64,000 nucleotides of DNA, taken from NCBI RefSeq assembly GCF_012184425.1, contig NZ_VTOW01000001.1, positions 1-64,000 of the forward strand, written 5' to 3'. Below are positions 1-64,000 of the stretch, in pieces. The position numbers were made by a program, and so were the translations under genes. The notes below the pieces were generated by a model that saw only the letters and a list, made by a program, of their open reading frames with translations, did not search any database and had not been told where the DNA came from. This DNA comes from Candidatus Manganitrophus noduliformans. GTDB taxonomy: Bacteria; Nitrospirota; Nitrospiria; SBBL01; Manganitrophaceae. Position 1 is the stretch's first letter. Every line of letters starts with the position of its first letter.

Positions 1-125
1 AGAAAGATAACTAAACAGACCACTTTGAGAATCGTTGATGCCGCGCATGATGCCTCCTCCTTAGATCCTGCGCAAGTATACTCAATCAAACTCAACCTTA
101 AAAGGACTTTTTCAGCACCCTGCTA
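1..125 (-). mobile_element. End of an IS5-family insertion sequence with transposase start
   Basis: The minus strand opens with a strong GGAGGAGG ribosome site and then ATG at 46-48, reading M-R-G-I-N-D-S-Q-S-G-L-F-S-Y-L-S before the window edge. Starts of the form MRG-x-D-x-x-x-x-x-(L/M)FSY(L/V/I) are typical of IS5-family DDE transposases, so this is the first 16 codons of such a transposase and the rest lies outside the window. The string GGACTTTTTCAGCACC at about 104-119 looks like the terminal inverted repeat of the element, so I place the outer end near 125. The exact end and the target duplication cannot be fixed because the other end is not in view. Confidence 0.6.
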
Positions 126-365
126 GTATCTTTAAAAGAAAGATTACGAGATCATCCTACAAAAATAAGGATTCCACTACTAATCCTTTGGATTTCTCTC
201 ATAACGATTCTTGCTCTTAGATGGTTTACCAGGGATCAGGCGCTCATAATAACGGGGCACAAGTTAATTGCCTTGGTCTTCCTTGTTCCGGTGCTGGAGG
301 TAACAGCGTGGATAATCCACCGCCATAATATTTCTTTACATCAAAAATTGGAACAGTTTTTCTAA
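126..365 (+). pseudogene. C-terminal remnant of a small membrane protein, probably cut by the adjacent IS
   Basis: An open frame runs without an ATG from the putative IS end to a TAA at 363-365. It reads a basic/amphipathic stretch (S-L-K-E-R-L-R-D) and then two hydrophobic segments (around I-P-L-L-I-L-W-I-S-L-I-T-I-L-A and L-I-A-L-V-F-L-V-P-V-L). The two segments are separated by a short polar loop and followed by a charged tail. There is no start codon or ribosome site in frame before the IS boundary, which fits the 3' part of a gene whose 5' part was displaced by the insertion. I do not recognise the family. It could be a chance open frame, but two membrane-like segments in 80 codons argue against that. 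Confidence 0.4.
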
Positions 366-529
366 GGGCGGACGGCCACAAGCATCCGTGAACCAGCACC
401 TTGAATTCTTTCAAACCGTCCATCACTTACGAATCACGAATTTCGCTTGAAATCTGCAGTTATCTTCAGTACATCAAAAGACAGCTTTCAGGAAGGTTTA
501 TTGATTAATCCTTCTTTAGGATAATTCCA

Positions 530-1282
530 TCACTGGCCACTCTCATTCAAACGTCTTAAGAGGGCTTCAGCCCGAGAAATCAAATCTTTCCTCACAGCTT
601 CGCGTTGATCACCGCTTAGTTTTGGATACTTCCGGAGCACCTTTGCAAGTTCGACGAAGTCACCTATCCGAGTGCTTGGCTCGGGGCTCCAGGTTTTGCC
701 GGTTAGATATCCGCTTGGGTTTACCCAGTGAGCCACATGGAAGGTTTCCCCATCTAATCCAACTTCGTAAGATGGAGGAGGGTACCGTACGCGGAGGAGC
801 ATGCTTTCCCAGGTTTTCTCCAATAGATCTGCAGTGCTTGGATCAATCTCAGCCTCAACCCGTTCGACTCTACGAGATACTTGGCTAAGCGCCCGCCTCA
901 TGTCTTCTGGGTTGATTGTGTAGAGCTTACCCTCTCCAGCTTCCTTCATTAGAAATCTATTTATTGCACCCCATAGTTGCTCTTTCATTTCAGCTGTCAC
1001 AACGATCGCATTCGCCTTCGGGTTGTCGCCGCTCCGCACCAGGAATACCGCACTCTCTTTATCGAAGGATGGCAAGAACAACATCTGGCACTTGCGAAAT
1101 TTATTTGCACTTAAAAGCAGATCGCCGACGGCAGAATGATATGGATTGTCTTCCACATAACCGAACAGCCCTTCCTCCGGTTCAAGCTCGAGTGTTCCTG
1201 TTTCAGCGAGAGCCTCGCCAATAACTGATAATTTTCCAAACCACAGAAGAATGATTATTAAAAAAGTCACTGCTTTTTTCAT
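530..1282 (-). CDS. Secreted protein of unknown function
   Basis: A 250-residue protein starting MKKAVTFLIIILLW, a clear Sec signal peptide with likely cleavage near A-L-A/E around residue 26. The mature part is soluble and charged, with a Cys at about 65 and a predicted helical C-terminal third rich in Arg, Glu and Leu (E-A-L-L-R-R-L at the end). I recognise no family. It lies downstream of the Cys-rich carboxypeptidase-regulatory-like gene on the same strand with a gap of 86 bases, so the two may be co-transcribed. Both belong to the AT-richer accessory block at the left of the window. A periplasmic location is inferred from the signal peptide only. Confidence 0.6.
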   Translation of the reverse strand: MKKAVTFLIIILLWFGKLSVIGEALAETGTLELEPEEGLFGYVEDNPYHSAVGDLLLSANKFRKCQMLFLPSFDKESAVFLVRSGDNPKANAIVVTAEMKEQLWGAINRFLMKEAGEGKLYTINPEDMRRALSQVSRRVERVEAEIDPSTADLLEKTWESMLLRVRYPPPSYEVGLDGETFHVAHWVNPSGYLTGKTWSPEPSTRIGDFVELAKVLRKYPKLSGDQREAVRKDLISRAEALLRRLNESGQ

Positions 1283-1368
1283 CTGCTGTTACTCAAAGAA
1301 TCAATAAGCTCACTCGTGAATAGGCCACTTGGCCTGAAGGCGAGATTTCCACTACTCCTGAGGGAATA

Positions 1369-2760
1369 CTATTTTACACCTCGTCTTGAGCATCCATTGC
1401 CGGTCAATCCTGCTTCGGATAATACTACTTTCATACCTTTTAGATCTTCATCTACGATAAGGGGATGGGCTGGAGAATGGTACGCCGGCGGGTCTTTCTC
1501 TGATGGTGGAATCTTACTGCTGCGAGCTTCAAGATTGTAGATGGTTGCTGTATATGCATTTAGCGTGAAAAATCCTTCTTCATCCGTCTCGGTGGTGACC
1601 GAACCAAAATTTAAGATGTATCCTTCGGCCTGAGTACTTCTTGGACATAAGAGCATCACTTCCACACCAGCGGCAGGTTTCCCATCAGGCCATAGAACCT
1701 GCCCTTCTACTATTTGAGAATTGAATTCTTTTGGTATCTGAAAGTCATAGTTTTCTAATTTCGGAGCCGAGCCGATCTCAATGACAGTGGCTTCTTCGGA
1801 TTTCGGAGTTCCTGGATAAAAGTATTTCATATTCTTCCTAAAATCATCAGTATGAAGGTCAAAATAAAGCAAGTATTTTCCAGGGGGTATTCCCTTTATT
1901 TGGAAATTCCCATCGTCATCAGAGCGTCCATAGATAAACATAGGTTTGCCATCGCTCTGCAGGTCGATGGGATCTAGGTTTAACATTACAGAGGCAGGCC
2001 GAAAACGACTATCAAATACTCGACCGGTGAGAATCGTATCGGGCCTGGCAACAAAATTGATGGTTGCGCACCCTCGGTCATGCACATCGACCTCAGCCTT
2101 TGAATTTGTACTCGAATAACTCTTGGGCCATAGCGCTTCTACTTCGTACTTGCCAGCCCGCAAATTAGAGATTTCGAAGATGCCTTCTGCGTTTGTAATC
2201 CCTCGAATCGACTGTTTTTCCCCATTCTTCAGAATCACAGCCACATCTCTAAACGGCTTATAAATCATCCCTCGATCAGCAGATACTGAAACTGTAAGCC
2301 GGCCACCACTGCCCGCCTTAGGAAGGTTTTTTAAAAATTGAAAATCGTCATCCTTCTCCGAAAACATAGAAAGTGGCCTTGTAAGAGTACAGACGCCTGT
2401 CGATAAGTGACCGGACTCGCCGTAGGCGTAAACGATATATCTTTGTCCTTTAATTAATCCATACGGGCCACAACTGGAATTTTTGTGGCTCTTCACCGAG
2501 ATCGTAACTTCAGTTCCTGGGTTCCCCTTAAAAGTCTCTTCGACGATAAATCGGACCTCTCCCGCTTCATACGATGTACTTCCGGTCTCCCTCCCCATGT
2601 CTACTTTTTCTGTGCCCCCGACCATCTCTCCGATAAAGATCGCTGATGCGCCTGAAAAAACCTGGCAGGGCGAGTCGAATGCACATGAGCAGGCGTTCAC
2701 TTTGGCAGATAAGAGCAACAAAACTGCGGCGGTCGAAAAGATGAATTGTGTTATTTTCAT
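1369..2760 (-). CDS. Secreted protein: TIMP/NTR-like domain plus carboxypeptidase-regulatory-like repeats
   Basis: A 463-residue exported protein. After a signal peptide (about 1-23) the mature protein begins C-S-C-A-F-D-S-P-C, the N-terminal Cys arrangement of TIMP/netrin-like beta-barrel domains. Further Cys residues (S-S-C-G near 98; G-V-C near 122) complete a domain of about 120 residues containing the typical E-E-T-F-K-G segment. From about 150 onward there are two or three beta-sandwich modules of the carboxypeptidase regulatory/Cna-B-like kind (for example N-A-E-G-I-F-E-I-S-N-L-R-A-G-K-Y, then D-D-D-G-N-F-Q-I-K-G-I-P-P-G-K-Y and D-E-E-G-F-F-T-L). No catalytic domain is visible, so it is probably a structural or binding protein of the periplasm or cell surface. 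Its substrate is unknown. Confidence 0.65.
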   Translation of the reverse strand: MKITQFIFSTAAVLLLLSAKVNACSCAFDSPCQVFSGASAIFIGEMVGGTEKVDMGRETGSTSYEAGEVRFIVEETFKGNPGTEVTISVKSHKNSSCGPYGLIKGQRYIVYAYGESGHLSTGVCTLTRPLSMFSEKDDDFQFLKNLPKAGSGGRLTVSVSADRGMIYKPFRDVAVILKNGEKQSIRGITNAEGIFEISNLRAGKYEVEALWPKSYSSTNSKAEVDVHDRGCATINFVARPDTILTGRVFDSRFRPASVMLNLDPIDLQSDGKPMFIYGRSDDDGNFQIKGIPPGKYLLYFDLHTDDFRKNMKYFYPGTPKSEEATVIEIGSAPKLENYDFQIPKEFNSQIVEGQVLWPDGKPAAGVEVMLLCPRSTQAEGYILNFGSVTTETDEEGFFTLNAYTATIYNLEARSSKIPPSEKDPPAYHSPAHPLIVDEDLKGMKVVLSEAGLTGNGCSRRGVK

Positions 2761-3172
2761 ATTTCGTCCTCTTATGTTGGCCGAATGTGAGAAATATTAT
2801 ACCAATATTGTATTTATATTTCAGCAATTTATTTGGTGAAAAATTGACGCCCAATTGACAAATTACCATTTGAAATCTGCTCAGCATACAGGAAGTAAGA
2901 TTGATGAATCAGGAAGGATTTCTCGGCGGGATTTCTCCACCTACAATTCGATATATTGAAAAAGATTGAGAACTAGCGGTTACCGTTTGTAAACTCCATG
3001 AATATCACAGGCGCCGACTGGTGGAGTTTAGGAAGAAGCCTTGGTGGAATACTAATACAAACGTAATAAATTGTGTTTCGTTATTGTAGGGGCCGCCCCT
3101 ACCAAACAGATGTAACAATTGTACAAACGTTGTATTAATAAACGGAAGGAGCCTGATTGGGAAAAAGTCAGA
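2761..3172. other. Intergenic AT-rich stretch with one palindromic element
   Basis: About 410 bases without a supported gene between the Cys-rich secreted protein and a gene remnant. It contains the palindromic repeat listed separately at 3053-3137. Short open frames here lack ribosome sites and coding character, and I see no RNA gene. Confidence 0.5.
3053..3137. repeat. MITE-like imperfect palindrome with GTAGGGG/CCCCTAC core
   Basis: The core GTAGGGG (3086-3092) and CCCCTAC (3096-3102) form a 7-bp inverted repeat with a 3-base centre. Outside it, the left flank TAATACAAACGT...AATTGT (3053-3074) is an imperfect inverted copy of the right flank ACAATT...AACGTTGTATTA (3115-3137). The whole 85-base unit could fold into a long hairpin. 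The core is shared with the other GTAGGGGC palindromes of this window (near 25627, 52314 and 23735). Confidence 0.5.
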
Positions 3173-3427
3173 TTACTTGCTCTTATACATGACATAGAAG
3201 ATGCCTGCTCCTGCCAGAAATAGTATAAGAATGCCGCCCCAACCGTCGCGTCTTAGGCAGGAGTCCACCAGGTTTTTCGGATTATATAGAACTTTCACCG
3301 GGTACCCACCCGTACCTATGCTCGAATCTATTGGAAAAGGGGGATAGCTCAATCTGGCCCCTTTTTTACTCCAAGCCTTCTGGAACGCTACACGTTCTTT
3401 GAAATCACCCTCGAATCTTTTCCAACC
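3173..3427 (-). pseudogene. Remnant of a DUF3592-type membrane protein, 3' part only
   Basis: On the minus strand an open frame of 84 codons, ending in TAA at 3173-3175, reads Y-P-V-K-V-L-Y-N-P-K-N-L, then a Trp-Gly-Gly and a single membrane span (G-I-L-I-L-F-L-A-G-A-G-I-F-Y-V). It ends M-Y-K-S-K. The V-x-V-L-Y-(D/N)-P-x-(N/D) box followed by one C-terminal membrane helix is the usual ending of DUF3592 proteins. A TAG at 3428-3430 interrupts the frame upstream, no ATG with a ribosome site is present, and the expected first membrane helix is missing. I therefore call it a decayed gene. A frameshifted 5' part may lie in 3428-3540 but I cannot align it convincingly. Confidence 0.45.
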
Positions 3428-3548
3428 CTAAGTGAATGGAAAGAGGAGTCCGATCCTCGATTCCTTCCGCCGAATCCTCAAAACACAATTGCAATCCGTA
3501 TGATTTTCTTTTTCAAGGAAGTAAATATCGTCTATGGGCAACTATCCG

Positions 3549-6521
3549 TTATCGATCATCCTCAAGGGCTTCTGCTTCCTTGATTATTTCATGCAGGAGG
3601 GTCCTTGTTTTATTTTTCAGTTGGCTTGTTCCTCTCGACGCATCTGAAGCAGCAAACGCCATCTCACCGAGCTGGATCGCTTTCACCCAGTCGACGTTCG
3701 AATTGTTGGGAACATGGAGTGCCTGAATGAGGAGATCGAGAGCCTTCTCTTGTTCCCCGCCACCTGCTGCGGCAAACGCCACTGAGATAAAGGGACCCGG
3801 ATAGGAAAGTGCTTTCGTCTCGAGGATCGCTTCCGACAGGATCTCTCGACCTTTGGTTCTCTCGTTTACCTGGAAATAAACGCCGGCGATATCCGCTAAA
3901 AGCGGGCTCTTCTCGCTATACCAGGCGCTCTTGACTTCATGTGCCAGCCGATGAGCCTGCGCCAGAAGGGATAAAGCCTGTGTCTCTCTTCCGGTTTCGG
4001 CCAAATGCTTTGCCACTCTCAGCAGAGCACGACTCTTCTCATAGGGTTTTCCGATCAGGGAAGCTGTCTCGATCGCCAGATCGGATTTATTTATGGTCAC
4101 ATAGCCCTCTACAACAGAAGTCAGAAGGTCATGGTGGAGTTTAGAGCGAGGCAGAACCTTTGCGAAAATCCGGGTCAGAAAATTGCCATCCGTGCCAGGA
4201 GGAGGCTGCAAGGATGCTTCCCGGGCTTGGGTAAGCATCTGCAGCGCCTTTTTTCTCTCTCCTTCTTTGGCCCATATCTGAGCGATCTCTCCTAGCCAGA
4301 TTGCCCTGCTGCTCCCATCGTTTAAGGTTTGCGCCATGGCCAACACTTTCGGTAATAGCTCAACCCCCTCCGCTTTTTTGTCTCGACCCATATAAATCCT
4401 GGAGAGTTCAAGCAACAATGGGATTTTTTTGTTAGGATCTTGGACCTTTTCGGCAATGCGTTCAGCGCCTTTTAAATGCCCGGCTTCTCCGAGTGCCTCT
4501 GCGATGTTAGGAAGATGCCACGGATCGATGGGAAGATTCGGGTTTTCCGCAATGGCAAGGGCTGCGGCAGCAAGTTCCGTGGCCTTTGTTTCATTCCCGG
4601 CGTGTTCCAGGGTTGCCGCCATTTTACTGAAGGCCTCCGCTTTTTTGCCGTCATCTTTAATAAGATCGGCAACCTCCATAGCTCTCGTTACTTGATCAAT
4701 CTGAACGAACCTTATTGCAATATCGGTCAAGCTGTTGTTCCGCTCGTATTGATCTCTCATGGTCTCTGTTGCATGAAGCGCCTTGGATAGAATCTGAGAC
4801 GCCTTTTCCAAAATTCCGATTTTTATATATCCGTCTGCAAGCCTGTGAAAAGAGCGAGATGATGAATGCTCCGACGTGTGCGAAAGATCAACGGCATAAG
4901 CTAAGAGATTCGACGCTTTCTGTTTTTCGCCCAACTCCGCATACGCATTCGCGATTTGTAGTAACCAGTAGAGTCTCAAATCCATACTGTCCATTGCATC
5001 TGTTTCCTTAGCCGCCTGAGACAGGAGCTCCATAGCGCCTTCCCTTTGGCTGTCACCCCCTAAAGCGGCCGCCACCTCCAATAGGATAGAGGCTCTTCCG
5101 TATGGGGAATCTTTTAACCGAATAATTTGAAGCGCGTCATGATACCGTCCGATTTTAATATACCCAGATGCAATTTTCCCCAACACATAATCCTTCGAAC
5201 CGCCCGGTGTTCGGTCTATCGAATCGAGGGCTTTAGATAGAAGATGAGAAGCTTTTTCCCTCTCTCCAGCTTCGGAATAACCTAAAGCCATCTCAGCAAA
5301 GAAACGGGCCTCATCGTGGTCCCCTTTGATTTGAGCCATGGTTTCCGCCGCCTGGCTCAGGAGATCCAAGGCGATTTTCTCTTCTCCTATCTTAGTCGAA
5401 ACGGAGGCGAGCCCTACCAGGATCTTTGCCGTCTGCTCATTCATTTGAAGGCTCAAGGAGTCTCCAGTCACCTGGAGGGCCATCCGGAAAATTTCATCCG
5501 CGCGCGCTCTATCACCACGGAGCGCCGCAATTTTTCCGACATCCAATAAATCCCATTCCTTCCCTCTGTTTGATGGTGGTTGGTTATGGATGATCTCGAT
5601 CGCTTTGTCGTACATTCCCGCACGGGCATAGCTCTCCGCGATGACCAGTGCCTTTGATGGATAACCGAACTCAAAATTTCCATTTTTCATGATTTGAATT
5701 ACATCCGAGAAGAGCTTCGATGCTCTTTCATCTTCTCCAATCTTCAGATAACCCTCCGCAACGCTCGATAAGGCCCGACCCCGATAGTAGGCATGTTCAA
5801 TCTGCAAGGCATCTTCGTTGGCCCGAGCAATTATTGCAAGACCTTTTTCTTTTTTCCCCGCTTTTACATAGGCGTTGGCGACGGCCGCCAACTGAGAAGC
5901 TCTGATTTCAAGTGTGTCTTGTGTCCCTGGGATCGCTTCGGCGGACTCAAGGGCCAATGCCAACAGACCCGATGCTTTTTCTATCAGCCCCCTCTTCGCA
6001 TAATTCTCCGAAAGATCAAGCAGAAGTCCAGGACGCTGACCTCTCCACGTTTTGGTCAGCGCGACCTCCAGTGCCCGTTCATCTTTCCTCTCTTCCGCAT
6101 AACGTAACGCCACGCCTCGGATTGCATAGCCCCTATAGGCTGGATCGGCCTTCTTTTCAGCAATCAGCAGCGCCACCTCAAGCGGATTTTCCTCCGCATC
6201 CGCCCTTTTCTTTGCCTGAGGCAGGATCAATTCTCTTAATTGATCAAGTTTATACGGACCGACAAGGATTTTTCCTTTGGATATTTCGGCAACCAGAGAG
6301 GAATCGGGAAACTCTGAAAAGAGTGCCTCCAGTTTTTGTATAGAAGCTTCATAGAGGGGGTATGCCGCTGAATAGCTTTCCCGCTCAGTTTCCTGAGCCG
6401 AATTCAGCAACGCAGAAGCTTCCAGAAAAAGTATGTTGGGGTCGGATTCAGCGAAGAGCAGGCTGGCAAGAACAAAAACTCCCAAAAAGCTAGCGATTGC
6501 CGCTTTTGCAATCTGGATCAT
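3549..6521 (-). CDS. Large secreted TPR-like repeat protein
   Basis: A 990-residue protein with a signal peptide (M-I-Q-I-A-K-A-A-I-A-S-F-L-G to about residue 26) followed almost entirely by alpha-helical repeats of roughly 35-40 residues. They match the pattern A-x-x-Y-x-x-x-G-(x)3-K-A-x-x-L-L-x-x-A-L (for example A-N-A-Y-V-K-A-G-K-K-E-K-G, A-E-S-Y-A-R-A-G-M-Y-D-K-A, A-D-G-Y-I-K-I-G-I-L-E-K-A). This is the TPR/Sel1-like solenoid design, so it is probably a periplasmic or surface scaffold; no catalytic domain is seen. A second, shorter protein of the same design lies directly upstream on the same strand (6924-8474). A TATAAT box on the minus strand at 6573-6578 is a likely promoter. Confidence 0.7.
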   Translation of the reverse strand: MIQIAKAAIASFLGVFVLASLLFAESDPNILFLEASALLNSAQETERESYSAAYPLYEASIQKLEALFSEFPDSSLVAEISKGKILVGPYKLDQLRELILPQAKKRADAEENPLEVALLIAEKKADPAYRGYAIRGVALRYAEERKDERALEVALTKTWRGQRPGLLLDLSENYAKRGLIEKASGLLALALESAEAIPGTQDTLEIRASQLAAVANAYVKAGKKEKGLAIIARANEDALQIEHAYYRGRALSSVAEGYLKIGEDERASKLFSDVIQIMKNGNFEFGYPSKALVIAESYARAGMYDKAIEIIHNQPPSNRGKEWDLLDVGKIAALRGDRARADEIFRMALQVTGDSLSLQMNEQTAKILVGLASVSTKIGEEKIALDLLSQAAETMAQIKGDHDEARFFAEMALGYSEAGEREKASHLLSKALDSIDRTPGGSKDYVLGKIASGYIKIGRYHDALQIIRLKDSPYGRASILLEVAAALGGDSQREGAMELLSQAAKETDAMDSMDLRLYWLLQIANAYAELGEKQKASNLLAYAVDLSHTSEHSSSRSFHRLADGYIKIGILEKASQILSKALHATETMRDQYERNNSLTDIAIRFVQIDQVTRAMEVADLIKDDGKKAEAFSKMAATLEHAGNETKATELAAAALAIAENPNLPIDPWHLPNIAEALGEAGHLKGAERIAEKVQDPNKKIPLLLELSRIYMGRDKKAEGVELLPKVLAMAQTLNDGSSRAIWLGEIAQIWAKEGERKKALQMLTQAREASLQPPPGTDGNFLTRIFAKVLPRSKLHHDLLTSVVEGYVTINKSDLAIETASLIGKPYEKSRALLRVAKHLAETGRETQALSLLAQAHRLAHEVKSAWYSEKSPLLADIAGVYFQVNERTKGREILSEAILETKALSYPGPFISVAFAAAGGGEQEKALDLLIQALHVPNNSNVDWVKAIQLGEMAFAASDASRGTSQLKNKTRTLLHEIIKEAEALEDDR

Positions 6522-6923
6522 GGAAGTCCACTCACGACGAAATGCTTGGAGGTAGTAGAATACGTAAGTTCGATTATACTGTAAACTTCTAAATAATTAA
6601 GCTGAGAATAGACTCCATCAGTTGCTTCTATCCACTTGAGAATTTCAGGAAAGATTCTCTCCGTTGAATCTTCAATTTTTTATGCCTTTTAAAAAAAGGT
6701 GATTATACGAGCATTCTTGTCCTTGGGGCCGCGTCTTGAATCTTGATGATATGGGCCATCGCATATCAAGGTGTTCGCAACAGCATTGTTTCTTTTTATG
6801 TGCAATCTACTCCACTCATCTATTTCTTCAACCGCTGACTTCAGGAAGTAAAAAGCGATCGGATGGCTGAAGCACAAACTTACAAGGTTGGAATGGACTC
6901 TATGATTGTCTTTATTCGCATCT
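6522..6923. other. Intergenic region between two TPR-protein genes
   Basis: About 400 AT-rich bases. It contains the promoter-like TATAAT for the downstream TPR gene and an A/T-run region around 6680-6705 that could end transcription of the upstream gene. One minus-strand open frame crosses 6689-6988 but overlaps the end of the TPR gene and has no ribosome site, so I do not call it. Confidence 0.4.
6573..6601 (-). promoter_or_regulatory. Putative promoter of the 990-aa TPR protein gene
   Basis: Minus-strand -10 TATAAT at 6573-6578 with a weak CTTAAT at the -35 position 17 bases away, about 52 bases upstream of the start codon. The TPR gene upstream has a matching AGTATAATCG sequence, suggesting similar control. 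Confidence 0.45.
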
Positions 6924-8474
6924 TTATCGCTGAGCCTTGCGATGTTGGAGCCCCTCCGCCACACCCAGAAGCGCATAGGTTTTTTCAACTGGAGTCGGTT
7001 GGCTCAGAGCCCACTTTGAAACAGAGTCATCTCCTCCTTTCTCAATTCGGGCGGCTGCAATGGCACGTAAGGCCTCTGCCCGAAGCTTCGCTTCAAAAAA
7101 ACTCTTCGAATTGCAGCAAATCAAATCAGCGGTCGCCGTGGCTCCATCTATGTCACCCCTTCTGGCCTGAGCAATAGATAGATCTTTAAAAATACTCGCG
7201 TTCTTGATAATGCTCGCGGTCTTCTGCGCTCCTTTCAGATCGCCTGTTTTGATCTGAGCATAGAAAATAGAATGAATGGCGACGCCTTGATACGTTTCGT
7301 CCGTCACCAATTTATCTGCTTCGAACGCTCCTTGGATATCGCCCATCTGGGCTCGGACCATCGCGATCTTTCTCCAGATAGAGGACTTAATTCCTTCCAT
7401 TTCGTTTTTGTTTATAATTCTCATTCGATTGACTACTTTCTGAACGAGAAACTGGGCATCCTCATTTCTCCCGGCTTGAATAAAGCTCTCCGCTACTTTT
7501 AGGGTATCAATTAGATTGTAGTCTAAAATGTCTTCAGCATCTCTGTCGGTTACAGATTCCCGAATAGCAATTAGTTTTTCAATGGTCGTCAGCGCCGCCT
7601 CCCGCTCACCCATTCTCGCCTGAAGCATGGCAATATCCCGAAAAAGGTACGCACTCTTCCATTTATCGGAATTCTCGTTGGCAATTTCAAATGCTTTGTC
7701 GAGAATTAAAGGATCCACTGACTCTCCCATCTCCAATTGAGACCAGGCAAAGTTCATTAGAATAAAATTTTTTGTCCATTCAAATAAGCTGATCGATCCT
7801 TGAGACAAAGACTCGGCCGCCTGAGATGCCTTTTCGATTGTTGCTATGGTGCCTTCTCGGTCTTTTTCCATCATTCGCTTGGCGGCGATGTCCATAAGGG
7901 TCCCCATCTTGCCAATATCCAACCTGTCTTCATTCGGTAGCAACTCTGCTAGAACCACCGCCTTCTCGAATGTGTCGATTGCCGCCGCTGTTTGCCCGAC
8001 TTGCATCTGAGCATGCCCGACATCCATCAGGGCGCTAATTTTCCAGCGGGTCAGATGCCAAAGGTTTTGATCTGGAGTGACCCCTTTGAAGGAAGAATTT
8101 CCACGATTTAATTCTTTTGTTTTCTGCTGCATTTTTTTACTCGAAGCCGATATGTCGTTGACTTCTTCAATTTGTTCGATCAGGGAGTTAAACAATGCCT
8201 TGGAATCGGCTTGGTTCCCGGTTTTCCCAACCACCAAGGCCACCTCCCGCAGCGCCTCGAATCTGCCTGCCACTTCAATGTCACCGAAATGGTTCTCTAT
8301 TAAGCGGGCAAATTGAGTTGCCGCTTTGAGGATTTCAGCCTCATTTGAAAAGGCCTTCTGATCGGATGGGGATGGATGATGCTCCAGAGTGTGAGGTGGT
8401 CTTATCTGACCTGCAGCACACTCGGATAAAAAGAATAGGGTGAAGATTAGTTGATAATAAAAAAAATTTCGCAT
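6924..8474 (-). CDS. Secreted TPR-like repeat protein, shorter paralogue
   Basis: A 516-residue protein with a signal peptide (M-R-N-F-F-Y-Y-Q-L-I-F-T-L-F-F-L; a Cys at about 19 is preceded by S-E, which does not fit a good lipobox). The body is helical repeats of the form (A/D)-x-x-x-A-Q-x-Q-x-G-(x)4-A-(x)3-(F/I)-x-x-A (A-H-A-Q-M-Q-V-G-Q-T-A-A-A-I-D-T-F; A-M-V-R-A-Q-M-G-D-I-Q-G-A-F; A-Q-A-R-R-G-D-I-D-G-A-T). Gene order, orientation and design match the 990-residue neighbour, so the two probably arose from one ancestor or act together. Function unknown. Promoter-like TATAAT at 8520-8525 on the minus strand. Confidence 0.65.
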   Translation of the reverse strand: MRNFFYYQLIFTLFFLSECAAGQIRPPHTLEHHPSPSDQKAFSNEAEILKAATQFARLIENHFGDIEVAGRFEALREVALVVGKTGNQADSKALFNSLIEQIEEVNDISASSKKMQQKTKELNRGNSSFKGVTPDQNLWHLTRWKISALMDVGHAQMQVGQTAAAIDTFEKAVVLAELLPNEDRLDIGKMGTLMDIAAKRMMEKDREGTIATIEKASQAAESLSQGSISLFEWTKNFILMNFAWSQLEMGESVDPLILDKAFEIANENSDKWKSAYLFRDIAMLQARMGEREAALTTIEKLIAIRESVTDRDAEDILDYNLIDTLKVAESFIQAGRNEDAQFLVQKVVNRMRIINKNEMEGIKSSIWRKIAMVRAQMGDIQGAFEADKLVTDETYQGVAIHSIFYAQIKTGDLKGAQKTASIIKNASIFKDLSIAQARRGDIDGATATADLICCNSKSFFEAKLRAEALRAIAAARIEKGGDDSVSKWALSQPTPVEKTYALLGVAEGLQHRKAQR

Positions 8475-8519
8475 GGATGAATCGACACTGGTTACTTATT
8501 TGGAATATCTGTGTTTCCG

Positions 8520-8548
8520 ATTATACTCCACTCTGTTTTATTTGCGAA
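8520..8548 (-). promoter_or_regulatory. Putative promoter of the 516-aa TPR protein gene
   Basis: Minus-strand TTCGCA, 17-base spacer, TATAAT, about 45 bases upstream of the start codon at 8474. Confidence 0.5.
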
Positions 8549-8647
8549 GGCTTTATTTGTTTCAGGAAGAAAGAGTTGACCTTACAATATGTGAAAAACA
8601 ACATCATTATGATTTCTACAGCTACGCCTTACCCGAAGGTGGCATGA

Positions 8648-11104
8648 TCAAACAAAATTCTGAGGATCGACATTCACCTCCAGCCGGACCCCTTTTCGCT
8701 CCATCCGCTTCCAGGAATTCAGCCCTTCCTTGAGAACAGAGGCTATTTTCTTTTGATCTTTTCCTTTGAGAAGAATCTGATACCGGTATTCTCCCCGCAG
8801 GCGCATCAGCGGCGCCGGCGCCGGACCAAGGAGGGTTACCCCCCTCTCGGCCTCCCCTTTTTTCGGGGGAGGGAGTACTTTCTCGATTTCTTTCACAAGC
8901 GCCGCCGCCCGGTCGACCACCCGTTTTTCTTCCGAGTGACTGAACAAGAGGAGAGTGAACCGGCAGAACGGCGGATAACCCATCTCCTTTCGAAAGGCGA
9001 TCTCCTGCGCATAGAACCCGAGATAATCGTGCGTGGTCGCCGCCACGATCGACTCATGGTTCGGCTGAAAGGTCTGGATGATCACTTCGCCGGGACGATC
9101 CCCCCGCCCCGCCCGGCCCGCCACCTGGGCGAGGAGCTGAAAGGTCCGCTCGGACGAGCGGAAATCGGGGAAGTGAAGCGAGAGATCGGCGCAAAGAACG
9201 CCGACCAGCGTGACATCGGGGAAGTCATGCCCTTTGGTAATCATCTGGGTGCCGATGAGGATGTCGATCTCCCGCTGCGCCATCGCCGTCAGGATCTTGT
9301 GATGGGACTCTTTTTTCTGCGTGGTGTCCCGGTCCATCCGGGCCACCCGCGCCGCCGGAAAGCGTTGTCTGATCTCCTCTTCCACCTGCTCGGTTCCAAT
9401 CCCAAGATGGACCAGCCGAATCCCCTGGCATTGAGAACAGGCGGTCGGCGGGGCAAGCTGAAACCCGCAATAATGACAGACCAGCTTTTGCAATTTCTTG
9501 TGGAAGGTCAAGGAGACGCTGCAACGGATGCAATGGGGAAGATAGCCGCAGTCGGGGCAGAGGAGCGAGGGGGAGAAGCCGCGCCGATTCAGAAAGAGAA
9601 GCGTCTGCTCTCGATTCTCCAAGCGCTTCTCCATCGCCGAAAGAAGCGGTCGGGTCAAAAACGGCCGGACCCAATCCTCTTTCTTGCGAAGATCGACCAC
9701 CGCCACCGCCGGCAAGGGACGGGCGTCAATCCGGCCCGGAAGCGGAAGCAGGCGATATTTTCCGGTCTCGCTGTTGTAGAACGACTCGAAGGAGGGGGTG
9801 GCCGATCCCAATACCACGACGGCGTCGGACTGCTTTCCCCGGACCAGCGCCGTATCGCGCGCATGATAGCGGACGCCGTCATCCTGCTTGTACGACGAAT
9901 CGTGCTCTTCGTCGACGATGATCACCCCGACCGATTCGAAGGGAGCGAAGATCGCCGACCGGACGCCGATGGCGATCTGGGCTTTTCCCTCCCGGATACG
10001 GCGCCATTCATCATAACGCTCTCCCGGCGAGAGACCGCTGTGAAAGAGCGCAACCGCCTCTCCGAACCGGCTCTGAAACCGCGCGACCAATTGGGCGGTT
10101 AAAGCGATCTCCGGCACAAGGACGATCGCCCCCCTTTTTTGCGCGAGGGCCTTTTCGATGACGCGAAGGTAGACCTCCGTCTTGCCGCTCCCGGTCACCC
10201 CATGCAGCAAAAACGGGGTGAACGTTTTCCCCTCGACGGCGGAGACGATCTGTTCCACCGCCCCTTGCTGATCGGGATTCAAGAGAATCGATGGCTGCAG
10301 CGGGAACCCCGAAGGGCGCATCGGCGTTCGCGGCGCCTCTTCCTCCGCCTGATCGATCAGCCCTTTGTCGAGCAGGCGTTTCAGTGAGGCGCGAAGCGGC
10401 GCTTCAAATGCGCCGACCGGCATCGCCCCTCCGGCAGTGAGAAGAATCTGGAGGACACTGGCCTGCTGCGGGGCGCGTTTTTGTAACGAGCTGATCAGGG
10501 AGACCGCTTCAGCCGGATCGGATTTCAAGAAAACAAGACGCCGGAATTTTTTCCGAACGGCGGGGCGATCGACCTCCCACGCTTCCGTGATCCATCCTTT
10601 TTTCTTTAATGTGGAGAGAGACCCGGCCAATTTCTCTCCCCCCGTCCGTTTGCGAAGTTGGGGCTCCGTCAGCCCTCCTCCCTCCTTGAGCGCCGCAATA
10701 ACCCGCTCCTGGAGCGCCGTTTTCTTTTCTCCCCCGGCACTCTCCGCCGCTTCCGTGAGATGGAAACGTCTACGGACCACCGCCTGGCTTCCCTGGGGGA
10801 AGGCCCCTTTGATCACCCGCCCCAACGGGGCAGAGTAATAATCGGAAATCCAGTGAAGGAGTTGAAAGAGGGAAGATGGAATCGAGACATCCCCGTCCAA
10901 TAAGGCGAGGACCGGTTTGGTTTCGGGGACCTCCGGACGATCGACGCGCCGAACATAATAAGCCAGGCGCCAGCCGCGCCCGAACGGCACCAGCAGCCGG
11001 GTACCCGGCGTCAACGGCGCCGCAGCCCAGGTTGATGGGAGATGGTAATGAAAAGTTCCATCCGCTTCGGCAAGCGCGACTTCGACAAACTGGGGGGCAC
11101 TCAT
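8648..11104 (-). CDS. priA: Primosomal protein N' (replication restart helicase PriA)
   Basis: PriA recognises stalled forks and D-loops, unwinds DNA 3' to 5' and reloads the replisome. In order: an N-terminal DNA-binding domain (F-V-E-V-A-L-A-E-A-D-G-T-F-H-Y), Walker A G-V-T-G-S-G-K-T-E-V-Y, the DEAH-box variant D-E-E-H-D-S-S, helicase motifs such as V-L-G-S-A-T-P-S and V-A-G-R-A-G-R-G, and a zinc-binding insertion with paired Cys motifs (C-P-D-C, C-I-R-C, C-H-Y-C, C-S-Q-C). The first 8 codons of the longer frame start with TTG at 11128. I chose the ATG at 11104 because the family profile begins there, though neither start has a convincing ribosome site. It is the first GC-rich core gene after the AT-rich block and is divergent from the PPIase gene. 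Confidence 0.95.
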   Translation of the reverse strand: MSAPQFVEVALAEADGTFHYHLPSTWAAAPLTPGTRLLVPFGRGWRLAYYVRRVDRPEVPETKPVLALLDGDVSIPSSLFQLLHWISDYYSAPLGRVIKGAFPQGSQAVVRRRFHLTEAAESAGGEKKTALQERVIAALKEGGGLTEPQLRKRTGGEKLAGSLSTLKKKGWITEAWEVDRPAVRKKFRRLVFLKSDPAEAVSLISSLQKRAPQQASVLQILLTAGGAMPVGAFEAPLRASLKRLLDKGLIDQAEEEAPRTPMRPSGFPLQPSILLNPDQQGAVEQIVSAVEGKTFTPFLLHGVTGSGKTEVYLRVIEKALAQKRGAIVLVPEIALTAQLVARFQSRFGEAVALFHSGLSPGERYDEWRRIREGKAQIAIGVRSAIFAPFESVGVIIVDEEHDSSYKQDDGVRYHARDTALVRGKQSDAVVVLGSATPSFESFYNSETGKYRLLPLPGRIDARPLPAVAVVDLRKKEDWVRPFLTRPLLSAMEKRLENREQTLLFLNRRGFSPSLLCPDCGYLPHCIRCSVSLTFHKKLQKLVCHYCGFQLAPPTACSQCQGIRLVHLGIGTEQVEEEIRQRFPAARVARMDRDTTQKKESHHKILTAMAQREIDILIGTQMITKGHDFPDVTLVGVLCADLSLHFPDFRSSERTFQLLAQVAGRAGRGDRPGEVIIQTFQPNHESIVAATTHDYLGFYAQEIAFRKEMGYPPFCRFTLLLFSHSEEKRVVDRAAALVKEIEKVLPPPKKGEAERGVTLLGPAPAPLMRLRGEYRYQILLKGKDQKKIASVLKEGLNSWKRMERKGVRLEVNVDPQNFV

Positions 11105-11270
11105 CGTTTCGGCCGTGAGGGTTGGCAAAAACCGATCCCGGAAAAGTGATCTCCGTCACCGAGAATCGACCGTATCCAAAAGAGGAGCTATTCTAACAAC
11201 CTCACCCGGTCAAAACAAGAATAAACCGGACGAAGCGTTCATCGGAATAAGGCCCGTGCAGGAATTCCCG

Positions 11271-11299
11271 TTGATCTTTTTCGGATAAACGGGTACAAT
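11271..11299 (+). promoter_or_regulatory. Sigma70-type promoter for the PPIase-glmM-cytochrome unit
   Basis: TTGATC at 11271-11276, 17-base spacer, TACAAT at 11294-11299. The open frame's first ATG (11298) overlaps the -10 box, which supports starting translation at 11331 instead. Confidence 0.65.
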
Positions 11300-11330
11300 G
11301 TCGCCACATATTTATGACTCGGAGGTTTCA

Positions 11331-12224
11331 ATGAGTTTAAAACAGATGATCGCCCTTGTTTCCTTTCTTACTTTGAGCATCGTCGCGCAGGGGACGCTCT
11401 TTTCGATCGTGAACGCAGCGGAAGACGAGGTCGCCAACATCAACGGGGCCTCGATCAGCTCGGATGAATTTCAAAAGCGGATGGAGCGGCTGACCCGGGA
11501 GGGGCAGGGGAATTTCGATACGGCCGAGGGAAAGGAAGAGCTCCTCGATATCCTTATTTCGCGCGAGGTCCTCAACCAAGAGGGAAAGCGGTTGGGGCTC
11601 GATAAGAAAAAAGAGGTGAAAGAACGGATCGAAGAGCTGACCAAAGAGGTGATGATCAGCGAAGTGGTCAACCAGATCGCGGCGGAAAAGCTGACCGACG
11701 CTGAGATGAAAAAATACTATAATAAAAACAAAGCCGAATTTAAAGAGGTCCGCGCCAGCCACATCCTGGTCAAGACCGAAGAAGAAGCGAAAGAGATCAA
11801 GAAAAAGCTCGATCAAGGGGGAGATTTCGCCGCCCTGGCCAAAGAGAAATCGACCGACCCCGGAAGCGCCCCCCGCGGCGGAGACCTCGGCTTCTTCACC
11901 AAGGACCGGATGGTGAAAGCGTTCAGCGACGCCGCCTTTTCTCTGAAGGTCAACGAAATCAGCAAACCGGTCCAAAGCCCCTTCGGATTCCATATTATCA
12001 AAGTGGTCGAGACCAAAGATGCGAAAAACTTCGAAGAGCTTGCTCCCGCCCAACTCCAAAACATCCGGGGCACGATGATCAACGACGAAATCGATCAGCT
12101 GAAAGAAAAAGCGAAGATCAAGATCAATAAAAATCGCCTCATGCAAATCTCATCGGTCCCGCCGGATCACTCCATGGACGGCCCCGGCGAGCATTCGATG
12201 AGCGATCCTCCCTCAGAAAAGTAG
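11331..12224 (+). CDS. Periplasmic peptidyl-prolyl isomerase, PpiC/SurA type
   Basis: A parvulin-type foldase for exported proteins. From the chosen start (ATG at 11331, preceded by GGAGG at a good distance) there is a signal peptide ending near V-N-A-A. A SurA-N-like helical segment ([13 protein letters not shown]) follows, then one rotamase domain at about 125-225 with the family hallmarks [30 protein letters not shown] and P-F-G-F-H-I-I-K-V. The C-terminus is short and Ser/Pro/His-rich ([12 protein letters not shown]). It is 16 bases upstream of glmM, so it is probably co-transcribed with a peptidoglycan precursor gene. An upstream in-frame ATG at 11298 lies in the promoter and is rejected. 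Confidence 0.85.
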
Positions 12225-12240
12225 CCGAGTGGGTTCGACC

Positions 12241-13599
12241 ATGCGCAAGCTCTTCGGAACGGACGGCGTCCGCGGCATCGCCAACATCGAGCCGATGACG
12301 AGCGAGATGGCGATGAAGCTGGGCCGGGCCGCCGCACATATCTTTAAAAACAAGGCGGGCCGCCACCGGATCGTCATCGGCAAAGACACTCGCCTCTCCT
12401 GCTACATGTTGGAGTCGGCCCTCACCTCGGGCATCTGCTCCATGGGGGTCGATGTCCTCTTGGTCGGTCCCCTTCCGACCCCCGCCGTCGCCTTTCTCGC
12501 GCGAAGCCTCCGGGTCGATGCCGGGGTGATGATCTCCGCCTCGCACAATCCCTTCGAAGACAACGGCATCAAGTTTTTCTCCAGGGACGGGTTAAAGCTC
12601 CCCGACGAAATGGAACATCAGATCGAATCGTTGATCTTCTCGGGAGAGATCGACAACATCCGCCCGACCGCGGCGGAAATCGGAAAGGTCTTTCGGATCG
12701 ATGACGTCGAAGGGCGATACATCGAGTTCGTCAAGAACTCCCTCCCGAAAGGGCTCGATTTCCAGAGGATGAAGATCGTCGTCGACTGCGCGAACGGAGC
12801 AGCCTATAAAGTCGCTCCGATGGTCCTCCGAGAGTTGGGGGCCGAGGTCGTCGTCCTCAGCGACGATCCCAGCGGGACCAACATCAATCTCAACTGCGGC
12901 GCCCTTTATCCCGAGGAACTTCAAAAGAAGGTGATCGAGACCCAGGCCGACGTCGGCATTGCCCACGATGGGGATGCCGATCGGGCCGTCTTTGTGGACG
13001 AAAGGGGTCATGTCGTCGACGGCGATGCGCTTCTGGTCGCCTTCGCCCTGGCCCTCCACCAGGAGAAGGCATTAAAAGGAGAGACGCTGGTCTCCACCCT
13101 CATGAGCAATATGGGGATGGACTTGGCCCTCCGGTCGCGGGGGATTCAGGTGGTTCGAACCCCGGTCGGCGATCGATATGTGCTGGAGCGGATGCTCAAA
13201 GACGGATATAACCTCGGCGGCGAGCAGTCGGGCCATGTCATTTTTCTGGATTATAACACCACCGGCGACGGCCTGATTAGCGCGCTGCAGCTCCTTTCTC
13301 TCATGAAAAGGACGGGGAAAAAGGTCTCCGAGCTGGCCGCTTGCATGACCCCGCTTCCCCAGGTGCTCAAGAACGTCCGGGTTCAAAAAAAACAGGAAAT
13401 CTCGGAGATTCCGGAGCTTCAAAAAGCGATCGCCGACTGCGAGGAGAAGCTCCGGAACAACGGACGGATTCTCATCCGGTATTCGGGGACCGAACCCCTT
13501 CTTCGGATCATGATCGAAGGCGAAGAGCAAACCGCGATCACCGCGATGGCGGACCAATTGGCGGAGATCGTTCAAAAGAAAATCGGTTTATCAAAATAA
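12241..13599 (+). CDS. glmM: Phosphoglucosamine mutase
   Basis: Converts glucosamine-6-phosphate to glucosamine-1-phosphate, feeding UDP-GlcNAc for peptidoglycan and LPS, in the cytoplasm. The 452-residue protein begins [12 protein letters not shown], exactly as the family does. It carries the phosphoserine loop I-S-A-S-H-N-P with catalytic Ser101, the Mg2+ loop D-G-D-A-D-R, the sugar-binding G-E-Q-S-G-H and the phosphate-binding R-Y-S-G-T-E-P near the end. Length is normal. A GTG four codons upstream (12229) is in frame but ATG at 12241 matches the family start. It sits between the PPIase gene and a tetraheme cytochrome gene (12-base gap to the latter), so the three form a probable operon. 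Confidence 0.97.
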
Positions 13600-13611
13600 G
13601 GAACGCTTGAG

Positions 13612-14412
13612 ATGAAGCGACCGGGAACAATGCTTGCGCTTCTTTCCTTTGCCCTCTTTGCGGGGCTCGCCACGCTGGATGCCTCTCCGCTCGATGAGGT
13701 CGTCCGCTCGCGGCACAACCTGGCCCTTCCCTCTCTTCCTCCTTCCACCTCCTGTACGATCTGCCATATCGATCCGATCCCCGGAGCCGCGGCGGCGCCC
13801 AAAGCGGTCCCTGCCGAAACGGAGAGCGCCGCTCCGCCTGAAAAGGCGCCGAGCCCCCCTCTCTGGGGAAGCCGGGAGGGAGCCGAATACCGTCTGACCG
13901 CCACCCTTTCGGCGAAGAGCCACCCGTACAATCAGCCGACCGGCTCCTCGCTCACCTGCTTGGCCTGCCATGACGGCGCCCTTGCCAAGGATATGCACGG
14001 CGTCAATGTCGATACCGCCCGTCTCGGCGCCGAGGCCAACACCTCCTGGGAGGGAGGTTTCTCCCCCAGGGAAGCGCCGCCATTGAGCCGCGTCGACCAT
14101 CCCATTTCGATTCCTTATCCAAGAAAACCGAACGGCATGTTCGTTCCCGAGAATCCGTCGGTGACCTACGCCCGCTACTGGACCATCCCCGATCTCCGCC
14201 CGGAAGGGTATGTCCTCCCCAATGACGGAACCTCTTCTTACCTCGATCTTCCGAAAGAAAAAGTCTCTTCGCCGGAAATCCTCTCCACCCTGGTCCGAAC
14301 CACCTCCGGCCGGGTGGAGTGCGACAGCTGCCACAATCCCCACAGCGAAAAGATCCGTCCCTTTTTACGTGTCCCCTCCGCCTCGCTTTGCCTCGTCTGT
14401 CACGACCGCTAG
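13612..14412 (+). CDS. Periplasmic tetraheme c-type cytochrome (doubled CXXCH type)
   Basis: A 266-residue exported protein: signal peptide to about residue 24, then four CXXCH heme motifs at C48-T-I-C-H52, C116-L-A-C-H120, C237-D-S-C-H241 and C260-L-V-C-H264. The last two are close together as in the paired-CXXCH family, and the protein ends two residues after the last motif. Between motifs are Pro/Ala-rich linkers, so the fold is not a compact NrfB/NapC type. It probably passes electrons in the periplasm. Partner enzymes are not in the window, and placement after glmM with a 12-base gap does not reveal its pathway. Confidence 0.8.
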   Translation: MKRPGTMLALLSFALFAGLATLDASPLDEVVRSRHNLALPSLPPSTSCTICHIDPIPGAAAAPKAVPAETESAAPPEKAPSPPLWGSREGAEYRLTATLSAKSHPYNQPTGSSLTCLACHDGALAKDMHGVNVDTARLGAEANTSWEGGFSPREAPPLSRVDHPISIPYPRKPNGMFVPENPSVTYARYWTIPDLRPEGYVLPNDGTSSYLDLPKEKVSSPEILSTLVRTTSGRVECDSCHNPHSEKIRPFLRVPSASLCLVCHDR

Positions 14413-14515
14413 GAAAATCCCTCTCTGGTACTTCTCCTCCCCAAATCCCCGAAAATCTGCTGCGCCATAAGTAATTGATTCTTAACGCGTTTATTCTCCT
14501 GAAAGATCCCGATAC

Positions 14516-14543
14516 TTGACAGGTCGCCGAATTTTGTTATGGT
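14516..14543 (+). promoter_or_regulatory. Putative promoter of the TPR protein gene at 14628
   Basis: TTGACA at 14516-14521, 16-base spacer, TATGGT at 14538-14543, 85 bases upstream of the chosen start codon. Confidence 0.55.
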
Positions 14544-14627
14544 TGTTTATAAGAAATCAAGATGGCTCGAATCGATCGGTCACCTCCTGAATTCCTCCCC
14601 AAAACCGGCCGAGAAAAGGAAAGGGCG

Positions 14628-15314
14628 ATGAAACAGTTTATATCTGGTGGTTTTTTACTGGGTTGGACGCTCCTCCTCTCCATCTCCCCGGCATGGGGAG
14701 CCGAGAATCCGGCGGAGGGGACGCACAGGGAGGTCGAGGCGCTCTTTCAAGAATCGCTGAAGAGCGACGATTACGAGCGGAACAAGACAAACCTTGAAAA
14801 AATTATCGATCTGGCCCCCGACTCCGCCTACGGTCATTTCTCGAAGGGGTGGTTCTGGGCCCAGGAAGAGAACTACCGAATGGCCGTCGAGGAGTATCGA
14901 ACGGCGCTCCAAATCCGGCCGCAGTTCGGCGAAGCGAGAAACAATCTCGCCTCCGCCCACTTCCATTTAGGAAATTGGTCCGACTCGATTCGGGAATATG
15001 AAGAGGTTCTTCGGCAAAATCCCGACTGGAGCGAGACGCATCTTAATCTTGGATCGGCCTACTACATGGCCGGCCGGGCCTTCGCGTCGATTCAAGCCTG
15101 GGAGAAGGCGCTTCAACTCAATCCCGAGCTGTTCATCGTTCACTACTACCTGGGACTGACGTTCGATAAGCTCGGGAGGAAAGCGGAGGCTCGCCGTCAC
15201 TACGGGCAATTCCTCGCGGCGGATAAAAACGAAGAGGAGTTCTCGGAATATATCGAACACGCCGGCCAACGCCAGAGTGATATCTGGGTCGAACAAGCCA
15301 GTAACCAGACTTAA
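14628..15314 (+). CDS. Exported TPR-repeat protein
   Basis: A 228-residue protein from ATG 14628 (ribosome-site purines AAAGGAAAGGG just upstream). Earlier in-frame codons precede the signal peptide and are rejected. The signal peptide ends near A-W-G-A. Four or so TPR motifs follow (A-Y-G-H-F-S-K-G-W-F-W-A; A-R-N-N-L-A-S-A-H-F-H-L-G; T-H-L-N-L-G-S-A-Y-Y-M-A-G; V-H-Y-Y-L-G-L-T-F-D-K-L-G), the canonical 34-residue spacing. It is likely a periplasmic assembly factor or adaptor. Its stop codon overlaps the stop of the convergent PilZ gene by a few bases. Confidence 0.75.
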   Translation: MKQFISGGFLLGWTLLLSISPAWGAENPAEGTHREVEALFQESLKSDDYERNKTNLEKIIDLAPDSAYGHFSKGWFWAQEENYRMAVEEYRTALQIRPQFGEARNNLASAHFHLGNWSDSIREYEEVLRQNPDWSETHLNLGSAYYMAGRAFASIQAWEKALQLNPELFIVHYYLGLTFDKLGRKAEARRHYGQFLAADKNEEEFSEYIEHAGQRQSDIWVEQASNQT

Positions 15315-15649
15315 TCAGCCTGATCGATGTATTGAAGATATGAAAGAAGCCGGGGGTGGGACGCGCGGCTCACTTCCGAAAAAGAAATCCCAAGCGCATT
15401 GAAATTCCCATCGCGGCGCGCCCAGACGATTTTCCCTGAAAGTTTCTCCGAAGTCATCTCACCCGAACGTTGTTCGAAGAAAACCTCAATCTCGATCCCC
15501 TTGCCTGCTTCAACCGGATCTCGGGTGTAGCCTCCGATCCCTCCCCAACCGATATTGGGACGAAGGATCTCGATCACACCTCCCCCTTCCTGTATCAGAG
15601 CGATCTTCAGATTAAAACCGATTCGTTGGGACTTTCTTCTCTCTTGCAT
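15311..15649 (-). CDS. PilZ domain protein
   Basis: A single-domain protein of about 112 residues. PilZ domains bind cyclic-di-GMP and change the activity of motility or secretion partners. The N-terminal arginine motif is present (E-R-R-K-S-Q-R). The second motif, usually (D/N)-x-S-x-x-G, reads N-I-G-W-G-G here, so the Ser is replaced by Gly. The C-terminal strand V-W-A-R-R-D-G-N-F-N-A-L-G-I-S-F is typical. I chose the ATG at 15649; a longer form begins with TTG at 15685. It is adjacent to a PilB-type motor ATPase and an HD-GYP gene lies a few kb away, which fits c-di-GMP control of type IV pili. Whether this copy binds the ligand is uncertain. Confidence 0.75.
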   Translation of the reverse strand: MQERRKSQRIGFNLKIALIQEGGGVIEILRPNIGWGGIGGYTRDPVEAGKGIEIEVFFEQRSGEMTSEKLSGKIVWARRDGNFNALGISFSEVSRASHPRLLSYLQYIDQAD

Positions 15650-16085
15650 GGCGGAGAGACTACTGGAACCCCCTTCCCTTGTCAAGAGATTGCAGGGGTT
15701 CTACATGTCGAACCGTTACAGAAGATCGAATGGCCGATCCTGATGTCCTCTGAGGAAGAAGTGAGAAAAATCACGATTGATTGACTTTTGAATTTTCAAA
15801 CGGATAAAATAAGAACCGATTCATCTCCAAGCCATTGGAAACACCGCCCTCTCCATCCTCAACGACGGCGCGTCCCGAACCGGCCGGATGGAGCGTAACA
15901 ACCCGATCGACGTTTCCCTCAACTTTTTATTCCGCTCTTCAGAACCGTTCGGCCGATCGGCCGAGAGGAAGAGGCTCTCCTCATTTTCAGACGAGGTCGG
16001 CGGCACCATTTTCATTTCGGCATTCGACGGACGGGAGCTTTTATCGGTTCCCGGCGCACCTCAATATTCAGCAAAAGGTGGACCG
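15650..16085. other. Region between the PilZ gene and the PilB-type gene
   Basis: About 435 bases. It holds the promoter at 15781-15810. The frame of the downstream ATPase is open from a TAA just after the -10 box, so the protein could start earlier (ATG at 15888), but the ribosome site favours 16086. No other gene is supported. Confidence 0.4.
15781..15810 (+). promoter_or_regulatory. Promoter for the PilB-type ATPase gene
   Basis: TTGACT at 15781-15786, 18-base spacer, TAAAAT at 15805-15810. It lies about 275 bases before the chosen start at 16086, leaving a long leader, or about 77 bases before the alternative ATG at 15888. Confidence 0.6.
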
Positions 16086-18002
16086 ATGGAGAATGCAGTT
16101 CAGGGAAGTGAGCGGAAGGCCGCAAAAAAGAGATTGGGAGATCTCTTGGTTGAAAACGGCCTTCTCACTCAAAACCACATCCGGCAGGCCTTGGACGAAC
16201 AGCGGAAGATCGGGAAACGGCTGGGCGAGATCCTCATTACGCTGCAAATGATTTCAGAAAAACAGATGGCCCAATCCCTTGCCGCCCAACTCGATCTCAG
16301 TTATATCGAGCCGACGGGGACCCCCATCGATCCGGCCCTTCTTCTTTTGATCCCCGAATCGCTCGCCAAACGGCACCTCGCCGTGCCGTTGGAGATTCAA
16401 AGCAAAAAGCTGAGGGTCGCCATGGTCGATCCGCTCGATTATGAATCGATCAACGACCTCCAATTCCAAGCGGGGATGGCGATCCATCCGGCCGTCGCCA
16501 CGCGAAGAGCCATCTTGGAGACCATCGAGCAGAACTACCGCCTCGCCACCTCGGTGGAGAAAATCGTCGAGGCCTCCGCGAAAGATTTCGGAGAGGGATC
16601 GATTCAGGTCGTTTCATCGTTGGAAGAGGGGAACCTCCACCATGCGGAGGCCCGCTCCCTCGAAGAGAAGAGCCGTCTTGCCCCGGTAATTCAATTGGCG
16701 AATCTGATCCTGAGCAAAGCGATCAAGCTCCAGGCGAGCGACATTCATCTTGAGCCGGGGCCGAAAGATTGCCTGGTGCGCTACCGGATCGACGGTCTGT
16801 TGAAAGATGAGATGCATCTTCCCAAGTGGGTTCAGAACCCACTGATCTCCCGGATCAAAATCTTGGCCAAGCTCGACATCGCCGAACGGCGCCTCCCCCA
16901 GGACGGCGCGGTCCGGGTCGTTGTGGAGGGCCATGAAGTCGACCTCCGCGTTTCGATCCTCCCGACCCTCTACGGCGAGAAGGTCGTCTTACGCATCCTC
17001 GACCAGGCACGGATCTTGATTCAGCTCGATCAGATCGGACTCGATGAGAAGTCTCTTCATCTGATCCGCCAGATGAGCAAAAAAAAGAAAGGGATGATCC
17101 TGGTGACCGGCCCGACCGGAAGCGGAAAGACCACCACCCTCTACGCCGTCATCAACGAATTGAAGTCGGAAACGAAAAACCTGACCACGGTCGAAGATCC
17201 GGCCGAATACACGATCGAAGGGGTCAACCAGGTGCAGATCAACTCGGAGATCGGTCTCACCTTCGCCGCCGCCCTTCGATCGATCCTCCGTCAAGACCCC
17301 AACATTATTCTTATCGGCGAAATTCGCGATCTGGAGACGGCGGAGATCGCCTTTCGCGCAGCGATGACCGGCCACCTGGTTCTCTCCACGCTCCATACGA
17401 ATGACGCCGTCTCGACGATCACCCGGCTGATTGATATCGGAATCCCGCGATACCTCGTCTCCTCCGCGGTGGTCGGCATCGTTGCACAACGCCTGGTCCG
17501 AAAGCTCTGCCTCCAATGCCGGGTGGAAGCGCCGGCGGGTGGCGCTTTCTTTCAAGAAAAAGGATGCGCCGCCTGCCACTACACCGGTTTCTCGGGTCGG
17601 CGCGGCATTTTCGAGCTCTTCACCCTCTCCACCAAATTAAGGGAGCTGATCGCGAGCGGCGCAACCGAGCAAGAGATCCGCGCCGTGACGGCCGCCTTCG
17701 GAATGCGCACCTTGCAGGAAGACGGCCTTCAGAAGGTCGCACAGGGGATCACCACGACGGAGGAGGTCATCCGTGTGGTTGAGATGGAAGAGACCTTTAG
17801 GAATCTTTGTCCCCAGTGTCACCGATCGCTTCACCTCGATTATCTGATCTGCCCCCACTGCGGCTGCGCCTCTCCCTATGTCTGCGCTTCCTGCGGTAAG
17901 TTCCTTCAGCCCGAGTGGACCGCTTGTCCGTATTGCCGTCACGCCACCCAGGGCCGCGCCGAGCCGCCCCGGATCACCCCAGACACCCTGGATAAGGAAT
18001 GA
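16086..18002 (+). CDS. Type IV pilus/type II secretion assembly ATPase (PilB/GspE family) with extra zinc ribbons
   Basis: A cytoplasmic hexameric ATPase that powers pilus extension or type II secretion. From ATG 16086 (AAGGTGG ribosome site) the order is: an MshEN/T2SSE-N domain (R-L-G-D-L-L-V-E-N-G-L-L), the Walker A G-P-T-G-S-G-K-T-T-T at about 343, Walker B and Asp box (I-L-I-G-E-I-R-D-x-E-T-A), His box (L-V-L-S-T-L-H-T-N-D-A), and the CXXC pair (C-L-Q-C, C-A-A-C). Unusually, about 65 further residues follow, with zinc-ribbon pairs C-P-Q-C, C-P-H-C, C-A-S-C and C-P-Y-C. An upstream start at 15888 would add 66 residues of no known domain. pilC, pilQ and pilins are not in the window, though pilT is at 32285. 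Confidence 0.85.
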   Translation: MENAVQGSERKAAKKRLGDLLVENGLLTQNHIRQALDEQRKIGKRLGEILITLQMISEKQMAQSLAAQLDLSYIEPTGTPIDPALLLLIPESLAKRHLAVPLEIQSKKLRVAMVDPLDYESINDLQFQAGMAIHPAVATRRAILETIEQNYRLATSVEKIVEASAKDFGEGSIQVVSSLEEGNLHHAEARSLEEKSRLAPVIQLANLILSKAIKLQASDIHLEPGPKDCLVRYRIDGLLKDEMHLPKWVQNPLISRIKILAKLDIAERRLPQDGAVRVVVEGHEVDLRVSILPTLYGEKVVLRILDQARILIQLDQIGLDEKSLHLIRQMSKKKKGMILVTGPTGSGKTTTLYAVINELKSETKNLTTVEDPAEYTIEGVNQVQINSEIGLTFAAALRSILRQDPNIILIGEIRDLETAEIAFRAAMTGHLVLSTLHTNDAVSTITRLIDIGIPRYLVSSAVVGIVAQRLVRKLCLQCRVEAPAGGAFFQEKGCAACHYTGFSGRRGIFELFTLSTKLRELIASGATEQEIRAVTAAFGMRTLQEDGLQKVAQGITTTEEVIRVVEMEETFRNLCPQCHRSLHLDYLICPHCGCASPYVCASCGKFLQPEWTACPYCRHATQGRAEPPRITPDTLDKE

Positions 18003-18052
18003 CCCTTCGTAACGGATGATTCGTACGATGCAGTGAAAAGTGAGGAGTCTTC

Positions 18053-18796
18053 ATGAATCGACAAGAGCTTGAAAAAAAGAATATCGCCGCCCTTCGCTCT
18101 CTCGCCAAGACCCATTCGATTCGCCTTCGCCCTTCCATGCGTAAGAGCGAGATCGTTTCCGTTTTGCTGGAATCGCTTTCTCCGGCGGAAAAAAGGGAGC
18201 CCGCCCCCTTGACGGAGAAAGAAGCGGTCACGGCAAGCAGGATGACCGAACACGCCGGAGAGGGAGAAGCCCAAGAGGAAAGGACTGGCGTCGGCATTGC
18301 AACTTATCCGGAGATTCCGATGGAATATGGCGTCAATCAGGTCGTCGCCCTGGTCCGCGACCCCTGGTGGATCTACAGCTATTGGGAGGTGACCCACGAA
18401 GGAATCGGAGAGACCCATCGGAAACTGGCCGATCCGGAAAGCCGCCTCGCCCTGCGAGTTTACGATCTTTCGGAGCGGAGCGATTTGACCCATTTTTGGG
18501 ACATTGACGTCGACCACCGGATCGGAAACTGGTATGTCGATGTCGGCCAGCCCGACCGGAATTTTTTGATCGATATCGGCATGAAGTCCCGTTCCGGCGC
18601 ATTCGCAACGATCGCCCGATCGAACAGCGCCCACACCCCGCCGGCCGGCCCTTCCGACCGGTTCGATGAAGAGTGGTGGTCGCCGGAGGGGGCGCTCGTT
18701 TCCGACGGAGGAAGAAGGTTGCCGCTGGAGCCGTTCGAGCAGGAAAGAGAGGCGATCTCAAGCCTCTTCTCTCCGGGACTGCTCCGAAAAAGCTAA
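18053..18796 (+). CDS. DUF4912 domain protein with N-terminal SAP/Rho-N-like helices
   Basis: A 247-residue cytoplasmic protein. The N-terminal 50 residues (L-E-K-K-N-I-A-A-L-R-S-L-A-K...M-R-K-S-E-I-V-S-V-L-L) resemble the small SAP/Rho-N helix-extended-helix fold that binds nucleic acids. After a charged linker comes DUF4912 at about 95-200, with V-V-A-L-V-R-D-P-W-W-I-Y-S-Y-W-E-V as its signature. The start ATG has GAGGAG upstream. It is followed 105 bases later by a GH57 glucan branching-type enzyme on the same strand. This pairing is seen in several phyla, suggesting a role in alpha-glucan metabolism or its regulation, but no biochemical function is established that I can cite. Confidence 0.75.
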   Translation: MNRQELEKKNIAALRSLAKTHSIRLRPSMRKSEIVSVLLESLSPAEKREPAPLTEKEAVTASRMTEHAGEGEAQEERTGVGIATYPEIPMEYGVNQVVALVRDPWWIYSYWEVTHEGIGETHRKLADPESRLALRVYDLSERSDLTHFWDIDVDHRIGNWYVDVGQPDRNFLIDIGMKSRSGAFATIARSNSAHTPPAGPSDRFDEEWWSPEGALVSDGGRRLPLEPFEQEREAISSLFSPGLLRKS

Positions 18797-18800
18797 AACA

Positions 18801-18887
18801 CGTGAAGCGTGAGGCGTCAGGCGCTTTTACCCCTCACGCCTCACGTTCTCTTCTTTGTCGCCTCACGGCTCTTAACGACTCACGGCA
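18801..18887. repeat. Palindromic CGTGAGGCGTGAGG-type repeat
   Basis: Left arm CGTGAAGCGTGAGG (18801-18814) pairs with CCTCACGCCTCACG (18832-18845) with one mismatch. Two more CTCACG copies follow at about 18863 and 18882. It lies between the DUF4912 and GH57 genes and could act as an mRNA stabiliser or partial terminator. Confidence 0.5.
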
Positions 18888-18901
18888 TTTAGGAGGTTCC
18901 C

Positions 18902-20488
18902 ATGGAAAAAGGATCTCTCTCTCTCATTCTCCATTCACACCTTCCCTTTGTGCGCCACCCCGAATATCCGGAGTTCCTCGAAGAGGATTGGCTCTTTGAG
19001 GCCATTACCGAAACGTATATTCCGTTCATTACGATCTTTGAAAAACTGTTGAACGATCGGGTCCCGTTTCGGATCACCCTCTCGATCACGCCGACCTTGG
19101 CCGCCATGCTCAGTGATCCGCTTCTGCAACGGCGTTATTTGGAGCACATCGAGCGGCTGATCGAGCTTGCGGAGAAGGAGGTGCATCGGACGCGGAGCCA
19201 GCCGGAGTTTCATTCGACCGCCCGGATGTATCTCGATCGGTTCCGGGAAGCGCGGACCGTCTTCAACGATCGATACCGGCGGAATCTTCTCGCCGCCTTT
19301 CGCGCCTTCCAGGAAGAAGGCTCCGTCGAGCTGATGACCTCGGCGGCGACGCACGGATTTCTTCCGCTCATGGCGGTCAATCCGAATGCTGTGCGGGCGC
19401 AGGTCGAGATCGGCGCGCGGGAATATGAACGCCACTTCGGCCGGCGTCCCCGCGGGATCTGGCTTCCCGAGTGCGGCTATTATCCCGGATTGGAAGAACA
19501 CCTGGCCGCCTCCGGGCTTCAATATTTCATCGTCGATTCGCATGGACTCCTCCACGCCGTTCCCCGTCCGAAATATGCCCTCTACGCCCCGATCTACACC
19601 CCCGCGAAGGTCGCGGCGTTCGGACGGGACGTCGAATCGTCGAAACAGGTCTGGAGCGCGGAAGAGGGCTACCCGGGAGATTTCGTTTACCGCGATTTCT
19701 ATCGCGACATCGGCTTTGACCTCGATCTCGACTACGTCCGGCCCTACATCCACGACGGCGGCATCCGCATTTCAACCGGAATCAAATACCACCGGATTAC
19801 CGGGAAAACCGACCACAAGGAGCCGTATCACCGGGGATGGGCGATCGACCGGGCGGCGGAGCACGCGGGAAATTTCATGTTCAACCGGGAACGCCAGATC
19901 GCGCACCTCCACGACGCCATGGGGCGAAAGCCGGTGATCGTCGCCCCCTACGACGCCGAGCTCTTCGGGCATTGGTGGTTTGAAGGGCCGGAGTGGATCG
20001 ACTTTTTCATTCGGAAAAGCGCCTACGATCAGAACATTTTCCGCCTCACCACACCGTCCGAGTATCTTCGCGAGAATCCGAGGAATCAGGTGGCGACCCC
20101 GCCGATGTGCAGCTGGGGATGGAAGGGATACAACGAGGTCTGGCTGGAGGGGAGCAATGATTGGATTTATCGCCACCTTCATCAAGCGGCCGATCGGATG
20201 GTCTCGCTGGCCCGACGCTTCCCCCAAGCGGACGGCCTTCGGAAACGAGCGCTGCGCCAAGCCGCCCGCGAGCTCCTCTTGGCGCAGGCTTCGGACTGGG
20301 CTTTTATCATGAAGACCGGAACGTCCGTTCCGTATGCCGTCAAGCGAACCTACGATCACCTCTCCCGCTTTACCCGGCTCTATGAAGAGATTTCATCGGA
20401 GCGGATTCATGAAATTGCGCTCAAAGAGATCGAAGAAAAAGACAACCTCTTCCCGGAGATCGACTATCGGCTTTATGCAGGCGCTTAG
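18902..20488 (+). CDS. Glycoside hydrolase family 57 protein, 1,4-alpha-glucan branching enzyme type
   Basis: A 528-residue cytoplasmic protein of the GH57 (DUF1957) group, which includes branching enzymes that form alpha-1,6 branches in glycogen. Motifs in order: L-I-L-H-S-H-L-P-F-V-R-H-P near the start (conserved region 1), the nucleophile in G-I-W-L-P-E-C-G-Y with Glu190, and the second catalytic residue in P-Y-D-A-E-L-F-G-H-W-W with Asp351. The C-terminal helical part has W-A-F-I-M-K-T-G-T near 475, typical of the branching subtype. The start ATG has AGGAGG upstream. Together with the preceding DUF4912 gene it makes a two-gene glucan unit; no glgA or glgP is in view. Confidence 0.88.
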   Translation: MEKGSLSLILHSHLPFVRHPEYPEFLEEDWLFEAITETYIPFITIFEKLLNDRVPFRITLSITPTLAAMLSDPLLQRRYLEHIERLIELAEKEVHRTRSQPEFHSTARMYLDRFREARTVFNDRYRRNLLAAFRAFQEEGSVELMTSAATHGFLPLMAVNPNAVRAQVEIGAREYERHFGRRPRGIWLPECGYYPGLEEHLAASGLQYFIVDSHGLLHAVPRPKYALYAPIYTPAKVAAFGRDVESSKQVWSAEEGYPGDFVYRDFYRDIGFDLDLDYVRPYIHDGGIRISTGIKYHRITGKTDHKEPYHRGWAIDRAAEHAGNFMFNRERQIAHLHDAMGRKPVIVAPYDAELFGHWWFEGPEWIDFFIRKSAYDQNIFRLTTPSEYLRENPRNQVATPPMCSWGWKGYNEVWLEGSNDWIYRHLHQAADRMVSLARRFPQADGLRKRALRQAARELLLAQASDWAFIMKTGTSVPYAVKRTYDHLSRFTRLYEEISSERIHEIALKEIEEKDNLFPEIDYRLYAGA

Positions 20489-20566
20489 GTGTTCCCCCTG
20501 CTTGCGAAGAGAATATCGTCCGGTTAAGATAGGGGTATCAGCGTGGATCGCGGATCTGGAGATTTC

Positions 20567-21124
20567 ATGGAACAGGCGATAGAAACGCTCAAGGGAAAAT
20601 TGCTGATCGCAATGCCGATGCTTAACGATCCCAACTTCCGGCAGTCGGTGATCCTGATGTGCGAGCATGGACCGGAAGGGGCGTTGGGATTGATCATCAA
20701 CCGCCCGACGGAAGTGGCGGTCTCGACGTTGATCGAAGATTTTCCTAAGCTGGCCGGCGGCGAGTGGGTTTACGCCGGCGGCCCCGTGGCGAAAAACGGA
20801 ATGTTGATACTCTGCCGGGGCGATGCAACGCTCGAAAATCACAGCGTCCTGGAGGACGTCTACCTGGCCAAGGATTTGGACGAGCTGAAAACGCCGGGAG
20901 CGCTCGGCCCCGACGGAGAGATCCGTTGTTGCTTGGGATATGCCGGTTGGGCGCCCGGCCAATTGGAAGGGGAGATGTCCTCGGGCGCCTGGCGGACCCT
21001 CCCGGCCGATGCAGCGCTGATCTTTGACGCCGACCCGACCCTCATTTGGCCGCAAATGATGCGCCGGTTCGGTCCCGAATGGGCCTTTTATGCAACGATG
21101 CCGTTCGATCCAAACCTAAATTAA
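20567..21124 (+). CDS. YqgE/AlgH family protein (UPF0301)
   Basis: A protein of about 185 residues with the complete YqgE/AlgH fold signature: G-K-L-L-I-A-M-P near the start, then D-P-N-F-x-x-S-V-I-L-M-C-E-H, G-A-L-G-L-I-I-N-R-P, the glycine-rich Y-A-G-G-P-V, and Y-A-G-W-A-P-G-Q-L-E. AlgH was named for an effect on alginate regulation in Pseudomonas, but the molecular function is unresolved. The open frame begins with GTG at 20543; I chose the ATG at 20567, where the family begins and CTGGAG lies upstream. It stands alone between the GH57 gene and the HD-GYP gene. Confidence 0.88.
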   Translation: MEQAIETLKGKLLIAMPMLNDPNFRQSVILMCEHGPEGALGLIINRPTEVAVSTLIEDFPKLAGGEWVYAGGPVAKNGMLILCRGDATLENHSVLEDVYLAKDLDELKTPGALGPDGEIRCCLGYAGWAPGQLEGEMSSGAWRTLPADAALIFDADPTLIWPQMMRRFGPEWAFYATMPFDPNLN

Positions 21125-21340
21125 CCCCACCTTACTTCTTTTCGCTACCCCATCATACCACCTTGTAGAACCCTGTCGCCGGCTCCACACCCGCGGAACA
21201 AAAGTGTGCAGATTTTCATTAACTTTTGGAGAAAATCCAGACCGATCTCGCTTCTTTACAAAAGATCAAGACGGTCTGGGATTTGCTCTAAGAAGGGATA
21301 GGAACCGGAACGATTGAACACTTTTTCCAGGAGGAACGAG

Positions 21341-22480
21341 ATGGCAAAACGTCCTCAGATTTTGATCATTGAAGATCAGCTCGGCCCGAGAAAATCGCTC
21401 GAAATGATCCTTTCCCCTTACTTCGATGTTCTCACCGTCGATTCGGGAGAAAAGGGATTGGCCCAGCTGAAGGAAAGACCGGTCGATGTGGTGACGCTCG
21501 ACCTCCGGCTTCCCAACCTGCAAGGAATCGATGTCCTTCGCCAAATTAAACAGATGCATGGAGACATCGAGGTCATCGTCATCACCGGTTACGGGGAGTT
21601 CAAAACAGTGCTCGATGCGCTCCATTTAGGCGCCTCCTCCTATCTCCTGAAGCCCTTTAACATGGGGGACGTTTTGACCGCCGTGAATCGGGCCGCCGGA
21701 AAGAAGCGGCAGATGGATCAATTAAAAGAGTTCCTGATCCAGATCGGAGGATTGATCGGCGCCGAGAAAGAACTCTCCCAAGGGATCAAGCTGCTCGAAC
21801 AAGATCGCTCCCTTCTCGAGGGGGTCAAGAAGATGTTCGAAAAAACGGAGCAAGAAATCGAGGAGGAGCGGCGGGTCAACCATTTTGACTTCATCCGGGC
21901 CCTCATCGACACCGTTGAAAAAAGAGATCCGTACGCCTACGGCCATTCGAGCCGGGTCAACTATTATTCCTACCTGATCGCGCAACGCCTCGGACTGACC
22001 GATTCGGAGAAAGAAGAGCTGCAGATCGGCGCCTACATGCACGACATCGGCAAGCTCGGCATCGACCCGCAGGTGGTCCAGAAAAAGGGAGAGTATACCT
22101 CCGAGGAGATGGAGGCGATCAAAAGACATCCCGAAATCGGCGTGAATCTCGTCGCCCCGCTAAACCTTTCCCCGAACGTACTCGCCTTGATCCGGCATCA
22201 CCACGAGTATTACATCGGGAAAGGATACCCCGACGGCATCGGCGGAGAAGACATCCCCCTCCTGGCGCGGATCGTGGCCGTGGCCGACGCATTCGATGCG
22301 ATGGTTTCCGATTACCCTTATGAATACAGGAAGGTTCTCTCTCTGGAAGAGGCGACGGCGGAGCTCAATCACTGCTCGGGAATTCAGTTCGATCCGAAAG
22401 TCGTGAAGGCGCTGATCGAAACGATCGAGGAGGAGCACGACCGGATCCTCCTCAAGTCGGCCCTCTTTGCCGATCTTTAA
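21341..22480 (+). CDS. Response regulator with HD-GYP phosphodiesterase output domain
   Basis: A 379-residue RpfG-like protein. The receiver domain (about 1-120) has the acidic pair E11-D12, phosphoacceptor Asp54 (T-L-D-L-R-L-P) and the conserved Lys in L-L-K-P-F. A coiled-coil linker follows. The HD-GYP domain (about 195-370) has M-H-D-I-G-K-L-G, the H-P-E-I-G box, R-H-H-H-E and the G-K-G-Y-P-D-G signature, so cyclic-di-GMP hydrolysis is expected. ATG 21341 has AGGAGG upstream; an upstream in-frame TTG at 21314 is rejected. No sensor kinase is adjacent. With the PilZ and PilB/PilT genes nearby it may link c-di-GMP to pili. Confidence 0.9.
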   Translation: MAKRPQILIIEDQLGPRKSLEMILSPYFDVLTVDSGEKGLAQLKERPVDVVTLDLRLPNLQGIDVLRQIKQMHGDIEVIVITGYGEFKTVLDALHLGASSYLLKPFNMGDVLTAVNRAAGKKRQMDQLKEFLIQIGGLIGAEKELSQGIKLLEQDRSLLEGVKKMFEKTEQEIEEERRVNHFDFIRALIDTVEKRDPYAYGHSSRVNYYSYLIAQRLGLTDSEKEELQIGAYMHDIGKLGIDPQVVQKKGEYTSEEMEAIKRHPEIGVNLVAPLNLSPNVLALIRHHHEYYIGKGYPDGIGGEDIPLLARIVAVADAFDAMVSDYPYEYRKVLSLEEATAELNHCSGIQFDPKVVKALIETIEEEHDRILLKSALFADL

Positions 22481-22483
22481 ATT

Positions 22484-23644
22484 TCATCGCTCGGCGAACC
22501 GCGAACCGACTTCCCAAGCGTGGTCCCCCACCCGGAGAATTCCCGGATGGATCGCGCGAATGCGATGGTTTGCGGAATCGGCGATGTAGATATTCCCCGC
22601 CGGGTCGATCCCGATTCCCGTCGGAAAGTCGAATCCGGCTGAAAGCCCCATCCCATCGATATCGCCCGGCTGACCGCTCCCCGCCAACGTGCTCACCCGC
22701 CCCTGAGGAAGGAGGATCTTCCGGATGCGATGGTTCTTGCTGTCCGAGACAATCAGGTTTCCCTCGATATCGACACTCACGCCGGTCGGCCAGTAAAACT
22801 GCGCCTCCTCTCGAAGCCCGTCCCGATCTCCCGGCTCCCCCGATCCGGCCACCGTCATGACGTTGCCGTCCGAGCCGATCCGCCGGATTGTGTGCGATCC
22901 TGCATCGGCGACATATACATTCCCGCCGTTGTCGGCCGCCACCGTCATCGGTTGATTGAATTTTGAAAAGTAGGCGAGGCTGTCGTGATATCCTTGCTCG
23001 CCGGTCCCGGCGACGATCATGACGATTCCCGTCGGGGTGACCCGTTTGATTCGATGCGCCCCCCGATCGGCCACATAGAGGCTTCCGTCCGGGGCCACCG
23101 CCACGCCGGTTGGATAGACAAACTCCGCCTCCTCGGCCGCTCCCTCTTTATTGCCCTGCCTTCCGCTCCCGGCAACCGTTGAAACGACCCCATCCGGCGT
23201 GATTTTTCGGATCCGGAAATTGTCGGTGTCGGCCACATAGAGGTTGTCGTCTCCATCCATCGCGAGCGTATCGGGACCGTGAAAGAGCGCCTCTCTTCCC
23301 TTCCCATCGGCGAAGCCGGGAACCCCCTGTCCCGCAAAAGTCGTCACCCAACCGAAGCGGTCGATCTTCCGGATGACATGGTTGTCATAATCGGCGACGA
23401 ACCGGTCGCCCCGCCGGTTGACCGCAATCCCGGTCGGCCAGGCGAATCGCGCCAGCGACGCCGGCCCGTCTTGAAGACCGCGCTGACCCGACCCCGCCAC
23501 AATCGAAACGATTTTTTCGGGGCTTCCCTGAAATGTCTTCCGACCCGGCATCGAGGCGGGAATCGCCCCTTCGGGGAAAGGGAAATAAGCGCATGCCGAG
23601 AAGAGAAAGAAAAGAGATACGATTAAAAAGAGGGGTCGCTTCAT
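22484..23644 (-). CDS. NHL-repeat lipoprotein (six-bladed beta-propeller)
   Basis: A 386-residue exported protein. After a hydrophobic signal the sequence L-F-S-A-C-A-Y gives an acceptable lipobox with Cys near 17, so it is probably lipidated. The body carries about six NHL blades, recognisable by repeats of F-x-x-P-(T/M)-G-(I/V)-A-V and V-A-D-(T/S/Y)-x-N-(H/F)-x-I-R-K-I. Each is followed by V-x-T-(V/F)-A-G-x-G-x-x-G. NHL propellers bind ligands or RNA and are common on cell surfaces; the partner is unknown. The ORF could begin five codons earlier at 23659, but ATG 23644 follows GAGGAG. It converges on the HD-GYP gene with only 3 bases between stops. Confidence 0.8.
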   Translation of the reverse strand: MKRPLFLIVSLFFLFSACAYFPFPEGAIPASMPGRKTFQGSPEKIVSIVAGSGQRGLQDGPASLARFAWPTGIAVNRRGDRFVADYDNHVIRKIDRFGWVTTFAGQGVPGFADGKGREALFHGPDTLAMDGDDNLYVADTDNFRIRKITPDGVVSTVAGSGRQGNKEGAAEEAEFVYPTGVAVAPDGSLYVADRGAHRIKRVTPTGIVMIVAGTGEQGYHDSLAYFSKFNQPMTVAADNGGNVYVADAGSHTIRRIGSDGNVMTVAGSGEPGDRDGLREEAQFYWPTGVSVDIEGNLIVSDSKNHRIRKILLPQGRVSTLAGSGQPGDIDGMGLSAGFDFPTGIGIDPAGNIYIADSANHRIRAIHPGILRVGDHAWEVGSRFAER

Positions 23645-23734
23645 GATCTCCTCACTCATAGATCATTCTATGAGATGGAGACAGGATCGCGCAAGGGAAA
23701 CGTTCAAATAATTGGATCGTTCTTGTGGGGGGGT

Positions 23735-23755
23735 GGGCGAGGCACCGCCTCGCCC
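23735..23755. repeat. GGGCGAGGC palindrome of the GTAGGGGC repeat family
   Basis: GGGCGAGGC (23735-23743) and GCCTCGCCC (23747-23755) form a 9-bp perfect stem. The right side continues CCTACA, as in the other copies, while the left outer arm is degraded to a G run. It lies between the NHL gene and the UvrD-family gene. Confidence 0.55.
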
Positions 23756-23769
23756 CTACAGTCCCCATC

Positions 23770-25602
23770 CTAATCGGCGAGGTGGGAAGCGGACCCGGAA
23801 CCCGATTGAGGAGATGGGATCGTTCCGATCATTTCGGTGAGAAATTGGCTCGGCCTGTTTCGAACCGGCCGCCCGAAACGGGTCCGCTCCTTCGACCAGA
23901 GGAGGTAGAGGCGTTCCTTCGCGCGGGTAATCGCCACATACATCAACCGCCGCTCTTCCTCTAATTCTTCTTCCGAGGACAACGCCGGCCGGAGCGGGAA
24001 GAGCCCCTGTTCGAGACCGCAGAGAAAGACGGTCGGCCATTCCAATCCCTTGGCGGCGTGGATCGTCAGCAGCTTCACGGAGTCCTCTTCATCCCGCAAC
24101 TCGTCTTGGACCGATCGGGTAAACTGCCACCGCAGAAAGGCGGAGAGCGAGTGGTCTTCCTGATTCTCCCCCTGCCAACGGCCCATCTTCTCGAAGAGCT
24201 TCAGAAGATGGGCCTCCTTCAGCGGATAACCCTCTTTTCGGTATCGCTCGGAGAACTGAAACCGGCGATCGACCTCCTTCGCCAGATCCAAAACGGTCGG
24301 ATACGCTCCCTTCGAGAGCTTCTCCTGAAGATCGAGAAGATGCTCTTTGAACCAGGACGAGGGAAGCAGATCGAAGAGAGGCCGCTCGGCGCGGGCCGCT
24401 TCGAGGTTGAGCGAGGAGAGAACCTCCGGTGAATAACGCTCCTTCGGAAGGATCTTCTTTAAATGGTAATCATCCCCCGGGTTGTGGAGGATAATCAAGA
24501 AGCTCAAGAGGTGCCGGACCTCTTCTTTCTCCCAGAAGGAGGAGGTCACCACCTGATAGGGGATCTTTCGAAGCTGGAGCGCCCTGGCGAGTGGAATTGC
24601 CTGCGCGTGGGTCCGATAGAGGATCGCCATCTCGGAAGGACGGCACTCCGCCTTTCCATAATCGCGTTTGATGATCGTCGCCACCGCCTCCGCCTCTTTC
24701 TCCGGGGTGTCGGCCTGCATCACGGAGACGGCGACCGATCCGGCCCAATCGGTCCGAAGCCGCTTTTCGAGCTGATATCGATTGTGGGCGATCAGGCGAT
24801 TGGCCGCCTCGACGATCGGACCGGTCGATCGATAGTTCTGCTCAAGACGAATGACCTCCACCTCTGGGACCATTTTCGGGAAGGAGAGGATGTGGTCGAT
24901 ATTCGCCCCGCGAAACCGGTAGATGCTCTGATAATCGTCCCCCGCCATAAAAAGATGCGACGGCCGCAGCAGATTGATCATCTCCCACTGATCCGAATCG
25001 GTATCCTGCACTTCATCGACCAAAAGATGGCTGAAGCGCGATTGATAGCTCTCGCGGACGGCGGGGTGCTCGCGAAGGAGAAGGTTGGCCGACTGCAACA
25101 GTCCGCGATAATCGAAAGCGTTTCCCTCCTTCAGCCGGCGCTGGTACTCGCGAAAAAGGGGATCGCTTTGGAAGAACCGGCCGGTCTGGAACGCCCGGAC
25201 CACGTCCGCCGGGTCGCGTTTGATCCCCAGCTCGTCGAGAATTTCGCGGAGCAGCTCCACCTGGTCGGATTGATCGTAGATGGAGAAGTTCTTTCGATAG
25301 CCGAGAATTTCTCCCCACCGCTCCAGCAGGGAAGCGGCAAAGGCATGGAAGGTCAAAAGGCTCAACTTGCGCTGCTCCCCGACCTCTGCCTCGATGCGGC
25401 GGCGCATCTCGCCCGCCGCATGGCGCGTAAACGTCAGCGCCAGCATATTCCAAGGGGAGATTCCCTCTTTCAGGAGCCGGACCAACCGGAGGCTTAAGAC
25501 CGCCGTCTTCCCGCTTCCGGCGCCGGCATTCACGAGGATCACCTGTGCGCGGCTCTCCACCGCCCGGCGCTGTGCTTCATTGAGATTTTCGATTAATTTC
25601 AT
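23770..25602 (-). CDS. UvrD/PcrA-family superfamily 1 helicase
   Basis: A 610-residue DNA helicase, shorter than PcrA/UvrD (about 720), with all SF1A motifs in order: N-x-x-Q-R-R-A-V at the start, Walker A N-A-G-A-G-S-G-K-T, L-L-V-D-E-V-Q-D-T-D (Walker B), G-D-D-Y-Q-S-I-Y-R-F-R-G-A, L-E-Q-N-Y-R-S-T, L-L-T-I-H-A-A-K-G-L-E-W and Y-V-A-I-T-R-A. It translocates 3' to 5' on single-stranded DNA. The chosen ATG at 25602 matches the family start; the frame extends to 25641 through a palindromic repeat and is not likely translated there. It follows, on the same strand, an SbcC-like ATPase gene 71 bases upstream, and may be its functional partner. Confidence 0.9.
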   Translation of the reverse strand: MKLIENLNEAQRRAVESRAQVILVNAGAGSGKTAVLSLRLVRLLKEGISPWNMLALTFTRHAAGEMRRRIEAEVGEQRKLSLLTFHAFAASLLERWGEILGYRKNFSIYDQSDQVELLREILDELGIKRDPADVVRAFQTGRFFQSDPLFREYQRRLKEGNAFDYRGLLQSANLLLREHPAVRESYQSRFSHLLVDEVQDTDSDQWEMINLLRPSHLFMAGDDYQSIYRFRGANIDHILSFPKMVPEVEVIRLEQNYRSTGPIVEAANRLIAHNRYQLEKRLRTDWAGSVAVSVMQADTPEKEAEAVATIIKRDYGKAECRPSEMAILYRTHAQAIPLARALQLRKIPYQVVTSSFWEKEEVRHLLSFLIILHNPGDDYHLKKILPKERYSPEVLSSLNLEAARAERPLFDLLPSSWFKEHLLDLQEKLSKGAYPTVLDLAKEVDRRFQFSERYRKEGYPLKEAHLLKLFEKMGRWQGENQEDHSLSAFLRWQFTRSVQDELRDEEDSVKLLTIHAAKGLEWPTVFLCGLEQGLFPLRPALSSEEELEEERRLMYVAITRAKERLYLLWSKERTRFGRPVRNRPSQFLTEMIGTIPSPQSGSGSASHLAD

Positions 25603-25626
25603 ATTCGCTTTCCATGAAATGTGATT

Positions 25627-25654
25627 GTAGGGGCGACGCATGCGTCGCCCCTAC
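25627..25654. repeat. Perfect 28-bp palindrome GTAGGGGCGACGCA/TGCGTCGCCCCTAC
   Basis: The two 14-base arms are exact reverse complements with no spacer. This is the best-preserved copy of the palindrome family seen in this window. It lies in the 71-base gap between the ATPase stop and the helicase start and would form a strong hairpin in their mRNA. Confidence 0.7.
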
Positions 25655-25672
25655 GCAAACCCGGCCGATTGA

Positions 25673-27733
25673 TTAAGCCGAAGCCATTGCCGAGTCGGCC
25701 ATCTGGATCATCTTCACTCCGAGGCGAGCGGCATCTCCCGGCGGAATTCCTTCCACCCCCGCGACAATGAAATGATCGAGGTGTCCTTCATCGACGAAGG
25801 CACAGAGCGCCTCGATGAACCGCCGGCGGTGGTGAAGGTCGACGCTCTCGAGATTATCGACCAGCAACAACCGGCAGCGCGGCTCACGGAAGAGAATCAA
25901 CGCCGTCATCAGCGCGGCGGAGAAGAGCACCCGCTCGCCCGTCGAGAGGGCTTCAAACGGGATGAAATGCTCGCCCCGCTTCCACCCCATCTCGAAGATT
26001 TCGTTTCCCCGAACATCCTGAAAGCGGAAGGTCAACTCTTTTTCAGGATCGATCGCGTGGAGCAGATCATTGACGATCTTCGAGAAGGGCCGGATCATCT
26101 CCTTGATCATCTCCCCCTGAAGCCCCTTCGGGCCGAGGGCCACGATCAGCTGTTTCAGCGCCTCGACGTTCGCGTCGGCCTTTTTCAGATCGACTTGGTT
26201 CTGCTGGTAGGCGATCCAGAGGGAGCGCCGCTCCTCCTGTTCGGCGAGACGGCGCTTCAGCTCCTCCAGATGGCGCTCGAGCCCCTCTTTTTGGAGAATC
26301 AGATCGGCCGGATCGGCATAACCGCCGTCGCCCGCCTCTTCCGCCTCCAGCCGGGCCAAGGCCGCTATCAGTTCCGCCTGCTTCTCCTCCCCTTGGCCGG
26401 CGCGCTGAAGCATCTCTTCCCAGACGGCGATCTGCTTTTGCGTTTCGCGTTCTTCCCGATCCAGCGACAGAGCGCGCGCCTGAAGGGGTCCGAGGCTCTC
26501 CTGCAATCCCCGGTAGCGCTGCCATCGCATCGATTGCAACGACTCGATCTCGCAGATCGTCATCTCCTGCGAGGAGAGTCGATCCCGTCCCTGCGTAATC
26601 ACCGGGGTGAAGTCGACCGGACAGCCAATCCCTTCAACCACAGGACAGGTCCCATGAATTGATTCAGCGCGATCGAGCCCTTTCTTCTCCATCTCCAATG
26701 CGATCTTCAGCGCATTCAGCCGCTTCTCCTCCTGCTCGATCTCGCCAAAGAGGGCGGCGGTCGCCTGCTCGACCTGGTCTCTTTCCGCTTGCATCGGCGC
26801 GCGATCAAACGACCGGCTCCGCAATTCGGCGATCTGCGCTCGGATCTTCTCAACGGAGGCCGCGGCGGCCTCCCGCTCAATCAAACGGGACCGTAATCCT
26901 TCGATCTCTCTTCCCCGCGCTTCCGCCGATTTTCGACGCGCCTCATCCTTGGCCAGCTCTTCCCGGATGAGGATGATCCGTTCTTGAATCTCTTCGATCT
27001 CCCGTTGAGTGGTCCGTGCCGCTTCGGAAGGAACGAACGGCTCCTGATTTCGGGTGTGAAGCATCCGGCGCGCCGCAGCGATTCCTTCCTTCTTTCGGAG
27101 GGACCAGAGGGAGAGCTCTTTTTTGAGATAGATCAGCATTCGATCGAAGTTCGACTGAAGATCGTGGCCCTCCGTCCAGAGGGCGAATGCCTTGTCGATC
27201 CAGGCGTGCAGTGTGAGGGAGCTGACAGGCGCGCGGACCGCTTGGATCAGCCGGCTCTTGAGATGGGGCTTGTCCCACCCGAGCCCCTTCGTCGGCGAGA
27301 GCCCGAAGAGAAACGCCCGCTTCTTCGCATCGGAGAGGGAGAGAAACGCATTGAGATCGAAAGAAACGGCAAAATCACCCACTTCTTCGGCGATGCGCCG
27401 ATGGGCGTCGGCCAGATTCTTCTCCCCTTGATGGGGCGAAACCCAAACCGAGGTCGAGACCGCCCCCCGGCTGAGCTTAAAGGTTCGGTGAAGGATAAAT
27501 TTTGCGTCGGTCTCGATCTCCACCGACATCTCCCGGCCGGAGGCAAGCTGGACGACCGAAGCCGGGGTGCGGCCCAGGCGCGGCTCATAGCCGAGAATGC
27601 CGACCATGACCGCCTGGAGCAAGGCGCTCTTGCCGGCCCCGTTCGGTCCGACCAGGAGCATCTTGGGAGCGATCGCCCACTCGGACCGCTTCCCCTTAAA
27701 GTTATGAAGACGAAGACGCGCCAGCTTCGACAT
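25673..27733 (-). CDS. SMC/SbcC/RecF-like ATPase with long coiled coil
   Basis: A 686-residue cytoplasmic ATPase of the ABC-type DNA-repair class. The N-terminus has the strand L-R-L-H-N-F-K-G and Walker A G-P-N-G-A-G-K-S (residues 29-36). Residues about 200-560 are mostly Glu/Arg/Leu-rich coiled coil, broken near 359-367 by C-P-V-V-E-G-I-G-C-P, a Cys pair at the position of the Rad50/SbcC zinc hook though with wider spacing. The C-terminal lobe has the ABC signature A-L-S-T-G-E-R and Walker B R-L-L-L-V-D-N-L-E-S-V-D. No nuclease or TOPRIM domain is present. It starts immediately after the stop codon of the 329-aa protein gene (TAA then ATG, with GGAGG upstream), so the two are translationally coupled. 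SbcD is absent. Confidence 0.8.
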   Translation of the reverse strand: MSKLARLRLHNFKGKRSEWAIAPKMLLVGPNGAGKSALLQAVMVGILGYEPRLGRTPASVVQLASGREMSVEIETDAKFILHRTFKLSRGAVSTSVWVSPHQGEKNLADAHRRIAEEVGDFAVSFDLNAFLSLSDAKKRAFLFGLSPTKGLGWDKPHLKSRLIQAVRAPVSSLTLHAWIDKAFALWTEGHDLQSNFDRMLIYLKKELSLWSLRKKEGIAAARRMLHTRNQEPFVPSEAARTTQREIEEIQERIILIREELAKDEARRKSAEARGREIEGLRSRLIEREAAAASVEKIRAQIAELRSRSFDRAPMQAERDQVEQATAALFGEIEQEEKRLNALKIALEMEKKGLDRAESIHGTCPVVEGIGCPVDFTPVITQGRDRLSSQEMTICEIESLQSMRWQRYRGLQESLGPLQARALSLDREERETQKQIAVWEEMLQRAGQGEEKQAELIAALARLEAEEAGDGGYADPADLILQKEGLERHLEELKRRLAEQEERRSLWIAYQQNQVDLKKADANVEALKQLIVALGPKGLQGEMIKEMIRPFSKIVNDLLHAIDPEKELTFRFQDVRGNEIFEMGWKRGEHFIPFEALSTGERVLFSAALMTALILFREPRCRLLLVDNLESVDLHHRRRFIEALCAFVDEGHLDHFIVAGVEGIPPGDAARLGVKMIQMADSAMASA

Positions 27734-28723
27734 TTATCCCTCCTTGGCGGGATTCTCGGCCGGTTTGGACGAACTCGCTATCCGTTCCTGATCTTCCATC
27801 GGAACGGCGCCGTATTCGTCTCCCTCCAGCGCCCCTTCCATGCTGACCTCTTCGAACCGCGCCTCTTCGGCCGCCCGCTCGACCTGGACCTCTCTCGGAT
27901 CGGTCTGGCCTTTTTCGATCTTCTCGCCGAGCTCGGCGAACTTCTTGAAATCGAAATCGTGCTTGAAGCCGTAGACCGTGATCTTGGCGACGCCGTTGTG
28001 GACCTCGACCGTCTTGGCCGCGATCGCCGGATGTTTCAGCAGCGCGTTTCGGGTGCAGATCGACTGTGCGTGGCGGTCGCCGAATTTTTGCCGGCTGACA
28101 TGCTGGTTGAAAACCTCCTGGATCTCCCCATGCGAGAGGTCGACCCAGAGGCCGACCGGATCTTCAATTTCAAAGAAGACCAGCGCCCGTCCGGGACGAT
28201 CGGGGGAGAGGGAAGCGGGCGGCTTCTCCTTCATCCCATAGGTCCCGCAGACCGGATAGCGCCGGACCTTCACCTGAAGGTCCTGGAGAAAGTAAGTGTA
28301 GACGTTGAAAAAGAGGGTGTAGTCGACGCCGACCATGTTCCCGATCGGGTTCGGACCGAAGATGATCTTCCGGACATAGACCGACTGGATCGCCCGCGTC
28401 TTGGGGTGCCGTTCGATGTAGGGGTTGGAGACCTCCTTCCCGTCGACGACGACCGAAGGAGGGGTCATGATGTTCAGGCCGGGAAGTTGGTTGAGTTTAT
28501 CGGCGCCGGCCGACGTGATCATCCAGTGCTCACCGATCCGCTGGATCTCTTTGTTGCGTTCGGAAAGGGAGACCGGCATCTTGCAAGCGCGCATGATCCC
28601 GGAGGCGTCCCGGCGGATAAAAACTTCTCCGTCGCCGAGGAGGGCGACGTTCTGATTTCGGAGCGCTTGGTTTTCTTTCTGGAGGGTTTCAAACGAATCT
28701 TTCTTAGCGGTAGGAATACTCAT
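27734..28723 (-). CDS. Unknown protein, possibly a RecT/Rad52-like single-strand annealing protein
   Basis: A 329-residue cytoplasmic protein I cannot assign with certainty. Residues 1-30 are polar and Gln/Asn-rich. The segment I-G-E-H-W-M-I-T-S-A-G-A-D-K-L-N near 65-80 and the helix H-A-Q-S-I-C-T-R-N-A-L-L-K-H-P-A-I near 232-248 recall RecT/Rad52-type annealing proteins, where a helix rich in A-x-T-(R/K)-A-x-x-R-A-L closes the core. The C-terminus (from about 270) is highly acidic (E-E-A-R-F-E-E-V-S-M-E-G-A-L-E-G-D-E), like the partner-binding tails of single-strand binding proteins. It is the first gene of a unit with an SbcC-like ATPase and probably the UvrD-type helicase, which supports a DNA recombination role. 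This remains inference. Confidence 0.55.
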   Translation of the reverse strand: MSIPTAKKDSFETLQKENQALRNQNVALLGDGEVFIRRDASGIMRACKMPVSLSERNKEIQRIGEHWMITSAGADKLNQLPGLNIMTPPSVVVDGKEVSNPYIERHPKTRAIQSVYVRKIIFGPNPIGNMVGVDYTLFFNVYTYFLQDLQVKVRRYPVCGTYGMKEKPPASLSPDRPGRALVFFEIEDPVGLWVDLSHGEIQEVFNQHVSRQKFGDRHAQSICTRNALLKHPAIAAKTVEVHNGVAKITVYGFKHDFDFKKFAELGEKIEKGQTDPREVQVERAAEEARFEEVSMEGALEGDEYGAVPMEDQERIASSSKPAENPAKEG

Positions 28724-29035
28724 TTTTTCTCCTTCTCTCCTGCAATGCGTTGATCTCTAATCGCAGGATGCAATGATCATCAACCCGCGGCTCAGCGAGA
28801 CTTTTTTCCAATGTCTCGTGAAGACCGCTCCTGTCACACATTTAATACGCAATCAAACGGAGCGACGGCGCGAAACAAGCGCCCGCGGGAGGATCAGGAG
28901 ATGCAAAGAGGCTGGAAGATCCTGAGAGGAAAACAGACGGAAAAACAGGACAACGAGAAGGAGCTTACAAAATCAAATTCAAAAAGCAAAAACCAGTCTT
29001 AAAACCTCACTCCGTTCTTACCTAAAACGCTTCTG
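28724..29035 (-). promoter_or_regulatory. Long untranslated leader of the 329-aa/ATPase unit
   Basis: About 300 bases between the predicted start site and the start codon, with no supported gene. There are purine-rich stretches and a short AGGATC/GATCCT inverted repeat near 28896-28925, but no riboswitch class I recognise. Confidence 0.35.
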
Positions 29036-29064
29036 TTTATAACATTTTAAGACCTCAATGTCAA
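29036..29064 (-). promoter_or_regulatory. Consensus promoter for the 329-aa protein/ATPase unit
   Basis: On the minus strand TTGACA (29059-29064), a 17-base spacer and TATAAA (29036-29041). This near-perfect sigma70-type promoter faces away from the pgpA promoter, giving two divergent promoters within 100 bases. Confidence 0.7.
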
Positions 29065-29106
29065 CGGAGCCGAAGGGGTTTTCCCTCTTGAACCGGGCCG
29101 ATTCTC

Positions 29107-29135
29107 TTGACATGAAAATGCCCGAATGTTACTGT
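29107..29135 (+). promoter_or_regulatory. Promoter for pgpA
   Basis: TTGACA (29107-29112), 17-base spacer, TACTGT (29130-29135), about 50 bases before the pgpA start codon. Confidence 0.6.
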
Positions 29136-29190
29136 TTTTCAACATTTTCTAAATATCACCCAAACCTGCGGCGAGGGTCTCGTTCGAGTG

Positions 29191-29724
29191 ATGAAGACAA
29201 AACAAAAGGAGGCGCGCTCCGAACAAGACCCCTTCTCAAAAACGGACGAGAAAGCCTCGGATCGAGCTCCCTCTCCAAAATGGGCGCGCTGGATTGCAAC
29301 CGGCTTCGGCGTCGGCTACTTCCCCCTTATGCCGGGAACCCTCGGCAGCCTCCTCGGTTTCTGCTTCTTTCTCGCCCTTCGCTCCCTCCCGCCGGTTCTC
29401 TATTTGTTCACCCTCATCGCATTCATCTTTTTAGGGGTCCATACGGCCGGTTTATCCGAACCGTTCTTTCAGAAAAAAGATGCATCCGAAATTGTGATCG
29501 ACGAGATTGTGACGATGATGGGGGTCCTTTTTCTGATTCCCCCGTCGGTCGGATGGTGGTTCGCCGGTCTCTTGGCCTTTCGCGTTTTTGATATCTTCAA
29601 GCCACCCCCTTGCCAGCAGTTCGAGCGGCTTCCGGGGGGGTGGGGGGTCATGGCGGACGACCTTCTGGCGGGGGCCTACGCTGTCGTCTTCATTCAACTG
29701 ATTGCGCTCATCCTCAACCATTGA
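29191..29724 (+). CDS. pgpA: Phosphatidylglycerophosphatase A
   Basis: Removes the phosphate from phosphatidylglycerophosphate to give phosphatidylglycerol at the inner membrane. The 177-residue protein has a polar N-terminal extension of about 30 residues and then the PgpA domain: A-T-G-F-G-V-G-Y-F-P-L-M-P-G-T-L-G-S, the acidic I-V-I-D-E-I-V, F-R-V-F-D-I-F-K-P-P-P and G-G-W-G-V-M-A-D-D-L-L-A-G, with membrane helices between them. The start could be GTG 29188 or ATG 29191; they are adjacent. It overlaps no gene and is followed 10 bases later by the pncC-type gene. Confidence 0.93.
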   Translation: MKTKQKEARSEQDPFSKTDEKASDRAPSPKWARWIATGFGVGYFPLMPGTLGSLLGFCFFLALRSLPPVLYLFTLIAFIFLGVHTAGLSEPFFQKKDASEIVIDEIVTMMGVLFLIPPSVGWWFAGLLAFRVFDIFKPPPCQQFERLPGGWGVMADDLLAGAYAVVFIQLIALILNH

Positions 29725-29734
29725 GGGAAGGTCG

Positions 29735-30238
29735 ATGGAAAACGGCGACGACAACCGGGAGGGAGAGACCCTGGAAGAGATCGTAGGGAAACTTCTCTTG
29801 CAGCAGAAAAAATGGCTGGCGATCGCCGAGTCGTGCACCGGAGGGGGGATCGCCGCCCGGATGACCCGTATCCCCGGCAGTTCGCGCTATTTCGATTCGG
29901 CCTGCGTCACCTACAGCAACCGGTCTAAAGAGAGGCTGCTGGGGGTCCCGAACGCCCTTCTGGCAGAGAAGGGGGCGGTCAGCGCCGAAGTGGCCGCCGC
30001 GATGGCCGAAGGAATCCGGAAAAAGGCGGGGGTCGATCTCGGTCTCTCGGTCACCGGGATCGCGGGGCCGGACGGGGGAAGTCCTCAGAAGCCGGTCGGG
30101 TTGGTCTATATCGCCCTCTCGGATGGCCGCAAAACCATTCCCGAGCGGTTCCAATTTCACGGCGATCGAGAAACGATCCAGGCCGAGGCGGCGCAGACGG
30201 CGCTGGAGAAAGTGAGAAGATATCTCACCCGCGGTTAA
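29735..30238 (+). CDS. pncC: CinA C-terminal domain protein, NMN amidohydrolase (PncC type)
   Basis: A 167-residue protein consisting only of the CinA C-terminal domain, which deamidates nicotinamide mononucleotide to nicotinate mononucleotide in NAD recycling. Family marks are I-A-E-S-C-T-G-G-G-I-A-A-R at the catalytic Ser region, the G-S-S-R-Y-F-D-S-A-C-V-T-Y-S-N segment, and L-S-V-T-G-I-A-G-P-D-G-G. Start ATG 29735 has GAGGG upstream; an earlier in-frame TTG overlapping pgpA is less likely. Located between pgpA and thpR just before recA, the place where many bacteria keep a full-length cinA. The N-terminal MoCF-like domain is absent here. Confidence 0.88.
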   Translation: MENGDDNREGETLEEIVGKLLLQQKKWLAIAESCTGGGIAARMTRIPGSSRYFDSACVTYSNRSKERLLGVPNALLAEKGAVSAEVAAAMAEGIRKKAGVDLGLSVTGIAGPDGGSPQKPVGLVYIALSDGRKTIPERFQFHGDRETIQAEAAQTALEKVRRYLTRG

Positions 30239-30358
30239 ATCCCAAAGGCCGACCTGATCCCCTTTTTCTGCTTCGCATTCCGCATTTGTCATCCCCGCCT
30301 CTCTTTCAAAAAAAGTAAAAAAATGGTATAAGAGGGGATCGAAAATCAGAACCCCGAT

Positions 30359-30946
30359 ATGAGAATTCGTCTTTTTATTGCCTTGCCGATCTCGGAAGAA
30401 ATACGAAAGCGCTGCAAGGCGCTGGAAGAGATCGGCCGGCAAAAGGCTTCTTCCATTCGCTGGGTCGATCCGGAACAGATTCATCTGACCCTCTTCTTTT
30501 TGGGTTGGACCGACCCGACCCTGCAGCCGAGAATTGAAGCACAGATTCGGGAGTCGGCCCGTGAGGCGGCGCCCTTCTCCACCCAGATCACCGGGTTAGG
30601 GGTCTTTCCGAAACCCTCCTCCCCTAAGGTCTTCTGGGCCGGCGTCTCGAATGAGCCGCCGCTCCTTGCCTTGCAGCAGAATCTCTCGGCGCGGATGGCG
30701 GCGTTGGGATTTTCCATCGAGACCCGCCCCTATCGGCCGCATCTCACGTTGGGCCGAATCAAAGGGCCGGTCCCCGAAACCTTTACACGCTGGGTCGCGG
30801 AGGGAAACGGGCTCCAAATCGGGCGTTGTGAAATGGAGAGCGTCACCCTGATGGAAAGCCGGATGAGGCCGGAAGGATCGATTTATACCCCGCTGTTTAC
30901 CACAACACTGGGGGGAGCCCCCCGAGAACGGGTCATCGGGTTTTGA
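30359..30946 (+). CDS. thpR: RNA 2',3'-cyclic phosphodiesterase (LigT/ThpR)
   Basis: A 195-residue protein of the 2H phosphoesterase superfamily, which opens 2',3'-cyclic phosphates on RNA ends. Both catalytic H-x-T-x motifs are present: H-L-T-L in I-H-L-T-L-F-F-L-G near 41 and H-L-T-L in P-H-L-T-L-G-R-I near 126. The start M-R-I-R-L-F-I-A-L matches the family. It is 43 bases upstream of recA, and readthrough into recA is possible because no clear recA promoter or terminator lies between. Confidence 0.92.
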
Positions 30947-30979
30947 TAAGTTTGATAAGATAGATCACTTACTTTATCA
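30942..30979. promoter_or_regulatory. Repeat cluster upstream of recA, possible operator
   Basis: Direct repeats TTTGATAAG-TTTGATAAG (30942-30959) are followed by the inverse TTTATCAA (30973-30980), so TTGATAA faces TTATCAA across about 15 bases. The position just before the recA ribosome site suggests a damage-response operator, but it does not match the E. coli or Bacillus LexA box and is unproven. Confidence 0.3.
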
Positions 30980-30989
30980 AGGAGAAAAC

Positions 30990-32075
30990 ATGGGAGAGCG
31001 AGAATTAAAGGAGAGAGAGAGCCACCGGGGAAAAGCGCTTGAGCTGGCAATGTCGCAGATCGAGAAGCAGTTCGGCAAGGGGGCGATCATGAAATTGGGG
31101 GCCGACGAGATTGCGGCCAACGTTCCGGTGATCTCGAGCGGGTCGCTGGGGCTCGATATCGCCCTCGGCGTGGGGGGGCTTCCCCGCGGACGGGTCATCG
31201 AGATCTTCGGACCGGAGTCGTCCGGAAAGACGACCCTCTCCCTTCATGCCATTGCCGAGGCGCAAAAGGCGGGAGGGGCCGCCGCGTTTATCGATGCGGA
31301 GCATGCCCTCGACATTCACTACGCCGGACGCCTGGGGGTGAAGGTGGATGACCTCCTTGTCTCTCAGCCCGACACGGGAGAGCAGGCATTGGAGATCGCG
31401 GAGACCCTCGTTCGGAGCGGCGCCCTCGACATCATCGTGATCGACTCCGTGGCCGCCCTGGTCCCCCGCGCCGAAATCGAGGGGGAGATGGGAGACTCCC
31501 ATATGGGTTTGCAGGCCCGGTTGATGTCGCAGGCGCTTCGGAAGCTGACCGCGGCGATCTCGAAGTCACAGACCACCGTGATCTTCATTAACCAGATCCG
31601 GATGAAAATCGGCGTGATGTTCGGAAACCCGGAGACGACCACCGGCGGAAATGCGCTGAAGTTCTACTCCTCGGTCCGGCTCGACATCCGACGCATCGAG
31701 GCGATCAAAGAAGGCCAAGAGGTGACCGGAAACCGCGTTCGCGTGAAGGTCGTCAAAAACAAGATCGCTCCCCCCTTCCGGCAGGCCGAATTCGACGTTC
31801 TCTTCAATGTCGGCGTCTCCAAACTGGGGGAGATCCTCGATCTGGGGGTTGAAAAGAAGATCGTCGAAAAGAGCGGGGCATGGTATTCCTACAAGGGAGA
31901 CCGGATGGGACAGGGCCGGGACCAATCGATCAATTACCTGAAGGAGAATCCGGCCGCCACAGCGACGATCGAGCTGGCGATCCGGGAAGCGAGCGGCCTT
32001 CCGACGAACGGAAAGAAAGAGCCGGTCGCCCCGGCACCGGCCTTGGCCGCAGAGCGGACCAAAGTGAAAGCTTAA
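30990..32075 (+). CDS. recA: Recombinase RecA
   Basis: The strand-exchange ATPase and SOS co-protease. The 361-residue protein has Walker A G74-P-E-S-S-G-K-T81, the [11 protein letters not shown] box, Walker [13 protein letters not shown], loop L1 around [13 protein letters not shown] and loop L2 around [23 protein letters not shown]. The usual acidic C-terminal tail is replaced by a Pro/Ala/Lys-rich one (E-P-V-A-P-A-P-A-L). Start ATG has AAGGAG upstream. The order is recA, then pilT, then recX and alaS. Confidence 0.98.
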
Positions 32076-32094
32076 AAAGCTTAAGAAAAGATGT

Positions 32095-32118
32095 TCCCGG
32101 GAAGGAGGCTTCCCGGGA
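32095..32118 (+). terminator. Hairpin after recA
   Basis: TCCCGGGAAG, loop GAGG, CTTCCCGGGA: a perfect 10-bp stem 20 bases after the recA stop. It lacks a following U tract, so it may stabilise the 3' end or attenuate rather than terminate fully. Confidence 0.5.
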
Positions 32119-32284
32119 GCGACTCATTCCATTTCATACATACCCGCGGGTGATTTCCAAGAGGGCCCTCCGGCCCCCAGAATCGATTCCCTATGGTAAA
32201 CTTTCAGGCGGAAGGTCTCCGGCTGATATACCAGAGATATCAGGGAGATCGATTCTCGATGTGAACTCATTCTGGAGGGGAAAT

Positions 32285-33424
32285 ATGAAAATCGATGAGC
32301 TGTTGAAGGCCGCGATGGAGAAAGGCTCGTCCGACCTTCATTTGAAGGTCGGCGTCGCCCCAATGGCCCGGGTCCATGGATCGCTCGCTCCATTGGAGAA
32401 ATTTCCGAAAATCACACAGGAAGAGGCGATCAGCCTCGCCTTTTCCGTGATGAACCCGCAGCAAAAGGAGAAGTTCAAAGAGCGGTGCGAGATCGACTTC
32501 GGCTACGGCGCGGCCGGCTTGGGGCGGTTCCGCGTCAACGTCTTTCAGCAGCGGGGGACGATCGGAATGGTCTTCCGTGTCATTCCGACCAAGATCCTCT
32601 CCGTCAACGATCTGCTCCTCCCCCCGGTGATCGAGAAGCTGGCGTCGGAACATCGCGGTCTACTCTTGGTGACCGGGACCACCGGGAGCGGAAAATCGAC
32701 CACGTTGGCCGCCATGGTTGATTACATCAACCAGAACCAGATGGTCAACATCATGACGATCGAAGACCCGATCGAGTTTTTGCACCGGGACAAGAAGGGG
32801 ATCGTCAGCCAGCGGGAGATCGGCCACGATACCGAGTCATTTAGCGTCGCCTTGCGCTCCGCGCTGCGTCAGGACCCCGATGTGATTCTGGTGGGGGAGA
32901 TGCGCGACTTCGAGACGATCTCGACGGCCCTGACGGCGGCCGAGACCGGGCATCTGGTGATGAGCACCCTGCATACGCTCGATGCGGTCGAGACGATCAA
33001 TCGAATCATTTCGGTCTTCCCGCCGTATCAGCAGAAGCAGGTCCGGTTGCAGCTCGCCTCCGTCCTTCGGGGAATCATTTCGCAGCGCCTGGTCCCCAAA
33101 GCGGATGGACGCGGGCGGGTCCCTGCGGTGGAGGTTTTGGTCGCCACCCAGACGATTCGGGAGGCGATCATCGATCCTGAAAAAACGCGGCGGGTTCATG
33201 ACGTCCTCGCCGTCGGAGGAACGCAGTATGGGATGCAAACCTTCGACCAGTCGCTGTATAATCTCTATAAACAGCAACTGATTTCCTACGAAGAGGCGCT
33301 GAAGTGGACGAGCAATCCGGAAGACTTCGCGCTGAAGGTCAAGGGGATTCAGTCGACGAGTGAGAGCTGGGAGGAATCGAACGATCAAGCGGATGGCGGA
33401 AAGCTACAGGTCGACCGCTTCTAG
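32285..33424 (+). CDS. pilT: Type IV pilus twitching motility ATPase PilT
   Basis: The retraction motor of type IV pili. From ATG 32285 (CTGGAGGGG ribosome site) the 379-residue protein begins M-K-I-D-E-L-L-K-A-A and has D-L-H-L-K-V-G near the start, Walker A G-T-T-G-S-G-K-S-T-T, Walker B and Asp box I-L-V-G-E-M-R-D-F-E-T-I, His box L-V-M-S-T-L-H-T-L-D-A and the PilT-specific ending around A-L-K-W-T-S-N-P-E-D-F. The frame is open further upstream across the end of recA but those codons are not PilT-like. It sits between recA and recX; its 3' end overlaps recX. Confidence 0.95.
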   Translation: MKIDELLKAAMEKGSSDLHLKVGVAPMARVHGSLAPLEKFPKITQEEAISLAFSVMNPQQKEKFKERCEIDFGYGAAGLGRFRVNVFQQRGTIGMVFRVIPTKILSVNDLLLPPVIEKLASEHRGLLLVTGTTGSGKSTTLAAMVDYINQNQMVNIMTIEDPIEFLHRDKKGIVSQREIGHDTESFSVALRSALRQDPDVILVGEMRDFETISTALTAAETGHLVMSTLHTLDAVETINRIISVFPPYQQKQVRLQLASVLRGIISQRLVPKADGRGRVPAVEVLVATQTIREAIIDPEKTRRVHDVLAVGGTQYGMQTFDQSLYNLYKQQLISYEEALKWTSNPEDFALKVKGIQSTSESWEESNDQADGGKLQVDRF

Positions 33425-33968
33425 GCCCGCCCGACGCGCCGAAGCGCCGGCGGCCCCAAGCGGCGAAAGAGAGGCGCGTCAAACGGCCGGAGCGTCGCGC
33501 CCGGCCGATCGTGCAAAACAGTCCGCCTACCGGCTCCTTTCCTATCGGGATCGGAGCGTCAAAGAGATCGAAACCAAACTCGCCGAGAAAGGCTATTCGG
33601 AAGAGATCATCGCGGAGGTGATCGCCTCGCTGAAAGAGGCGAATTATCTCGATGACGATCGCTTCGCCCGGCAGTGGGTCCGATTCCGCACGGAACACCG
33701 CCATTTCGGTCCGATCCGCTTAAAAAGAGAGCTTCTGGAGAAGGGAATCTCCTCGGAAGAAGCCGATCGCGCCATCGAAGGCCGCTCGGAGGAGTGGGAC
33801 TTGGTCGAGCAGGCGGAAGCGGCCCTCCGGCGGCGACTCAAAGACCCCTCTTTACTCCACGATTTGAAAACCCGGCGGAAAGCCTATGCCTTTTTGCAGC
33901 GGAAAGGTTTTAATACGGAAACGATTTTTAAAGTATTTAAGATGATGGCAAACCCGGCATCGGAATAG
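33393..33968 (+). CDS. recX: Regulatory protein RecX
   Basis: RecX caps and inhibits RecA filaments. The 191-residue protein has a basic, Ala/Arg-rich N-terminal extension of about 40 residues and then three RecX helical repeats: A-Y-R-L-L-S-Y-R-D-R-S-V-K-E-I-E, L-D-D-D-R-F-A-R-Q-W-V-R-F-R, and R-R-K-A-Y-A-F-L-Q-R-K-G-F. I chose ATG 33393, which overlaps the pilT end by 32 bases; GTG 33360 is another possible start. It is followed 11 bases later by alaS, the common recX-alaS order. Confidence 0.9.
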   Translation: MAESYRSTASRPARRAEAPAAPSGEREARQTAGASRPADRAKQSAYRLLSYRDRSVKEIETKLAEKGYSEEIIAEVIASLKEANYLDDDRFARQWVRFRTEHRHFGPIRLKRELLEKGISSEEADRAIEGRSEEWDLVEQAEAALRRRLKDPSLLHDLKTRRKAYAFLQRKGFNTETIFKVFKMMANPASE

Positions 33969-33979
33969 AATAGGGAAAG

Positions 33980-36625
33980 ATGATGACCTCCTCAGAGATC
34001 CGTTCAAAATTCATTCGCTACTTTGTCGAGCACGGCCACACAGAGGTGCCGAGCTCCCCGCTGATTCCGGAGAAGGACCCGACCCTCCTCTTCACGAACG
34101 CCGGGATGGTTCAGTTCAAGGGGGTCTTTTTGGGGGAGGAAAAACGTCCCTACAAACGGGCCGCCTCGTCTCAGAAGTCGATGCGCGCCGGCGGAAAACA
34201 CAACGACCTCGACAACGTCGGCCAGACCGCCCGGCATCACACCTTCTTCGAGATGCTCGGCAATTTCTCCTTCGGCGACTACTTTAAAAAAGATGCGATC
34301 GACTTTGCCTGGGAGCTTCTGACGAAAGAATTCCAGCTTCCTCCCACGCGGCTTTACGCCACTGTCTTTCGGGATGACGATGAAGCGGCCGAGCTTTGGA
34401 AGAAGTATCTCCCGGCCGATCGGATCCTCCGGCTCGGCGAGAAAGACAACTTCTGGCAGATGGGGGACACCGGCCCGTGCGGCCCTTGCTCCGAGATCTT
34501 GATCGATCAGGGAGCGCAGGTTCACCCCGACTGCCCCGGGATCGGCAAATGCGACTGCGACCGCTATCTGGAGATCTGGAATTTGGTCTTCATGCAATAC
34601 AACCGCGACGCGCAGGGAAAACTCACCCCCCTTCCGAAGCCGAGCATCGACACCGGAATGGGATTGGAGCGGATCACGGCGGTCTGCCAAGGGGTCTTGA
34701 GCAATTACGATACCGATCTCTTCCAGCCGATTTTCAAGGCGATCGCCGAACGGGCCGGCAAATCCGAGCAGGCGGTTCGGGGAGCGATGGCGGGGCGGGT
34801 CATTGCGGATCATCTCCGCGCGATTACTTTTTTGATCAACGACGGCGTGATCCCTTCGAACGAAGGACGCGGGTATGTCCTCCGGCGGATCCTTCGGCGG
34901 GCCGCTCGATTCGGGAAACAGCTTGGATTCCATGATCCTTTTCTCCACGAGCTGACTGGTGTGGTGATCGACACGATGCGCGGCCCCTATCCCGATCTGG
35001 AACAGCATCGAAAACAGATCGCGCAGGCGGTTCTCCTGGAAGAGGAGCGGTTCATTCATACGCTGAACCAGGGGGTGCAGATTCTGGAAGGAATCATCGC
35101 CAAGGTGAAAGGCCAAGGGATTCAGGTAATCCCGGGAGAAGATCTCTTTACCCTCTACGACACTTACGGTTTCCCGCTTGATCTAGCCGCGGAGATGGCG
35201 CAAGAGGCGGGGCTCGGCGTCGACGAGACCGGCTTCAATGCCGCGATGGAAGTCCAACGGGAGCGGGCGAGAAAATCGTGGGTCGGCGCCGGCGAGGAAG
35301 AGCGGGGCGCGCCGATCTATCGGGCCTTGGTGGAAGAGATCGGAAAGAGCCGGTTCACCGGCTACGAACATCTTGAAGAAGAGGTGACCCTCCTGGCGAT
35401 CCTGAAAGGAACCGACCGGGTCACCTCTGCAAAAGGGGGCGAAACCGTCGATCTTGTTTTCAACCCTTCCCCCTTCTATGCCGAAGGAGGAGGACAGGTC
35501 GGAGATCGAGGGACCCTCTCGTCACCCACGGCGCTGGTCGAAATCAACAACACCGTTAAGCCGGTCCCCGATCTTCATCTTCATCGGGCGAAGGTCATCC
35601 AAGGGACGATCACGGTCGGCGAGCCGGTTCATGTGACTGTCGATGCCGAGGCGAGAAAAAATGCGGCGCGGAACCACACCGGAACCCACATCCTTCATGC
35701 GGTCCTGCGGGAGGTCCTCGGCGATCATGTCAAACAGGCCGGGTCGCTCGTCGCCCCCGACCGCCTTCGATTCGACTTCTATCACTTCTCCACGCTGACC
35801 GAGAAAGAGATCGACCGGATCGAGGCACGGGTGAACGAGCGGATTCGAGAAGATGCCCATGTCGAGACCGAGGTGATGGAGACGAAAGACGCGATCGCCA
35901 CCGGGGCGATGGCCCTCTTCGGCGAAAAATACGGCGAGAAGGTCCGCGTGGTGCGGGTCGCCGACTTCAGCCGGGAGCTCTGCGGCGGCACCCACTGCCA
36001 CGGCGCGGGAGAGATCGGCTTCTTCAAGATCGTCAAGGAGAGCAGCGTCGCCGCCGGCATCCGCCGGATCGAAGCGCTCACCGGTCCGGCCGCCTATCAA
36101 CATGTGAAAAATCAGGAGCGGGTCTTGCGCGAGGTTTCGAGTCTCCTCAAGACGCGGCCGGAAGAGGTCGCCCAGAAAGCGGAGCGGCTGAATACCCAGC
36201 TTCAGGAAAAAGACCGAGAGATCGAACGGCTCAAATCGCGCGCGGCGGCGCCCGCGTCCGATCCCCTTGCGAATGCCCGCAAGATCGGACCGGTCTCATT
36301 GATCGCCGAGAAAATCTCCCCGGCGGAGATTAAGGATATCCGGGCGCAGGCCGATCGGCTCCGCGACCGGCTCAAATCGGGGGTGATTATTGTCGGTGCG
36401 CCAGACCCGAAGGGGGAAAAAGTATCGATCGTCGTGATGGTCACCCCCGACTGGGCCTCGCGTCTTTCGGCCTCGGAAATCGTCAAAGGGATCGCCGGCC
36501 TCATCGAGGGAACCGGCGGCGGGAAACCGGAGATGGCCCAGGCCGGCGGGAAGCGGATCGAAAAACTCGACGCCGCCCTGGAGCAGGCCGTCCAGGTCAT
36601 CGAGAAGATGATCGGAGGAAATTAA
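33980..36625 (+). CDS. alaS: Alanine-tRNA ligase
   Basis: Charges tRNA-Ala and edits mischarged Ser/Gly. The 881-residue class II synthetase shows the aminoacylation core (S-S-P-L-I-P-E-K-D-P-T-L-L-F-T-N-A-G-M near the start; G-M-G-L-E-R-I motif 3), the editing domain with H-T-G-T-H-I-L-H and C-G-G-T-H-C, and the C-Ala region with a coiled coil (L-Q-E-K-D-R-E-I-E-R-L-K-S) and Gly-rich end. Two ATG codons are adjacent at 33980 and 33983. The zinc and editing residues are intact. It ends the recA-pilT-recX-alaS run. Confidence 0.97.
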   Translation: MMTSSEIRSKFIRYFVEHGHTEVPSSPLIPEKDPTLLFTNAGMVQFKGVFLGEEKRPYKRAASSQKSMRAGGKHNDLDNVGQTARHHTFFEMLGNFSFGDYFKKDAIDFAWELLTKEFQLPPTRLYATVFRDDDEAAELWKKYLPADRILRLGEKDNFWQMGDTGPCGPCSEILIDQGAQVHPDCPGIGKCDCDRYLEIWNLVFMQYNRDAQGKLTPLPKPSIDTGMGLERITAVCQGVLSNYDTDLFQPIFKAIAERAGKSEQAVRGAMAGRVIADHLRAITFLINDGVIPSNEGRGYVLRRILRRAARFGKQLGFHDPFLHELTGVVIDTMRGPYPDLEQHRKQIAQAVLLEEERFIHTLNQGVQILEGIIAKVKGQGIQVIPGEDLFTLYDTYGFPLDLAAEMAQEAGLGVDETGFNAAMEVQRERARKSWVGAGEEERGAPIYRALVEEIGKSRFTGYEHLEEEVTLLAILKGTDRVTSAKGGETVDLVFNPSPFYAEGGGQVGDRGTLSSPTALVEINNTVKPVPDLHLHRAKVIQGTITVGEPVHVTVDAEARKNAARNHTGTHILHAVLREVLGDHVKQAGSLVAPDRLRFDFYHFSTLTEKEIDRIEARVNERIREDAHVETEVMETKDAIATGAMALFGEKYGEKVRVVRVADFSRELCGGTHCHGAGEIGFFKIVKESSVAAGIRRIEALTGPAAYQHVKNQERVLREVSSLLKTRPEEVAQKAERLNTQLQEKDREIERLKSRAAAPASDPLANARKIGPVSLIAEKISPAEIKDIRAQADRLRDRLKSGVIIVGAPDPKGEKVSIVVMVTPDWASRLSASEIVKGIAGLIEGTGGGKPEMAQAGGKRIEKLDAALEQAVQVIEKMIGGN

Positions 36626-36645
36626 TCTTTTTTTGGGGGGTGCTT

Positions 36646-36969
36646 ATGTTTACCGCGCTGAGGAAAGCCGCTTTAATCGGACTTGCATTGACCGAACGGG
36701 CCAAAGAGGTGGCCGACGAGCTCGCGAAGAAGGGGGAGGAGAGCCAAACCGAAGAGGCGCGGCGCGTCCGGTCCTTTTTCGAATCGGCCGAAAAAGGGGA
36801 GCAGGAGCTCAACCAGAAGATGTCCGACCTCGGCAAAAGAATCGCCGGGAATGTCCGGTTCCCTTCCCGCGCCGATATCGAGCGGCTGGAGAAAGAGCTC
36901 GCCGATCTGACCGCCCAGTTCCGGCGATGGGAGGCCTCCCGTCGTGAAAAAGGGGAGCCGGCCGCCTGA
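36646..36969 (+). CDS. Phasin/PhaF-like polyhydroxyalkanoate granule-associated protein
   Basis: A 107-residue all-helical protein: T-A-L-R-K-A-A-L-I-G-L-A-L-T-E-R-A-K-E at the start, D-E-L-A-K-K-G-E-E-S, a central charged helix and P-S-R-A-D-I-E-R-L-E-K-E-L-A-D-L near the end. This layout matches the phasin/PhaF family that coats PHA granules or links them to the nucleoid, though similar small coiled-coil proteins are found in bacteria that do not make PHA. No PHA synthase is in the window. ATG 36646 follows a G-rich stretch; the GTG at 36640 is less likely. The gene's 3' end overlaps an intrinsic terminator. Confidence 0.65.
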   Translation: MFTALRKAALIGLALTERAKEVADELAKKGEESQTEEARRVRSFFESAEKGEQELNQKMSDLGKRIAGNVRFPSRADIERLEKELADLTAQFRRWEASRREKGEPAA

Positions 36970-36983
36970 CCGGGCTCCCTTTT
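36953..36983 (+). terminator. Intrinsic terminator after the phasin-like gene
   Basis: GGGAGCC (36953-36959) pairs with GGCTCCC (36973-36979), followed directly by TTTT. It begins inside the last codons of the gene and ends the recX-alaS-phasin transcript. Confidence 0.75.
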
Positions 36984-37002
36984 CGTATCGGCCTTCATTC
37001 GT

Positions 37003-37008
37003 TATAAT
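37003..37008 (+). promoter_or_regulatory. -10 element upstream of mltG
   Basis: Perfect TATAAT just after the terminator. The -35 region is poor (T-run). The predicted leader of about 125 bases contains a 23-codon open frame from ATG 37017 with no ribosome site. Confidence 0.45.
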
Positions 37009-37138
37009 AGTAGTCATGAACCGATCCACGGCAGAAAACGACTCACCTGTCTGTCGGGGGAAAAGGATCGTCCAAGCATTTTCTTGAAAGATTTGGGTTC
37101 CGTGTCCAGAGGAAGCAACCTCCTTCGAGTGAGCGCGC

Positions 37139-38134
37139 ATGATCAAGGTTTGGATTACCCTCTTTTCTCTTACCCTCGTCATTGCGATCGGGGCCGTTCG
37201 CGGCCTCCAATTCCTGAATCATCCCCCCTCCCTTGCAGAAACCCACAAAGTCATCGAAATTGCAGAAGGGGCCACCTACAACAGCGTCTCTGAGCTTTTG
37301 GAGCGCGAAGGGCTGATCACCAGTCGAATTTATTTTCGTCTCCTCGGCGCTTGGACGGGAAATGAAAAAAACATCAAGCCGGGTGAATACGGCCTCCATA
37401 CGGCGATGCGGCCGATGGAACTGCTCGATCTCCTCGTGCGGGGCAAGATCCTTCACTATCAGGTGGTGATTCCGGAAGGATCGACCGCCCGGCAGATCGC
37501 GAAGCTGCTCGAAGCGGCGAAGCTCACCGAGGCCGAGGTCTTTATGAAAGTCGTGGAAGATCCGACCTTAATGAGTGAGTTCGGGATCGAAGGGGAAAGC
37601 TTGGAAGGATATCTCTTTCCCGATACCTACCAGTTTCCAAAGCGAACCCCGCCCCATGAGATCGTCCGGCGAATGGTCACCCAATTTCAGGCGGCCTATG
37701 ATGAATCCCTCCGTAGAAGGGCCGATCAACTCCGCATGACGCAGCGGGAGGTCGTCACCCTCGCTTCGATCATCGAGAAGGAGACGGGGCATCCTTCCGA
37801 GCGGGGCCTGATCTCCGCCGTTTTTCACAACCGCCTGAAGAAAAAAATGCGTCTTCAGAGCGATCCGACCGTCATCTTCGCTCTCACTGAATTCGACGGG
37901 AATATTCGCAAAAGAGATCTCGGCATCCCCTCTCCTTACAATACCTATCGTTTCATCGGCCTGCCGCCCGGCCCGATTTCCAACCCCGGGAGAGAATCGC
38001 TCTCTGCCGCGCTTTATCCGGCGGATGTCGATTACCTCTATTTCGTCTCCAAGAATGACGGAACCCATTCCTTCTCAAAAAACCTCCGCGAGCACAATCG
38101 CGCGGTCAATAAGTACCAACGCAAGAAGGCCTGA
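37139..38134 (+). CDS. mltG: Endolytic murein transglycosylase MltG
   Basis: Cleaves nascent glycan strands and probably sets their length. It is an inner-membrane protein with one N-terminal span ([14 protein letters not shown]) and a periplasmic catalytic part. The 331 residues include the LysM-like region ([11 protein letters not shown]), the Y-L-F-P-D-T-Y box, the catalytic Glu213 in A-S-I-I-E-K-E-T-G, and the H-N-R-L-K-K-K-M-x-L-Q-S-D-P-T-V signature. The order with deoB and ridA downstream on the same strand (6- and 24-base gaps) suggests one operon. Confidence 0.95.
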
Positions 38135-38139
38135 AAGCG

Positions 38140-39333
38140 ATGATGCGCGCCGTTTCCCCCACAAGGGTCATTCTCATTGTCCTCGACGGCGTCGGCGCCG
38201 GGGCCCTCCCCGATGCGGACCGGTACGGCGATGCCGGAAGCGATACCCTCGGCCACATATCTCGGGCGGTAGCGCTTCGTCTTCCGACCCTTGAGAGATG
38301 GGGGTTGGGGCGAATCGACGATCTCGAAGGGATTGCGCCGGTTCCTCATCCGACCGCCCATTTCGGGAAGATGGCGGAGCGATCGGCGGGGAAAGATACG
38401 GTGATCGGCCACTGGGAGATGACGGGGGTGATCACCCCCACCCCTTTCCCCACCTATCCGAACGGCTTTCCGCCCGAAGTGATCGGCCCTTTTGAAGCGG
38501 CGATCGGACGGAAGGTCCTCGGAAATAAGGTCGCCTCCGGAACGGAGATCCTCAAGGAGCTCGGCGCAGAACAGATGGCGACCGGGGCGCCGATCGTCTA
38601 CACCTCCGCCGACTCGGTCTTTCAGATTGCCGCGCACGAGGCGACCATCCCGCCCGAAAAACTTTGGGAGATCTCCCGGATCGCCCGCAATCTCCTGAAG
38701 CCGCCGCACCAGGTTGCGCGGGTCATCGCAAGACCGTTCATCGGCGAGCCGGGGCGATTCGTCCGGACCGACCGCCGCCGCGATTTCTCCGTCGCCCCGC
38801 CGGCCGAGACCCTGCTCGACCGTCTTCAAGCGGCGCGGATTCCGGTCATCGGCATCGGAAAGATCGAAGATATCTTCTCGGGAAGGGGGATTTCGGAATC
38901 GGTCCACACCCACGACAACAACGACGGCATCGATCAAACCGTTCGGTTCATCGACCGGACCGACACCGGATTGATCTTCACGAACCTGGTCGACTTCGAT
39001 ATGCTTTACGGCCATCGAAACGATGCCGTCGGATTCGCGAAGGCGCTGGAGGAGTTCGATCGTCGCCTTCCTGAGATCGTTTCGAAGATGAAGGAGGGGG
39101 ATTGGCTGATTCTCACCGCCGACCATGGGAACGATCCCCTTTTTCCCGGCACCGACCACACGCGGGAGCATGTGCCGCTGATCGTTTTTCAGAAAGGGGT
39201 TGCGTCGGGGCGCGATCTCGGGATTCGAGCGACCTTCGCCGACCTGGGACAGACTTTGGCGGAGCATTTCGGAGTGGACCGTCTCCCGGTGGGAGAGAGC
39301 TTCCTTCCGCTGATCGCCGCACCCGCTGCATAA
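38140..39333 (+). CDS. deoB: Phosphopentomutase
   Basis: Interconverts ribose- or deoxyribose-1-phosphate and the 5-phosphate in nucleoside salvage. The 397-residue protein belongs to the alkaline-phosphatase-like metalloenzyme fold: metal ligand Asp in I-V-L-D-G-V-G, the phosphorylated Thr in S-D-T-L-G-H, the DeoB-specific G-H-W-E-M-T-G and P-T-P-F-P-T-Y-P, and the second metal site in T-A-D-H-G-N-D-P. Length is normal. The start could be ATG 38140 or the adjacent ATG 38143. Confidence 0.95.
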
Positions 39334-39357
39334 ACCGACTTCATCCGGAGCTTTCAG

Positions 39358-39816
39358 ATGGATTACGAAAAGAAACTACAATCACTCGGCTTTACCTTAC
39401 CCTCCCCGCCCAAGCCGGTCGCAACCTATGTCCCGGCGGTTCGAAGCGGAAATCTCTTATTTCTATCCGGCATGATTCCGATGGTGGAGGGGAAGATGGC
39501 GATGGTGGGGAAGCTCGGGAAAGAGCTGACTGTGGAACAGGGACAGCAGGCGGCGCAGATCACGCTGCTGAATGCGCTGGCGGTCATCAAGGCCGAGCTC
39601 GGCTCGCTCGACGGAATCAAACGGATCGTCCGGATCGGCGTCCATGTTGCATCGAGCGAAGGATTCACCCAACAGCCGGCCGTCGCAAACGGCGCGTCGG
39701 ATCTCCTGGTTCAAATTTTTGGCGATGCCGGCCGGCACGCCCGGTTGGCGCTGGGGGCCGCCGAATTGCCGCTCGGCGCGCCGGTGGAGTTGGAGATGAT
39801 CGTCGAGATAAGGTGA
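39358..39816 (+). CDS. RidA-family enamine/imine deaminase
   Basis: A 152-residue YjgF/YER057c/UK114 protein, which hydrolyses reactive enamines or imines. The K-L-x-S-L-G-F start and S-G-x-x-P subfamily motif (F-L-S-G-M-I-P) match the RidA_like subgroup that is often slightly longer than E. coli RidA. The Arg expected in the canonical C-x-x-x-A-R-x-A-V-G-V-A segment appears as H-A-R-L-A-L-G-A-A-E-L-P, so a variant activity is possible. It is last in the mltG-deoB-ridA run and converges on the SurA-N-like gene. Confidence 0.88.
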   Translation: MDYEKKLQSLGFTLPSPPKPVATYVPAVRSGNLLFLSGMIPMVEGKMAMVGKLGKELTVEQGQQAAQITLLNALAVIKAELGSLDGIKRIVRIGVHVASSEGFTQQPAVANGASDLLVQIFGDAGRHARLALGAAELPLGAPVELEMIVEIR

Positions 39817-39823
39817 TTTCAGC

Positions 39824-40441
39824 CTACTGTAAGTTCACCTGAATCTCCGCGTGCGATCGCAGCCGAGCCAGGTACTCCATCTCTTTTGTCATCCGTTTTT
39901 CCTCGCTTAAGATTTTTCGGATTATCGGCTCGACCTCTTCCTGCTTCTTCCCGCCGAAATCGGCTGCATGCTCTTGATAGTATCGCGTCACCTCTTTCGG
40001 AGAAATGAAAACAAACGCGTGAATCCGCTCCTGGAGAAGCTTCTCCACCCAAAGCTGCTCTTTGATCTCTTGCTTCAATTCATCTAACGAAAGCCCGGTT
40101 TGTCCAAGGGCCTCTTCGAATGCGGCCTCGGTTTTGAATCGCTCACGGAGAACCTTCAGGCGTTGTTGGATCTCCGTTTCGGTGGGACCCTGAAGAACAA
40201 ACCGACGGGCCTCCAAACGAAGGAGCCGGTTATCAACGACCCGGTCCAATAACGTTTTTGAATCTTCTCCCCTCATATTCTTTCCGGCGTTCTCAAAAAA
40301 AGTCTGATGACGTTGAAGGTCGGAGAGAAAAATAATCTTATCGTTGAGGGTCGCCGCGATCCGCTCCACCGGCTCCGCGGCAAACCCGATGGCAGAAAAC
40401 GCCGGAAGTGATAAAAGTAAAATGAAGATCAAACAGCGCAT
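39824..40441 (-). CDS. SurA-N-like periplasmic chaperone without a rotamase domain
   Basis: A 205-residue exported protein. The signal peptide ends near F-A-A, and then V-E-R-I-A-A-T-L-N-D-K-I-I-F-L-S-D-L marks the start of the SurA N-terminal chaperone domain. The rest is helical (L-L-D-R-V-V-D-N-R-L-L-R-L-E-A and F-E-E-A-L-G-Q-T-G-L-S-L-D-E-L). No parvulin rotamase domain follows, so it probably only binds unfolded outer-membrane proteins. The stop of the RDD gene abuts its start (40442/40441), so the two are coupled, at the end of the dnaJ-rsmE run. Confidence 0.7.
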   Translation of the reverse strand: MRCLIFILLLSLPAFSAIGFAAEPVERIAATLNDKIIFLSDLQRHQTFFENAGKNMRGEDSKTLLDRVVDNRLLRLEARRFVLQGPTETEIQQRLKVLRERFKTEAAFEEALGQTGLSLDELKQEIKEQLWVEKLLQERIHAFVFISPKEVTRYYQEHAADFGGKKQEEVEPIIRKILSEEKRMTKEMEYLARLRSHAEIQVNLQ

Positions 40442-40972
40442 CTAGGCTAAGACCACCTCGGTTCGGGTCAGTAGATCGTGGAGCGCTCTTTTCTTTCTAT
40501 TGAAAATGGTCATCAAAAAACCGAATCCGAAAAAGAAGCTGGAGAGAATGTAACCGAACGACCTCGCGAGCGCCCGGAAGGGGGAGAGGGGAGCCGCTCC
40601 GGAGGCGACGACTTTGATCCGGATCAGCATCTTCGCCGGCGTCTGGCCGCCATGCGCGTGAAAGAAGGTGAAATAGCCGAGAAAAAGGCAAAACCAAGCG
40701 GCGATAAAAGGCGCCACCCAGGGGATCAGTGATCCCTCTTCGGTAAGAAGAAAACCCGCTTCTCCGTTTGAATAGCGGATGCCCAGAAAACCGGCCGCCA
40801 ACAGCGCCAAATAGAGAATTTCGATAATGAAGAAGTCGATGAGAAAAGCGACGACACGGCGAAGAAAACCGGCCGGTTGAACCGCTGCCGTCTCCGCCTT
40901 CTCTTCGGGAAACAACGACGCGGGAAAGAACTCGGGAAGCTCCCCTCCCATCGGCCGGTCAACCCGCTCCAT
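40442..40972 (-). CDS. RDD family membrane protein
   Basis: A 176-residue inner-membrane protein with a soluble N-terminal 30 residues and three membrane segments. The defining Arg and Asp residues are in R-R-V-V-A-F-L-I-D-F-F-I-I-E and the H-A-H-G-G-Q-T-P-A-K-M-L-I-R-I-K-V signature follows. RDD proteins are linked to ion (Na+/H+) transport in a few cases but most are uncharacterised. It overlaps rsmE by 14 bases and abuts the SurA-N-like gene. Confidence 0.85.
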   Translation of the reverse strand: MERVDRPMGGELPEFFPASLFPEEKAETAAVQPAGFLRRVVAFLIDFFIIEILYLALLAAGFLGIRYSNGEAGFLLTEEGSLIPWVAPFIAAWFCLFLGYFTFFHAHGGQTPAKMLIRIKVVASGAAPLSPFRALARSFGYILSSFFFGFGFLMTIFNRKKRALHDLLTRTEVVLA

Positions 40973-41717
40973 CTATCCTCCCTTCAATTTCATATTGAAC
41001 GATCGATAAAGCGGAAAGCGCGGCTGTCTCGGCCCGCAGAATCCGCGCTCCGAGAGAGAGAGCCTCATATCCCATCGCGCAGGCGGCATCGACTTCCGCT
41101 TTCTCCAATCCGCCTTCCGGCCCGATCAGAACAACCCCTTCGCGCGGAGATGACGCGATCGCCTCCGCGATCCGGCCTCGCGGCGATTGAGAGGGAGCCC
41201 CTTCCCAGAAAATCAGTTTCAAGCCGTATCCGGCCGTTTTCGTCAGAAACGCCAGCAGCTCGGTCGGCGGGTCGAGCATCGGAATGCTCCAGCGCCCCGA
41301 CTGTTGAGCCGCCTCCGTGATGATCTTCATCCAGCGCTCCTGCTGATGAGACAGACGGTCCGCTTTGGGCCGGACGACCGCCCGCTCCGTGACCAGAGGG
41401 GTCATCCGGGCCACCCCCAGCTCGGTTGCCTTTTGCAAAACCCATTCAATCTTCTCCCCTTTCAACAAGCCGATCCCCAGATGGAGGGCCGGAAGGGGAA
41501 AAGGGGGAGGGTTCTCTTCGTGCAGCACCTCCAGGGTCAACCGCGCCGGATGCGATTCGATCAGCCGGGCGGTGTACCGCTTCGGTTGCTCATCGACCAG
41601 AAGAAGGGTCTCCCCTTCTTGCGAACGGAGAACATCGCGAAGATGGTGGGCCAGACGATCCTGGACGGTGATTTTTCCATGATCGACCTGCTTTGAGTGG
41701 ATAAAATAGACAGGCAT
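40959..41717 (-). CDS. rsmE: 16S rRNA (uracil-1498-N3)-methyltransferase
   Basis: Methylates U1498 of 16S rRNA. The 252-residue SPOUT-class protein has the N-terminal PUA-like domain (H-H-L-R-D-V-L-R) and the RsmE marks G-L-L-K-G-E-K-I-E-W-V-L-Q-K-A-T-E-L-G, A-A-Q-Q-S-G-R, the SAM-binding knot I-G-P-E-G-G-L and L-G-x-R-I-L-R-A-E-T-A. It follows dnaJ by 26 bases, a common arrangement, and overlaps the RDD gene. Confidence 0.95.
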   Translation of the reverse strand: MPVYFIHSKQVDHGKITVQDRLAHHLRDVLRSQEGETLLLVDEQPKRYTARLIESHPARLTLEVLHEENPPPFPLPALHLGIGLLKGEKIEWVLQKATELGVARMTPLVTERAVVRPKADRLSHQQERWMKIITEAAQQSGRWSIPMLDPPTELLAFLTKTAGYGLKLIFWEGAPSQSPRGRIAEAIASSPREGVVLIGPEGGLEKAEVDAACAMGYEALSLGARILRAETAALSALSIVQYEIEGRIDGAG

Positions 41718-41743
41718 GGAAGTGAGGCGCTGATCACTTGTTT

Positions 41744-42853
41744 TTATTCGAAGAGGTTCTTCACTTTTTCGAAGAGTTTTCCCGAATCGGGGTCGATCGA
41801 CTCTCCGCTGATTTTCGCGAATTCTTCCAGAAGCTCCCGCTGCTTCGCTGTGATTTTACTCGGAATCTCGACCTTGATCCGAACCAGCTCATCGCCGATC
41901 CCGTATCCGCGGATATTCGCGAAACCCAGCCCTTTCAGACGGAAGATCTTTCCATCCGCCGTTCCGGGAGGAATCTTCACCGCCGTCGGCCCCTTCATCG
42001 TCGGGGCGTCGACCTTTCCGCCGAGGATCGCTTTGACGAAGCTGATCGGAACTTGACAGAGGATGTGATCGCCGTCCCTGGAAAACTGAGGATGCTCCTC
42101 CACGGTCAGGACCACGTAGAGATCGCCGGTCGGCCCGCCGTTGAGTCCCGGTTCCCCCTCGCCCATGACGCGCAGCCGCGAGCCGGTCTCGACCCCGGGA
42201 GGAATCTTGACGGAGATCGTCTTATCGCGGGCGATATACCGCTCCCCTTTACACTGCGGACAGCTCTCCGAGATGATTCGCCCCTCTCCCCGGCACTGGC
42301 TGCAGGTGCGGCTGACCGCAAACATTCCCTGCTGGAATCGAAGCTGCCCCGCGCCGCCGCAGGTCGGGCAGACCTTGGTCGCCCCTCCTTTGGCGCCCGT
42401 TCCCTTGCAGGCGCTGCAGGCCTCGGGACGGCGCAATCTGATCTTCGCCTCCTTCCCGAAATAGGCTTCTTCAAAAGTGATGGTCATGTTGTAGCGAAGA
42501 TCGTTCCCCCGCTGCGCCCGCGTGCGGGCGCGCCCCCCGGCCGAAGCGCCGAAAAACTCTTCGAAGATGTCGCCGAAGATATCGGAGAAGCCCCCTTGAT
42601 TGAAGTCAAAACCGCCCGCGCCGCCGGCCGGTCCGGCATGGCCGAAGAGGTCATAGCTCTTCCGCTTTTCGGCGTCGGCCAAAACGCTGTAGGCCTCATT
42701 GACCACTTTGAATTGTTCCTCGGCCGCTTTATCACCCGGATTTCGATCAGGATGAAACTTGAGGGCCATCTTGCGATAGGCCTTCTTCAGCTCTTCCTCT
42801 GAAGCGGTTCGTTCGACACCGAGCACTTCGTAATAATCTTTTTTGCTGGCCAC
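41744..42853 (-). CDS. dnaJ: Chaperone protein DnaJ
   Basis: Co-chaperone that delivers substrates to DnaK and stimulates its ATPase. The 369-residue protein has a J domain with the H-P-D motif (K-F-H-P-D-R-N-P-G), a Gly/Phe-rich linker ([13 protein letters not shown]), a zinc domain with four C-x-x-C-x-G-x-G-type repeats ([31 protein letters not shown]), and the C-terminal substrate domain. I chose GTG 42853, reading V-A-S-K-K-D-Y-Y, with AAGGAG just upstream; the ATG at 42868 would place the ribosome site inside the gene. An intrinsic terminator separates it from dnaK. Confidence 0.96.
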
Positions 42854-42892
42854 GGAACTCCTTAACATCGATATTGAGATGGATGGTTCATT

Positions 42893-42938
42893 AAAAACCA
42901 GCCGCCTGATCGGCTTTCGAGGACCGCCAGGCGGCTGG
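42893..42938 (-). terminator. Intrinsic terminator/attenuator between dnaK and dnaJ
   Basis: On the minus strand CCAGCCGCCTG (from 42938) pairs perfectly with CAGGCGGCTGG (to 42898) over 11 bp with a 19-base loop, followed by TTTTT. It lies just after the dnaK stop and before the dnaJ start, so it should reduce dnaJ transcription relative to dnaK. Confidence 0.8.
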
Positions 42939-42956
42939 GGAGTGACTCATACTTTA

Positions 42957-44885
42957 CTACTTTTTATCCGTTTCTTCAAACTCGGCGTCGACCACGTTTT
43001 CATCTTTGGCCTGTTGTTGCCCGCCGGCGGCCCCGCCGTCTCCGGTCGGTCCCGCCTGAGCCCCCGCCGCCGCGCCGGCGCCGGTCTTCTTATACATCTC
43101 TTCGGCCAATTTATGCGAGGCCTTGGAGAGCTCGGAAATGGCCGCCCGAATCTCTTCGACGTTATTCGACTCCATCGCCTTTCGCGTCTGGGAGATCTTT
43201 TCCATGATCTGGTTTTTCTCTTCCGGAGAAATCCGATCGCCGAACTCGGTCACCGATTTTTCGGTGGCGTAGATCAGATTGTCGGCCTCGTTGCGGACCT
43301 CGATCAACTCTTTCTTTTTCTTATCTTCTTCCGCATGCGCCTGGGCGTCCTTCACGAGCTTGTCGATCTCTTCCTTATTGAGACCGCTCGATGCGGTGAT
43401 TCGAATCGACTGCTCTTTTTGTGTCGCCATATCTTTCGCGGAAACATGGACGATACCGTTGGCATCGATGTCGAAGGTGACCTCGACCTGAGGAATACCG
43501 CGCGGGGCCGGGGGGATACCGATCAGATCGAATTGGCCGAGCAGCTTGTTATCGGCCGCCATTTCACGCTCTCCCTGGAAAACCCGGATCGTCACCGCCG
43601 TCTGGTTGTCCGACGCGGTGGAGAAGACCTGGCTCTTCTTCGACGGGATGGTCGTGTTCCGATCGATGATCCGGGTAAACACCCCGCCGAGGGTCTCAAT
43701 TCCCAACGAGAGCGGCGTCACGTCGAGAAGAAGGACATCCTTCACCTCTCCCTTCAACACCGCCCCTTGGATGGCCGCCCCGATGGCAACCACCTCATCC
43801 GGATTGACCCCCTTATGCGGCTCTTTTCCGAAGAACTGCTTCACCACCTGCTGGACCTTCGGCATCCGGGTCATCCCGCCGACGAGGACCACCTCATGGA
43901 TTTCCGCCGGCGTCAATCCTGCGTCGGCCAGCGCCCTTCGGCACGGCTCGATCGTCCTTTGAACGAGCGGATCGACCAACTGCTCCAGCTTCGACCGGGT
44001 CAACTTGATGACCAGATGCTTCGGACCGGTGGCATCGGCCGTGATGAAAGGAAGGTTGATCTCGGTTTCCATCGCAGAGGAGAGCTCGATCTTTGCTTTT
44101 TCCGCCGCTTCTTTCAACCGCTGAAGGGCCATGCGATCCTTTTTCAGATCGATCCCGTTCTCTTTCCGGAACTCCTCGATCATCCAGTCCATGATCGTCA
44201 GATCGAAGTCGTCGCCGCCGAGATACGTATCCCCGTTCGTCGACTTGACCTCGAAGACCCCGTCGCCGATCTCCAGGACGGAGACATCGAAGGTTCCCCC
44301 TCCCAGGTCATAGACGGAGATCCGCTCATCTTTCTTTTTATCCAATCCGTACGCCAGCGAGGCCGCCGTCGGCTCGTTGATGATCCGAAGGACATTCAAA
44401 CCCGCGATCTGCCCGGCGTCTTTGGTCGCCTGCCGCTGGCTGTCATCGAAGTAAGCCGGGACGGTGATGACCGCCTCGGTCACCTTCTCGCCCAGAAACG
44501 CTTCCGCGTCGGCCCGTAATTTTTGCAAGATCATCGCCGAGATCTCGGGAGGGCTGTAGACCTTTCCCTGAATTTCAACGTGCGCATCTCCGTTGGGGGC
44601 CTTCACGATCTTGTATGGAAGGCGCTTCATCGCCTCTTTTACTTCGGTCGAATCATATTTCCGTCCCATCAACCGCTTGATCGAGTAGATCGTATTGGTC
44701 GGGTTCGTGACCGCCTGCCTTCGGGCAAGCTGTCCGACCAACCGCTCTCCCTTATCGGTAATGGCGACGACGGAGGGGGTCGTCCGGCTTCCCTCTGCAT
44801 TCGGGATCACCTCCGGCTCTCCGCCGGTCACCACCGACATGCAGGAGAACGTCGTCCCCAAATCAATTCCAATAACCTTTGCCAT
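42957..44885 (-). CDS. dnaK: Chaperone protein DnaK (Hsp70)
   Basis: The 642-residue Hsp70 binds exposed hydrophobic segments under ATP control. It begins [14 protein letters not shown], and carries the phosphate loops ([14 protein letters not shown]), [13 protein letters not shown], the interdomain linker [12 protein letters not shown] and an acidic ending (V-V-D-A-E-F-E-E-T). ATG 44885 follows AAGGAGGAG; the frame is open 44 codons further upstream but those codons are not Hsp70-like. The canonical Cys at the GTTFSC position is present. Confidence 0.98.
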
Positions 44886-45041
44886 TGTCTCCTCCTTTAA
44901 GGATTCGCATGAATCCGCAACGCACGCCCCTGCTGTCTTTACGATACGATCGATACCACCTACGCATGAGAAAGACGTGCCGATCTCATTATTCGCTTTT
45001 CCACCGGGTTTAGGCATTCCCCGGGAGGACGCTTATTTAGC

Positions 45042-45668
45042 CTATATTCCTTCGCCGGCCCCCGCGCCATCCCCGGAGGGAGGGGCCTTTTTCTTTGCAA
45101 TCATCACCAATGAAGGGCGGAGAACACGATCATTCAGATGATAACCTTTTTGAGTCTCTCCGATCACCTGGTTCTCTTCGGCATCGGAGCCCTCCTCCAC
45201 CTCGATCTGTCCGATCGATTGATGGAGAGAAGGATCAAAGGGATGATTTAAACTTTCGATCGGAGCGACCCCGAACTTTCCCAGCGCCGAGAGGAGTTGC
45301 TTCCGAATCAGTTCGACCCCCTCCATCATCCGGTCAAAATCCCGCGTCTCCCTGGAATGGGCCAGCGCCCGCTCCAGATTATCGATGACCGGGAGGAGCT
45401 CTTTAATGAGCTTTTCATTGGCATATTTGAGCGCGTCCGATTGATCTCTCTGCGCTCTTTTTTTATAGTTTTCAAAATCGGCCAACGTCCGCATGAAGCG
45501 TTCTTGGGCCTGTCGCGCCTCTTCTTCCTTCTTTTCATAACCGGCACGAAGCGTCTCGATCACTTTTTCAGGCGACTCCGCCGGAGCATCTTCCGCAGTG
45601 GCCGGGCCTTTCGCTTCTTCAAATCGTTCTTTTTCTTCACCTATTTTATTTTCATCCTGCTGGTTCAA
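45042..45668 (-). CDS. grpE: Nucleotide exchange factor GrpE
   Basis: The 208-residue exchange factor for DnaK. Acidic, disordered N-terminal 45 residues, then the long dimerising coiled coil (R-F-M-R-T-L-A-D-F-E-N-Y-K-K-R-A) and the C-terminal beta domain (F-G-V-A-P-I-E-S-L-N-H-P-F-D-P-S-L-H; G-Y-H-L-N-D-R-V-L-R-P-S-L-V). The C-terminus has an Ala/Gly tail. It lies between hrcA and dnaK, the classic order, and is therefore under the CIRCE operator. Confidence 0.96.
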   Translation of the reverse strand: MNQQDENKIGEEKERFEEAKGPATAEDAPAESPEKVIETLRAGYEKKEEEARQAQERFMRTLADFENYKKRAQRDQSDALKYANEKLIKELLPVIDNLERALAHSRETRDFDRMMEGVELIRKQLLSALGKFGVAPIESLNHPFDPSLHQSIGQIEVEEGSDAEENQVIGETQKGYHLNDRVLRPSLVMIAKKKAPPSGDGAGAGEGI

Positions 45669-45732
45669 GAGAACACCTCACTTCCCTGGCCCCTCCGAGC
45701 ATCAACAATAATAATATAATGAGAGGAAAGGC

Positions 45733-46815
45733 TCATTTGGTTTTTTCTCCCAGAGAAGATTCCTCTTCCATGGAAGATTCTTCTAATAGCCGACTGACCT
45801 TCTTGGCCGTCGAGTCGACCAGCGGAATAATTTTGGAGTACTCCATTCGGGTCGGGCCGAGGATCCCCACGGTCCCTAATACCTGATTCCCCCTTTTATA
45901 ATGGGACACCACCAAACTGCAATGGTGATCCCCCAGAAAGGGATTTTCGGAACCGATGTAGACCTGGACCCCTTCCGTCCCGATATATTTATCGAGGAGC
46001 TGAACGATCATCCTCTTTTCCTCAAACGCGCTGAGCAGCCCCTTCATCACCCGAAAATCGGCAAAATCGGGATGGTCGATCATGTGGGATGCGCCATCCA
46101 TATAAAGCTCTGCGTCGATTCCGCCCGAGCCGCCGTCCATGAAGGTCCGCCGCGTCAGCTCGAGGGCTTCCTGAAGAAGATGATCGTAGAGATCTTTCAT
46201 TTTTTGAATTTGCGTTAATAATTTCTGGCGGATCTCCTGAAGGGTCAACCCCGAGTAGAGGTGGTTGAGGGTGTCGGCAATTTTGTTGAGATCTTTCTGA
46301 GAGAGATCCTCCGGAACTTCGAAAAATTTATTCTGAACGAAACCGTCCTGAGAGATACAGACCGCCATCACCGAATTTTTTCTCAGCCGGACGAACTCGA
46401 CCTGCTTGATCCGGGTGGATGAAAACTTGGGGGCGGTGACGATCGCGAGATATTGCGACGCATCCGAGAGGAGCTTGGAGGTATCCTGCAAGAGGGCCTG
46501 AATGGTCTCGCGCTGGATCAATTGCTCCGCCTGCCCAAGAATATCATCCTGCTCCTTCAATAATTCCGCATCTTGGAGAAGGTTATCTACGTAGAAACGA
46601 TATCCCTTTTCCGTCGGAATCCGGCCGGCCGACGTGTGCGGCTGCATCAGGAATCCTTGCGACTCCAAATCGGCCATGATATTTCGGATGGTGGCGGGGC
46701 TTACTCCGATGTCAAAACTGCGCGTGATGGCCTGGGATCCGACCGGAAAAGCAGTTTTGATGTAGGAGAGGACAATCGCCTTTAAGACATATCTACTGCG
46801 ATCGTCAAGCGGCAT
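45733..46815 (-). CDS. hrcA: Heat-inducible transcription repressor HrcA
   Basis: Represses the groE/dnaK class of heat-shock genes by binding CIRCE; misfolding titrates GroEL away and releases repression. The 360-residue protein has an N-terminal winged helix (A-I-V-L-S-Y-I-K-T-A-F-P-V-G-S-Q; S-P-A-T-I-R-N-I-M-A-D-L-E) and the M-Q-P-H-T-S-A-G-R-I-P-T wing, then the GAF-like dimerisation part ending G-P-T-R-M-E-Y-S-K-I-I-P-L-V. It is the first gene of its operon and has its own operator 42-68 bases upstream, implying autoregulation. Confidence 0.97.
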   Translation of the reverse strand: MPLDDRSRYVLKAIVLSYIKTAFPVGSQAITRSFDIGVSPATIRNIMADLESQGFLMQPHTSAGRIPTEKGYRFYVDNLLQDAELLKEQDDILGQAEQLIQRETIQALLQDTSKLLSDASQYLAIVTAPKFSSTRIKQVEFVRLRKNSVMAVCISQDGFVQNKFFEVPEDLSQKDLNKIADTLNHLYSGLTLQEIRQKLLTQIQKMKDLYDHLLQEALELTRRTFMDGGSGGIDAELYMDGASHMIDHPDFADFRVMKGLLSAFEEKRMIVQLLDKYIGTEGVQVYIGSENPFLGDHHCSLVVSHYKRGNQVLGTVGILGPTRMEYSKIIPLVDSTAKKVSRLLEESSMEEESSLGEKTK

Positions 46816-46856
46816 CTTTGCTCCTCAAACTCTATGATAACTATATATTTTCTATC

Positions 46857-46883
46857 TTAGCACTCTCATAGATAGAGTGCCAG
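46857..46883. promoter_or_regulatory. CIRCE operator
   Basis: TTAGCACTC (46857-46865), 9-base spacer, GAGTGCCAG (46875-46883), versus consensus TTAGCACTC-N9-GAGTGCTAA; 7 of 9 right-arm bases match. It covers the predicted start site of the hrcA promoter, the usual repressor position. Confidence 0.9.
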
Positions 46884-46884
46884 T

Positions 46885-46913
46885 ACCCTACCAAATCATC
46901 CCCACACTGTCAA
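46885..46913 (-). promoter_or_regulatory. Promoter of the hrcA-grpE-dnaK operon
   Basis: Minus-strand TTGACA (46908-46913), 17-base spacer, TAGGGT (46885-46890). The start site would fall at about 46878, inside CIRCE. Confidence 0.65.
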
Positions 46914-46993
46914 GCAAATTTCCCCATTTCTACCGGAAAAAGGCAGCTTGGGACCGACCCCTGGTTCAGGCTCAACTCAGTTGCAAGGGCGAC

Positions 46994-47779
46994 TTAATTC
47001 AGATGATAAATAATCATGAGCCCTTCCAACGTCAAGGCGGGCCTCACCTTTTGGATCGTGCTGCATTCCGGCGCGATAAGATTGGAGAGGCCCCCCGTAG
47101 CCACCACAAGCGCTTCCGTTCCGATCTCTCGATGGATACGGCGGACGATTTCGTTTACCAGCCCGACATATCCGAAGATCATGCCGGATTGCATACTGCT
47201 GACCGTATCTCTTCCGATGATTCTCTTCGGCTTGATCAGCTCGACACGGGGGAGTTTTGCGGCGCGGGAGAAAAGGGCATCGGCCGAAATGATCAGTCCG
47301 GGGGCGATCGCCCCGCCCAAGTAGTCTCCCGTTTCCGAAACGACACAAAACGTGGTCGCCGTTCCAAAATCGACAATGACGACGGGGCCGCCGTAGAGAT
47401 GATAAGCGGCCGCGGCGTTCACAATCCGGTCGGCGCCGATCTCTTTCGGCTGGTCGTATTTGATCTGAAGACCGGTTTTCAGCGAATGGGTGACGACCAT
47501 CGGATCGAGCGAGAAATACTTTCGGGTCATCTCCTGAAAAACCGGCGTCAAAGGGGGGACGACGCTCGAGAGAATCGCCCCCTTCACCTTCGAGAGGGGG
47601 ATTTTTTGGGCAAGTAAAAGATCGATGAGCAGAATTCCATATTCATCGGCCGTCTTGTGAAGGTGGGTGGCGACCCGCCATTCTCCGACGAGCTTCTTTC
47701 GCTCGAAGATGCCGAACACCACATTGGTGTTTCCGATATCGATCACCAACAGCAGCGATTGTTTTCGTTCCGGTTTCAT
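46994..47779 (-). CDS. coaX: Type III pantothenate kinase
   Basis: First step of coenzyme A synthesis. The 261-residue ASKHA-fold enzyme begins with the phosphate-binding V-I-D-I-G-N-T-N and has the pantothenate site G-A-D-R-I-V-N-A-A, the second phosphate loop V-I-V-D-F-G-T-A-T-T and G-G-A-I-A-P-G-L. The gene ends the valS-nadC-birA-coaX run, six bases after birA. The birA-coaX order is widely conserved. Confidence 0.96.
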   Translation of the reverse strand: MKPERKQSLLLVIDIGNTNVVFGIFERKKLVGEWRVATHLHKTADEYGILLIDLLLAQKIPLSKVKGAILSSVVPPLTPVFQEMTRKYFSLDPMVVTHSLKTGLQIKYDQPKEIGADRIVNAAAAYHLYGGPVVIVDFGTATTFCVVSETGDYLGGAIAPGLIISADALFSRAAKLPRVELIKPKRIIGRDTVSSMQSGMIFGYVGLVNEIVRRIHREIGTEALVVATGGLSNLIAPECSTIQKVRPALTLEGLMIIYHLN

Positions 47780-47785
47780 CTCGGC

Positions 47786-48622
47786 CTATGCAGGGGTGCT
47801 TCGTCCATGTGCGGAAGGGTCTTTTACTTCTCGAAGATGGGTCACATCTCCGACCAAGATCCGCCGCTGGTTTCCATCTCCCATTCGGATCAGCAGCGCC
47901 CCATCCTCTTGAAGATCCTCCGCCCAACCTTCAAACTCCTGGCGGGCGGTCTGGACGCGGACACGCCTCCCCAAGGTTTGGCAGTGTTGTCTGACGGCCT
48001 GAATCAGGAGGGCTTTGTCGTCCACAAGCCGGTATTGTTCCACCAGCTGATTGAACAGTTCGATTAAAAGATCGGCCCGATCGACCGGCCGCCCCAGGGC
48101 AATCCGGAGGGAAGTGGCGCTCTTCTGGAGCTCCGGCGGAAAGTCGGTCAAGCCGATATTGACGTTCACCCCGACGCCCACCACCAAGGGAGGGGATTGC
48201 TCCCCCCTGACTTCGGACTCCAACAAAATACCGGCCAACTTTTTATCTTCCAGGACGACATCATTCGGCCATTTGATCTGAACGGCCAATCCGGTGGTCC
48301 GCTGAATCGCCTCAATGAGGGCGACCGACGTCGCCAGCGAGTAGAGGGGAAAGTCGCGCGCCGGTTGATACGGGCGGAGTAAGAGTGAGAAGTAAAGATT
48401 CATCCCTTCCGGCGAAAACCACTCACGGCCGAGCCGCCCTTTTCCCTTCTCCTGAGCCTCGGCCAGGATCACGATTCCGCCCGGAAGACCTTGCGACGCC
48501 ATCTCAAGGGCAATTCGATTGGTCGAATCGACCCGATCAAACATCATAATTTCCCGTACCCACTCGCGAACTTTGGTGTGGCTGCGGCAGTGTTTTTCAA
48601 TCCTCTCCAAATCCAACGCCAC
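47786..48622 (-). CDS. birA: Biotin-[acetyl-CoA-carboxylase] ligase, without DNA-binding domain
   Basis: Activates biotin as biotinyl-AMP and attaches it to the carboxylase carrier protein. The 278 residues hold the catalytic domain (D-S-T-N-R-I-A; E-K-G-K-G-R-L-G-R-E-W, the G-R-G-R-x-G-R loop with one K; S-L-L-L-R-P; I-K-W-P-N-D-V) and the small C-terminal SH3-like domain (E-F-E-G-W-A-E-D-L). Only about 20 residues precede the catalytic part, so there is no winged helix and no repressor role is expected. Confidence 0.94.
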   Translation of the reverse strand: MALDLERIEKHCRSHTKVREWVREIMMFDRVDSTNRIALEMASQGLPGGIVILAEAQEKGKGRLGREWFSPEGMNLYFSLLLRPYQPARDFPLYSLATSVALIEAIQRTTGLAVQIKWPNDVVLEDKKLAGILLESEVRGEQSPPLVVGVGVNVNIGLTDFPPELQKSATSLRIALGRPVDRADLLIELFNQLVEQYRLVDDKALLIQAVRQHCQTLGRRVRVQTARQEFEGWAEDLQEDGALLIRMGDGNQRRILVGDVTHLREVKDPSAHGRSTPA

Positions 48623-48630
48623 GTCTTCTC

Positions 48631-49488
48631 CTATTTCTTTTCCGAATGGGGTTTCATTTCAAAGCTGATATCGACTGCCGGCGCCGAATGTGTCAGCGCT
48701 CCCACAGAAATCATATCAACGCCGCACCCGGCAATCGCCGCCACGTTCTCCAGCCGAACGCCGCCGGAGACCTCGATCTTCACACCGGAAGCGCCTTTTC
48801 GGATCAACTCGACCGATTGTTTTATTTCAGTGAGCGACATGTTATCGAGGAGGATGATCTCGGCGCCGATTTGAAGCGCCTCTTTCACTTCCGCCAGGGT
48901 CGTCGTCTCCACCTCGATTTTGAAGGGATGGGAGAGCGATACATGCGCCTCCTTTAAAGCATTCGCAACCCCGCCCGCCAGGGCGATGTGGTTGTCCTTG
49001 ATCAAAACCATATCCCCCAAGTGGAACCGATGGTTCCATCCGCCGCCGAGCCGGACCGCCTCTTTCTCCAGCATTCGGAGTCCCGGGGTGGTCTTCCGTG
49101 TATCAACGATTTTCGCCCCGGTGCCGGCCACCTGATCGACAAACCGCCGGGTCTGGGTGGCGACACCCGAAAGACGCTGAAGAAAATTCAGCGCGGTACG
49201 CTCCCCCTTGAGAAGAAGCCGTCCGTCACCGTAGACCGATCCGATTGAATCGCCCGGTTTGGCCTTCTGTCCCGGCCCAATGTTGACCTCGACCCGAATC
49301 GTTGGATCGAGGAGTTCGAAGACCGTCTGAAAAACATCGAGCCCGGCGACGACGAGATCTCCTTTGGCGATGATTTCACCGACCGCCGGAACCGGACGGT
49401 GAAAGAGCGCTTCAGTCGTTCGATCGCCATAAGAAAGATCTTCGGCCAGAGCACGCTCGACCAGTTTTTTTAAAAGAAACGACTCCAT
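48631..49488 (-). CDS. nadC: Nicotinate-nucleotide diphosphorylase (carboxylating)
   Basis: Converts quinolinate and PRPP to nicotinate mononucleotide in de novo NAD synthesis. The 285-residue protein shows A-L-A-E-D-L-S-Y-G-D-R-T-T near the start, A-L-N-F-L-Q-R-L-S-G-V-A-T, V-D-T-R-K-T-T-P-G-L-R and V-E-V-E-T-T-(x)-E-type strand (K-I-E-V-E-T-T-T-L-A-E-V), then G-A-E-I-I-L-L-D-N. Its ATG shares bases with the valS stop (TAATG), implying coupled translation. Confidence 0.96.
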   Translation of the reverse strand: MESFLLKKLVERALAEDLSYGDRTTEALFHRPVPAVGEIIAKGDLVVAGLDVFQTVFELLDPTIRVEVNIGPGQKAKPGDSIGSVYGDGRLLLKGERTALNFLQRLSGVATQTRRFVDQVAGTGAKIVDTRKTTPGLRMLEKEAVRLGGGWNHRFHLGDMVLIKDNHIALAGGVANALKEAHVSLSHPFKIEVETTTLAEVKEALQIGAEIILLDNMSLTEIKQSVELIRKGASGVKIEVSGGVRLENVAAIAGCGVDMISVGALTHSAPAVDISFEMKPHSEKK

Positions 49489-52241
49489 TATTCCGACCCT
49501 GAGATCATTTCGCGGAACCGGCGGAGATCCTCATTTAACTTCGCTCTCTTTGCTTGCAAATCTGCCCGCTGCGTTTCCAGCTTGGCGATGACCTCTTTTG
49601 GCGCTTTGGTCATGATATTCTGGTCCTGAAATTTTCGTTCCACAGGTTCTAACTCTTTGTCGAGCTTAGCCATTGCCTTTTCCAGACGATCGATCTCCTT
49701 CCTCAGACGGGCTTCATCGACTGGAATGTAAACCTTCACCATATCCGTCAACACCGTGGCCGCCTGCTTCGGCAAGGGCATGTCGATCCCAATGGTTGGC
49801 TCGGAAAGACGGGCCAGCCGTTGGATATAGGGGAGATGATTTCGGAAGAGATCACGCGCCCGTTCATCGTTCGCGCTGATCTGGACCGCCAGCTCCTCTG
49901 ACGGAGGAATGTTCATCTCACCGCGAAGATTCCGAATCCTGACGACCGTCTCGATGACGATCTCTTGAACAATCTCCTCTATCACCGAATTCACCTTCGT
50001 CGGATCAGCCGTCGGATAAGGGGCAACGGCCAAGCTCTTCGCTTGGCGGGGAAAGTGGACCGCCAGCTCCTCGGTAATAAACGGCATCAACGGATGAAGC
50101 AGATGCAACAGCGCACTAAAAGTCTCGCTGAGGGTATGTGCCGTCGCCCGCTTCCTGGTGGCCGCCTCATTATCTAGGCCATGGGCCTCGCTTCCTCCTT
50201 GAAGATCGACCTTGGCCAGTTCCAGATACCAATCGCAGAACTCATGCCAGATGAATTGATAAAGGGCCTGCGCCGCCTCATCGAATCGATAGCGCTCCAG
50301 CGAATCGTTGATCGATCCGATCGCGCGGTGCAGCCGGCTGGTGATCCAGTGATCGGCGGGAGAGCGCTCCGCAAGCCCGGGCGCCGGCCCGGTCACCCCT
50401 CCTTCGGGAAGGTTCATCAGAATAAATCGCGCCGCGTTCCAGAGCTTGTTGGCGAAGTTCCGGTAGCCTTCGATCCGCTCCTCGGCGAGCTTCACATCCC
50501 GACCCGGCGAGGCCATCGCCGCCAGGGTAAACCGAAGGGCGTCGGTCCCGAACCGGTCCATGATCTCGAGCGGGTCGATGACGTTTCCCTTCGACTTGCT
50601 CATCTTCTGCCCCTCGGCATCGCGAACCAGGGCGTGGATGTAGACATCCCGGAAGGGAACCTCTTTCATGAAATGAAGCCCCATCATCGCCATTCGGGCC
50701 ACCCAGAAGAAGAGGATGTCGAAGCTGGTGACCAGCGTGGAGGTCGGATAAAAGGTCTTCAATAACTGTTCCGCTTCTTTTTTTAGGCCATCGGGCTGAT
50801 CCCCCGGCGGCCAGCCGAGGGTGGAAAAAGGCCAGAGGGCCGAGGAGAACCAGGTGTCGAGGACATCGGGGTCTTGCCGCAGCTCGGTCGAGCCGCAGCG
50901 GGGACATTTCTCCGGAGGGGTCAGGGCAACGATCGGTTCTTTATCAGCCTCTTTCAGACAGTACCAGGCCGGAATCTGATGCCCCCACCAGATCTGCCGC
51001 GAGATGCACCAGTCCTGAATGTTCTCCATCCATCCGAAGTAGTTCGGCTCCCAACTTTCGGGAATCAGCCGGATCTTCTTTTGACGGACCGCGTCGATCG
51101 CCGGGGCCGCGAGCGAGTTCTTCGGATCGTTGATCCGGACATACCACTGTGTCGAGACAAACGGCTCCACCACCGTTTTGCAGCGGTAACATCGCCCGAC
51201 GGCATGGGAATGCTCTTCGATCCCGTGAAGCAGCCCCTCTTTTTCGAGGTCCTGGACAACCTGATTTCGAGCCTCGGAAATCGTCATCCCTGCGTATCGG
51301 CCGGTCCGAGAGGTCTTTGCAAGATGCGCATCCTGAGTCAAAATATTCTCAAATGGGAGCTGATGGCGCCTTCCGATCGCCTCGTCGTTGAAATCATGGG
51401 CCGGGGTCACCTTGACCGCCCCGGTCCCGAAGGTCCGGTCAACCACCGGATCGGCAATGACCGGGATCTCGACCCCGGTCAGGGGAAGACGGACCTTTTT
51501 CCCGATGAGTTTTTGATATCGTTCATCCTCAGGGTGAACGGCGACCGCCGTATCGCCGAGCATCGTCTCGGGCCGGGTGGTGGCGACCGTGATTTTCTGA
51601 TCGGGATGATCGGCCAGCGGGTAGTCGATCCGGTAGAGCTTGCCCCGGCTCTCCTCATGCTCCACTTCGATGTCGGAAAGCGCCGTCTGGCAGCGCGGGC
51701 ACCAGTTGATCAGACGCTCGGCCCGATAGATCAGCCCTTCTTGATGGAGCCGGACAAACACTTCCCGGACGGCAGCGGAGAGTCCCGGGTCCAAGGTAAA
51801 CCGTTCGCGCTCCCAGTCGCACGATGCCCCCAGTCGCTTGAGCTGCCGGAGGATCGTCCCGCCGGAGGTTTCCTTCCACTGCCAGACCCGCTCGATGAAT
51901 CGCTCCCGTCCGAGCTGATGTCGGTCGAGCCCCTCCTTCGCGAGTTGGCGCTCCACGACGTTCTGCGTCGCAATTCCGGCGTGATCCATGCCGGGAACCC
52001 AGAGGACATTAAAACCGCGCATCCGCTTCCAACGGGCCAGAATATCTTGAAGGGTGTTGTTCAGAGCATGCCCTACGTGGAGGGAGCCGGTGACGTTCGG
52101 CGGGGGAATGACCATCGAGAACGAGGGACGATCCGACTCGGGCGCGGCATGGAAAAGCCGTTCCTTCTCCCAGAAGGCGACCCACTTTTCTTCGACCCGC
52201 TTGGGGTCGTATACTTTTTCCAAAATTTCTTGCGACATCAT
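49488..52241 (-). CDS. valS: Valine-tRNA ligase
   Basis: Class I synthetase for tRNA-Val with an editing domain. About 917 residues: the H-I-G-H-type P-P-P-N-V-T-G-S-L-H-V-G-H-A-L-N, the CP1 editing insertion (T-T-R-P-E-T-M-L-G-D-T-A), K-M-S-K-S in Q-K-M-S-K-S-K-G-N-V, the anticodon-binding domain and a C-terminal Lys/Glu-rich coiled-coil arm (L-E-K-A-M-A-K-L-D-K-E-L). It may start at ATG 52241 or the adjacent ATG 52238; neither has a strong ribosome site. It heads the valS-nadC-birA-coaX unit. Confidence 0.97.
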   Translation of the reverse strand: MMSQEILEKVYDPKRVEEKWVAFWEKERLFHAAPESDRPSFSMVIPPPNVTGSLHVGHALNNTLQDILARWKRMRGFNVLWVPGMDHAGIATQNVVERQLAKEGLDRHQLGRERFIERVWQWKETSGGTILRQLKRLGASCDWERERFTLDPGLSAAVREVFVRLHQEGLIYRAERLINWCPRCQTALSDIEVEHEESRGKLYRIDYPLADHPDQKITVATTRPETMLGDTAVAVHPEDERYQKLIGKKVRLPLTGVEIPVIADPVVDRTFGTGAVKVTPAHDFNDEAIGRRHQLPFENILTQDAHLAKTSRTGRYAGMTISEARNQVVQDLEKEGLLHGIEEHSHAVGRCYRCKTVVEPFVSTQWYVRINDPKNSLAAPAIDAVRQKKIRLIPESWEPNYFGWMENIQDWCISRQIWWGHQIPAWYCLKEADKEPIVALTPPEKCPRCGSTELRQDPDVLDTWFSSALWPFSTLGWPPGDQPDGLKKEAEQLLKTFYPTSTLVTSFDILFFWVARMAMMGLHFMKEVPFRDVYIHALVRDAEGQKMSKSKGNVIDPLEIMDRFGTDALRFTLAAMASPGRDVKLAEERIEGYRNFANKLWNAARFILMNLPEGGVTGPAPGLAERSPADHWITSRLHRAIGSINDSLERYRFDEAAQALYQFIWHEFCDWYLELAKVDLQGGSEAHGLDNEAATRKRATAHTLSETFSALLHLLHPLMPFITEELAVHFPRQAKSLAVAPYPTADPTKVNSVIEEIVQEIVIETVVRIRNLRGEMNIPPSEELAVQISANDERARDLFRNHLPYIQRLARLSEPTIGIDMPLPKQAATVLTDMVKVYIPVDEARLRKEIDRLEKAMAKLDKELEPVERKFQDQNIMTKAPKEVIAKLETQRADLQAKRAKLNEDLRRFREMISGSE

Positions 52242-52271
52242 CCGATCCAAATATCAAGATTTGAGTCGGTT

Positions 52272-52301
52272 ATATTAACACGGGCCGCCGGAGGTTGTAA
52301 A
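52272..52301 (-). promoter_or_regulatory. Putative valS operon promoter
   Basis: Minus-strand TTTACA (52296-52301), 18-base spacer, TAATAT (52272-52277), about 30 bases upstream of the valS start. Confidence 0.5.
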
Positions 52302-52312
52302 CGGTTTACCGG

Positions 52313-52395
52313 TTGTAGGGGCGACCGGCGGGTCGCCCAGGAGAGACAAGGGAAAACCAGGGCGAGTGCAGGGCGAGGCAGCGCCTCGCCCCTAC
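52313..52395. repeat. Composite GTAGGGGC-family palindromic element
   Basis: Two hairpins lie side by side: GGGCGACC/GGTCGCCC at 52319-52338 and GGGCGAGGC/GCCTCGCCC at 52371-52391. The outermost strings TTGTAGGGGC and GCCCCTAC are also mutual inverted repeats, so the whole 83-base unit is one element. It lies between the divergent valS and pyrE genes. Confidence 0.6.
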
Positions 52396-52432
52396 GTCGG
52401 TTCAAATGACGGCCACGATATCATGGAAATGC

Positions 52433-52461
52433 TTGACTACCGGTTGGAAATCGGGTATGCA
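52433..52461 (+). promoter_or_regulatory. Putative pyrE promoter
   Basis: TTGACT (52433-52438), 17-base spacer, TATGCA (52456-52461). The start site would fall at or next to the ATG at 52468, predicting a leaderless message. Confidence 0.45.
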
Positions 52462-52467
52462 ATAAGT

Positions 52468-53049
52468 ATGTTTCTCTCCCGCTCCGACCGCGACAAGCTC
52501 CTCGAGCTCCTCTTCCAACGGGCCTTCCGCTACAGCGAGGTACCTACTTTCAAGCTCACCTCCGGGAAGATGAGCTCCTTCTACATCGACTGCAAAAAGG
52601 TTTCGCTCGATCCCGAAGGGGCCTTCCTCATCGGAGAACAGATCTTCGATCGGATTAAAAGTCTTCCAGTCGAAGGGGTCGGCGGAATGACCCTGGGAGC
52701 CGATCCGATCGCCACCGCCGTCTCCCTGATCAGCTTCCTCAAAAACAAGCCGATCCCCGCCTTCATCGTCCGAAAAGAACCGAAGGGACATGGCAGCGGA
52801 CAGCAGGTGGAAGGGGCCCTCCAGCCGAATGGCAAGCTCGTGGTCGTCGAAGATGTCGTCACCACCGGAGGCTCCACGGTTCGAACGATCGAGGCACTTC
52901 GGAAAGAAGGCTACTCGGTTTTGAAAGTGATTGCCCTGATCGATCGAAAAGAAGGGGGAGCAGAGCGGATCGCCGCAGAAGGGATCGGCTTCGAAGCGCT
53001 CTATACCATCGACGACTTCATGCGCCTCGTCCGATTTCAAAAGAAATGA
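52468..53049 (+). CDS. pyrE: Orotate phosphoribosyltransferase
   Basis: Joins orotate and PRPP to make OMP in pyrimidine synthesis. From ATG 52468 the protein has 193 residues: L-T-S-G-K-M-S-S-F-Y-I-D-C-K-K, V-R-K-E-P-K-G-H-G, and the PRPP loop V-V-V-E-D-V-V-T-T-G-G-S. The frame is open to 52366 with other ATGs at 52423 and 52429, but the promoter and the family start favour 52468. It stands alone. Confidence 0.9.
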   Translation: MFLSRSDRDKLLELLFQRAFRYSEVPTFKLTSGKMSSFYIDCKKVSLDPEGAFLIGEQIFDRIKSLPVEGVGGMTLGADPIATAVSLISFLKNKPIPAFIVRKEPKGHGSGQQVEGALQPNGKLVVVEDVVTTGGSTVRTIEALRKEGYSVLKVIALIDRKEGGAERIAAEGIGFEALYTIDDFMRLVRFQKK

Positions 53050-53294
53050 CCCCCCGCCTGTTTTTTTCAAAGAACACCCTCTGAAACCTTCATTAGGATC
53101 TCCACAGGAAAACATTTTCACTTTTTTGAAGAATTCTGCAAATGGATAAAGACCCCTTCACTCCATTCTCCCCAAAATAGCCATTTATTTCTTGCCTGCG
53201 CATGGAGTTGCTCCATCCTGTTCAAGGCATGTGAGTTGCATTAGTTTAAAAACGACCAACTTGGTATTTTTAACAAGATTTGCGGAGGGAATGG

Positions 53295-53807
53295 ATGCAG
53301 GTCAACGAAGCGACAATCGGCTATAACGGGGTTAAAACGAAAAGTCCGTGGGATTGGCTAATCACCGATGTCTTTTTAGAGACAAAGCCGAAGTGGGTGA
53401 TCCAAATCGGAACCAAAGATAAATACGCCGTCCTTTTTTCCGCTTCCATTCTTAAAAAGATCGACAGAGATCTCTCCGTCATCACCGTCGTCAAAGACGC
53501 AAAAAACCTGCCGCAGAAAAGCAATGTTCGTTACATCGAAGGGAACCTGCTCGATTCGTCCGTGCTCGATTCGATTAACAAAATGATCCACCCCAGGGAC
53601 AAGGTCATGGTTATTTTAGAAGACGGCCTTCGGCAGCATCCGATCGTTGAAATTCAGACATATGCCCCATTGGTCACGGAAGGCTGTTATTTGATCCTCG
53701 GAGAGGAAGTCGCCGCATTCGCCGGAAAACACATGGAATTTGAGCCGGATTGGACCCCGACGAAGCCTCAGGTCTACTTAAGAAAACCCTTTTCCCGAGC
53801 ATTCTGA
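53295..53807 (+). CDS. Degenerate CmcI/rhamnosyl O-methyltransferase-like protein
   Basis: A 170-residue cytoplasmic protein resembling the SAM-dependent cephalosporin-hydroxylase (CmcI) group: W-D-W-L-I-T-D-V-F-L-E-T-K-P-K-W-V-I-Q-I-G, then a strand-turn region with V-I-T-V-V-K-D, R-Y-I-E-G-N-L-L-D-S-S and V-M-V-I-L-E-D-G-L. The usual glycine-rich SAM loop E-I-G-x-x-x-G-G-S is Q-I-G-T-K-D-K-Y-A here, and the protein is shorter than the family norm. Catalysis is therefore doubtful. Start ATG 53295 has GGAGGG five bases upstream. The gene is flanked by about 245-250 bases of non-coding DNA on each side. Confidence 0.5.
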   Translation: MQVNEATIGYNGVKTKSPWDWLITDVFLETKPKWVIQIGTKDKYAVLFSASILKKIDRDLSVITVVKDAKNLPQKSNVRYIEGNLLDSSVLDSINKMIHPRDKVMVILEDGLRQHPIVEIQTYAPLVTEGCYLILGEEVAAFAGKHMEFEPDWTPTKPQVYLRKPFSRAF

Positions 53808-53825
53808 TTTTTAGAATAGAACAAC

Positions 53826-53860
53826 GGGTCCCCTCCAGGGATTGAACCCGCGACCCCGCG
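53826..53860 (-). pseudogene. tRNA 3'-end remnant
   Basis: On the minus strand the bases read as a T arm (GCGGG, loop TTCAATC, CCTGG) followed by AGGGGACCC, like a tRNA acceptor 3' strand. No D arm, anticodon arm or 5' acceptor strand is found upstream (to 53960), and no CCA follows. It may be the scar of an integrated element's attachment site. Confidence 0.35.
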
Positions 53861-53915
53861 TTCCCCCTTTTTCCGTTTTGATGCCCCGCTCAATTATCCC
53901 TAAAGTAAATAATGA

Positions 53916-53944
53916 TTGATATCTCTTTTCACTTCCTCTAGAAT
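53916..53944 (+). promoter_or_regulatory. Promoter of the giant surface protein gene
   Basis: TTGATA (53916-53921), 17-base spacer, TAGAAT (53939-53944), giving a leader of about 110 bases before ATG 54061. Confidence 0.65.
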
Positions 53945-53950
53945 AAAGCT

Positions 53951-54051
53951 CCCTAATATCCGTTACGCCGTCACCCGCGCAAGAGGCGCATTCAAGATTT
54001 GGGCGAAAGGAACCGCCCGGGCGTTTTCGTATCGATATCGTTTAGCCCGGG
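53951..54051 (+). promoter_or_regulatory. Structured 5' leader with mutually exclusive hairpins
   Basis: GGGCG (54001-54005) can pair with CGCCC (54014-54018). Alternatively CCCGGGC (54016-54022) can pair with GCCCGGG (54045-54051) next to the start codon. The two stems share bases, as in attenuators and riboswitches. A further GCGC/GCGC hairpin lies near 53976-53990. No known riboswitch class fits. Confidence 0.35.
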
Positions 54052-54060
54052 AGCCTTTCA

Positions 54061-57000
54061 ATGATTCACAAGAACCTCCGTTACATTTTTCTGTCCTTCT
54101 TCCTTTCCCTCATTTTATCCCCGCTCACATTCACCGAAAAGGCGGAAGCGGCCGCGCAGATCACCACCAACGCCAATGACGAAGGGTGGAGCCTTCGGAA
54201 CAGCGCCGCGAGCCGGGGAAACGTCCTCTGGTACGATGATCAAACTGAATCGGTTTTCTTAAACGACGACGCGACTCCGGTCCAGGCGGAGGATCCCAAC
54301 AACAGTCCCGGCGCCATTGAAAGTACGGTGTTCTCTTTGGGAAGCGGCTCCTCTCCAGGCCAGGTGATCGGCGCATGGCGGAGGGGGCAGAACGACGCGT
54401 GGGTGTGGATCAGCGGCGGCACACCCTCAAAGGTCGTCGCAACCAATCCATTCGGCACGGGAGGGATGAATCCGGAAGGGGTGGCGATCGCCGACGGCTG
54501 CGTCTTTATGGTTCTTCAAGCCGGCTCCGGCCAGAACACACTCGTTAAGCATGTTTTCCGGGTCGATCCCGCGACCAATACAGCTACACTTCTCACCGGT
54601 GGGATTCCATTGACACATGTGAATGGCGCTACCATCGGCGCGGCCCGAATTTCGACGAGTGACTGCCAAGCGGCTTGGGTGTTTGACGATGGGATCGGAA
54701 CCTATCATCTTCAATTCTACAATGGAACAAGCATCACCACCGTTGAGACAGGTGATGACAACACGTTCAACTCGACCCTCCGAGGGTTTCACCTCAACCG
54801 TGGAAGGCTGGTCTACGAGAAGCTTGTAAATGGGATCAGACAGATTTTTCTCTATGACAGCACCGCGTCTAATCCTGCGGCTGTTCAGCTGACCACGGAG
54901 ACAGATGCATCTCTTGGGAACTTCTCCCCGCGGGCCGACGGGCGACACATCGCTTGGCTGCATGGCAACGCCAACGGGACCGATGTCCATATTATTTTCA
55001 ATGCCGGGGTTCAACTGACCGACACAACCAACCGGCCGGCCGATTTAGGCATCACGACGGAACATCCTTTTCAACTTCATCGGGGGCAGCTTTTCTGGAC
55101 CGACCTGGGCGGCTCGTTTCGCTACCACGACGGAAGCGGCATCGCGACAATCGATCCGACCCCTTCGACATCGGTGGTCACCCAGTTGGGAAGCCCTTGC
55201 TGTCTCCCTTGGTTGGCGGATGGCTTTGTCCATTGGATCGGACTCAGCAATGACGGCGGCGCCGACAGCGAGGTCTTTCGCTTCACCGGAACCGCTCCCG
55301 CCGACACGCAGCAGCCGGTTCCTCCGCTTCTGGTCACCCTGGCGCCGGGCGCAAACCAAATCACAATCAATTGGGACCGAATCCTCGGCGCCGATTCTTA
55401 CAACCTCTACATTTCCGAGCAATCGGGCCTGACGAAAGAAAACTTTTCGACGTTAAGAGGGGGAAGAAAGCGGAGCGGCGTGACCGGTCCGTATACATTA
55501 ACCGGCTTAACGCCGAATCGAACGTATCATTTTGTAATCACGGCGGTAGATGGCGGTACTGAAGGGCCAGGCTCCCGTGAGGTCGCGACGGCATTGATTG
55601 GAAACTGGGCCTCCGTTGGTGGGCTTTCGGGAACCAGTTTCCACGCCGTTGCGGCGGATCAAACAAACGATGGAATCGCCTACGCGGCGGGAGGATTGAC
55701 CGTCTATAAAACAACGGATGGCGGGGACAACTGGACGCCGCTTACGGGAGACATCGGCGGGGAAAGCGTCAGAGCGCTCGCCGTGGACGGCGCCAACGTC
55801 TATGCCTCGAGCATCGATGTATTCTTCCCCGCGACCCCTTCAAAAATCTTGAAAAGCATCAACGCCGGCGGGACTTGGACGGAGGTCCTTCCTGATGGAG
55901 GAAGCCCGGGGGAGCAAATTAAATCGCTCGCGATTGATCCCGCCGATCCCGACGTTCTTTACGCAGGTAATTTCGAACTTCCTTCCTATGATGGAACGAC
56001 CTCACCCATTATCAAATCAACAACCGGGGGAAGCTCGTGGGCGCATCTGCCGAACCCTACAACTCCTCCGGGAGCTGATCTTCGGGCTTATGTTATCGCC
56101 ATCGACACTATGGGCGTGGTCTATGCCGGAGGGAGCGGGACACCGAATCTCGCAAAGAGCACCGATGGAGGCTTGATCTGGACCGGTATATCTCCCGGAG
56201 TTGGCCTTTTCATCTACTCCCTTGTAACCGATCCGGCAGAACCATCGACCCTCTATGCTGGAACGGCATCGAATGGAATCTATAAAAGCAAGAACGGCGG
56301 CACGTCGTGGACTCAGAAGAATACCGGCCTTCCTGCAACACCTCCGGAGATCCGCTCGCTTCTGATCGATCCAACCAATCCGAATTACATCCACGCCGGA
56401 ACCTCCGAAGGATATTATTATACGCTCGACGCGGGGGAGACTTGGATCGCGGGAAACAGCGGATCGCTAACAAACGCCGAGACGGTTTATGGCCTGGCCC
56501 TCACCCCTTCGCGCAATTTGATTGCCGCAACCAGCAATGGACTCTTTCTTCTCGATCTCTCGGCGGAGCCGACAACGGCTGCCATGTCGGACCTGGCACT
56601 TTCGTCTACCGTCACACCCAACTCTGTTTCAGCCGGAGAGAACCTGACCTATCAGATCACCGTGACCAACCAAGGACCCGAAGCGGCGACCAGCGTTGTT
56701 ATCACGATGACCCTCGCCGCCGGAACGAGCTTGGTGTCGGCGGAGCCGCAGGGAGCATGTCAGGGGACCGATACCGTGACCTGTAATTTAGGCGTGATTG
56801 ACAATGGCTCCAACGCGGTCGTCACCATTGTCGTAACACCCAGTGTCGCCGGCGATTTGAATCAACAAGCCCAGGTTTCTACCGGCTCCACCGATCCGAA
56901 CGGCGCCAACAATTCGGTTTCGATGAGCGCGACTGTCAGCGACGGGTCGGGAGGAAACGGAGGGGGAGGTGGCGTCGACCCCGGGGGAGACGATGGGAAT

Positions 57001-59037
57001 GATGGAGTCTCCACCGGCGGATCAGGGGGAGGCGGGGGTGGCGGCGGATGCACGATGACAGTCGGGAGCGGCTTTGATCCGACCTTGGTTGGGCTGCTCG
57101 GCATTGCTTTAATCGTCTTGGCACGAAGATCAGTCCGAAGAAGGGCTCTCCTAGGACGCTTCTTCTTAATAAGCTTGGCGCTGTTTTTCGCTCCAAGCAT
57201 CACTCATGCCAACTCTAATGACCTTAGCATTTTTAATACCAAGTATGGCACTGCAAGTACAAGCCTCAGCAGTTGCACCCTCTGCCATGGCAATGCCGGT
57301 ACCAGTTCGATCACGGCAGTCCGCCCGCTCACCTCCTTTGGCGCCGATTATCTGGCGCAGGGACGGGGTAATGCCACCTCCTTTGGCGCAATCGAACCGA
57401 AAGATTCCGACGGAGATGGTTTTTCGAATCTGACCGAAATTGAAGCGCGCACCTTTCCGGGCAATGTGAATTCCAAGCCGACACTCAATGTCGGCCTGGT
57501 GCCCACCGCCGATACCCGATTCGACAGCCCAGGAGCAACAATCTCTTATAAGTTGACGGTAACAAACGCTGGAAACGCAACCGACAGTTACACTATCACC
57601 GTAACCGGCAATGCCTGGACCACTACCCCGACCGCCTCAGTCGGTCCGGTCGCGGCCTCCGGGACCGCCGACTTCACGGTCACAGTGGCGATACCTGCTG
57701 ACGCCACTGAAGGAGACTCCGATGCGGCCACGATCAAAGTGACCTCCCAATCGACCTCGACGCAATCGGCAACTGCGATAGTGACTACGACGGCTTTTAC
57801 CGCTCTGTCGTTCGGAGATTGGAGTTCCGTCGGTGGAGTATCGGGAACCACTTTCCATACGGTCGCAGCGGATATAACGAATGATGGAACCGCCTATGCG
57901 GCGGGAGGAACGAACGTTTATAAAACAACCGACGGCGGAAACAACTGGACCGTCCTCGCCGGCGGGATCAGCGGGAAAGATGTCAGAGCGCTGGCTGTGG
58001 AGGGCTTGACGGTGTATGCGTCGAGTCGGGATATTTTCGGCGTCACACCGGCAAAAATCTTAAAGAGCGTCAATGGCGGCGGCTCCTGGGCGGAGGTCCT
58101 TTCAGATGGCGGAAGTCCGGGTGAGCAGAACAAGTCGCTCGCAATCGATCCCATTGATTCCAACACTGTTTATGCGGGCAACTTCCAGATCCCCTCCGTT
58201 TACAACGCCGGACCCGATTCTCTGGTGATCAAGTCTGCCAACGAGGGGGCAAATTGGTCTCATCTGCCGAACTCGACGGCCGTAGGGGCAGAGCTTGGCG
58301 CCTACGCCCTCGCCATCGATTCCGCCGGGGTGATCTATGCAGGAGGATCAGGAACTCCAAACCTCGCAAAGAGTACAAACGGCGGATCGACTTGGAGCGA
58401 TATTCCAATCGCCGGTGTCAGTGTCTTCGTCTATTCCCTTGCGATCGATCCGACCAACCCCCAGACGATCTACGCGGGGACGCGCGATCAGGGGGTCTTC
58501 AAAAGCACCGATGGCGGGACTATCTTTACTCCGGTGAACACAGGCCTCCCGGCAATCCTTCCGACGATCTACGCCCTGCTAATCCATCCGGACGAACACG
58601 ACCAGATTTTCGCGGCCACATCAGCCGGCCTTTACTTCTCCCCCGACGGCGGCGACCATTGGGCCGCGCGAAGCAACGGGCTAACAGCATCGGCACAATC
58701 GATCAGAGCCCTTGCGGTCACCCCCTCGCTCATCTTAATCGGCGCAACGGAGGATGGGCTTTTCATTCTCGATCTCTCCTCTCCGACAACCGGAACAGGT
58801 GGGTCGGGAGGAACAGGGGGGTCGACAGGAGGCGGCGGCGTCATTAGCCCCGTCGGACCGGGCGGAACGTCGGGAGGGGGTGGCGGAGGAGGCTGTGCAT
58901 TGGGAGGAGACGGCGCGGCCGATGCACTTTTACCCGGTCTTTTCTGCTTTGCTTTGGCGGCGCTTGTCTGGAGAAAATGTTTTCTGAAAGACAAAAAAGA
59001 TGGTGCGCCTGGTAGGAATCGAACCTACAGCCAATAG
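54061..59037 (+). CDS. Giant surface protein: two BNR-repeat anchored proteins fused in frame
   Basis: A 1658-residue exported protein. Half one: signal peptide (1-31), beta-propeller-like region (about 32-410), a fibronectin type III module (about 415-510), BNR/sialidase-like repeats (W-x-x-(L/T)-(x)3-G; Y-A-G-(x)4-I-Y-K-S), a DUF11 domain (about 845-955), a Gly-rich linker and Cys near 997 with G-F-D-P-T-L, a hydrophobic span and R-R-S-V-R-R-R, a JDVT-CTERM-like sorting tail. Half two begins with what looks like a second signal peptide (about 1026-1050), then C-T-L-C-H-G, a D-S-D-G-D-G-F-S calcium loop, an NEW3-like domain, a second copy of the BNR region and another Gly-rich/Cys/TM/basic tail. 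An in-frame TTG near 57118 could start half two alone. The last codons run into tRNA-Arg. Confidence 0.75.
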   Translation: MIHKNLRYIFLSFFLSLILSPLTFTEKAEAAAQITTNANDEGWSLRNSAASRGNVLWYDDQTESVFLNDDATPVQAEDPNNSPGAIESTVFSLGSGSSPGQVIGAWRRGQNDAWVWISGGTPSKVVATNPFGTGGMNPEGVAIADGCVFMVLQAGSGQNTLVKHVFRVDPATNTATLLTGGIPLTHVNGATIGAARISTSDCQAAWVFDDGIGTYHLQFYNGTSITTVETGDDNTFNSTLRGFHLNRGRLVYEKLVNGIRQIFLYDSTASNPAAVQLTTETDASLGNFSPRADGRHIAWLHGNANGTDVHIIFNAGVQLTDTTNRPADLGITTEHPFQLHRGQLFWTDLGGSFRYHDGSGIATIDPTPSTSVVTQLGSPCCLPWLADGFVHWIGLSNDGGADSEVFRFTGTAPADTQQPVPPLLVTLAPGANQITINWDRILGADSYNLYISEQSGLTKENFSTLRGGRKRSGVTGPYTLTGLTPNRTYHFVITAVDGGTEGPGSREVATALIGNWASVGGLSGTSFHAVAADQTNDGIAYAAGGLTVYKTTDGGDNWTPLTGDIGGESVRALAVDGANVYASSIDVFFPATPSKILKSINAGGTWTEVLPDGGSPGEQIKSLAIDPADPDVLYAGNFELPSYDGTTSPIIKSTTGGSSWAHLPNPTTPPGADLRAYVIAIDTMGVVYAGGSGTPNLAKSTDGGLIWTGISPGVGLFIYSLVTDPAEPSTLYAGTASNGIYKSKNGGTSWTQKNTGLPATPPEIRSLLIDPTNPNYIHAGTSEGYYYTLDAGETWIAGNSGSLTNAETVYGLALTPSRNLIAATSNGLFLLDLSAEPTTAAMSDLALSSTVTPNSVSAGENLTYQITVTNQGPEAATSVVITMTLAAGTSLVSAEPQGACQGTDTVTCNLGVIDNGSNAVVTIVVTPSVAGDLNQQAQVSTGSTDPNGANNSVSMSATVSDGSGGNGGGGGVDPGGDDGNDGVSTGGSGGGGGGGGCTMTVGSGFDPTLVGLLGIALIVLARRSVRRRALLGRFFLISLALFFAPSITHANSNDLSIFNTKYGTASTSLSSCTLCHGNAGTSSITAVRPLTSFGADYLAQGRGNATSFGAIEPKDSDGDGFSNLTEIEARTFPGNVNSKPTLNVGLVPTADTRFDSPGATISYKLTVTNAGNATDSYTITVTGNAWTTTPTASVGPVAASGTADFTVTVAIPADATEGDSDAATIKVTSQSTSTQSATAIVTTTAFTALSFGDWSSVGGVSGTTFHTVAADITNDGTAYAAGGTNVYKTTDGGNNWTVLAGGISGKDVRALAVEGLTVYASSRDIFGVTPAKILKSVNGGGSWAEVLSDGGSPGEQNKSLAIDPIDSNTVYAGNFQIPSVYNAGPDSLVIKSANEGANWSHLPNSTAVGAELGAYALAIDSAGVIYAGGSGTPNLAKSTNGGSTWSDIPIAGVSVFVYSLAIDPTNPQTIYAGTRDQGVFKSTDGGTIFTPVNTGLPAILPTIYALLIHPDEHDQIFAATSAGLYFSPDGGDHWAARSNGLTASAQSIRALAVTPSLILIGATEDGLFILDLSSPTTGTGGSGGTGGSTGGGGVISPVGPGGTSGGGGGGGCALGGDGAADALLPGLFCFALAALVWRKCFLKDKKDGAPGRNRTYSQ

Positions 59038-59076
59038 CTTAGAAGGCTATTGCTCTATCCATTGAGCTACAGGCGC
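59001..59076 (-). tRNA. tRNA-Arg (anticodon UCU)
   Basis: Minus-strand cloverleaf with acceptor GCGCCTG/CAGGCGC, D arm GCTC...GAGC, anticodon stem ATAGC/GCTAT with loop CTTCTAA (TCT), T arm GTAGG-TTCGATT-CCTAC, discriminator A and encoded CCA. The 3' end of the giant surface-protein gene overlaps it by 37 bases. Confidence 0.97.
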
Positions 59077-59122
59077 AAAGAAGTGCAGGGTGCGGAGTTA
59101 AATTCCGAATAGAGAATTAAAA

Positions 59123-59199
59123 TGGTCGGGGTGAGAGGATTTGAACCTCCGACTCCCTGCTCCCAAAGCAGGTGCGCTACCAGGCTGCGCCACACCCCG
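59123..59199 (-). tRNA. tRNA-Pro (anticodon UGG)
   Basis: Minus-strand cloverleaf with acceptor CGGGGTG/CACCCCG, D arm GCGC...GCGC, anticodon stem CCTGC/GCAGG with loop TTTGGGA (TGG), T arm GGAGG-TTCAAAT-CCTCT, discriminator A and encoded CCA. Confidence 0.97.
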
Positions 59200-59235
59200 A
59201 AATGATTCTAAAGATACTCGATCGGCCCTGATTTC

Positions 59236-59832
59236 TCAAGAGGCCGTTTTCTTTAAAAGCGGAATCGCGGCCCGGACGGCCGATCCCCGATGGCTGATCC
59301 GGTTTTTCTCTTCCGGAGAAAGCTCGGCGAACGTCTTGTTGTAGGCCGGTAGGAAGAAGATCGGATCGTATCCGAATCCCCCCTCCCCTACATCCCGCCG
59401 GGTAATCCTCCCCTCGCAACGCCCTTCGACCACTTCTACCTTGCCTTCGGGGCTGGCCAGAGCAATCGTGCAGAGAAAACGGGCCGTCCGCTGGTCGTCC
59501 GGCCGGTCCCCCAGCAGATCGAGGACCTTCTTTCGGTTGTCGGCGTAGGTGACCCCTTCCCCCGCAAACCGCGCCGAGTAAAGCCCCGGCGCCCCGCCGA
59601 GGGCCTCGACCTCCATACCGGAATCGTCCCCCATCGCCCAATGGCCGGTCGCCCTCGCCGCGGCGAGCGCCTTTTGGACGGCATTCTCTCGATAGGTCGA
59701 TCCTGTCTCGGGGGGAAGCTTCACGCCGGGAAAGTCGGCCAACGTGCGGACGTCAATCTCCATCTCCTGCCGCAAGATCGACGCGAGCTCTTCTCCTTTG
59801 TGTTTGTTCTCCGTCGCGATCACCAATACCAC
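59236..59832 (-). CDS. rdgB: XTP/dITP diphosphatase (RdgB/HAM1 family)
   Basis: Removes deaminated purine triphosphates from the nucleotide pool. The 198-residue protein has A-T-x-N-K-H-K, the E-N-A-V-Q-K-A loop, D-D-S-G-M-E-V-E-A-L, S-A-R-F-A-G and G-E-G-G-F-G-Y-D-P-I-F, then L-S-P-E-E-K-N-R-I-S-H-R-G. The start is GTG immediately after the rph stop, so the two are coupled. The tRNA-Pro and tRNA-Arg genes follow on the same strand. Confidence 0.96.
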   Translation of the reverse strand: MVLVIATENKHKGEELASILRQEMEIDVRTLADFPGVKLPPETGSTYRENAVQKALAAARATGHWAMGDDSGMEVEALGGAPGLYSARFAGEGVTYADNRKKVLDLLGDRPDDQRTARFLCTIALASPEGKVEVVEGRCEGRITRRDVGEGGFGYDPIFFLPAYNKTFAELSPEEKNRISHRGSAVRAAIPLLKKTAS

Positions 59833-60555
59833 TTAAGCCAACTCTCCGACCAATTTTTTCTGGCTCGCCACCAATTTCTTGATCCCGCTCGTCGCCAGCC
59901 GGAGAAGATCGTCCAGCTCCTTCTTCGCAAACGCCTGCTGCTCGGCGGTCCCCTGAACCTCCACGAATTTCCCGCTGCCGGTCATGATCACATTCATATC
60001 GACCTCCGCGGTCGAATCTTCGGCATAGTTCAGATCGAGAAGCAATTCGCCGCCGACCTTCCCGACGCTGATCGCGGCAAGATAGTCGCGGACCGGCATT
60101 GCATTGATCTTTTTCTCTTTCCGCAAAAATTGAACGGCGTCCATCAGGGCGATGAACGACCCTGTGATCGAAGCGGTCCGTGTTCCCCCATCGGCCTGGA
60201 TCACGTCGCAGTCGATCCAAATTGTCCGCTCCCCGAGCGTCGTTGTATCGACCACCGAGCGAAGCGACCGGCCGATCAGCCGCTGAATTTCATGGGTCCG
60301 CCCGCCGACTTTTCCCCGCGCCGACTCTCTCGGAATTCGCTCATGGGATGAGCGGGGGATCATCGCGTATTCGGCCGTCACCCATCCCTTCTTCTTGTCC
60401 CGGAGAAAAGGGGGAACCCGCTCTTCGATGGTCGCCGTGCAGATCACCTTGGTCTCTCCCATCTCGATGAGGACGGAGCCTTCCGCATGCTTGATAAAGT
60501 TACGCGTGATCTTAAGCGGCCGCAGCTGGTTCTTTTTTCTTCCGTCGATGCGCAT
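59833..60555 (-). CDS. rph: Ribonuclease PH
   Basis: A phosphorolytic 3' exonuclease for tRNA maturation. The 240-residue protein begins M-R-I-D-G-R and has [49 protein letters not shown] and D-L-N-Y-A-E-D-S-x-A-E-V-D-M-N. Full length. Start ATG has AAGGAG upstream. It heads the rph-rdgB pair, next to two tRNA genes. Confidence 0.97.
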
Positions 60556-60591
60556 TCAGACTCCTTCTCAGCAGGGGGATGAAGATCGGGT

Positions 60592-60620
60592 ATTATAGCG
60601 GGAGCGCCTTAAAAGATCAA
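60592..60620 (-). promoter_or_regulatory. rph promoter
   Basis: Minus-strand TTGATC (60615-60620), 17-base spacer, TATAAT (60592-60597), 37 bases upstream of the rph start. Confidence 0.7.
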
Positions 60621-60684
60621 TGAATAAAGCCGGAAACGGAGGCGCCTTCGCTACCCCTTCCCGGCGCTTAGATCCTTACGACGA

Positions 60685-60713
60685 TTGGCATCTAAATTCA
60701 CTTCTGCTATAGT
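60685..60713 (+). promoter_or_regulatory. mutT-queG-HAD promoter
   Basis: TTGGCA (60685-60690), 17-base spacer, TATAGT (60708-60713). The longest reading frame of the Nudix gene would start within this -35 box, so the later TTG at 60748 is preferred. Confidence 0.6.
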
Positions 60714-60747
60714 TCGTCTGTTCCATGACCCGGCGGAAAGGAGACGT

Positions 60748-61170
60748 TTGCAGGGGCCGATCATCGAGGTGGCGATTGCGATTATCGTGAGGGACGGGGA
60801 GATCCTCGTGACCCGGCGAAAGGAGGGAGTTCATCTTCCCGGGCTTTGGGAGTTCCCGGGAGGAAAACGGGATTCCGGGGAAACCATCAGGGCCTGTCTT
60901 TTGCGCGAAGTCAAGGAAGAGCTCGGCGCTACGGTGGAGATCGAGCGGCTTTTCTGGGAAAGATCACACGATTACGCAGATCGAACGGTGATCCTTCATG
61001 CCTATTTTTGCCGTCTCCTCTCCGGAGATTTAATGCCGCTCGCCTCGCAGGAATTAAAATGGATTCGACCCGATTCGCTCCTCTCCCTTCCCTTCCCCGA
61101 GGCGAATCGGCCGCTCTTAGAAAAGCTTGCGAAAGAGCTCTCCCGGGATTCACTCGAAAAAAAGGGTTGA
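60748..61170 (+). CDS. Nudix hydrolase, MutT (8-oxo-dGTP diphosphatase) type
   Basis: Cleans oxidised nucleotides from the pool or acts on a related substrate. The 140-residue protein carries the full Nudix box G-G-K-R-D-S-G-E-T-(x)5-L-R-E-V-K-E-E-L-G and the MutT-like strand L-V-T-R-R-K-E-G-V-H-L-P-G-L-W-E-F-P. TTG 60748 has GGAG at a good distance; the frame is open to 60685 but that is the -35 element. It is 9 bases upstream of queG. Confidence 0.88.
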   Translation: MQGPIIEVAIAIIVRDGEILVTRRKEGVHLPGLWEFPGGKRDSGETIRACLLREVKEELGATVEIERLFWERSHDYADRTVILHAYFCRLLSGDLMPLASQELKWIRPDSLLSLPFPEANRPLLEKLAKELSRDSLEKKG

Positions 61171-61179
61171 TGGTTTTCA

Positions 61180-62148
61180 ATGCAGCGCGTAGATCTTTTA
61201 AAACGGACGGCAGAGATAAAATCAACTGCATCGGGACTCGGCTTTCATCGGGTCGGAATCACCTCCGCCGATCCGGTCGGAGAAGCGGGCCGCCGCTTTT
61301 CAGAATGGCTTGCGGACGGCTTTGCCGGAGAGATGGCCTACCTGCAGAAATCGCCCGAGGTCCGCTCCGACCCCAAGCTGCGATTTCCGGAAGCGAAGAG
61401 CGTGATCTGCCTCGCCCTCAATTACTACCCCTCCGCCCCGCCCGATCCATCCGTTCCGGAAGGCTCCCCGCGGGGGAAGGTCGCCCGATACGCGTGGGGA
61501 GAAGATTACCATACGATCATCGAGGAAAAACTCGCGCTCCTGATCTCCGCCATCGAAGATCGCGGCGGCCGCTGCTGGAAGGGATATGTCGATCACGGCC
61601 CGCTGCTGGAGCGGGCCTTCGCCGAGCGGGCGGGACTCGGCTTCATCGGAAAGAATACGACGTTGATCACCCCCGATTACGGATCGTGGGTCTTTCTGGC
61701 CGAAGTGGTGACCGATCTTGAATTGGTCGAAGATCTTCCAATGACCTCCCAGTGCGGCAGCTGCCGGCGCTGCCTCGACGCCTGCCCGACGGGAGCGTTG
61801 ACCGAGGCCTACCGGCTCGATGCGCGGCGCTGCATCTCCTATCTGACGATCGAGAACAAAAAGGAAATTCCGGAGGAGTTTCACCCTCAGATGGAAGGTT
61901 GGCTCTTCGGCTGCGACCTCTGCCAAGAGGTTTGCCCCTACAATCGCAACCCGGTTCAAACGGACGTCGAGCGCTTCTCGCCCGAGCGGGGCGCCGGGCC
62001 GTCTCTTTCGTTGGAAGAAATCCGCTCGATCGAAGACAACCGCCGGTTCAAGGAACGCTTCAGCCACACCCCCCTCGTCCGGACGAAGCGATCGGGACTG
62101 ATCCGAAATGCAAACGCGATTCAGGTTTCCCAAGGAGAAGACGATTGA
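61180..62148 (+). CDS. queG: Epoxyqueuosine reductase
   Basis: Last step of queuosine synthesis in tRNA, cobalamin-dependent. The 322-residue protein has the N-terminal cobalamin-binding domain (D-H-G-P-L-L-E-R-A-F-A-E-R-A-G-L-G-F-I-G-K-N-T) and two [4Fe-4S] motifs, C-G-S-C-R-R-C-L-D-A-C-P-T-G-A-L and C-D-L-C-Q-E-V-C-P-Y-N. The C-terminal HEAT-like part of E. coli QueG is absent, a common short form. Its stop overlaps the start of the HAD gene (TTGA). Confidence 0.94.
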   Translation: MQRVDLLKRTAEIKSTASGLGFHRVGITSADPVGEAGRRFSEWLADGFAGEMAYLQKSPEVRSDPKLRFPEAKSVICLALNYYPSAPPDPSVPEGSPRGKVARYAWGEDYHTIIEEKLALLISAIEDRGGRCWKGYVDHGPLLERAFAERAGLGFIGKNTTLITPDYGSWVFLAEVVTDLELVEDLPMTSQCGSCRRCLDACPTGALTEAYRLDARRCISYLTIENKKEIPEEFHPQMEGWLFGCDLCQEVCPYNRNPVQTDVERFSPERGAGPSLSLEEIRSIEDNRRFKERFSHTPLVRTKRSGLIRNANAIQVSQGEDD

Positions 62149-62888
62149 AAAAGTATCAAGCCCTCCTGTTCGACCTTTGCGATACGATCATGCCCTTTCG
62201 GAACGATCGGATGCCGCTCGCCCGAATTCAAGGAAAAGAGATCCGGACGACCAGCCCCCTTCTGTACGAGTGCTTCACGCAATATGCCGCTCCGATCGCT
62301 TATGAGGAGTTTCACAACCACTTCGTCGAAACGACCGAATCGATCTGGATCATCCGAGACCAATCAGGAGAGGAGATCTCCTCCGCCGTCCGCTTCGAGC
62401 GGTTTCTGGAACGGCTCGGGGTCGGCCGGGGTGAGCATCGGGAGGCGCTTCACCGGCGGTTTCTGGAAACCCATCTAACTCGGATCTCTCTTTGCCTGGA
62501 ATGCGCCCCTCCGGTGCGTGAGATGCTCCTTCGCCTGAAAGAAGAATACCGGATCGGCCTCGTCTCCAACTTCGACGACACCGACACCGTCTACCAGGTC
62601 CTGGCGCGGGAAGGGGTCGATCACTGTTTCGAGACGGTCATTATCTCCTCCGAAATCGGAATCCGAAAACCGCGCCCGGAGATCTTCCTCGCCGCCTGCG
62701 AGAAGATCGGCGTCGCTCCCGCCGAGTGCCTCTTTATTGGGGATAGTTTTGAGAATGATATCGTCGGAGCAAAACGGCTCGGCATGGACGCCGCCTGGAT
62801 CAATCCATTGAGTCTTCCTCCACCGATTGACGGCCCTCCACCCGATTATATTCTTACCGAGCTGACCGACCTTTCTCGATTTGTCTAA
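62145..62888 (+). CDS. HAD-superfamily hydrolase with Cys in place of the acid-base Asp
   Basis: A 247-residue Rossmann-fold phosphohydrolase with a C1-type helical cap. Motif I is F-D10-L-C12-D-T rather than D-x-D, so the usual second Asp is Cys. Motif II is L-V-S-N-F-D-D, motif III the Lys in I-R-K-P-R-P-E, and motif IV F-I-G-D-S-F-E-N-D. TTG 62145 overlaps the queG stop and follows AAGGAG, so the two are co-translated. The enzyme may still be active as a variant phosphatase, or be a non-catalytic paralogue; substrate unknown. Confidence 0.8.
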   Translation: MKKYQALLFDLCDTIMPFRNDRMPLARIQGKEIRTTSPLLYECFTQYAAPIAYEEFHNHFVETTESIWIIRDQSGEEISSAVRFERFLERLGVGRGEHREALHRRFLETHLTRISLCLECAPPVREMLLRLKEEYRIGLVSNFDDTDTVYQVLAREGVDHCFETVIISSEIGIRKPRPEIFLAACEKIGVAPAECLFIGDSFENDIVGAKRLGMDAAWINPLSLPPPIDGPPPDYILTELTDLSRFV

Positions 62889-62943
62889 GGGCCCTCTCCT
62901 TTTTACTGGGCAAGTTCGCATTGGACTCTCGGATGATGAACGC

Positions 62944-62980
62944 AAAAAGGCCCGCTCATTCTCAAAGAGCGGGCCTTTTT
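62944..62980. terminator. Strong bidirectional intrinsic terminator
   Basis: AAAAAGGCCCGCTC (62944-62957), 9-base loop, GAGCGGGCCTTTTT (62967-62980): a 14-bp stem including A/U tracts on both sides. It ends the mutT-queG-HAD transcript and the convergent beta-propeller gene. Confidence 0.9.
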
Positions 62981-62997
62981 GTAGATCTTTTGTAAAG

Positions 62998-64000
62998 CTA
63001 TGGGAGTGGCACCTGAACGATTTTCCCCGTTGCCGGATCGGTCACCAGCGCAGATTGACCGTCCGGCAGAATCGCCAATCCAAGACTGAAATTTGAAAAC
63101 GCCCCACCCAATCCGGTCGCGAGGGTTGTGTTCGTTCCGGTGGCAAGATCAACCCTGATAAGGCTATTGATTCCGCTGCAACATCCCAGCGTTCCCGTGA
63201 CCAAGGCGGTCGTTCCACCGGTCTCGACAGCGACTTGCCCGAACGATTGCGTTGTGGAGATGGGAGTCCGGGCTCCCGAAGCAAGCGTGATCCGGTGGAG
63301 GCCGTTTACCGGCGTAGACGAGCAACAGGAATTTCCTCCTGCCACCAACGCGCTCGTGCCGCCCGCCTCGATCGCAATCCCCTGCGGTGAGGAGAAGCCG
63401 GAGGTCACAACGGTAACGGTGCCTGAGGTGAGATCCACCTCCATGACCCTTCCGGACGTGAACTCCGTCACGAAAGCAGTGTCTCCCCCTGATCCAATCG
63501 CTACAGATCGCGGCGTATCAAGAAGCGTGGTGATCGTGCTCAAAGCGCCGGTAGCTAGAGTTACTCTGGTGAGTTTCTCAGGCGACGGCGTGCAACAAGT
63601 AAACGACGGCCCCTCGACCACAAGTACCGTATCTTCTCCCGACTCCATCGCAATTCCGGAAGGAGAACTCAGACCGGACGCAAGAAGAGTGAGCGCTCCG
63701 GAAGAGAGGTTGAGTCGGAGCACCCGACCCAACGTAGAATCGAGGACCAAAGCGCTGTTTTCAGAAGACTCAATGGCAATGGCCGCCGGAGCGCCCAGCC
63801 AGTAAACCACAGGAGTAATGGTCAAGGCCGTCAGATTCACCCTTGAGATTCTTTTCGCCCCCGGTTCGATGACAAGCGCGCTTGCCCCGCTCGACTCGAT
63901 GATCAGAGCGTTGGGCTGATTTAAACTCGAAACAAGGGTCGAGATCACATTTCCGGTTCTGAGATCGATCCTTTGCATCTCGCCGGAAGACGAGCAACAC
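62998..64000 (-). CDS. Beta-propeller protein with Cys-Cys repeat motifs, cut by the window edge
   Basis: The 3' part (at least 334 codons) of a protein that continues past the right edge; the open frame runs on before the ATG at 63976-63978 and already shows repeat sequence there. Repeats of about 43-50 residues match (L/V)-x-R-(V/I)-(D/T)-L-A-(T/S)-G-(x)6-L-(x)3-L-x-x-P-x-G-(I/V)-A-(I/V)-E-(S/A/T)-G-G-x-(T/S)-A-L-V. This is an NHL/YVTN-type propeller blade. Some blades have C-C just before the repeat (C-C-T-P-S-P; C-C-S-S-T-P; C-C-S-G-I-N; and at the edge C-C-S-S-S-G). Probably secreted; N-terminus not seen. Confidence 0.7.
   Translation of the reverse strand, partial: CCSSSGEMQRIDLRTGNVISTLVSSLNQPNALIIESSGASALVIEPGAKRISRVNLTALTITPVVYWLGAPAAIAIESSENSALVLDSTLGRVLRLNLSSGALTLLASGLSSPSGIAMESGEDTVLVVEGPSFTCCTPSPEKLTRVTLATGALSTITTLLDTPRSVAIGSGGDTAFVTEFTSGRVMEVDLTSGTVTVVTSGFSSPQGIAIEAGGTSALVAGGNSCCSSTPVNGLHRITLASGARTPISTTQSFGQVAVETGGTTALVTGTLGCCSGINSLIRVDLATGTNTTLATGLGGAFSNFSLGLAILPDGQSALVTDPATGKIVQVPLP

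What the first reader, a model, noticed from the sequence alone, without database searches (positions are those of the whole stretch)
23770..29064. Possible three-component DNA-handling cassette: annealing-like protein, SbcC-like ATPase, UvrD helicase
Seen in the sequence: the unknown 329-aa gene and a coiled-coil ATPase gene are directly abutting (stop TAA then ATG). They are preceded by a TTGACA-N17-TATAAA promoter and followed after 71 bases by a short UvrD-type helicase on the same strand. Established: ABC-type coiled-coil ATPases (SbcC, RecF, Rad50) and SF1A helicases act together in repair and phage defence, for example Gabija pairs an ATPase-nuclease with a UvrD-type helicase. Inference: the first protein has an annealing-protein-like helix and acidic tail, so this may be a recombination or anti-phage module. 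The ATPase lacks a TOPRIM or nuclease domain, so it is not a plain Gabija.
Basis: partly seen in the sequence, partly recalled or inferred. Interest (0 to 1): 0.72.

Follow-up and report, generated by a model that had tools for sequence, protein, structure and literature searches.

The report
Phage-derived DNA annealing and repair cassette
Three adjacent genes in a manganese-oxidising bacterium form a DNA-recombination kit also found, in the same order, in many uncultured viruses: a new type of strand-annealing protein followed by an SMC-like ATPase and a helicase, in the slot where related viruses carry a DNA-chewing nuclease.

Summary
Manganitrophus chromosome: A (329 aa, no Pfam family), B (SMC/SbcC-like ATPase, abutting) and U (UvrD-type helicase), behind a promoter conserved in 5 of 5 relatives. 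The cassette was found in all six genomes of the genus examined, at a housekeeping locus (pgpA-cinA-recA), under purifying selection (dN/dS of A 0.06-0.08, recA 0.05), and in no other Nitrospirota searched.

A relatives occur in about 66 IMG/VR viral contigs but in no named phage. Among 54 non-redundant A genes, 25 are followed by a Cas4-like PD-(D/E)XK exonuclease and 29 by B then UvrD, never both. In most of the latter B is split into two genes just after a CxxC hook. In one contig a Sak4 recombinase sits where A would be. A core model of A (pLDDT 83) resembles RAD52 (Z 6.6, 116 residues) and less so RecT (Z 3.6); both are below the tool's safe level.

Best reading: a new single-strand-annealing protein family in a phage recombination module, domesticated by Manganitrophus, with B-UvrD in the exonuclease slot. 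It is not Gabija, and not SbcCD. Annealing, resection and host function are untested.

The parts
29036..29064 (-). promoter TTGACA-N17-TATAAA with TG extended -10, 312 nt upstream of gene A
   Evidence: conserved in 5/5 Manganitrophus loci
27734..28723 (-). gene A, 329 aa: annealing-protein candidate of a family without a Pfam/NCBIfam entry (PHROG 32428, function unknown)
   Evidence: homologues; core model
28034..28129 (-). long helix of A (residues 199-230) carrying the most conserved motif, A219-Q220 ... R225-N226
25673..27733 (-). gene B, 686 aa: SMC/SbcC-like coiled-coil ABC ATPase without nuclease domain (PHROG 32642)
27626..27649 (-). Walker A of B (G29-PNGAGK-S36)
26621..26647 (-). C363-x7-C371 in the middle of the coiled coil, at the place of the Rad50-type hook
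25934..25948 (-). ABC signature of B (LSTGE, residues 596-600)
25838..25870 (-). Walker B region of B (LLLVDNLESVD, 622-632): Asn in place of the usual catalytic Glu
25627..25654 (.). palindromic GTAGGGGCGACGC repeat between B and U; it overlaps the spurious N-terminal extension of U
23770..25602 (-). gene U, 610 aa: UvrD/PcrA-like SF1A helicase with intact motifs, lacking the C-terminal region of PcrA
   Evidence: start set by relatives

Best explanation
The cassette is a phage-type homologous-recombination module fixed in the Ca. Manganitrophus chromosome. A is a single-strand annealing protein (SSAP) of a new family with a probable RAD52/RecT-like (dsRBD-like) fold. B, a Rad50/RecF-like ATPase with a hooked coiled coil, is expected to bind or tether DNA ends or junctions. 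U, a short 3'-5' SF1A helicase, is expected to open the duplex so that A can load on the exposed strand and anneal it to a complementary strand. B and U take the operon slot that a Cas4-like exonuclease occupies in sister phages, so they probably supply single-stranded DNA (unwinding, perhaps with a host nuclease) instead of a dedicated phage exonuclease. In the host it is maintained as a repair or recombination operon. Shown: gene order, conservation, selection, partner alternation, motifs. Inferred: annealing by A, strand exposure by B-U, repair role.
For: Same order A-B-UvrD in viral contigs (L012 fused B; L015-L017, L019-L021, L026, L029, L030 and L130-L158 split B). 25 of 54 non-redundant A genes are instead followed, usually overlapping, by a nuclease that matches PHROG 1990 'Cas4-domain exonuclease' (14 of 15 members, best 1.9e-18) and conserves D, E-x-K, Q and four Cys; no contig has both. 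In L023 a Sak4 (PF13479, 2e-23) recombinase precedes B-UvrD. Core model of A, pLDDT 83, pTM 0.78: RAD52 Z 6.1-6.6 over 113-116 residues in four entries, RecT 7ub2 Z 3.6 over 111; the other leading rows are mostly the dsRBD-like domain of ribosomal uS5. RAD52 Z rose from 5.3 to 6.6 with the deeper alignment. Known SSAPs are classed as dsRBD-like (PMC8093625). dN/dS of A 0.055-0.08, U 0.065, recA 0.054. Housekeeping flanks, same in relatives.
Against: Foldseek gave no match at E<=0.001 for A, and the VIA Z-values lie under 8, where common arrangements occur. Profile comparison of A with single RecT, Bet, Erf and Sak sequences found nothing. No Pfam SSAP model matches any of 16 members even at E<=1. 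B relatives elsewhere accompany a nuclease (SbcD, or PD-(D/E)XK in L013/L027), so B alone need not replace one. Split-B phages are a single clade and nuclease-linked phages another, so the alternation may rest on few events. No biochemical data.
Confidence: 0.72

Rival explanations
1. Anti-phage defence module of the Gabija/Lamassu/Septu type (ATPase plus helicase that senses and attacks phage DNA).
For: PADLOC gives weak LmuB and AriA matches to B and a GajB match to U.
Against: The GajB match is unspecific: the host's PcrA scores 1.9e-116 against 6.5e-88 for U. No TOPRIM or other effector domain. Found in temperate-phage early regions beside integrase, repressor and DnaB-type genes. The locus is the same across the genus with recA-like constraint, not patchy.
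Confidence: 0.08
2. Replication or fork-restart module: A is a non-annealing ssDNA-binding or helicase-loading protein, and B-U remodel forks for phage replication.
For: Phage copies lie among replication genes. The SSAP-fold match is below the safe Z.
Against: The nuclease partner in 25 non-redundant phage A genes and Sak4 in the slot in L023 are typical of recombination modules.
Confidence: 0.15
3. Decaying prophage remnant without function in the host.
For: Relatives of all three genes are in phages; no other phage genes lie next to it.
Against: Intact in all genus genomes except one MAG in which recA and alaS are broken too; dN/dS 0.06-0.18; promoter kept in 5/5 loci.
Confidence: 0.05

Closest known systems
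Lambda Red (Bet-Exo) and RecE/RecT two-gene recombination modules
   Same: Annealing protein encoded next to the enzyme that exposes single strands; A has exactly such an exonuclease neighbour in 25 of 54 non-redundant phage genes.
   Different: A matches no RecT/Redbeta, Erf, Rad52 or Sak3 Pfam model; in the window the nuclease is absent and B plus UvrD stand in its place.
RAD52 / RecT SSAP superfamily (dsRBD-like fold; PMC9870868, PMC8093625)
   Same: Predicted core of A superposes on RAD52 over 113-116 residues and on phage A118 RecT over 111.
   Different: Z 6.6 and 3.6 are suggestive only; no detectable sequence relation.
SbcC/Rad50 (T4 gp46) with SbcD/Mre11 (gp47)
   Same: B has Walker A, an LSTGE signature, a coiled coil with mid-coil cysteines, and matches PHROG 77 SbcC-like at 1.6e-27.
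   Different: No SbcD gene beside it and none found in the host genome by TIGR00619; Asn replaces the catalytic Glu; in most phage relatives the protein is split after the hook, with Walker B E-A-A-E-L-D.
PcrA/UvrD/Rep helicases
   Same: All SF1A motifs checked are present; PDB neighbours PcrA, Rep, UvrD.
   Different: 610 aa, lacks the C-terminal region of PcrA; not placed with the host's seven paralogues in the tree.
Gabija (GajA-GajB)
   Same: ABC ATPase plus UvrD-like helicase.
   Different: No TOPRIM domain; third gene A; phage recombination context; GajB match unspecific.

Membership tests
RAD52 SSAP superfamily (for A) | RAD52-type fold | tested here: inconclusive
   Core model pLDDT 83; RAD52 Z 6.1-6.6, 113-116 aa, rmsd 4.2-4.4; RecT Z 3.6, 111 aa; below the Z 8 guideline
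RAD52 SSAP superfamily (for A) | ssDNA annealing activity | not testable with these tools
   needs protein
RAD52 SSAP superfamily (for A) | operon with a strand-exposing nuclease or other recombination genes | tested here: met
   25 nuclease-linked non-redundant relatives; B-UvrD in the rest; Sak4 takes the slot in L023
RecT/Redbeta (PF03837), Erf (PF04404), Rad52/22 (PF04098), Sak3 (PF06378), Sak4 (PF13479) as sequence families (for A) | match to the family model | tested here: not met
   no match at E<=1 in any of 16 members
SbcCD / Rad50-Mre11 (for B) | ABC ATPase head halves joined by a coiled coil | tested here: met
   Walker A 29-36, LSTGE 596-600, SMC_N 7.9e-8, phrog_77 1.6e-27
SbcCD / Rad50-Mre11 (for B) | CxxC zinc hook at the apex | tested here: inconclusive
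   window, L012 and L007 have C-x7-C; split phage forms have CxxC near the end of B1
SbcCD / Rad50-Mre11 (for B) | SbcD/Mre11 nuclease partner | tested here: not met
   none adjacent; TIGR00619 finds none in the genome, rings in 13 of 14 controls
UvrD/PcrA/Rep SF1A helicases (for U) | SF1A helicase motifs | tested here: met
   GAGSGKT 40, DEVQD 209, QNYRS 268, TIHAAKGLEWP 526, VAITRAKERLY 569; Pfam UvrD N and C domains
Gabija | GajA with ABC ATPase plus TOPRIM domain | tested here: not met
   no TOPRIM in B; GajA models E >= 4.6e-4, P-loop only
Gabija | GajB helicase | tested here: inconclusive
   match 6.5e-88, but host PcrA scores 1.9e-116
Lambda Red-type SSAP-exonuclease module | exonuclease gene adjacent | tested here: not met
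   none in the window cassette; present in the sister phages

The most novel reading that the evidence does not exclude
A strand-annealing recombination system that works without its own exonuclease: a new SSAP family is fed by an SMC-type ATPase and a UvrD-type helicase that unwind rather than digest DNA ends. One lineage of manganese-oxidising bacteria has taken it over as a chromosomal repair pathway beside recA.
Probability: 0.4. Interest if true: 0.78.

Novelty: new variant of a known kind. Interest (0 to 1): 0.6.

Why it matters
Annealing proteins are the working part of phage recombination and of recombineering, and the recognised families are few. A further family, with two interchangeable partner sets (Cas4-like exonuclease, or SMC-like ATPase plus helicase), lets one ask directly whether annealing recombination can run on unwinding instead of digestion. 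The naturally split SMC-like ATPase, cut just after its hook, is a compact natural dissection of a Rad50-like protein. The Manganitrophus copy is a candidate case of a bacterium domesticating a phage recombination module.

Tried and rejected
tblastn of A and B and three further A relatives against 50,697 named phages: no match. Single-sequence scans of IMG/VR with A and B: nothing; alignments including the Clostridioides plasmid homologue were needed. E. coli RecT as IMG/VR query gave only near-identical copies, useless as a profile. hhalign of A against single Bet, RecT, Erf and Sak sequences: no signal, as was the lambda Exo control; single-sequence templates make this a weak test. First A model (16 sequences) was poor (pLDDT 69) and its Foldseek lists uninformative; the Foldseek PDB list itself was not rerun with the better model. 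Gabija rejected by the PcrA control. A conserved nuclease gene inside or next to the A-B-UvrD cassettes was looked for and not found; a NinB-like gene occurs in five, confirmed only weakly in one. PF12075 and HALZ hits to A are below cut-off and discarded.

Full report
What was checked. The three genes are on the minus strand: A 27734-28723, B 25673-27733 and U 23770-25641 with the probable start at 25602. A's TAA abuts B's ATG. The promoter TTGACA-N17-TATAAA (29064-29036) is kept in all five Manganitrophus loci compared, although most of the spacer and leader vary. The nearest named genome is Ca. Manganitrophus sp. GAC4, Nitrospirota.

Family assignment. A has no Pfam match above cut-off and no NCBIfam or PADLOC match, but matches PHROG 32428 (1.3e-54). 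B matches SMC_N/AAA families, PHROG 32642 (1.7e-78) and SbcC-like PHROG 77 (1.6e-27). U is a UvrD/PcrA-type helicase. PHROGs 32428 and 32642 have unknown function.

Distribution. A occurs once in the genome. Of 296 and 396 Nitrospirota genomes searched with two different profiles, only the window's genus has it. B is in all six genus genomes sampled, with A and U beside it (in some loci cut by the contig end). The flanks are pgpA, cinA, ligT-like and recA on one side and an NHL-repeat protein on the other, and are shared by L001 and L002. dN/dS between genus members is 0.055-0.08 for A, 0.11-0.18 for B and 0.065 for U, against 0.054 for recA and 0.17 for the neighbouring NHL gene. One MAG (L001) shows A and B broken, but recA and alaS are broken there too, so sequencing error is likely.

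Phage relatives. The only plasmid hit, in Clostridioides pESS17301a, carries both A and B homologues with a DarB-like protein between them. With that divergent pair in the alignment, IMG/VR yielded about 66 contigs with A. They fall into two arrangements without exception: A then a nuclease N, or A then B then UvrD. In 28 of the 29 non-redundant cases of the second kind (all but L012) B is two genes: an N-terminal half with Walker A ending soon after CxxC, and a C-terminal half with LSGGE/Q and E-A-A-E-L-D in nearly all. L142 is truncated after B1. N matches the Cas4-domain exonuclease PHROG in 14 of 15 members and conserves D128, E150-x-K152, Q182 and four cysteines. On the A tree the nuclease-linked and the split-B phages are each one group, with the Manganitrophus lineage and L012/L007 on separate long branches. 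A-B-UvrD therefore occurs in three deep lineages, but long branches make the order of events unsafe. In L023 a Sak4-type gene (PF13479) stands upstream of a B-UvrD pair that groups with the split-B phages.

Structure of A. A 259-residue core modelled from 56 sequences reached pLDDT 83 and pTM 0.78. Against PDB chains preselected by Foldseek, the longest alignments among the leading rows are to human RAD52 (8rjw, 8bjm, 5jrb, 1kn0: Z 6.1-6.6, 113-116 residues, rmsd 4.2-4.4). Ribosomal uS5 (dsRBD-like domain) ties in Z with 61-86 residues, and phage RecT 7ub2 has Z 3.6 over 111 residues. A published survey places RecT, Erf, Sak3 and Rad52 in the dsRBD-like fold (PMC8093625), and PMC9870868 describes the shared RAD52 fold. 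In BFVD several named recombination proteins appear at E about 0.1. This is suggestive, not proof: no E-value is below 0.001 and Z stays under 8.

Mechanism. Shown: linkage, order, alternation of partners, motifs and constraint. Inferred from established roles: SSAPs need single-stranded DNA, which exonuclease partners provide in lambda Red and RecET. Since N and B-U alternate beside A, B-U most likely serve that need by unwinding, with B tethering or loading. UvrD has been proposed to act in end processing in Deinococcus (PMC2806897), which makes such a role plausible. SMC-like genes beside phage recT, and sbcC beside sak4, have been noted before (PMC8093625), so an SSAP next to an SMC-like ATPase is not new in itself; I found no report of the A family or of the A-B-UvrD cassette in the papers searched.

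Rivals. Defence is disfavoured: the host's own PcrA matches GajB better than U does, no effector domain is present, and phage copies sit beside integrase, repressor and replication genes. A replication-restart role remains possible. A dead remnant is disfavoured by selection and promoter conservation. B relatives elsewhere keep a nuclease (SbcD-like in L031, L032, L039, L052, L054, L058; PD-(D/E)XK in L013, L027), so it is the absence of any nuclease in the A-B-UvrD cassette that is unusual.

Limits. Hosts of the viral contigs are unknown. Bacteria outside Nitrospirota were surveyed only by one single-sequence scan. SbcD-like and repressor labels for phage neighbours are read from the sequence, not from a family search. 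No experiment has been done on any member.

Noticed in passing
L007:17812-24102 (Clostridioides plasmid pESS17301a): An A homologue lies just downstream of a ThiF (E1-like), prokaryotic E2 family D and hypothetical-protein gene run, which looks like a ubiquitin-like conjugation cassette, with a DarB-like helicase-methylase between A and B.
   Followed up: partly
L130-L158, L015-L030 (IMG/VR): SMC/Rad50-like ATPase naturally split into two genes soon after a CxxC hook; Walker B changed to E-A-A-E-L-D in nearly all copies.
   Followed up: partly
L144:3066-3461, L149:8252-8671, L153:12830-13321, L143:14457-14864, L158:16085-16630: Related small genes inside or just after the A-B-UvrD cassette resemble lambda NinB/Orf recombination mediator (only one weak Pfam match, E 0.0037).
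   Followed up: partly
L013:7399-12013 and L027:7597-11983: A Gp3-like (recombination directionality factor-like, PF18897) gene, a PD-(D/E)XK nuclease and a B relative in a row: a further partner combination around B.
   Followed up: partly
window 23750-23759, 25627-25654, 52315-52395: Repeated palindromic intergenic GTAGGGGCGA elements (5 matches, 0.1 expected by chance), one between B and U.
   Followed up: partly
L086:166-2232 and L084:1489-3417 (same genome, outside the window): A DndD protein above the NCBIfam cut-off and a second DndD-like ATPase, pointing to DNA sulfur modification or a related system in the host.
   Followed up: no
L076, L077, L078 (same genome): Three similar UvrD-like helicases; those in L076 and L077 lie next to a gene that looks like a CHC2 zinc-finger (primase-type) protein, apparently a repeated gene pair.
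   Followed up: no
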